From a virus: DNA of 25,040 nucleotides. Positions 1 through 25,040 of the stretch are shown here, piece by piece. Location: positions 1-25,040 of the IMG/VR virus record IMGVR_UViG_3300045974_000076; one strand, 5' to 3'. The position numbers and the translations under genes are program-made. Under the pieces are notes generated by a model. It did no database searches, was not told the origin of the DNA, and saw nothing but the letters and a program-made list of their open reading frames with translations. Position 1 is the stretch's first letter. Every line of letters begins with the position of its first letter.

Positions 1-169
1 TGTAGCCAGCATATTTCTGCTGTAGTGCAGTCTGGGCACGGGGGGCGTTCACCATGATCGGAACTGCCACTGGGGCAACTACAGGGTTGGATGGAAGAAC
101 GTTCCCCAGATTGATCTGGGGAACGTTGTCCAGGAAACTTGAGAGGCCGAAGTCCGATGAGGAAGCCAT
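1..169 (-). CDS. Partial virion-region protein (N-terminus only)
   Basis: Reading leftward from an ATG at 169, an open frame of 56 codons runs to the window edge without a stop. It starts MASSSDFGLSSFLDNVPQIN and is followed by a Pro/Val-rich stretch. It begins 6 bases after the stop of the preceding gene, so it belongs to the same late operon. The upstream sequence lacks a clear purine-rich ribosome site, and translation may be coupled to the upstream gene. Its place after two ejection-type proteins suggests another internal virion or tail protein, possibly a lysozyme-bearing one, but nothing in the visible part shows this. The function is unknown. Confidence 0.7.
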   Translation of the reverse strand, partial: MASSSDFGLSSFLDNVPQINLGNVLPSNPVVAPVAVPIMVNAPRAQTALQQKYAGY

Positions 170-175
170 GGGCTA

Positions 176-1645
176 TCACGGGTGCTGTTGGTTCATGGAC
201 TGCTGTGCCATCTGGTTGGCCTGGTCGATGCTCGATTGGATGTTCGGGTCGGGGTTGATGTTCTGGGCCGAGCCTGCGACCTGCTGAGCGTAGGCGGCTT
301 GGAGGTTCTGGTTGGCGGCGTAGGTGCCTGCTGCTGCTGACTGCAATCCTGCCCGCAACGACGGGTCGGTGACTGTGTTGGCTGCGTTCTGCTGCACACC
401 GTAGGCCATCTGGTTCGCCGCCGACGCCTGGTCGAGCATGTGGGAGTACACGCCACCGTAGGCCGCCTGCAATTGCATCTTGGTCTTGAGTACCTTCTGC
501 CGTTCCGAGGCTTGCATGAGGTACGAGGGGACGGTGCTGGCGAGGGACTTGACGTAGGCACCAAGACCAGCCCAGTCATGGGTGGACTTGAGGGCGGAGA
601 TGTTTGTCTCCACCATCATGTTGACTTGCTGCTTGGTGTAGTCATCCACGCCGAAGGTGTTGTTGTCCAGGATGCTCTTGATGAATCCGTGCGCCCGGTC
701 CACTTCGTTGTTGACGTTGCGGGTGTTCGACATGTTGGAGATGATGCCACCTGCCATGAACAAACCTGCGCCTGCTGCGAGGGCAAGACCCAAGGGGCCA
801 CCAGTGAGGCCGAGAGCGATGGCACCACCGAGGCCCAAACCTGCACCCTTGACGCCACCAGAGATTCCCTTGTCCCAGTTGGAGTCTTGACCACCGATGT
901 TCAGGTTGTCCACGAATCCGCCGAGTGCGAGGCCAGCGTATGCCACGCCTGCACCGGCCATGAGGCTACCGGCAGTCATGTCCACGGTAAGGCCCGCTTC
1001 ACCGTTGGAGAAGCCGGGGAGAATGTCGTTCAACTTGGTGGAGAACTGTGCCAGTTTCGATGCTTCCACTACGGAGCCATCTTGAGCCACCACCTTGGCG
1101 GTCGGGTTGTCCACCGCATCCTTGGCCACCGTATTGATGGGAGTATCTGCCGGATGGATGGGGGCACTTTCGGCGGCATTCAATGCCTTCATCTCGATAC
1201 TGGCACCCAACTTGCCGGGGGCTGCGGGACCGGCTGCCACGCCTTGCAGGTCTGTACCAGTACCGAGGGCGAGTGGAGCCTTCGGACCTGCGGCGAGAGC
1301 GTTGTCGGCTTGTGCTGCCATCGACTGCGGGTTGTTGAGGGTGGACTGCCAGTTCGGTTTGATTTCCGCCAAAGACACACCAGGATTGGTGGCTGCCGTG
1401 CCAGGACCGATTGCCTTGGGTTGATTGCTGGTCTGGGCGAGGAACTGGTCGAACGCTCCGGTGGTGGGTCGGACTGTACCCATGACGGGCTGCACACTGC
1501 CAGGCAGTTGCGCCATGGTCCTGTCCACGATTCCGCCGGGAGTCACTTGCCCTGCGGCGATGTCACGCTGAAATATGTTCTGGGGCACCATGCTGCCGGG
1601 GGCAACCTGCTGGATGAACTGGTTGAGGAAGTCGTTACTTGCCAC
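176..1645 (-). CDS. Glycine/alanine-rich internal virion (ejection-type) protein
   Basis: This is a 489 aa protein. The start is a GTG at 1645, overlapping the upstream stop by 11 bases. Residues about 220-310 form a hydrophobic, glycine-zipper-like region (for example LMAGAGVAYAGLALGG and GPLGLALAAGAGLFMAGG) with the look of two or three membrane-inserting helices. The flanks are polar and helical, and the tail is Gln/Ala-rich (NQMAQQSMNQQHP). No enzyme motif is visible. In short-tailed phages, large Gln/Ala-rich proteins with membrane-active segments encoded next to the adaptor and nozzle genes are often capsid-internal proteins ejected to form a channel. That role is inferred from composition and position. 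A minor structural protein is the alternative. Confidence 0.85.
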   Translation of the reverse strand: MASNDFLNQFIQQVAPGSMVPQNIFQRDIAAGQVTPGGIVDRTMAQLPGSVQPVMGTVRPTTGAFDQFLAQTSNQPKAIGPGTAATNPGVSLAEIKPNWQSTLNNPQSMAAQADNALAAGPKAPLALGTGTDLQGVAAGPAAPGKLGASIEMKALNAAESAPIHPADTPINTVAKDAVDNPTAKVVAQDGSVVEASKLAQFSTKLNDILPGFSNGEAGLTVDMTAGSLMAGAGVAYAGLALGGFVDNLNIGGQDSNWDKGISGGVKGAGLGLGGAIALGLTGGPLGLALAAGAGLFMAGGIISNMSNTRNVNNEVDRAHGFIKSILDNNTFGVDDYTKQQVNMMVETNISALKSTHDWAGLGAYVKSLASTVPSYLMQASERQKVLKTKMQLQAAYGGVYSHMLDQASAANQMAYGVQQNAANTVTDPSLRAGLQSAAAGTYAANQNLQAAYAQQVAGSAQNINPDPNIQSSIDQANQMAQQSMNQQHP

Positions 1646-2972
1646 TTGTGCTGCCCCCTGTGGACGTGACGGAGTTGATGAGTTGTGCCATGAACTGGTT
1701 GTACTGCTGGATGCGGCCGTTGTCGCCAGATGTCATGGCGTCGGACAATCCTTGGATGACTTGGTTGAGGTTGAGGTTGTTCTTCTGCACGGCGTTGGCG
1801 AGCGACTGGTTGAGGTCGGTTGCCTTGATGCCGAACTCTCGGGCCATCGAATCCAGACCTTGCTTGGCGACGAAGTTGTTGGCGACTGCGTTGTTGATCT
1901 GGGCGGCGTTGCCCTTCCACGAATTGACGCCGGTATCCAACTGGTGTTGGAAGTTGTTGGCGTCACCCTTGTGGTTGATCTGGCTGGTGGTCTGCTGGTG
2001 GTACAGGTTGCGAAGGTCGCCACCGATCTGGGCGTATGCCTGGTCGTGTGACAGGTTGGCGTTGCCTTGTGCGATCCCATACTGGGTGCCGATGTTGCGG
2101 AAGTTGTCGCCAGTCCCCTGTGCGAGAAGACTACCGCTGCTGGCTGCCTGCGACATAGCCGACTGGTTGTTGGCGTCACGGGACAAGCCTGCCTGCTGCA
2201 TGGCCAGTTGTTGGTTGCGGTCTGCGAACCCGTACTCGCCCTTGAGTTGCTTGGCTTGACCGGCAAAGTTCTGTTGGTCTGCCGCATACTGTTGGTTGTT
2301 GAGGCCCCAGGTTGCGTTGATGAAGTTCTGATCTGTATGGAACTGTTGGTCCAACAGTTTGCCCTGGGTCCGCAACAGGCCAAGGTTGTTGGCGTTGGTC
2401 TGGTGATCCAGGCCGTTCTGGATTGCACCCTCATGGTTGAGGGCCAACTGGTTGTTCGTTGACTGCTGCAATGCGTAGTTGTTCAGGTTGTTCAGTCCGG
2501 TTGCGTTGCCTGCGTTGTTCCAGAATGAACTCACCCCACCGGCATGTTGGGCGTCCAACTGTGCCTGGTATTGGCTGGCCTGCTGATTGGCTGACAGTCC
2601 GACCGGGTTGTCGTAGAACGGGTTGTTGGGCGAGTTGACTGTCCCACCCCATTGCACACCACCAGGCGGGACCAACATCGGCTTACCGGTGGCGGGGTCC
2701 AACTTGGGGCTGCCGTCAGGGTTGGTCTGGTATGCGGCCTGTGCTGATCCACCGTTGGCGTTGTACTGATTCCAGGACGACTGCGGGATATCCTGCTGGA
2801 TCACACCGTTGGGTTGGACGATCTGATTGTTGCCCTTCTTTGCGGGCTGCGGTGAGAAGGGTGTGTACTGGCCTTGGTTCGTGCTACCGGGCATACCGGC
2901 AGGCACGTTGGCGGGACGAAGGGTGCCCACCTTCGACGTGGGCGCAACGGGGGCGGGGGTTCCGAGCGGCAT
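1635..2972 (-). CDS. Gln/Asn-rich virion protein, probable ejection protein
   Basis: From an ATG at 2972 this is a 445 aa protein. The frame stays open upstream to 3071, but that part overlaps the adaptor gene and has unlike composition. The chosen start lies 10 bases after the adaptor stop, with AGG upstream. Residues 1-130 are Pro/Gly-rich and look disordered. The remainder is strongly Gln/Asn/Ala-rich and probably helical (repeated NNLNNYAL, NQQLAMQQAG and NLNLNQVIQG type stretches), ending in a Ser/Thr/Gly tail. There are no cysteines or catalytic motifs. The composition and its place between adaptor and membrane-active protein fit an internal virion protein. Such proteins diverge fast, so the specific role is an inference. 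Confidence 0.85.
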   Translation of the reverse strand: MPLGTPAPVAPTSKVGTLRPANVPAGMPGSTNQGQYTPFSPQPAKKGNNQIVQPNGVIQQDIPQSSWNQYNANGGSAQAAYQTNPDGSPKLDPATGKPMLVPPGGVQWGGTVNSPNNPFYDNPVGLSANQQASQYQAQLDAQHAGGVSSFWNNAGNATGLNNLNNYALQQSTNNQLALNHEGAIQNGLDHQTNANNLGLLRTQGKLLDQQFHTDQNFINATWGLNNQQYAADQQNFAGQAKQLKGEYGFADRNQQLAMQQAGLSRDANNQSAMSQAASSGSLLAQGTGDNFRNIGTQYGIAQGNANLSHDQAYAQIGGDLRNLYHQQTTSQINHKGDANNFQHQLDTGVNSWKGNAAQINNAVANNFVAKQGLDSMAREFGIKATDLNQSLANAVQKNNLNLNQVIQGLSDAMTSGDNGRIQQYNQFMAQLINSVTSTGGSTSGK

Positions 2973-2982
2973 GGGCGGGAGC

Positions 2983-3657
2983 CTAGTCGAACTCGGACAG
3001 CCACGTCGGGACGATGGACGTACCGGTGAAGGTGAACTCACCCATGGAGTCATCTGTGGCAGACAGTTCAATCATCTGCTTGACCTTCGCATCGTACAGT
3101 TGGAATACATCCTTCCATGCCGCATCATCCTTGTCCTTACGACGGGCCATGTATTCGGCGTAATCCAATGCCGCCTCATACCAGCCTTCGATGACGTCGA
3201 TGTTGCCGGTACCAGTTGCCACGTCCAGGGCGGCGGGGAGTTGCGGACCGTACAGGTACAGGTTGCCTGGGCGGGTGGGTGTCGGCCAGAGTTGGACACG
3301 CAAGTCCGGGGCATGACCGTAGGTGGTGTAGAAGTACGGGTCTGCCCCAGTCTCATTGACGTACCGTTGCACCGCCGAGAACGACCGAGCTTCCAGTGGG
3401 ACGGTGCGGGTTTCGCCTGTCGCCTTCCAGAGCAGGTGTTCGATGGCGATGATGGTGGACGGCAGGACCATTTCGTGGGCACTGCCAAGTGCGACGGCCA
3501 CGGTGGTCTGTCCAGTGTAGAGCCGGGTCTGGCGGGCGATGTCACGGATGCCCTCATTGAGCCAGCCTCGCAGGTCGGCGTCCTGCCATTGGGCTGCGGT
3601 CGGTTCGTCCAGGCGTACCCGAAGGGCGGATACAGCGGTTGCAACAAGCACGGTCAT
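2983..3657 (-). CDS. Head-tail connector / adaptor protein
   Basis: This is a 224 aa protein with a strong ribosome site (AAAGGAG) upstream of the ATG at 3657. It has the layout of podovirus/siphovirus gp4/gp6-like adaptors that dock under the portal ring: an N-terminal helix with W-x-D-x-D-L-x-x-WLNEGIRDIARQTRL (about residues 24-46), a central beta segment with a proline-containing YxxxG region, and a C-terminal helix pair with EGWYEAALDYAEYMARRKDKD (about 160-180). The length is normal for the family. It is encoded after the nozzle-like protein rather than next to the portal, as in some short-tailed phages. The fold assignment is by recognition of this pattern, without a database search. 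Confidence 0.85.
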   Translation of the reverse strand: MTVLVATAVSALRVRLDEPTAAQWQDADLRGWLNEGIRDIARQTRLYTGQTTVAVALGSAHEMVLPSTIIAIEHLLWKATGETRTVPLEARSFSAVQRYVNETGADPYFYTTYGHAPDLRVQLWPTPTRPGNLYLYGPQLPAALDVATGTGNIDVIEGWYEAALDYAEYMARRKDKDDAAWKDVFQLYDAKVKQMIELSATDDSMGEFTFTGTSIVPTWLSEFD

Positions 3658-3668
3658 TGTAGGCTCCT

Positions 3669-4274
3669 TTAGCCTGTCGGGTCTGCGGGGTTGAGTCGGT
3701 AGAAACAGATAGAAGGTGAGCCAGGGAATCCGGCTTGGGGTGTGACGAACGTGTTTGTTTCAGCGAATCCGGTGGTCGGGTTGACGAAGAATTCGATCTT
3801 GTCTTTGGGGCGCAGAATGCGGGGCAACGTTCCTGCACAGTTGATGTAGGTACCCACCGTGTAGGTGCCACCCATGTTGTTGTAGTACAGCATGGTCTGA
3901 GTGCCGGTTGCATTGTCGGTGACACGGACCTTGAATATTAGTGCAGTGATGAGCCGGGATGAAATGAACTGGTTGGACCAGGCAAGGTTGAACGCATAGA
4001 GGCCACCTAATCCCTTGGGGATTTCCATGGTGTTGGCGTCTGAACTACCGGCGTTATAGTTGAAGAAACTGTCCGACTCGTAGTCCGTGGTACGCCAGTT
4101 GATGAGATTGTCGGCTGCGTTGGTGATGCTACGAGTGGTGGTATCCCGGACGATGCAGCCGATCATCCCGATGGGTACTTGCCGTGCCCAATCCGAGATG
4201 GTTTGCCGCATCCTCTCGTCGTCCAAACCGTGGAGGTTCGGCATGAGATGTTGGGTGGCGTTACCCTTACTCAC
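3669..4274 (-). CDS. Beta-rich tail/receptor-binding candidate
   Basis: This is a 201 aa protein beginning at a GTG (4274) that overlaps the upstream TGA as GTGA, a typical translational-coupling arrangement. An ATG 30 bases downstream is the alternative start. The N-terminal 40 residues contain a polar helix (LDDERMRQTISDWARQVP). The rest alternates aromatic and hydrophobic residues with polar ones (LITALIFKVRV, TMLYYNNMGGTYTVGTY) and ends with LRPKDKIEFFVNPTTG and SICFYRLNP. This is the look of a C1q/TNF-like or related jelly-roll head domain, often found at fibre tips or in tail accessory proteins. No catalytic motif is seen. The receptor-binding role is only a suggestion from fold type and neighbours. 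Confidence 0.8.
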   Translation of the reverse strand: MSKGNATQHLMPNLHGLDDERMRQTISDWARQVPIGMIGCIVRDTTTRSITNAADNLINWRTTDYESDSFFNYNAGSSDANTMEIPKGLGGLYAFNLAWSNQFISSRLITALIFKVRVTDNATGTQTMLYYNNMGGTYTVGTYINCAGTLPRILRPKDKIEFFVNPTTGFAETNTFVTPQAGFPGSPSICFYRLNPADPTG

Positions 4275-6223
4275 TTGTCCACCGCATTCAACATACGATC
4301 CGACGTTCCGAGGGCGATACTGTGGACCTTGGCAGACGGTGTGAGGAACGTTGCACAAGATACCTCAATACGGACCTGCACGTTCATGGCGACGAAGTTG
4401 GGCTTGATGTTGTGCTTCAATACCACCGGCCGGTTCTTGGTGGAAGCGTTGTTCCAGGTGAAGATTTCTGATACCGGGGTCACGTCTACGCCGAGGGCGT
4501 TGGTGCCGGTGAGGGTGACGGTTACCGTCTGTGAACCATGACCGGACATGACAATGTTGATCTGTTGGAATGACCGCATCCTGTCACGGGTTTCTACCAA
4601 CGGCTGCGACTTCCAGGTGTAATACGCGGCCAGGACTTCCGGGTCGTAGACGTGTGACACGCTGGTTTGGGTGGGGAACACGCACCGAAGATAAGCATGG
4701 AGTTTCCCGTTGGCGGGGTTGACGACGTAGTGCATGTAGGGGGCGGCATAGTTGCCTGACGTGTCCGATGCAACACCAGTGGGGAGTTTGTTGGTGATGG
4801 GCAGGTCAAGTCTCCACCACGACTTTGTGCGGGAGTCGAACATGAAGTTGTTGGGAACCATGACCCATGGATGCCACCATGCGAACCTGCCATGCGATCC
4901 CTCATACTTGTGGGATTGGTATGGGCGAACGTCCCAGAAGAATCCTTCAAGTTGGTTGGACAATTTCTCTGTGGTCTGTCCACCGTTCCAAAGGAAGACA
5001 CCATTGCGGGTACCGTAAACGATACCAAACGGGGTGTTTGCCGGATAGGATGCCACGTTGTAGGTGGACTCTACGAACGGGAGTTTCTGCACGGTCGGGT
5101 TGTTGAGGTCACCCAGGACGAGGTAGCCGCCGCCAGTGTTCTTGACGATGAACAACCGGTCTGTGGAGATGGATGCCATGACGCCGACACCGGACACGTT
5201 CTCGCTGCCGAACTCGGTGCGGAACGGGCGGGACAATGTGTTGAGTGCCTTTGGGTCATCAATCGCACCGTAAGCGAAGATGTCTCGGATCACTGCACCA
5301 TCGGTGCCGAACAGGATCGACTCACGTTCAGCGATCAGGAACCGGTCTTGGTGGGCGATGACGAGGATGGGCTTGGTCGGCTTCTGTGTGCTGTTGTTGA
5401 TCCACACTGTGTTACCGGTTGGCGTGCCAGGATCCGGGTATTGAACATGGACACCACCTAGATACGGGCCTGTCGGTGATGTCATGTAGTTACCTGCCGC
5501 AAAGTCTGTGTCTGCGGTTGTCAGGACGGCATCGTTGGCGGAGATTGCGGTGTTGACTGCACGGTTCCATCGACCGGACCAGATGCAACCAAGGCCGATG
5601 TAAATGTTGGCGAGCGAGATGGTGGCGGAACTGGTGGCACGAATGTTGACCAGTCCTGCTGCGGGAAGGTCACGAGGAAATGCCGTGAATCTGTCCACGG
5701 TGGCGTCGAAGAAGAAGTCCCGTTCCTTGATGATCGACCCATTGATTACCTGGTATTGATGGCCCATTGCATAGTAGAAATATCCGCTGGCTACCCCGGC
5801 TCCGTCTGAGGCATAGAAGAACCCGAATGCTACGTTCTCGATGTAGTTGTTCTCGCTGGCGAGGTCTTGGTAGGCGTTGGCGTCGGACCATGAGAACTGG
5901 TCACTTGCCGCTGGACCCATGATATTGGCATCCAGGACGTAGTAGCACATTTGACCTGTGGGCCAACGTTGTGTGCCAAGTGCGGTACTGGGTGTGGAGT
6001 AGGAACGTCCAATAGTACGAGCCGGTAGAGGACCGAGGGCACCACTAGGGTCAGCACAGCAAGCGTAAGTATCTTCCATAACAGCCGCACCGTTCTTGCC
6101 ACGAATGAATCCATTGATCGCACTCCCGTCATAGAGTGCCGATCCTGTCTGGAAGGCGTGATTGTCTGCGAAGATGCCTGGTGTGAAGTCGTCAATGGTG
6201 AGCATTTCTGTGGGGTTAGCCAT
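4271..6223 (-). CDS. Beta-propeller-like tail nozzle / tail hub protein
   Basis: This is a 650 aa protein with its ATG at 6223 behind GAGAGG, overlapping the upstream stop by 8 bases. It has no signal peptide or membrane segment. Residues about 280-500 show repeated blade-like units: ILVIAHQDRFLIAERESILF, then ASISTDRLFIVKNTGGGYLV, FGIVYGTRNGVFLWNGG and NNFMFDSRTKSWWRLD. These resemble the propeller of large podovirus tail proteins of the T7 gp12 / P22 gp10 type, which close the short tail tube. The N-terminus (LTIDDFTPGIF) resembles the D-F-T/S-x-G start common in such proteins. The C-terminal about 120 residues form a beta-sandwich-like end (VTVTLTGTNALGV). Nozzle is the favoured role, and a generic tail protein is the alternative. 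Confidence 0.85.
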   Translation of the reverse strand: MANPTEMLTIDDFTPGIFADNHAFQTGSALYDGSAINGFIRGKNGAAVMEDTYACCADPSGALGPLPARTIGRSYSTPSTALGTQRWPTGQMCYYVLDANIMGPAASDQFSWSDANAYQDLASENNYIENVAFGFFYASDGAGVASGYFYYAMGHQYQVINGSIIKERDFFFDATVDRFTAFPRDLPAAGLVNIRATSSATISLANIYIGLGCIWSGRWNRAVNTAISANDAVLTTADTDFAAGNYMTSPTGPYLGGVHVQYPDPGTPTGNTVWINNSTQKPTKPILVIAHQDRFLIAERESILFGTDGAVIRDIFAYGAIDDPKALNTLSRPFRTEFGSENVSGVGVMASISTDRLFIVKNTGGGYLVLGDLNNPTVQKLPFVESTYNVASYPANTPFGIVYGTRNGVFLWNGGQTTEKLSNQLEGFFWDVRPYQSHKYEGSHGRFAWWHPWVMVPNNFMFDSRTKSWWRLDLPITNKLPTGVASDTSGNYAAPYMHYVVNPANGKLHAYLRCVFPTQTSVSHVYDPEVLAAYYTWKSQPLVETRDRMRSFQQINIVMSGHGSQTVTVTLTGTNALGVDVTPVSEIFTWNNASTKNRPVVLKHNIKPNFVAMNVQVRIEVSCATFLTPSAKVHSIALGTSDRMLNAVDK

Positions 6224-6518
6224 GGGTGCCTCTCATCACGGTCAGGTAGGTGTCAAGGTAGCGCAGTTCAGCCAGGGCACCGGAGATGTCGCCCTCCAAC
6301 TTGTTGAGTTCCATCTGCCACCTGCGGGTCGCCGCCTTCGCCTGAGCAGTTGCCGGGTTATATGCCAGCCCTTCACCCACCGCCGAGGTGTAGGCATCTT
6401 CCCAGTCTTGGAGGATGGCGTTCTGCATCTTGGCACGCTCGTTGTAATACGAGACAAGTTCCTGTGACAGGAACGAATACCGGGATAGGGCTGCTTCGAT
6501 GTTGTCGGGGATGCTCAC
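6216..6518 (-). CDS. Small helical protein, unknown function
   Basis: This is a 100 aa protein. The start is a GTG at 6518 overlapping the preceding stop as GTGA, and its own stop overlaps the next start by 8 bases. It is therefore embedded in a tightly coupled cluster. The sequence is predicted to be almost wholly helical, with heptad-like spacing near the end (RWQMELNKLEGDISGALAEL RYLDTYL) suggesting a short coiled coil. There are no cysteines and no membrane segment. Position before the nozzle-like gene suggests a tail assembly or fibre-attachment helper, but no family is recognised. Confidence 0.8.
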   Translation of the reverse strand: MSIPDNIEAALSRYSFLSQELVSYYNERAKMQNAILQDWEDAYTSAVGEGLAYNPATAQAKAATRRWQMELNKLEGDISGALAELRYLDTYLTVMRGTHG

Positions 6519-7072
6519 AGTTTGTTCCTATACAGTCCAGGGTCCACATATGTGGCCGCAATCTCGGGGTCGATTGGCCAGCCAGCGTCCCGGAGTAGGG
6601 TGAACTGGGCGACCGGGTTGAGGATCATCTGCCGGTAATCCAGCATGGTGATGGTGGCATGGTTGAGGCCACGAACGATGGCTTCACGGGGGGCGTATAG
6701 GTCGTAATGCCGCCAGTCTTCCGGCTGCCCGAACGCCTTGGTCCACGACATGATCCGTTCCTGTTCGTCACGAACAATCCATGCGATCATGTAGTACTGG
6801 TTGGGGCCTTTCTTGGCGTTGACCCACATGTCGTTCCGCATGGATATCTTCTTGAGATGTCCGTCCTTGTCGTGAGGGAGGGTGCCGTCTGGTGGGAGGA
6901 AATACCCGTTCGGATTCGGGTGATAGTGGCTGCCCTTGACATGGTGATGTTTCCGCATGAGTTTGTCTTCACTGGGGTCATGCAGGACAGGGAGGTCGGA
7001 TGCCTTGTGGATTGCCCGCATGAGCATGGAGGTTCCACTACGGTGGCGACCGGTGACGATCCAGTGTGTCAT
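6515..7072 (-). CDS. Sulfotransferase-like P-loop protein
   Basis: From an ATG at 7072, in ATGA overlap with the upstream stop, this is a 185 aa protein. The frame extends upstream to 7333 but would sit wholly inside the preceding gene. Residues 4-15 (WIVTGRHRSGTS) match the 5'-phosphosulfate-binding loop of PAPS-dependent sulfotransferases. IAWIVRDEQERIMSW (96-110) matches the strand and RxxxxxxxS 3'-phosphate segment, and the ending VDPGLYRNKL resembles the usual family terminus. It is short (families are commonly 200-300 aa) but contains both cofactor segments. In a tail gene cluster it might modify a virion protein or host surface glycan. The substrate is unknown, and a degenerate nucleotide-binding role is possible. 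Confidence 0.82.
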   Translation of the reverse strand: MTHWIVTGRHRSGTSMLMRAIHKASDLPVLHDPSEDKLMRKHHHVKGSHYHPNPNGYFLPPDGTLPHDKDGHLKKISMRNDMWVNAKKGPNQYYMIAWIVRDEQERIMSWTKAFGQPEDWRHYDLYAPREAIVRGLNHATITMLDYRQMILNPVAQFTLLRDAGWPIDPEIAATYVDPGLYRNKL

Positions 7073-8166
7073 GATGAAACCACCCATTGTGCGTTGGCGA
7101 CGCCTACTAGGGCTGATCCACTTGTTACCGTGAATGCTTTGGTGCCTGTTGCCCCGGCTGCTACCTGTGTGTAGTGTGCGGCTAGGAGTGGATAGCCAGA
7201 TGCACCCTGGTTGTTGACCAGCACGTCGGTGGTACCGAACACTTGTGATGATGCTGTGATGCCAAGGGCTGACCACGGGACTGCAAGTGCGAGACAGAGT
7301 TCGTTCGCTGCTGTGGTTGTCACCGATGGGCATGTGGCGGTCGTGCTGCCGGTATTAGTACCAGGTTGTGATACCAGGTGAATGTTTGCGGCTGCTCCAC
7401 GCACTGACCAACAGGCTGCGAATCCGACACCGTTCGATGACGAGATGGTGTATGCGGTGTCAGTGTTGAGAATACCTGCCGAACCACTTGCCACCTTTGT
7501 ATACACGTCGAAACTCCACGGTCCACCACCCACAAATGATTCGATGGGTAGACCGAATGAGGTTGTGGTGTTGTGTGCCAGGTTGGTCCAGCCTGCCGAT
7601 ATGGGTCCGTATGCGACACGGGACTTTGATGACATGTCGTACACGACAACCAGGAATAGTCGGTCTTGCCCGTTCGGTCTGCCGGACGGGAAACCGATAC
7701 CTGCCACAATGGATTGTGGGTCGATGGTGAGGGTACGGGCTGCCGGGGTGGCTGAAACGATGGGACTGTAGGCGAATGACACGTTGGTCAATGCTGCCGC
7801 TGCTGTGGTCGTCACACTGAGGACTGGGGATGGGGTGCCTACAAGTCCGGTGCCACCCACGGCAGATACACGGAACTGGTAGGCGGTACTGCCGACGAGG
7901 GCCGTGGCCCCATCGTAGGTGAGCACACGGCAAGTCAAGTTGAGGTAGGACGGGACGGTTTGGATGGTGAACCATGTGACGCCCGCATTGATGGAACCTT
8001 CAATGAGATAGGTGCCTGTCCCGCCCGTGCCCCAACTTGCGGGTACTGTCCATGTGAAGTCCACATAGTTTGAGTGCAGTGCAACCAGGACAGGTGCCGG
8101 GGTCACTTGTGAGGGTGGGGTGCTGGATGCGATGATGGGGGCGACTGTGGCCGCATTGCCGATCAT
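7069..8166 (-). CDS. FN3-domain tail/fibre protein with C-terminal beta domain
   Basis: This is a 365 aa protein. Its ATG at 8166 follows AGGACA and lies 8 bases after the fibre gene stop. Residues about 19-118 read as a fibronectin type III or Ig-like domain: PAPVLVALHSNYVDFTWTVP, then GTYLIEGSINAGVTWFTI, and YQFRVSAVGGTGL ending in a VTT strand. The remaining about 240 residues are Ser/Thr/Gly-rich beta with regular short strands (LFLVVVYDMSSKSRVAYGP, PWSFDVYTKVASG, NELCLALAVPW), resembling lectin- or concanavalin-like surface domains. Such proteins decorate tails or capsids and can bind cell-surface glycans. The domain type is reasonably clear and the binding target is not. It is followed in ATGA overlap by the sulfotransferase-like gene. 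Confidence 0.85.
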   Translation of the reverse strand: MIGNAATVAPIIASSTPPSQVTPAPVLVALHSNYVDFTWTVPASWGTGGTGTYLIEGSINAGVTWFTIQTVPSYLNLTCRVLTYDGATALVGSTAYQFRVSAVGGTGLVGTPSPVLSVTTTAAAALTNVSFAYSPIVSATPAARTLTIDPQSIVAGIGFPSGRPNGQDRLFLVVVYDMSSKSRVAYGPISAGWTNLAHNTTTSFGLPIESFVGGGPWSFDVYTKVASGSAGILNTDTAYTISSSNGVGFAACWSVRGAAANIHLVSQPGTNTGSTTATCPSVTTTAANELCLALAVPWSALGITASSQVFGTTDVLVNNQGASGYPLLAAHYTQVAAGATGTKAFTVTSGSALVGVANAQWVVSS

Positions 8167-8174
8167 GCTGTGTC

Positions 8175-9101
8175 CTAAGCCAAGTCGCCGTACAGCGACC
8201 AGGTGTTGGCGCTGATCTTCTGCACACCGACACGGGAGTACTGGACACGGGTCTTGACCAATGTGCCAGGGTTGCGGAGGGTCGCACCTGCCCCGGCTGC
8301 CACGGTCACTTGACCGGCACCCAACTGCATCAGATCAACATAGGTACCCACCGCAATGGTTGCCGCCGAATCCTGTGGGACGGTGAGGGTGATCGCACCG
8401 GCATTGGACAGTGTGACAAGTGCTCCGCCGTCTGCCGCTACCAGAGTGTAGGTCGTGCCTACCTGTGCGTTCACCAGTTGGGCTTGCTTGAAGACTTCCT
8501 GCCCTACCACAACGCCGGCTTGTGCGGGTGTGAGGGCGGCTACTGCCCCGGCTGCTCCACGTCCAAGGATTGTGGACGCTCCGACAGTGACGGCTGCCAG
8601 GAGGTCAAGGTCGGCATCCCAAGCCTGGACGTTTGTGCCAATAGCAAGGCCAAGATTGCTGCGGGCTGTTGCGACGGCCGCAACGTCAGAGAGGTTGTTC
8701 GCCGGTTTGAGGGCTGCATCTGCTGTGGCTCCTTGTGCTGCGGTGGCGAATGCGGTTGTGGCCGACAATGCCGCACTGCCCAGACCGAGGTTGGTCCGGG
8801 CAGTGACGGCACTTGCAAGGTCGGAAAGGTTGGCTGCCTTGGCGAGAGCATTGTCGGCTGTAGTGCCTTGTGCGGCTGTGGCGTAGGCGGTGGCTGCCGT
8901 TGTGGCTGCTGTGCCGAGGCCAAGGTTCGTGCGTGCTGTGGGGATTGACACCAGGTCGGACAGGTTGTTCGCCTTGAGCATGTCACCAGTGCCCCCGCCA
9001 ACACTGACGGGGGCCTGGTTACCGATCATCGGGAACTTGTCTGCTGCCTGTAGAGGCAGACCGAACACGTCGGTAGTGATGGTGGATTGACTGTCGGGCA
9101 T
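8175..9101 (-). CDS. Tail fibre protein with NLSDL…TARTNLGLG repeats
   Basis: This is a 308 aa protein with its ATG at 9101 behind AGGTAGG. Residues 43-86, 88-131 and 132-155 are three copies, the last partial, of a unit containing NNLSDLASAxTARTNLGLG. The first two also carry ATAAQGTTADNAL-type spacers. This is the well-known fibre repeat of many tailed phages, likely forming a trimeric shaft. The C-terminal about 120 residues are beta-rich (GALVTLSNAGAITLTVPQDS, VDLMQLGAGQVTVAAGAGA), typical of a fibre-tip or stabilising domain. The N-terminus carries DVFGLPL…PMIG, shared with the adjacent Ig-like protein, and may attach the fibre to the tail. No intramolecular chaperone or peptidase end is visible. 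Confidence 0.92.
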   Translation of the reverse strand: MPDSQSTITTDVFGLPLQAADKFPMIGNQAPVSVGGGTGDMLKANNLSDLVSIPTARTNLGLGTAATTAATAYATAAQGTTADNALAKAANLSDLASAVTARTNLGLGSAALSATTAFATAAQGATADAALKPANNLSDVAAVATARSNLGLAIGTNVQAWDADLDLLAAVTVGASTILGRGAAGAVAALTPAQAGVVVGQEVFKQAQLVNAQVGTTYTLVAADGGALVTLSNAGAITLTVPQDSAATIAVGTYVDLMQLGAGQVTVAAGAGATLRNPGTLVKTRVQYSRVGVQKISANTWSLYGDLA

Positions 9102-9114
9102 GACTGCCTACCTG

Positions 9115-9501
9115 TCAGGTTGCGGTGACGACGTTGGACACAACTGCCCAGGATGCCCCGGTGGTTCGGTTGACGGCGGTGACTTCACAGAACACCTTGG
9201 TTGCTGCCGTCGATGCTGCACTGGTCTTGGGAGTGGCCAATGTCTGGATGGCCATGGGCTTGTAATCCTCACCGGCTGTGGCGGCCTCATACCAGCAGTA
9301 GAAGTATGAGTACTTCACGCTGGCCGAGGCGTCATCCCATGTGCCCTGCGTGCAGGCGAATGTGCCGGGGGCGGCCTGTGTGCCGGGGGTGACGACGGGC
9401 CGAATGTAGTTGACTGGCGGTGCGCCTGCTCCTGCTCGTCCGATGGTGGGTGTGTTGGTGCGCTCAGCGAGCGGGTTGCCGAAGACGTTGGTGTCTGACA
9501 T
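9115..9501 (-). CDS. Ig-like domain virion protein
   Basis: This is a 128 aa protein, ATG at 9501, separated by 6 bases from the upstream stop. After an N-terminal MSDTNVFGNPL segment and a Gly/Ala/Pro linker, residues about 37-128 look like one Ig-like domain. A strand with FACTQGTW is followed by YSYFYCWYE, a loop, and KVFCEVTAVNRTTGAS with a last VSNVVTA strand. The C…W…Y…C-type pattern matches the small bacterial Ig-like modules frequent on phage capsids and tails, thought to bind surface glycans weakly. Its neighbour downstream is the fibre gene, so a tail location is likeliest, but a head decoration is possible. Confidence 0.82.
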   Translation of the reverse strand: MSDTNVFGNPLAERTNTPTIGRAGAGAPPVNYIRPVVTPGTQAAPGTFACTQGTWDDASASVKYSYFYCWYEAATAGEDYKPMAIQTLATPKTSAASTAATKVFCEVTAVNRTTGASWAVVSNVVTAT

Positions 9502-9507
9502 GGGCTA

Positions 9508-10191
9508 TCACGCCTTGACCTTACCGGCCAACTTGCTGGTCGCACCTGTCGGTTCCGCTTGCGGGGTGTCCTCCGTGCTAACGGGAGGGCTGTCGGTGCC
9601 AGCCACGGCGTCTCCCAGGGGTGCCGAGTCGGCGGGGGCGGGCGTGGTGGGCAGGTCGAAGCCGGTCGCCGGGGGACCATCCTGCGAGGCAGTCTCGGTC
9701 TGACCAGTCGGCAGGGTCGTTTGCGCCTGCAACATCTGGGCCTGAACCAACGCCGAGATGGTCTTCTGCAAGTCGGCAATCTGCTGGGCCATGAATGCCT
9801 GGTTGAGTTGCTCGTTCATGGGAGCCTGCGGGGTGCCGTTGATCTTGGTGCCATCCTGGTCTTCCAGCACCATGTAGATACGGTCGCCCGTTTCCACGTC
9901 GTACACCTGGACCTTGGGGCGGAGTTGTTCCCAGTACTCAGCCGCTGAGATGCCACGCTCTTTGGCGGCACCTTCCACGGTGTTGTAGTTGTGGATGCCC
10001 GATGCCTGCTGGAATGCACGGGTACGAGCCGGTTCCTTGGGGGTGTCTGTGGTGAACGGATCACCGAACAGACTGGTGGCGACATCCCACGGGACCATGG
10101 CTTCTTCGCCAGGGTTGAGAATGCGCTTCCGGTTGGCATGATGGAAGTCATACGGGCGGGTGTCCGCATTGACAAGTCTGACGAATTGCAT
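9508..10191 (-). CDS. Structural-region protein of unknown function
   Basis: This is a 227 aa protein. The ATG at 10191 is preceded by AAAGGAACC, a good ribosome site. Residues 1-60 form an apparent globular start (FVRLVNADTRPYDFHHANRK, then ILNPGEEAMVPWDVATSLFGDP). A middle helix-rich part follows (NEQLNQAFMAQQIADLQKTI) with coiled-coil character. The last about 70 residues are Pro/Thr/Ala/Gly-rich and probably disordered, ending in a basic KLAGKVKA. I recognise the general type from uncharacterised head-region proteins of other phages but no assigned function. It is the first gene after the strong hairpin at 10255-10284, so its transcription depends on read-through or a local promoter that I could not identify. 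Confidence 0.85.
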   Translation of the reverse strand: MQFVRLVNADTRPYDFHHANRKRILNPGEEAMVPWDVATSLFGDPFTTDTPKEPARTRAFQQASGIHNYNTVEGAAKERGISAAEYWEQLRPKVQVYDVETGDRIYMVLEDQDGTKINGTPQAPMNEQLNQAFMAQQIADLQKTISALVQAQMLQAQTTLPTGQTETASQDGPPATGFDLPTTPAPADSAPLGDAVAGTDSPPVSTEDTPQAEPTGATSKLAGKVKA

Positions 10192-10254
10192 GATCTGGTT
10201 CCTTTACTTTGATGGGTACGGGGTGGGTGTTGCTTGTGTGCTGTACTAGACGAA

Positions 10255-10284
10255 CGGCCCCCGCACCCGAAGGTACGGGGGCCG
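10255..10284 (-). terminator. cUUCGg-capped hairpin after the capsid genes
   Basis: There is a perfect 9-base inverted repeat: cggcccccg at 10255-10263 with cgggggccg at 10276-10284. Inside it, three more pairs (acc/ggt) enclose a tetraloop that reads TTCG on the minus strand, closed by C-G. This is the exceptionally stable cUUCGg loop, which forms properly only in minus-strand RNA, the direction of the flanking genes. The minus-strand sequence after the stem (TTCGTCT) is a weak T-tract. It may be a partial terminator or an mRNA-stabilising 3' end that sets capsid protein output above that of tail genes. Confidence 0.75.
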
Positions 10285-10307
10285 CTAGTTCCCTTGCCTG
10301 CCTGAAC

Positions 10308-10793
10308 TCAGTACTGACGGATGAAGCAGGACGCCAACGTGGTGTTGGCATCCTTCACACCGAAGAACCGTCCGAAGATGGTTCCCACGATGTCGGTGGC
10401 GGCGAGCGCAGCCGAAGCCACGATCCCCTTACCGGCAGTGACGGAGGGCTTCACCAGGTAGTTGCCCGCTGCCGGGGTCTGAGCGACCACGTTGACGAGG
10501 CAAAACCCCTGAATGGCCACCTTGATGAACTTGCCTGCGCCCGTCGCACCTTCCATGGCGACACCGGCGAAATCCAGTGCAGCACTGGCGGTCGGCATTG
10601 CCTGAACGGATGCGGGGACGGTTGCCGTGGGATCGACCCACGACACGACATCGCCCTTGGCAATGACACCGTTGGCACGCAGGAGCATGAAGTACGTTCC
10701 ATACTCGATCTGTGTGCCGTCACGGTCCACGCCGCTGACGAAGGTTGTGACGGGAACGAACCCGCCGTTGGGACCACCGAGAACAACGTCCAT
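10308..10793 (-). CDS. Head decoration-like protein (DUF2190-type)
   Basis: This is a 161 aa protein with AGAAAGGA upstream of the ATG at 10793, directly after the major capsid gene. It is composed of short beta strands with a repeated pattern found in capsid-cementing proteins encoded beside HK97-fold capsids: FVSGVDRDGTQIEYGTYFML, a GDVVSWVDPTA strand, FAGVAMEGATGAGKFIKVAI with GFCLVNV, and AAGNYLVKPSVTAGKG. Such proteins bind the outside of mature shells. The length and the position between the capsid gene and a terminator support this role. The family call is by pattern, so a short structural protein of another kind remains possible. It has no signal peptide and two isolated cysteines. 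Confidence 0.85.
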   Translation of the reverse strand: MDVVLGGPNGGFVPVTTFVSGVDRDGTQIEYGTYFMLLRANGVIAKGDVVSWVDPTATVPASVQAMPTASAALDFAGVAMEGATGAGKFIKVAIQGFCLVNVVAQTPAAGNYLVKPSVTAGKGIVASAALAATDIVGTIFGRFFGVKDANTTLASCFIRQY

Positions 10794-10834
10794 GATGATT
10801 GTCCTTTCTGCATGAGGGTGCTACTACGTCGCCA

Positions 10835-11866
10835 TCAGGCGTTGTAGTTGAAGCACCCGCCCTGCTGGCTCGGGTTGGTGCAGACGAGGTTGCCTGCCCA
10901 AAGGATGGATGCGACCATGGCGTCCTGGTTCGGCGGTTCCTGGAACGGCTTGAGGTAGAAGTCCGCACGCTTCGCCACCACCCAGGTGAGGAAGTTCTCG
11001 TTGAGGAAGTACACCCGGCTGTTGTTGGCGTCCACGACACCCTGACCGACGTGGCTGTCCACGACCCAGGGGGTGTTGTTGAACAGGAGGTTGGTGAAAC
11101 CTGCCGATGCGAGCAGACTGTCATGGCCCATGGGCTGACGGTCGTACTGGACTGCGTAGCCAGCGGTGCCAGCGTTCAGGTTGTAGAACCGGTTGTACTG
11201 GTCCTGCCCACTGACGATGAGCGTGGCATGGTTGCCGCCACGGGTTGCCGCATGGAAGTTGCTGTTCAGGTTGCTGATCGACATGGTGCTGGATGACGTG
11301 ACACCCTGCACGGACGAGTTCCACCAGGTGTTGGCGGTACGGTCCAGACCACCGTAGGTCTGGTTGCCGATGGAGGACCCGGTACCGACCAGACCGGCAA
11401 GACCGTCGATTTCGATGGTGCCTGCGGGGCTGGCGTTGATACCGGCGCTGGTGCCGAGAGCATCACCGAACAGACCTCGGGCCAAGTACTCGGCCATTTC
11501 CATCTTGGCCTGTGCGGCCTGGAAGGTGAGGAAGTTGACGATGCTGTCGGGGCCGTCTGCCTTGAGCAGGGTGAGGCCATCCACCGACCACGAAACGTAG
11601 TACTGCTTCCAGTCCCACGCTGCGTTCTTGAGGGTGTCCGACGGGGTGGTGTTGAAGGTCTGGAACCCTCGGTATGCACCACCGCTGTTGAACCTGGCGT
11701 ACATCATGGGGGCTTCGATTGCCTCGCCGCCCTGTTGCTGCCGCTTGTTCATCTGCATGAGGCGGTACAGCACCACGTTGCTGCCGTAGATGTTGTCCGT
11801 GATTTCCGGCATGATCCATCGCCGGGCAATCGACGTGATTGTGTTCGTCCCGATGGGAGTCGTCAT
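10835..11866 (-). CDS. Major capsid protein (HK97 fold)
   Basis: This is a 343 aa protein. The ATG at 11866 follows AGAAAGG. It matches a widespread family of phage major capsid proteins: an N-arm with IMPEITDNIYGSNVVLYRL (19-37), an E-loop-like region with GGEAIEAPMMYARFNSGGAY (46-65), WKQYYVSWSVDGLTL (86-100), a spine helix with FQAAQAKMEMAEYLARGLFGD (115-135), and the signature YGGLDRTANTWWNS (171-184). There is no N-terminal delta domain, consistent with the separate scaffold gene immediately upstream. It would form the icosahedral shell around the portal. No chymotrypsin-like protease gene is seen near it. The family call is strong. Confidence 0.94.
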   Translation of the reverse strand: MTTPIGTNTITSIARRWIMPEITDNIYGSNVVLYRLMQMNKRQQQGGEAIEAPMMYARFNSGGAYRGFQTFNTTPSDTLKNAAWDWKQYYVSWSVDGLTLLKADGPDSIVNFLTFQAAQAKMEMAEYLARGLFGDALGTSAGINASPAGTIEIDGLAGLVGTGSSIGNQTYGGLDRTANTWWNSSVQGVTSSSTMSISNLNSNFHAATRGGNHATLIVSGQDQYNRFYNLNAGTAGYAVQYDRQPMGHDSLLASAGFTNLLFNNTPWVVDSHVGQGVVDANNSRVYFLNENFLTWVVAKRADFYLKPFQEPPNQDAMVASILWAGNLVCTNPSQQGGCFNYNA

Positions 11867-11926
11867 TGCGGTTTACCTTTCTGTGTTTGTATCCGGGATG
11901 GATTTCGCCGGAGCAACTAGTGGTGA

Positions 11927-13222
11927 TTACTCACCGTTCATTGCGGCTGCGAGTTCAGCGGTCATTTGCTCACGAACATACTGGTCACGTTGACCCTTGT
12001 TCATCTTGCTCATGTCCACTTCCCTGCCGGGTACGGCGGCAGAAGGGGCTGTTGCCAGAGAGCCAGCGTTGGCTTTCTTGGTGTTGACGGCGGAGAGTTG
12101 GGCGTTGTTTGCGGCGAGGTATGCCTGCAAGTTGTGGTTGTCTTTGACGACACGAAGGGTGGGGTCCATTGCCATGGCAGTCTCGAATGCTTCCTTGAAG
12201 ACTTCACCGAGGGGTGCGTCGGACACGACAGTACCAGTCGGGGAGTACACACGCTTGCGTTCCACGATGGCAGGGATGATGTTCAGCGCAGGGGTCACCG
12301 TTTGTAGGTGGACGGCCTGCTCGGGAGTGAGGCCGTACTGTGTGACGATGGCTTGCGTGGCAGAGTCCAGGGCCGCATTGGTCTGGACACGCCGGTTCGC
12401 TTCTGCCTGCACCCGGAAGTCGATGTCTGACTGGCTGATTGCCTGCTGGACTTGCGGGGTGTCGATGGTGGGCTGCTGCGCGGTAGCCGGGGGTGTGGCA
12501 GTGCGGGCAGCGGCTTCCAACCGGGCGATGTACTCAGCCGTGGGGGCATCCACCAAAGCCGGATCGTAGGAGTACGGGCGCTCGGGGACGGCCGGGGCGG
12601 TGGGAGGGGTGACCGGCGATGCGGGGGCACCTGCCGCCTTCCACGCCTTGTACTGCTCGTAGTCACTGAGGGGGACCGCTGTGGCCTGACCTTGTTCGAT
12701 CTGTGCCCACTGGTCTTTGACCGTGGGGTCCACCGACTGGACCCAGTTGTGGAGTTGCAGGAGGTAGTTGGCCTGCTCGTTGTTCATGTTGAACGTGTCG
12801 CCTGTCGGCAGGACCACGTTGAACGTTTCCGGGGTGGTGGGCGGGGTGCCAGGCTCGGGAGGAGCGAGTTCACCAGGGGCACCATCCAGAGGGATATCGC
12901 CGGGGGCAACGGCCACGGCACCCCCGGCTTTACCCACGGGCGCAGCGTCCGTACCAACAGGGGTGTCGGCATCCGTGGGCTGCCCGTTGGGGTCAGTCCC
13001 GGTTACGGGTGTGCTTGCGGATGGGGAGATGCCATCCTCGCTTCCGTTCCATGATGCTGCCGTACCGGGATCGAAGGTTCCCTTGGCGAACTTGAGAGCA
13101 GGGTTGACACGGGCTGCCATGACGGCTTCGATGTCCGCCGTCAGTTGGGCGTCCACGTCCTGCCCTATGTCCACCTGGTCTACTTCCAGTGCCCAGTCGG
13201 GGCGAGTTGATGCTGTTGCCAT
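11927..13222 (-). CDS. Scaffolding protein
   Basis: This is a 431 aa protein with its ATG at 13222 behind AGGAG. It is encoded immediately before the major capsid gene. The first about 150 residues are acidic and Pro/Gly/Ala-rich, probably disordered. A short motif (VVLPTGDTFNMNNEQANYLL, about 135-155) is followed by long helical stretches rich in Gln, Ala and Glu. The C-terminus is small and basic then helical (DMSKMNKGQRDQYVREQM), like the coat-binding helix-turn-helix end of scaffolds such as P22 gp8. Low hydrophobicity, absence of cysteine, and position all fit an internal scaffold that leaves or is degraded during maturation. The call rests on composition and synteny. Confidence 0.85.
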   Translation of the reverse strand: MATASTRPDWALEVDQVDIGQDVDAQLTADIEAVMAARVNPALKFAKGTFDPGTAASWNGSEDGISPSASTPVTGTDPNGQPTDADTPVGTDAAPVGKAGGAVAVAPGDIPLDGAPGELAPPEPGTPPTTPETFNVVLPTGDTFNMNNEQANYLLQLHNWVQSVDPTVKDQWAQIEQGQATAVPLSDYEQYKAWKAAGAPASPVTPPTAPAVPERPYSYDPALVDAPTAEYIARLEAAARTATPPATAQQPTIDTPQVQQAISQSDIDFRVQAEANRRVQTNAALDSATQAIVTQYGLTPEQAVHLQTVTPALNIIPAIVERKRVYSPTGTVVSDAPLGEVFKEAFETAMAMDPTLRVVKDNHNLQAYLAANNAQLSAVNTKKANAGSLATAPSAAVPGREVDMSKMNKGQRDQYVREQMTAELAAAMNGE

Positions 13223-13247
13223 GATCGTTGTCTCCTAGTACGGGGAG

Positions 13248-13547
13248 TTACTGTGGGCCTTGGCCGGGAGCGAGCATACGCTGCATCTCGTCGGGGGAGG
13301 GCATGGGCGGGCCTTGCATGACGCCACCGCCACCGGCACCCATGGGCTGACCGGGTGACTGTTGCGCCGGGGGAAGAATGCCTTGCTGACGCATGTTGTC
13401 GACCGGCTTCTTCGCTTCCGAGATGACTGCGTTCTCAAGGTTCACGAGGAACGCCATGTCTGCATCGGGCAGCAACTTGGCGGTGGCGATGTCCTTGAGA
13501 AGTTTCTGCAAGAACTCCACCATTGTGTTGTCTACTCGGGTAGCCAT
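13248..13547 (-). CDS. Small head-region protein, Pro/Gly-rich C-terminus
   Basis: The ATG at 13547 is preceded by GAGGA and gives 99 aa. The frame is open further upstream to 13664, but that part overlaps another small gene and has Arg/Pro/Thr-rich, non-coding-like composition. Residues 1-50 form a helical unit (VEFLQKLLKDIATAKLLPDA, then FLVNLENAVISEAKKPVDNM). The rest is Pro/Gly/Met/Gln-rich (AGGGGVMQGPPMPSPDEMQR). It ends 25 bases before the scaffold start, within the head operon. No family is recognised. A small scaffold-associated or portal-associated protein would fit its place. Confidence 0.8.
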   Translation of the reverse strand: MATRVDNTMVEFLQKLLKDIATAKLLPDADMAFLVNLENAVISEAKKPVDNMRQQGILPPAQQSPGQPMGAGGGGVMQGPPMPSPDEMQRMLAPGQGPQ

Positions 13548-13593
13548 GACGTTCCTCGCTTTCCTTGCGTGTGTTCGTGTTGGTTGGGTTGGG

Positions 13594-13740
13594 TTACTTG
13601 GATGCGCCGCCGAAGGTCTGTTCGGTCGGCTTGTCCCGACCCTTGACCTTGGCGTTCGGCTCACTGCCGAAGACGTTGGAGAAGGTGTGACCCACCTTCA
13701 CGATGGGGGCGTCCTGCGTGGGACCAACGGTGTCCTTCAT
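13594..13740 (-). CDS. 48-residue head-operon microprotein
   Basis: A short open frame runs from an ATG at 13740 to a TAA at 13594. It is preceded by GAAAGGAAG 6 bases from the start, one of the best ribosome sites in the operon. The product reads MKDTVGPTQDAPIVKVGHTF then SNVFGSEPNAKVKGRDKPTE and ends QTFGGASK. It is polar, Gly/Lys-rich, with no hydrophobic segment. It fills an otherwise empty gap between two head genes. It is easily missed by gene finders because of its length. The function is unknown, and a minor virion or assembly peptide is plausible. Confidence 0.7.
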   Translation of the reverse strand: MKDTVGPTQDAPIVKVGHTFSNVFGSEPNAKVKGRDKPTEQTFGGASK

Positions 13741-13815
13741 TGTGGCTTCCTTTCATGCGGGTAGTGGGTGCTACGGGCGTGGACTGTACCAGACCCAAGA
13801 GGCCACGGGTGTGAC

Positions 13816-14298
13816 CTAGATAGAGTTGTAGGAACCCACGTCCATGAACAGGCGCAAGCGCAGGTCGGTCACTGCCGTGAAGATGGCGTTGGCAGTACGG
13901 GTCACAATCACGCCGTACAACGAGAGGGCGGCATTGTTGACCACATACGGGGTGTCCTTGCCTGACCAGTTGACCAACGTGGAGAGAGTGTTCAACTTCA
14001 CGTCGCCAGCCGCAAACGACATGTACGCCGTCAACAGTCGGGCATCCGCATCCGACAGAGTGGTGAAGGGGTTGTTGTCGCCAGGGGTGGCAGACGGGTT
14101 GGCCGAGAACAGGAGCAGGTCGAATGCACCCATCACCGCCGACTCATCCAACACATGACCGCCACGGATGATCGCACGACCACCAGAGTTGTCAACCGCA
14201 CCGGGAATGGCGAACACGGTACCCACCTGGTCGCCAGACGAGTAGGGTGTCACGGCAATGGTCAGACCAGCGGACACGACATCGACATAGCGCATCAT
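13816..14298 (-). CDS. Conserved beta-sandwich-type head protein
   Basis: This is a 160 aa protein. The ATG at 14298 overlaps the upstream stop as ATGA; an in-frame GTG nine bases earlier and another ATG immediately after are alternatives. The pattern (GGRAIIRGGHVLDESAVMGA, then FDLLLFSANPSATPGDN, LSDADARLLTAYMSF, and ALSLYGVIVTRTANAIFTAV followed by a final DLRLRL strand) recurs in small virion proteins of many short-tailed phages encoded near portal and capsid genes. It is almost all beta strand. The family's exact position in the virion is not known to me, and decoration or head-completion roles fit. A 75-base gap with no evident signal separates it from the next gene. Confidence 0.85.
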   Translation of the reverse strand: MMRYVDVVSAGLTIAVTPYSSGDQVGTVFAIPGAVDNSGGRAIIRGGHVLDESAVMGAFDLLLFSANPSATPGDNNPFTTLSDADARLLTAYMSFAAGDVKLNTLSTLVNWSGKDTPYVVNNAALSLYGVIVTRTANAIFTAVTDLRLRLFMDVGSYNSI

Positions 14299-14543
14299 GA
14301 GTGCCACGTCCCCTCGTAGTTATTCACGCCGTCGTCAATGTCGGCAGGTTCGCCGTCATCTTCGATCTGGGAGAGGGCGATTTCGCCGCCCCATGCACAG
14401 CCGTGGATATCGGCGTAGGACTTCATGGCGAAGCCAATGCCACGGGGATCGGCAATTTCCTCCACATCGAATGGACCGGGAGTGGTCTGCGGGTATCCGT
14501 CGATGGCTGTCTGCGGGTAATCGGGGAACTGTTGTCCCATCAT
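14295..14543 (-). CDS. Small acidic protein, unknown function
   Basis: This is an 82 aa protein starting at paired ATG codons (14543 or 14540) behind AGAAAGGAAAC. The second ATG has the more usual spacing. It is acidic and Pro/Gly-rich: FPDYPQTAIDGYPQTTPGPF, then a globular-looking middle (EIADPRGIGFAMKSYADIHG) and an acidic end (DDGEPADIDDGVNN). It lies 12 bases after the portal stop and couples by ATGA overlap to the next head gene. No family is recognised. A small head accessory protein is the simplest reading. Confidence 0.8.
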   Translation of the reverse strand: MMGQQFPDYPQTAIDGYPQTTPGPFDVEEIADPRGIGFAMKSYADIHGCAWGGEIALSQIEDDGEPADIDDGVNNYEGTWHS

Positions 14544-14555
14544 GTTTCCTTTCTG

Positions 14556-16505
14556 TTATGAGGTGCGACCAGCGGCAGCACGACGAGAGGGCGGTTGACC
14601 GAGGGTTCCTTGTGCGGCCTTGTTGTCCATGACACGGCCCGCAACCTCACCGGCATTCGGCCAGGCGTGGGCTTCCAGGACTTCAATCTCATCAATGGCC
14701 TGCATTGCGAACAAGGTGTCAGCCTCTGCGGCACGGGCACCACGAGAAGTCGGCCGTTCCGATCCGGCATCGGCACGGACCATGAAGCGGACGGGGACAG
14801 GCTGGGCTTCCTTGGTGATGTCGCCCGGCTTGTAGTCCATGTAAAAGTGCATGGACTTGAGAGCGAGGGCGGTGTCCTTGCCACCTTCACCGGACAGCAT
14901 CACGATGCGAGGCTCCGTGTAGAACTCGGCATTGTTCGCCGCCATCTTGTTGCAGACCGACTTGAGCATCCGTTCCAAGTTGCGGAGGATGGCACGCACA
15001 CGGACAAACGCACCGTCCTGCACGGTGTCGATGGTGCCCTGTGCGTTACGCCCACCAGGCATCACACCACGCATGATGGCAGCCAGACCGGCAATCGACT
15101 CCATCTTGGTTTCCAGGTATTGCAGGAGTTGGAAGGTGTCCGGGTGGAGTTGTGGGGGTGCCAGCCAGGACGTGTCGTTGGGTGAACCGGTCATTCGACC
15201 ACCGGGTCGGTTCGACATGGTGGTCTGTCGCACCCCTGCACGGGCCGCTTGGAGTAGAATGGGGTTGCCCAACAGCATGATGTTGTGTTCGATCTGGGCA
15301 AGGAGTCGGTTGATTGACTGCTGGGGTGACGCAAGGAACTGGACCAGAGAAGCCCCGTACCATTCGCCGGTATCGAACATCACCATCTTGTCGTAGGGGT
15401 GGGTGTTGAATCCGTAGATTTCGTCGGCGTACTTGTCCATCAGGATCGTGTCCCCACAAACAACCGTGCACTTCCATCGGTCAGTGACTCGGGCAGTTCC
15501 GTTCTCCATGCCTTCGGTGTCAATCTCATGGGTGCGGGTCCAGCATTCGATGACCAGGACTACCGGGTCGTCGGTGACCAGTGCCTCGGTGCTGCGGGCT
15601 GACGGCGTGAACCGGGTGCTGCCATACCCACCGGAGCCGTCTGCGAGGGCAGAGTACCGGACTCGGGGACCGACGTTGTTCAGCAAGTCGTCGGTCCTGT
15701 GCGGGGCTTGATCCACGTCTTCATAGCGGCGGGTGGAGATGGTCTTCATTGCCCCCGGCCATGCCCGGTCCACGTCATCGACCGTCATGATCTTCGCTTC
15801 GATGATGTAGTTTGCCTGCTCCATGGTGCGGGCATACGGGTCGGGGTAGATGGTGAACGGGTCGACACGACGGAACGCCGAATCGCCAAGGCCGTCTGCC
15901 AGCCACGGCTCCCAGGTACACTTGGTGTACCCGATACCGTAGGTGCCCACGTCCCAAAGCACCCGTTCGATTTCCGCATCCAGGTTGTTGACCGAGAACG
16001 ACGACGAGAGAGTCGCATTCATGTGTTCGGCAATCTTGTCGGCGTGCTGCCATTGCGGGGAGAACGGGACCATCGACGGGGTTGTCTCAAAGGACGGGCG
16101 CTGGTCAGTCATCCATGCAGTCATGGAGGCCAACAGCGGCCAGATGTTGGAGACTTCCGGTGTGGGCATCCAAGGCTCGGCCTTCATGGTCCACGTCTTG
16201 TTGTTCAGAATCTTGTACGACGACCGCCACTGAGCCACCATGTTCCGCTTGGCATCACGGGCACGATAGAACAACGCATTGACTGTGGCGATCTTCTGCT
16301 GAGTCTTGAGGTAGGCAGTCTCAGCCTTGTTCTCTGCCATCAATGCCCCACGAACCTCAGCCGGGGTCATCTTCTTGGCCTTCGTGGACGGTCCACCAGA
16401 CAGCATCCCCGTGTCCATCATCCCCGGCGCATTGCCAGGAGACATGCCCGGTTGAGAACCCGGCATCGACATGCTGGCAGGCGGGGGAGTATCGAGCATC
16501 GTCAT
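14556..16505 (-). CDS. Portal protein
   Basis: From an ATG at 16505 this is a 649 aa protein. The frame is open to 16562, but that segment contains the hairpin region and G/C-rich non-coding sequence. A GTG two codons earlier is the alternative start, and no strong ribosome site is visible. Residues 1-55 are Pro/Gly/Met-rich. A helical and beta body follows, with WYGASLVQFLASPQQSINRL (about residues 380-400), the W/Y-G-x-S…Q…IN motif typical of portals at the wing, and TMSNRPGGRMTGSPNDTSWL followed by a long helix with YLETKMESIAGLAAIMRGVM. The size matches podovirus-type portals. It forms the dodecameric ring through which DNA is packaged and ejected. Confidence 0.92.
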   Translation of the reverse strand: MTMLDTPPPASMSMPGSQPGMSPGNAPGMMDTGMLSGGPSTKAKKMTPAEVRGALMAENKAETAYLKTQQKIATVNALFYRARDAKRNMVAQWRSSYKILNNKTWTMKAEPWMPTPEVSNIWPLLASMTAWMTDQRPSFETTPSMVPFSPQWQHADKIAEHMNATLSSSFSVNNLDAEIERVLWDVGTYGIGYTKCTWEPWLADGLGDSAFRRVDPFTIYPDPYARTMEQANYIIEAKIMTVDDVDRAWPGAMKTISTRRYEDVDQAPHRTDDLLNNVGPRVRYSALADGSGGYGSTRFTPSARSTEALVTDDPVVLVIECWTRTHEIDTEGMENGTARVTDRWKCTVVCGDTILMDKYADEIYGFNTHPYDKMVMFDTGEWYGASLVQFLASPQQSINRLLAQIEHNIMLLGNPILLQAARAGVRQTTMSNRPGGRMTGSPNDTSWLAPPQLHPDTFQLLQYLETKMESIAGLAAIMRGVMPGGRNAQGTIDTVQDGAFVRVRAILRNLERMLKSVCNKMAANNAEFYTEPRIVMLSGEGGKDTALALKSMHFYMDYKPGDITKEAQPVPVRFMVRADAGSERPTSRGARAAEADTLFAMQAIDEIEVLEAHAWPNAGEVAGRVMDNKAAQGTLGQPPSRRAAAGRTS

Positions 16506-16564
16506 AGCCACGGACCCTACCACGCAGGGGCGTCCCGCCCCCGCACCCCTTGGACCCCACAATG

Positions 16565-16597
16565 GAGAGGCCCCCCACCGCTGGCAGGGGGCCTCTC
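16565..16597. terminator. Strong hairpin between zinc-ribbon gene and portal
   Basis: There is a perfect 11-base inverted repeat: gagaggccccc at 16565-16575 pairs with gggggcctctc at 16587-16597, with an 11-base loop. It lies in the only sizeable gap of the packaging genes, between the stop at 16650 and the portal start at 16505. Neither side has a T-tract, so a classical intrinsic terminator is doubtful. Attenuation, RNA processing or mRNA stabilisation between packaging and head genes are alternatives. Confidence 0.6.
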
Positions 16598-16649
16598 AAC
16601 ACCGGCAGGTGCGACAAAGGAACTCGTCACCCAGGACGTTACCAGGTCG

Positions 16650-17009
16650 TCACACCGTGGGCAACCCCTGTTTGTGACGCTGCCGGTTCGTTGCATCCAT
16701 CCCCTCATCGGTCACACCCAACTTCGCCTTGTCTGTCGGATCGACCCGCTCAAACTTGTGAGCCATACCCGTCCGCAAACTGACGATATCAGACTCCCGT
16801 TTCAGAGCCTCATCGAACTGTTGGTTGGAACTGATCGGCCTGTTGAGGGTCTTGTTCCAATGCTCCTGCATCTGGGCTTCGGTACGGATGATGAACAGAC
16901 GGCGCAATTCCCCGGTGCAATCAGGACCAATGCAGGCACCCAATGTGTCACCCCGATACTTGGAATCATGCGTCAACCCACAGGTACGGCACTTGTATGC
17001 GTAGATCAT
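16650..17009 (-). CDS. Zinc-ribbon protein (FmdB-like N-terminus)
   Basis: This is a 119 aa protein. The ATG at 17009 overlaps the large-terminase stop as ATGA. The N-terminus has a probable zinc ribbon with Cys at 7, 10, 26 and 31 (IYAYKCRTCGLTHD, then GACIGPDCTGELRRLF), the layout of FmdB-type regulators and of small phage proteins encoded near terminase. The remaining about 80 residues are polar and helical (RTEAQMQEHWNKTLNRPIS) with a basic end. It may bind nucleic acid or assist packaging. Tight coupling to terminase supports a role linked to packaging or head assembly, but the function is not established. Confidence 0.85.
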   Translation of the reverse strand: MIYAYKCRTCGLTHDSKYRGDTLGACIGPDCTGELRRLFIIRTEAQMQEHWNKTLNRPISSNQQFDEALKRESDIVSLRTGMAHKFERVDPTDKAKLGVTDEGMDATNRQRHKQGLPTV

Positions 17010-18835
17010 TCTTCCTCCATTTCACGACGCCATGCGGGAATCCCCATGTCATCTTCCGGTTTGTCATCGGTAGTCTGAATTGTGGCAGCCACCTTCTCAT
17101 TCACTTCCTTCACCAATTGCAGATGCGACTCATCCCGTGTGTATGCCGGTAATGGGGGTTCGATGAAATGGGTGGCCACAGCGATCCCCAATGCCATCAC
17201 ACAGTCATCGAAGAAACTGCCGTCACCATTCATGAACCCACCACTGTCGTCAGTCACATAGTCTTTGAGTTCCGTGAACGTCTGCTCATCATGGATCAAC
17301 AGACCATAGGTGGACTGTCCGATCTTCGTCAGGGGCGCAGCAAAGTTGTTGACCAACTGGCCGATAGCAAGATGTTTGGTGGACCTGTTTGTCCGCCAAC
17401 CAAACACGTCCTCACTGACCTTACCTGGCGTGTTTGTCACCTTCTGCGAGTTCCAGACGAAAGGATAGTTCGCACCCAACAGGTGACCCACCGTCGCATA
17501 TCCCGGACCTTCTGCCTCCGGTGCGATGAGGGCGTCATTGTACCACTCACCCAGAAGAAACAGTTGCTTCCCGAACTCAATCGGATCAACATGGGCGGAG
17601 AATACTGCCGCCTGTTCCAGAGTCCTACGGTTGATGACTTGCCCGCACGCCTTGTCGCCAGCAGTAGTGTGAGTAGGGTCCGCACCCAACTGGTAGATAC
17701 CCCACGACTGGTCAGCGGACGGTGACCGGTACACCTTGAGGGCACCGTGCGGGTTCTCAAAGAACTGTACCTTCCGTCCGACCCGCTTGAGGTCACCAAC
17801 CTTCGGTTTGATTGGCTGATAGTGGGCGAGAAGATCGTTGAGGCGGAACACGTTACGTCCTGTGGAAAGGAACGCCTCATGCGGGGTTGTGGGATACTCC
17901 TGCTTGAACTTGTCCAATGATCCTTGGCAGAGGTTGACGATGGCCCAACGACGCCATAGAAGCCGTGCCTCACTGATACCCATTCCGATGAGTTTGCGTT
18001 CGTCAGCATCCGGGTCTTTCAAGTTGGTGTACTTGCCACGTTCCTGTCGAGGAATGTTCTTGGCAATGTACTCGGGATGGATATGCCACGGGAAGAACAT
18101 GGGGGTGAACTCTGACCGGGAGGCTTCCGCATCCAACCAGGTGGAGTGGAAGAAGTTGCCGATACCGTTCGCCGTCGACTCGTAGAAGATGGCGGTCAGA
18201 CCGATGGACGGGATCGCTTGACGTAGACCCGTGATGAGTTCCGACGGGTTGTCCCAGAACGCCACCTCCGAAGCGTGCATGGCGTGAAGCGTCTTAGAAC
18301 GACCGGCTCCAACGTTCTTGGCAGTGGCCACCACAATGTTCGAGCCGAGGTCTGACCATGCCAGTTGCTTACGACCGTTGTACTGTTCCTCATGAAACCT
18401 CCTGAACGGGTATGTGGTCCAATACCGCTTGGTCATACCCAAGATGTGTTCTGCCGATTCGGCTTCATGGGAGATGATGAGGGATTGGAAGTCCTGGTAC
18501 AAGATGCTGAGGGCGAAGATGATGGCCTCAATGACCGTCGATTGCCCCATCTGACGGGCCTTGAGGACAATGATACGGATTTGCCCGTACTCAAACAGTT
18601 GCCTTTCTGCCTCATCAATCAGCCGTTCTTGAGCGAAGTTGATGACATCGCCAAACCTGCGGGTACCACGATCCTTGGTGAGTACCTTGAGTTCGTAGAT
18701 GATAGGCCGGAGTTGGATACGGGTACCCTTGAAGAACCCAATAGGGTCAACCTCCGCCCCGATATCCGGGTGCAAGTCCCCGGCCAGGGAGATGGGTTGA
18801 TCCTCGTCCAGAACGGAGTAGACAATTGCTGCCAT
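17006..18835 (-). CDS. terL: Terminase large subunit
   Basis: This is a 609 aa protein, ATG at 18835. The ATPase half shows a Walker A-like KARQMGQST (92-100), a Walker B region ending in the catalytic acidic residue (MHASEVAFW, 186-194) and the coupling motif YESTANG (218-224). A conserved HEAFLSTG (319-326) precedes the nuclease half, where the RNase H-like acidic residues can be assigned to GADP (D386), APEAEG (E440/E442) and FFDDC (D543/D544). It drives ATP-dependent DNA packaging through the portal and cuts the concatemer. The length is at the upper end for the family. It couples to the zinc-ribbon gene by ATGA overlap. Confidence 0.95.
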   Translation of the reverse strand: MAAIVYSVLDEDQPISLAGDLHPDIGAEVDPIGFFKGTRIQLRPIIYELKVLTKDRGTRRFGDVINFAQERLIDEAERQLFEYGQIRIIVLKARQMGQSTVIEAIIFALSILYQDFQSLIISHEAESAEHILGMTKRYWTTYPFRRFHEEQYNGRKQLAWSDLGSNIVVATAKNVGAGRSKTLHAMHASEVAFWDNPSELITGLRQAIPSIGLTAIFYESTANGIGNFFHSTWLDAEASRSEFTPMFFPWHIHPEYIAKNIPRQERGKYTNLKDPDADERKLIGMGISEARLLWRRWAIVNLCQGSLDKFKQEYPTTPHEAFLSTGRNVFRLNDLLAHYQPIKPKVGDLKRVGRKVQFFENPHGALKVYRSPSADQSWGIYQLGADPTHTTAGDKACGQVINRRTLEQAAVFSAHVDPIEFGKQLFLLGEWYNDALIAPEAEGPGYATVGHLLGANYPFVWNSQKVTNTPGKVSEDVFGWRTNRSTKHLAIGQLVNNFAAPLTKIGQSTYGLLIHDEQTFTELKDYVTDDSGGFMNGDGSFFDDCVMALGIAVATHFIEPPLPAYTRDESHLQLVKEVNEKVAATIQTTDDKPEDDMGIPAWRREMEEE

Positions 18836-18837
18836 TA

Positions 18838-18849
18838 GTAGGTACCTAC
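18838..18849. promoter_or_regulatory. 12-base palindrome at the terminase ribosome site
   Basis: The perfect palindrome gtaggtacctac spans the gap between the small-terminase candidate's stop and the large-terminase start, and includes the AGG that would serve as ribosome site. The GGTACC core also occurs in the palindrome at 20490-20501. It could be an operator or simply a chance feature. No protein partner is known. Confidence 0.3.
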
Positions 18850-19166
18850 ACTGCCTTGAGCGACACCGGCATGGTTTCCACGCTGTGCTCGCCCCTAAGC
18901 GTGGCCCTCATCCGGTCATAGGCGGCACGTTCCTCGGCCTCTGCTTCGCTCTGGGCGACGGTGTTCATCGCTGCGAGCATCTGAGGAAGGATCGCCTTGG
19001 TCAGTGCGATCTTGTCTGCCGGTGCCCCGGTCCTCATTACCAGGCGTTGATACTTGATGATGTCCTGGATCAAACCTGACAGTTCATCCTTGATGACTTG
19101 ATTGTCTGCTACGACCCCTGCGGCCAGTTCGGCAATCTGCTGGTTGCGCTGGTTACTGTTCGCCAT
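18846..19166 (-). CDS. Small terminase subunit candidate
   Basis: The ATG at 19166 follows AGGAG and gives 106 aa. An in-frame ATG 54 bases earlier would lie further inside the upstream gene and lacks a ribosome site. The protein is wholly helical in appearance: MANSNQRNQQIAELAAGVVA, then DELSGLIQDIIKYQRLVMRT, a central ADKIALTKAILPQMLAAM helix and an acidic coiled segment (AQSEAEAEERAAYDRMRATL). Small helical proteins directly before terL are commonly the DNA-recognition subunit. No clear helix-turn-helix is seen, so the call rests mostly on synteny and size. It overlaps the upstream gene's end by 14 bases. Confidence 0.8.
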   Translation of the reverse strand: MANSNQRNQQIAELAAGVVADNQVIKDELSGLIQDIIKYQRLVMRTGAPADKIALTKAILPQMLAAMNTVAQSEAEAEERAAYDRMRATLRGEHSVETMPVSLKAV

Positions 19167-19587
19167 CAGTGGGGACTCCTGCTGCGGCCAAGTAGGCGGT
19201 GGTATCGACGTAGTAGACACGCACGAAGATCATCCCCTGTTGGCTTGCGGCATGGGCTTCGGCTACATCATGGACGTATTCCAGTGGGACGTTCAGGGTT
19301 GATGAACACCAACCTGACGCCCCTAGTTGGGTGTGGCTGATCTTGGCGGCAATGTCACACAGATGGGTGACATCTTGAGCGACATCATCGAAGGGAATCT
19401 TTGGCATCTTGGACACGGACAGAGCCTTGCCGGAACTCCCTGACGTAGTGAGATGGGCGGTATCCGAGTCTTTATTGCGGGCACGTTGGGCACGCTTACC
19501 TTCCTTCCCTGTGGACGAATCCCGTGTCTGACCGGATTCGCTAGTGGCCTGTTTGCCCCCGGTAGTGCGGCGTGCAGCGAGAGCCAT
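19153..19587 (-). CDS. Unknown protein with basic disordered N-terminus
   Basis: This is a 144 aa protein. The ATG at 19587 shares one base with the upstream stop (TGATG). Residues 1-60 are rich in Arg, Lys, Ser, Thr and Gly (ARRTTGGKQATSESGQTRDS), probably disordered and possibly nucleic-acid-binding. Residues 60-144 look folded: KIPFDDVAQDVTHLCDIAAK, then ASGWCSSTLNVPLEYVHDVA and GMIFVRVYYVDTTAYLAAAG. No family is recognised. Its place between the Tad2-like gene and the packaging genes gives no firm clue. It could be a DNA-binding packaging accessory or another host-interaction factor. Confidence 0.8.
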   Translation of the reverse strand: MALAARRTTGGKQATSESGQTRDSSTGKEGKRAQRARNKDSDTAHLTTSGSSGKALSVSKMPKIPFDDVAQDVTHLCDIAAKISHTQLGASGWCSSTLNVPLEYVHDVAEAHAASQQGMIFVRVYYVDTTAYLAAAGVPTDGEQ

Positions 19588-19805
19588 CAGACAATCACCC
19601 AGTCTTCTGCCAACATGTCGGCTTGGGATGCAAGCCAGCCAGGTTGTGTCACACCTTGGGCCGTGTGCATGGCCAGATAAGGCTCATCGTCACCGATTGC
19701 GGGCCTCATCCACACGTACATGCCCCGACCGTTCCATCCTTCACGCCGAACACGGGAACCGGTCTTCATTGCCCGCAATGCATCACCGAAGTCTAGGGGG
19801 TGCAT
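19587..19805 (-). CDS. tad2: Tad2-like (DUF2829) anti-Thoeris protein candidate
   Basis: From an ATG at 19805 this is a 72 aa protein. A GTG at 19808 in GTGA overlap is the alternative start. Nearly the whole sequence matches the DUF2829 pattern: LDFGDALRAMKTGSRVRREG (4-22), the hallmark REGWNGRGMYVW (21-32), and PGWLASQADMLAEDWVIV (55-72) closing the domain. Members of this family, including Tad2 of phage SPO1, are small multimeric sponges that bind cyclic ADP-ribose-type signals made by Thoeris TIR proteins. The middle loop (residues 33-54) is compact compared with longer members. The gene is coupled on both sides within the packaging operon. Family membership is confident; activity, ligand range (gcADPR or cyclic dinucleotides) and host system are inferred. 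Confidence 0.88.
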   Translation of the reverse strand: MHPLDFGDALRAMKTGSRVRREGWNGRGMYVWMRPAIGDDEPYLAMHTAQGVTQPGWLASQADMLAEDWVIV

Positions 19806-20287
19806 CACGGCACCATCGACTTCAAGCCAGGAATGCCGAACGGGTTGTCCGGGTCGAAGTCCGGGTCGGCCTCATGCTCGTAACCCATGTCCACGGACGG
19901 CCGATTCGTCGGGGGATCGGCCAGAATCATGTCCGTGTGGTCCCATCCGGCAGTCTCTTTGCCTTCATCCATGGTGGGCATGGCGAATGACATGGCATTC
20001 ACCCCGGTATCGACCAGCATTGGGGGCGGTGATAGCACCGTCTTGACCGTGGATTCAATCGTGGCATGGATTCTGGCAGTGGAATCAGCCAAACTGGCCA
20101 GCATTTGGTCCATTTGCTTGGGTGCCTGAGACTGCATCTTGACAGCCTGCGTGACCATCGCCTGAGCCTGGCCGAGCATCTGCTGATTGGCCTCATTTAC
20201 CCTCTTGAGCAGGGACAATACGACCAGAACGGCACCCACAAGGAGCAGAACAAGCACTACGAGTACGGTAGCAACTAGGTAAATCAT
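19805..20287 (-). CDS. Membrane-anchored coiled-coil protein
   Basis: From an ATG at 20287 this is a 160 aa protein. An in-frame ATG 18 bases upstream is possible, and neither has a clear ribosome site. Residues 1-27 (MIYLVATVLVVLVLLLVGAV…) form one strong membrane helix. The next about 75 residues are helical and Gln/Met/Ala-rich (RVNEANQQMLGQAQAMVTQA), suggesting a coiled coil. The C-terminal half is acidic and Pro-rich (EADPDFDPDNPFGIPGL). The N-terminal anchor with a long soluble helix recalls spanin-like or membrane-tether proteins, but no lipobox or partner gene is visible. It is the first gene of the minus-strand operon, beside the divergent control region. The function is unknown. Confidence 0.78.
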   Translation of the reverse strand: MIYLVATVLVVLVLLLVGAVLVVLSLLKRVNEANQQMLGQAQAMVTQAVKMQSQAPKQMDQMLASLADSTARIHATIESTVKTVLSPPPMLVDTGVNAMSFAMPTMDEGKETAGWDHTDMILADPPTNRPSVDMGYEHEADPDFDPDNPFGIPGLKSMVP

Positions 20288-20623
20288 GGGGTCACAGTAC
20301 CACATAGAGTCTGGGGGTGCTACTACCACCATGGGTCGGTTGCGGACTGCGCCCTCCCCCTGCCCCGGAACTTCGATGGGCAAATTGGGATCTTGTAGAC
20401 GCCATGGCGTCATGTCATGGGTCCACTGTCTGCCTACTGTCCACCAAGGCAGGAGGGTTACCCTTCCCTGGCAGGATGGCAGACAGTGAAGGGGTACCCC
20501 TAGAGTGTGGAAATAGTGCCCGTGACCAGGGTCTTTAGGAAATTCCTTGACAGTCGACCGGCAGTCATGAGACAGTACCGATGTCGCCGAAACAACTCGG
20601 CACATTCCAACAGGAGACAAGTC
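20288..20623. promoter_or_regulatory. Divergent control region with nested palindromes
   Basis: This 336-base stretch between oppositely oriented gene sets contains no convincing gene. It holds a 14-base palindrome (gacgccatggcgtc, 20398-20411), an 11-base inverted repeat with arms cactgtctgcc (20424-20434) and ggcagacagtg (20478-20488), and a 12-base palindrome (aggggtacccct, 20490-20501). The motif tacccctagag at 20495-20505 recurs at 21632-21642. A TTGACA box follows at 20547. The arrangement suggests regulator binding between divergent promoters. I could not find a convincing minus-strand promoter. Confidence 0.55.
20547..20576 (+). promoter_or_regulatory. Possible sigma70-type promoter for the plus-strand genes
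   Basis: A perfect TTGACA lies at 20547-20552. At an 18-base spacing there is GACAGT (20571-20576), which matches the -10 consensus at only three of six positions, so the call is tentative. It points toward the gene starting at 20624. The same ten bases ttgacagtcg recur at 21847-21856 before the next operon, suggesting a shared control element whether or not both are -35 boxes. Confidence 0.4.
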
Positions 20624-21313
20624 ATGTCAACGCTCGACACAATCACATTCGATCCCAAGGCAGCGGTAAACAGCGGTATCGTCTTCCCGCAAGGGGCACC
20701 CACTGCCAAGGCTGCCAAGGATGACAACGGCAAGTGGAACAACGCCTACCTTGCACCAACGGCAGTCACCAAGGCAGCCGATGGCAGCGTGTCCATCCCT
20801 GGTGTGGTCATCCTGGTCACGTCGACCGGGGCTGCCACCCCTGCCACAGTGACAGGATTCCTCAAGGTGTCCACCAATGGCAACTACCTGGTCACCATCG
20901 CCCGGCAGAAAGATGCCATCACCGCCACTGCCAAGGCAGCCAGGGCCGAAGCGAACACGGCAGCCAAGGCAGCCTGGAAGACCAACGGCCCCACTGCCCC
21001 GGCAGCCATCGTCGCCCCGGTCGTCACCATCGCCGGACAGGCAGCCACGGCCCCGGCAGTCACGGCCCCGGCAGTCACGGTCGCCCCGACCAAGGCAGAG
21101 CAGGCAGTCGAGCAGGCAGGCAGTCGGCACAACCTGACGGCAGCCGACATCGCCATGCTGAGGGAATCGGGTTTCGGCCTCGGTGCCATCATGGACATGC
21201 TCAGCGGCAAGCCTGACACGGCCCCGGCAGTCACGGCCCCGGCAGTCACCATCGCCAAGGGGTCGACCCCTGCCAAGACCGGCAAGGCAGGAACCCTCGC
21301 ACCGAAGGTGTGA
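20624..21313 (+). CDS. Ala/Pro-rich protein with repeats, unknown function
   Basis: This is a 229 aa protein; CAGGAGACAAG precedes the ATG at 20624. Residues 1-95 look like a small beta-rich domain (SGIVFPQGAPT, KWNNAYLAPTAVTKAADGSV, GFLKVSTNGNYLVTIARQKD). A helical Ala-rich stretch (ATAKAARAEANTAAKAAWK) follows, then Ala/Pro/Val linkers with TAPAVTAPAVT at 142-152 and again at 199-209. Between the linkers sits a compact helical motif, LTAADIAMLRESGFGLGAIM (171-190) plus DMLSG. The linker DNA carries four copies of a 15-base repeat that also builds the terminator just downstream. Not recognised as a known family. As the first rightward gene and a highly soluble protein, it may be an early or DNA-associated factor. 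Confidence 0.85.
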   Translation: MSTLDTITFDPKAAVNSGIVFPQGAPTAKAAKDDNGKWNNAYLAPTAVTKAADGSVSIPGVVILVTSTGAATPATVTGFLKVSTNGNYLVTIARQKDAITATAKAARAEANTAAKAAWKTNGPTAPAAIVAPVVTIAGQAATAPAVTAPAVTVAPTKAEQAVEQAGSRHNLTAADIAMLRESGFGLGAIMDMLSGKPDTAPAVTAPAVTIAKGSTPAKTGKAGTLAPKV

Positions 21314-21334
21314 CAGGCAAGGCAAGACCAGACA

Positions 21335-21360
21335 CGGCCCCGGCAGCGATGCCGGGGCCG
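21335..21360 (+). terminator. Terminator hairpin 1, 11-base perfect stem
   Basis: The arm cggccccggca (21335-21345) pairs perfectly with tgccggggccg (21350-21360) around a GCGA loop, a stable GNRA tetraloop, followed by ttctgt. It lies 21 bases after the stop of the Ala/Pro-rich gene. The strong GC stem and a following T-containing run support rightward intrinsic termination. Confidence 0.8.
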
Positions 21361-21384
21361 TTCTGTATCCCAAGACAGGCAGAA

Positions 21385-21416
21385 CGGCCCCGGCAGTCAA
21401 TCGACTGCCGGGGCCG
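21385..21416. terminator. Terminator-like hairpin 2, 14-base perfect stem
   Basis: The arm cggccccggcagtc (21385-21398) pairs perfectly with gactgccggggccg (21403-21416) over a four-base loop (aatc). It lies 24 bases after hairpin 1 and shares its stem sequence. No T-tract follows on the plus strand (ctggcatt), so it may back up hairpin 1, stabilise RNA, or act as a cruciform or protein site. Confidence 0.6.
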
Positions 21417-21846
21417 CTGGCATTCTACGGCAGGGTACCGACAGCCACCATGGCAGGATACGGCCCTAGGTGCCCCTGTGGCAGCCGATCCGGCAGTGAG
21501 TGGCACCATGGTGCCACGGTAGTCGTTAGAGGCGCTTAGAACGGCAGCCAGGGACCTTAGAGACATTTCACCTGGTCACGGTAGGTGCCACCAGGTACGA
21601 CCCCGGCAGGCAGGCAGGCAGTCCCTAGGGATACCCCTAGAGGATGACACGGCAGGCAGTCGACAGGCAGGCAGACAGGCAGCCACGGACCCTAGACAGG
21701 CAGCCACAGTAAGACCACCGGACCAGACTACTAGGGCACCCAAGACCATGGGGTACACAAGGCTACTCTGAGGGAACCGAGCAGGCTCGCCCAGTACACA
21801 ACCCAGCCGAACCTCATGGAATCACAACCCCTAGAACAATCGGCTA
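21417..21846. repeat. GGCAG- and CTAG-rich noncoding repeat block
   Basis: About 430 bases without a convincing gene. It is packed with direct GGCAG units, densest at 21606-21712 (for example gcaggcaggcaggcagt, gacaggcaggcagacaggc), and with the usually rare tetranucleotide CTAG, including the 10-base palindrome tccctaggga (21622-21631), tacccctagag (21632-21642) and acccctaga (21827-21835). Short open frames across it have shadow-like composition and no ribosome sites. Iteron-like direct repeats in a noncoding block between early operons would fit a replication origin or a regulator-binding array. No AT-rich unwinding segment is obvious. Confidence 0.6.
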
Positions 21847-21892
21847 TTGACAGTCGTGCTAACTTTCAACCGGGAGCCGAACGGCGGCTCTC
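21847..21892 (+). promoter_or_regulatory. TTGACA box and leader hairpin before small-gene operon
   Basis: A TTGACA at 21847-21852 repeats the ttgacagtcg seen at 20547. No good -10 is found at the normal distance, so promoter status is uncertain. Downstream, gggagccg (21872-21879) and cggctctc (21885-21892) form an 8-base-pair stem with one G-T pair and a five-base loop. It lies just before the ribosome site AAGGAG of the gene starting at 21914. The hairpin could insulate or regulate the leader of that mRNA. Confidence 0.4.
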
Positions 21893-21913
21893 ACAGCAAC
21901 CCAAGGAGTAACC

Positions 21914-22219
21914 ATGGCAACCAAAGCCAAGGCATACAACCCTATCACCCATGACGGCGTGCAATCGCTGGTCGTCAACGTGCCAGACTGGGCCGACCTT
22001 TACACAGTCGTGCTGCACACAGCCAAGGCAACCAATGACAGGCTGAGGCAAGTCATCCAGCAGTGGACCAAGTACACAGACAACATCGAAGTGGCCTACT
22101 ACGGCTATGACTGCCGAGTGTTGGACGACGACGGTGTGACCATCGGCACCGACGGCTACCCGGACGCCATGGGCGTCTACAACCCCAAGACCGAAACCTT
22201 CAACTGGGAAAGGGCATGA
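21914..22219 (+). CDS. Small protein of the rightward operon, unknown function
   Basis: This is a 101 aa protein; AAGGAG lies 6 bases before the ATG at 21914. After a basic N-terminus (MATKAKAYNPITHDGVQSLV) the sequence alternates short beta and helical parts: NVPDWADLYTVVLHTAKATN, a helix DRLRQVIQQWTKYTDN, then IEVAYYGYDCRVLDDDGVTI and a polar end with ETFNWERA. It is mildly acidic with one cysteine and no membrane segment. It is the first of a set of closely spaced small genes, one base before the next start. No family is recognised. Small early phage proteins of this kind often act on host functions, but nothing here shows that. Confidence 0.85.
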   Translation: MATKAKAYNPITHDGVQSLVVNVPDWADLYTVVLHTAKATNDRLRQVIQQWTKYTDNIEVAYYGYDCRVLDDDGVTIGTDGYPDAMGVYNPKTETFNWERA

Positions 22220-22220
22220 C

Positions 22221-22535
22221 ATGAAAGTCCTGTATGCACCCAACATGTGCCACGTCTACATCGCTGGCAACGAGTTCGGGGAAACTCACTACATCGTGGC
22301 AGAGTCATGGGAAGACGCCTATGAAGAATACCTGTCATACGAGGCAAGCATCGGCAACATCTGCGACCATGGCGGCGAAATCAGCGATGAAGAACGCATG
22401 AACCATGGCGGCTGTGACTGCACCATGAACGACCAAGGCCAATGGGTCTATGACGTCAATCTGTGGATGAAAGAACTCCGCTTGTCGGTGGACATGTTCA
22501 TGCTGGCAGCAGAAGCCTTCGAGGACAGCAAGTAG
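22221..22535 (+). CDS. Small acidic protein with Cys/His cluster
   Basis: This is a 104 aa protein starting at 22221, one base after the preceding stop, so translation is probably coupled; GGGAAAGG lies upstream. It is strongly acidic (ESWEDAYEEYLSYEASIGNI). A possible metal-binding cluster is formed by C48, H50, H62, C65 and C67 (NICDHGGEISDEER, NHGGCDCTMN). The end is helical (NLWMKELRLSVDMFMLAAEA). No known zinc family is recognised. A host- or phage-regulator role is possible but not shown. An 82-base gap with a 7-base inverted repeat (tgccatg/catggca, 22551-22572) follows. Confidence 0.85.
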   Translation: MKVLYAPNMCHVYIAGNEFGETHYIVAESWEDAYEEYLSYEASIGNICDHGGEISDEERMNHGGCDCTMNDQGQWVYDVNLWMKELRLSVDMFMLAAEAFEDSK

Positions 22536-22617
22536 TCATTCGGGCTAAGGTGCCATGGGGGAACTCATGGCATCCCATGTCTTAGTGAACGGCACTAGAC
22601 AGAAAGGATAGACACTC

Positions 22618-23019
22618 ATGCATGAATGGAAGAACAACCCCAAGGCGTTGTTGCGGTCACGCAGCCTCGTCACAGCCCGACCCGAACTACGCCCATGGCA
22701 AGACGGCCAAAGCATCAAACTCGGCAACTGGGCCATGCGTGACGGCTGGGAGTCGGACGGCATCAAGACCCGGTACATCTACCACTATGACACGCTCATG
22801 GGGTACTTCTGGTCGGAACTGGAAGACAAGTGGGCATTCACCCCAGTCAGTCTCGGCCATGGCAGTGCATCAGATGCCCAAGGCATGAACAACCTCACCA
22901 GCATCCAGTTCTCAAGCGAACTGGGCAGGATGCTCAACCACTACGGGTGGGTCATGAGAATGAACTGTAAGGCACACACAGCCATGTGGATCAGTGACAG
23001 TGGGGACGTGATGGAATGA
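22618..23019 (+). CDS. Small protein of the rightward operon, unknown function
   Basis: This is a 133 aa protein; AGAAAGGA precedes the ATG at 22618. It is rich in Trp and His: MHEWKNNPKALLRSRSLVTA, then WAMRDGWESDGIKTRYIYHY, GYFWSELEDKWAFTPVSLGH, and a C-terminal half with SSELGRMLNHYGWVMRMNCK and AMWISDSGDVME. It appears to be one globular alpha/beta domain with no membrane segment or recognised motif. Its stop overlaps the next start as ATGA, linking it to two further tiny genes. The function is unknown. Confidence 0.85.
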   Translation: MHEWKNNPKALLRSRSLVTARPELRPWQDGQSIKLGNWAMRDGWESDGIKTRYIYHYDTLMGYFWSELEDKWAFTPVSLGHGSASDAQGMNNLTSIQFSSELGRMLNHYGWVMRMNCKAHTAMWISDSGDVME

Positions 23020-23192
23020 GTTTCCAACAGGTCGTCGTCACCATCGACACGGCAGGATGGGCCAAGGAACCATCCCTGCAAGCCACCGCAGACATGGTGG
23101 CCAACGAACTCTCGGAGAGTTTCATCGGTGAGTACATCGCTCACGTCATCCCGCTAGACATCACCTACAAAGGAATGGATTACCTGTCATGA
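23016..23192 (+). CDS. 58-residue protein, unknown function
   Basis: This short gene runs from an ATG at 23016, overlapping the preceding stop as ATGA, to a TGA at 23192 that in turn overlaps the next start as ATGA. The product reads MSFQQVVVTIDTAGWAKEPS, then LQATADMVANELSESFIGEY and ends IAHVIPLDITYKGMDYLS. It is a plausible small alpha/beta domain. The double coupling and lack of any other gene here make it convincing despite its size. No family is recognised. Confidence 0.8.
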   Translation: MSFQQVVVTIDTAGWAKEPSLQATADMVANELSESFIGEYIAHVIPLDITYKGMDYLS

Positions 23193-23413
23193 GCATCACC
23201 CTCACAGAAGCCAAGGCATTGAAGCGTGGAGACATGCTGGTCAGTGTTCACACTGGCAAGCGTTGGAAGGTCAACGGCATGGTCAAGACATGGAAGACCG
23301 ACCCGACCCGCATCCACGTCCCCCTCAAGCACGGCCTCTACGCCTATGACGCCTTGGAAGACCGGAACTTCATCAACGGCATCTGCCATGACGTGACCAA
23401 GGAAGCATCATGA
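23189..23413 (+). CDS. Small beta-rich protein, unknown function
   Basis: This is a 74 aa protein, ATG at 23189 in ATGA overlap with the preceding gene, and its stop overlaps the following start as ATGA. It begins MSITLTEAKALKRGDMLVSV, continues HTGKRWKVNGMVKTWKTDPT with alternating strands and basic residues, and ends with ALEDRNFINGICHDVTKEAS. The LKRGD…V…G…W.V.G pattern resembles small SH3-like barrels found in phage-encoded hypothetical proteins, some of which bind nucleic acid. The fold is an impression rather than an assignment. Confidence 0.82.
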   Translation: MSITLTEAKALKRGDMLVSVHTGKRWKVNGMVKTWKTDPTRIHVPLKHGLYAYDALEDRNFINGICHDVTKEAS

Positions 23414-23508
23414 TCGCATGGCTTGGCGTGGACACCCATGACCAACTGTGGGGTGGTGGGCTAATCCTGTTCGTGGCATTCTGCTACTGGATCGCCACCA
23501 AGAAGTAG
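23410..23508 (+). CDS. 32-residue single-pass membrane peptide
   Basis: An ATG at 23410 in ATGA overlap with the preceding stop opens a frame ending with TAG at 23508. The product is MIAWLGVDTHDQLWGGGLIL followed by FVAFCYWIATKK. It has one membrane helix (about residues 14-29) flanked by an acidic/polar start and a Lys-Lys end, implying N-out or N-in single-span insertion. The position as the last gene before a strong terminator is consistent with a genuine gene. It could be a membrane-acting inhibitor or accessory peptide. It is too short for a canonical holin. Confidence 0.7.
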   Translation: MIAWLGVDTHDQLWGGGLILFVAFCYWIATKK

Positions 23509-23522
23509 CAGCACTCAAGGCT

Positions 23523-23560
23523 AAGGCCCGGTGTCCCTCATGGGATACCGGGCCTTTCTT
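23523..23560 (+). terminator. Strong intrinsic terminator of small-gene operon
   Basis: The arm at 23523-23537 (aaggcccggtgtccc) pairs with 23542-23556 (gggataccgggcctt) as 15 base pairs including one G-T, with a four-base loop (tcat). It is followed by tcttgt. The A-run before and T-rich run after fit a bidirectional or rightward factor-independent terminator, and it lies 14 bases after the last stop of the operon. Confidence 0.9.
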
Positions 23561-23627
23561 GTATCCCTAGTTACCTGGTCCGGTAGTCATCAGGTATGTG
23601 GGCCTTGGTGTTCTTGGAACAAATCTG

Positions 23628-23655
23628 TTGACAGATTCGGCGGGATCGGTATACA
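23628..23655 (+). promoter_or_regulatory. Sigma70-type promoter of the DUF932-like gene
   Basis: TTGACA (23628-23633) and TATACA (23650-23655) are separated by 16 bases. It is the best match to a housekeeping promoter in the window. It sits between the preceding terminator and the start at 23709, giving a leader of roughly 45 bases. The gene therefore has its own transcription unit. Confidence 0.75.
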
Positions 23656-23708
23656 GTGCCGGCAGCGAATCGGGAACGGCCCGACGCAAACCGAAAGGCA
23701 ACATCATC

Positions 23709-24839
23709 ATGGGTTACGCAGGAGAAGTGGAATGGATGAACCAAGAGGGCAACGCACTCATGGGATTCCTGGACAACCGGGCCATGTGGGAGAAGAACGG
23801 CTACGTCCACATGCAGAAGGACGGCACCATGAAGGCATGGTGGGCCAGTGAAGATTTCAAGGGTGGCTATGCCGGTGCCATCCCCGTCGAAGACGTGCAG
23901 CGTCGGATGCTCAACTGGGAAGCCCAAGAGTCCGACATCGCCGTCAAGGTCTACGTCACCGAAGGCGACTACGACGACCAGGACAGCAACGGCTACTTCA
24001 AGTGGGTGGCAGACCCGGATCACAAGGCCATCGTGAGGACGGACAACAAGGCCATCTTCAACTATGTCGGTCGTGACACCTACCAGGTCCACGGCTACGA
24101 CCCGGTGATCCAGCAGTGTGCCAACATCGCTGACGGGGAACTGGGCATCGCCTCAGCGTTCCTCATGGACCAAGGTGCCGTGTTCGTCATCAACATGGAA
24201 CTCCCGGATGACATCACCACCGAGACAGGGATCGCCCACCGTGTCCGGTTGCAGGCATCGACCAGCATGAACTCCAAGTTCGCCACCCAGTGGAAGATCG
24301 TGGATGAGTTCAGCGTGTGCAGCAACTCGTTCAGTCTCAACCTGGCAGGCAAGGGCAACGAGTTCCGTGTCAAGCACACCAGCAAGTCCCTCGGTCGCAT
24401 CGGTGATGCCCGGCAGGCGTTGGGCCTGGTCTACAAGGCAGCGGAGGAATACACCGCATTCCTGGACAGCATGACCAAGGTGGACGTGAACGACGCCCAG
24501 TTCAAGGCCATCTTGGAAGGCATCTTCGTCCTCCCCGACCCGGAGGTGAAGAACGGCAAGGTGTGCAACCTTGCGGCCATCACAAGGACAGAGAACAAGC
24601 GGGACACCCTGCTCACCATGTGGGGCAAGGACAAGACGGTCAGCCCGTGGGCAGGCACCTTGTTCGGTGCATTCCAGGCATGGTCGACCTGGAATCAGCA
24701 TGAGCGTCCCCGTGGGGATGCCCTGGCAGCCAACATCATCGGCAGCGTGAATGGCAGCATCGCCAAGGCCGACTCGGACTTCTTCGCCATCGTGGCTGGC
24801 TTGGAAAACCTCGATCTGGGTGCCCTCGTCCCTGCCTGA
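23709..24839 (+). CDS. DUF932 / TIGR03299-like phage protein
   Basis: The ATG at 23709 follows GAAAGGCAACATCATC and gives 376 aa. An upstream in-frame extension lies across the promoter and is discounted. Features shared with the DUF932 family are KAIVRTDNKAIFNYVGRDTY (the 'may change or test' strand near residues 108-127), GAVFVINMELPDDI (158-171), the HRVRLQASTSMNSKFATQW region, VCSNSFSLNLAG and a VKHTSKSLGRIGDARQAL helix, then TLFGAFQAWSTWNQHERPRG near the end. The family is widespread in phages and plasmids; its function is not settled. The protein is soluble, with no membrane segments. Its own promoter and terminator suggest independent, perhaps strong, expression. Confidence 0.88.
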   Translation: MGYAGEVEWMNQEGNALMGFLDNRAMWEKNGYVHMQKDGTMKAWWASEDFKGGYAGAIPVEDVQRRMLNWEAQESDIAVKVYVTEGDYDDQDSNGYFKWVADPDHKAIVRTDNKAIFNYVGRDTYQVHGYDPVIQQCANIADGELGIASAFLMDQGAVFVINMELPDDITTETGIAHRVRLQASTSMNSKFATQWKIVDEFSVCSNSFSLNLAGKGNEFRVKHTSKSLGRIGDARQALGLVYKAAEEYTAFLDSMTKVDVNDAQFKAILEGIFVLPDPEVKNGKVCNLAAITRTENKRDTLLTMWGKDKTVSPWAGTLFGAFQAWSTWNQHERPRGDALAANIIGSVNGSIAKADSDFFAIVAGLENLDLGALVPA

Positions 24840-24857
24840 CCTGAGCACCCTTAGCAC

Positions 24858-24893
24858 AAGGCCCCACCTGGGAAACCGGGTGGGGCCTTTGCT
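24858..24893 (+). terminator. GAAA-looped intrinsic terminator
   Basis: The arm 24858-24871 (aaggccccacctgg) pairs with 24876-24889 (ccgggtggggcctt) as 14 base pairs including one T-G, around a GAAA tetraloop. It is followed by ttgct. It lies 18 bases after the stop of the DUF932-like gene and closes its single-gene unit. Confidence 0.88.
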
Positions 24894-24936
24894 ATATATG
24901 GAGAGGTAAATATCCACCACAATGAAAGGCAGGATC

Positions 24937-25040
24937 ATGGCACGGACATACAACATCACACTGTCGGATTCAGTGAAGGTCAGTTTCGACCCCTTCACGG
25001 GAGTTCTGATGGTCATGGAGTCGGCAGACTGGGGAGGCGG
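24937..25040 (+). CDS. Partial protein, cut by the right edge
   Basis: The ATG at 24937 is preceded by GAAAGGCAGGATC, nearly the same leader as the DUF932-like gene (GAAAGGCAACATC). An in-frame ATG at 24922 is the alternative. The visible 34 residues begin MARTYNITLSDSVKVSFDPF and continue TGVLMVMESADWGG, an amphipathic beta-strand pattern. No stop occurs before the window end. It follows a terminator, so it should have its own promoter; only a weak AT-rich segment (tatatat near 24894) is visible. The function is unknown. Confidence 0.72.
   Translation, partial: MARTYNITLSDSVKVSFDPFTGVLMVMESADWGG

Follow-up and report, generated by a model that had tools for sequence, protein, structure and literature searches.

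A compact Tad2-family protein encoded at the head of a viral packaging operon

The 25,040-nucleotide stretch of viral DNA analysed here (the window) carries a very short reading frame upstream of its large terminase gene, and the locus raises the question of whether the product is a nucleotide sponge of the Tad2 type and, if so, why the gene would be found in a packaging operon. Read from the ATG at position 19805 of the minus strand, the frame encodes 72 aa, or 73 aa when read from a GTG at 19808, and it terminates in the stop codon at 19589-19587. The features on which our argument draws are the following, with two related viral contigs, L082 and L083, used for comparison.

19587..19805, minus strand: tad2-like gene, a compact member of the Tad2/DUF2829 family by profile, AlphaFold2 and Foldseek
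20294..20302, minus strand: putative extended -10 box TGGTACTGT of the leaderless type, with its end 6 nt upstream of the operon's first start codon
19805..20287, minus strand: membrane protein of 160 aa, the operon's first gene, conserved in L082 and L083
19153..19587, minus strand: 144 aa gene directly downstream of tad2, found in L082 and L083 directly after the membrane protein
18846..19220, minus strand: helical protein of 124 aa, placed where a small terminase subunit would be expected, with no family match
17006..18835, minus strand: terminase large subunit (TerL), by PHROG terminase matches and tblastn to annotated TerL
14556..16562, minus strand: portal protein (P22_portal, 92.7 bits)
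10835..11866, minus strand: major capsid protein, matching phrog_9953 (major head protein, E 8.1e-52) and lying farther down the same run of genes

The 72 aa product is a member of the Tad2 family, and this membership is secure. A preliminary description of the window had claimed an end-to-end match to DUF2829 and proposed a profile search as a check; the search is significant, with the Pfam profile PF11195 (Tad2-like, formerly DUF2829) scoring 85.2 bits (E 4.6e-24) against a curated cut-off of 25 bits. Residues 6-73 align with profile positions 2-73 of 73, which is the whole domain, and both of the hallmark motifs quoted in that description are present. When PDB sequences were searched with phmmer, the only matches were Tad2/AcrIIA7 chains, the best being SptTad2 (E 3.5e-18), followed by HgmTad2/AcrIIA7 (3.3e-17), ModTad2 (6.9e-13), and SPO1 gp34.65 (5.2e-10). 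Structure prediction, which had likewise been proposed, returns the Tad2 fold for the monomer. The AlphaFold2 model, built from an alignment of 43 members (pLDDT 92.9, pTM 0.79), consists of a helix (7-15), strands at 20-22, 31-35, 44-48, and 54-56, a second helix (62-66), and a last strand (70-72). Its best 24 Foldseek matches in the PDB are all Tad2 proteins (E 6e-8 to 5e-5), and the next match has an E value of 0.24. Among the Tad2 matches are SPO1 Tad2 with both gcADPR isomers (8smf/8smg), ModTad2 with His-ADPR (9eib), HgmTad2 with cADPR and cGG (8kbk), and SptTad2 with cGG. Tad2 is an already known protein family, of which the gene described here is a further member and among the most compact seen.

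Residues R22, G24, W25, N26, G27, W58, S61, Q62, D64, D69, and W70 are each conserved in at least 97% of 153 distinct relatives, many of which were found with seed patterns such as DMLAEDW, so that conservation of the C-terminal motif is inflated in this set. All of these core residues except Q62 are common to SPO1, ModTad2, SptTad2, and HgmTad2; the SPO1 sequence was fetched independently by accession, and its agreement with the core is therefore free of seed bias. The span between the two invariant tryptophans, W25 and W58, is 33 in the window protein; in SPO1 it is 48, and the most frequent value among 172 measured proteins is 47. Only one of these, L191 from a Rhizobium genome, has a span shorter than that of the window protein. 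Single span values are approximate, since for at least one protein, Curiosium, the pattern put the motif in the wrong place. The insertion in the loop that leads from the second strand to the third is absent, leaving a loop 15 residues shorter than that of SPO1 and about 33 residues shorter than that of HgmTad2.

These differences bear directly on the ligand. The gcADPR pocket of Tad2 is formed by loop b1-b2, loop b3-b4, strand b4, loop b4-a3, and helix a3, as reviewed in PMC12043709, and the dinucleotide site is an insertion between b2 and b5 that is independent of this pocket (PMC12043709). Judged from the sequence and the predicted strands, the pocket-forming segments (loop b1-b2, loop b3-b4, strand b4, and helix a3) are present in the window protein with their invariant residues kept; by the same predicted strands, the long b2-b5 insertion of the HgmTad2 type is missing. 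Because the pocket segments are kept and the insertion is missing, we predict an ADP-ribose-type sponge that takes up TIR-made signals only and does not bind cyclic dinucleotides. In tetramers, the loop may also add to stability, and its loss could shift the choice of ligand in ways that are hard to foresee.

How the gene came to lie here can be read from L082 and L083, whose TerL proteins are 83% and 71% identical, respectively, to that of the window. In both contigs, the membrane protein is followed by the 144 aa protein, the 124 aa protein, TerL, a zinc-ribbon protein, and portal, with no tad2. The membrane protein gene ends in ...VP-TAATG-GGCCTCGC in L082 and in ...VP-TGATG-(tad2)-TGATG-GCTCTCGC in the window. 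The insert is exactly one reading frame with a TGATG stop/start overlap at each end, through which translational coupling of tad2 is plausible. Identities of TerL, portal, and capsid place L083 as the outgroup to the window and L082, and a gain in the window lineage is therefore simpler, requiring one event as opposed to two losses. The GC content of tad2 (0.58) is the same as that of its neighbors, and composition gives no sign of recent transfer.

The suggestion that the operon start is an accessory slot finds support in this junction, which in both relatives is without tad2 and heads an otherwise identical gene order. We limit the slot claim to L082 and L083, the two relatives on which it is founded, because homology of the 144 aa and membrane proteins to their positional equivalents in more distant contigs (L251-L260) was not supported (hhalign E 0.39, probability 9.5%). 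Within that set, small cysteine-containing reading frames (43-53 aa) occur between the membrane protein and the next gene at L256:2175-2336, L253:355-498, and L254:1017-1148; L252, L259, and L260 are without such a coupled frame at the membrane-protein junction. It looks as if the junction in the distant relatives takes other small genes, the homology of its flanking genes to those of the window being unsupported.

The genes on either side of tad2 had also been put forward as possible counter-defence genes, which the comparison does not favor, given that both are kept in L082 and L083 and that neither matched any family in Pfam, NCBIfam, or PADLOC. The 160 aa protein, which has an N-terminal membrane helix, a coiled middle, and a C-terminal D-[DE]-N-P-F-G-I-P-G motif, is 49-53% identical to its counterparts in these contigs; the corresponding figures for the 144 aa protein, which AlphaFold2 models poorly (pLDDT 50) from an alignment of three sequences, are 58-61%. 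Both look like standing parts of the operon as opposed to accessory genes. The 144 and 124 aa genes lie between tad2 and TerL, all on the same strand, and from its place we infer that the 124 aa protein is the small terminase subunit. Farther down the series, the nearest matches of the capsid protein among phage records, at roughly 30% identity or less, come from phages of Bradyrhizobium, Myxococcus, Ruegeria, and Stenotrophomonas. Among the tail genes, a minus-strand reading frame at 6515-7333 has a P-loop-like GRHRSGTSML and is sulfotransferase-like by eye; it matched nothing in Pfam, PHROG, or NCBIfam.

The packaging-operon setting, which the preliminary description had treated as unusual, recurs. 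In the 36 viral records that have both a Tad2-like gene and a recognizable TerL, the two are on the same strand in 32 and within 6 kb of each other in 23, and the Tad2-like gene is within 3 kb upstream of TerL in seven. The Mycobacterium phages MalagasyRose and Curiosium are alike in this respect, with a compact Tad2-like gene 4 in a stretch of small genes just upstream of TerS, TerL, and portal, and in L017 a Tad2-like gene precedes, by about 1.2 kb, a TerL that is a relative of the window's. Co-expression with head genes would make sense because, in staphylococcal and streptococcal Thoeris systems, the major capsid protein is the reported activator (PMC12578639).

The start of the operon has features of its own. 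Of 25 window start codons inspected, a TANNNT box lies six bases upstream of only one, that of the membrane-protein gene, where it takes the extended form TGGTACTGT; the box at this spacing is TGCTACAAT in L082, and L083 has an imperfect version, a TATATA run. In M. tuberculosis, TGNTANNNT boxes make up the strongest of the mapped promoter classes (PMC3898074), and many transcripts of that species are leaderless. This arrangement suggests a leaderless operon start at the membrane-protein gene and, from three sequences, gives a hint of a promoter of the host type and perhaps of an actinobacterial host. A sigma-70 scan of the window found fewer promoter-like sites than in shuffled sequences and none at the operon start. 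Both the L082 and L083 contigs begin (L082:1; L083:1) at exactly the base aligned with window position 20347, which leaves 61-62 bases ahead of the packaging operon's first gene, and the contigs of many distant relatives (e.g., L262, L265, L267, and L271-L274) begin at most about 140 bases before the corresponding gene. These contig starts suggest a physical genome end there, probably a fixed one. Beyond this point, positions 20990-21430 are of low complexity, with many GGCAGTC/CCCCGGCAGTCACGG repeats inside and after a reading frame at 20624-21313. On the plus strand, 23598-24839 encodes a DUF932/TIGR03299 phage/plasmid-like protein (132.6 bits, cut-off 110.7) that is preceded by a strong terminator-like hairpin at 23523-23556; no relatives of this protein were found in a scan against viral sequences.

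A more ambitious proposal can be made from these observations, which we offer tentatively and consider doubtful as a whole. The junction that heads the terminase operon, beside the physical genome end, would be a standing counter-defence slot, from which a leaderless host-type promoter would supply the sponge with or before the Thoeris-triggering capsid, and the short loop would restrict that sponge to TIR signals.

The explanation that we consider probable is narrower, namely that the gene encodes a compact Tad2 sponge, predicted to be tetrameric, which captures a TIR-made ADP-ribose signal, does not bind dinucleotides, and was acquired as a single reading frame. The protein would assemble as the Tad2 homotetramer and take up the ADP-ribose signal of a host TIR protein, whether gcADPR or His-ADPR, so that with the signal captured the Thoeris effector would stay off; lacking the long insertion, it would leave cyclic dinucleotides unbound. 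The gene would have been gained where the packaging operon begins, between two conserved genes, and would be translated through the stop/start overlap. If the operon is co-transcribed with the head genes, synthesis of the sponge would accompany that of the capsid, the reported Thoeris trigger. An unlikely alternative is that the compact protein is a sponge for some other small nucleotide, such as another TIR product or an unknown ADP-ribose derivative, and does not act against the known Thoeris types. The ligand does vary within the family (gcADPR for SPO1, His-ADPR for ModTad2, and cGG for SptTad2), and the region shortened in the window protein is the most variable loop, but the window protein retains the whole conserved core around the ADP-ribose pocket.

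We judge it more improbable that the short protein keeps the fold and has lost sponge activity or taken another role in the packaging operon. Its location inside that operon and its having 13 or more residues fewer than its nearest relatives on the core tree would fit such a change; however, the core residues are conserved, L082 and L083 have the same packaging operon without tad2, which is thus not needed for packaging there, and similarly short relatives occur in unrelated settings, one of them beside a nicotinamide phosphoribosyltransferase gene. Inhibition of type II CRISPR-Cas, the activity for which HgmTad2 was deposited as AcrIIA7, is the reading to which we give the least credence, since the AcrIIA7 structures that have been solved contain bound cADPR and cGG, as fits a nucleotide sponge.

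A compact Tad2 sponge in this position would be of use beyond the window. Closely related phages here provide a natural pair with and without tad2, and a naturally loop-less Tad2 offers a means of testing whether the loop alone decides cyclic dinucleotide binding. That counter-defence genes can sit in packaging operons also means that searches confined to early regions will miss them.

Relative to the characterized proteins SPO1 gp34.65, ModTad2, SptTad2, and HgmTad2/AcrIIA7, the window protein is alike in its full-length profile match, its predicted fold, and its invariant residues (R-x-GWNG, W-x-x-S-x-x-D, and D-W), and it differs in having 73 aa as opposed to 88-104 aa. The dinucleotide site of HgmTad2 sits in the insertion between strand 2 and strand 3, which the window protein does not have. 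Two further compact relatives are of note for their contexts. In Aeromonas phage Ahp1 (L168:5983-6219), the Tad2-like gene directly precedes the nicotinamide phosphoribosyltransferase gene, an arrangement that may pair a signal sponge with NAD salvage. In Pseudomonas phage Lu11 (L165:5689-6225), a protein of 178 aa has a compact Tad2-like domain as its C-terminal portion and an unrelated N-terminal portion. The best match over the core is L002 (IMG/VR 3300029893_000034), with 66% identity over 73 core columns, although its loop is about 20 residues longer and it has an N-terminal extension. On the core tree from those 73 columns, the window protein groups with the longer-loop L006 and Serratia phage Tlacuache (SH-like support 0.95), its nearest relatives being 86-97 aa, and falls outside the compact mycobacteriophage group. 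Because it clusters with longer-loop relatives, this placement suggests that the loop was shortened separately and more than once, 73 columns being a weak basis for a tree. The DUF2829 proteins of mycobacteriophages MalagasyRose and Curiosium (gp4), Acinetobacter phage XC38, and Aeromonas phage Ahp1 are likewise compact (71-78 aa) with a short loop, but they share a PD-x-x-S-[KR]-MT sequence in that loop that the window protein does not have.
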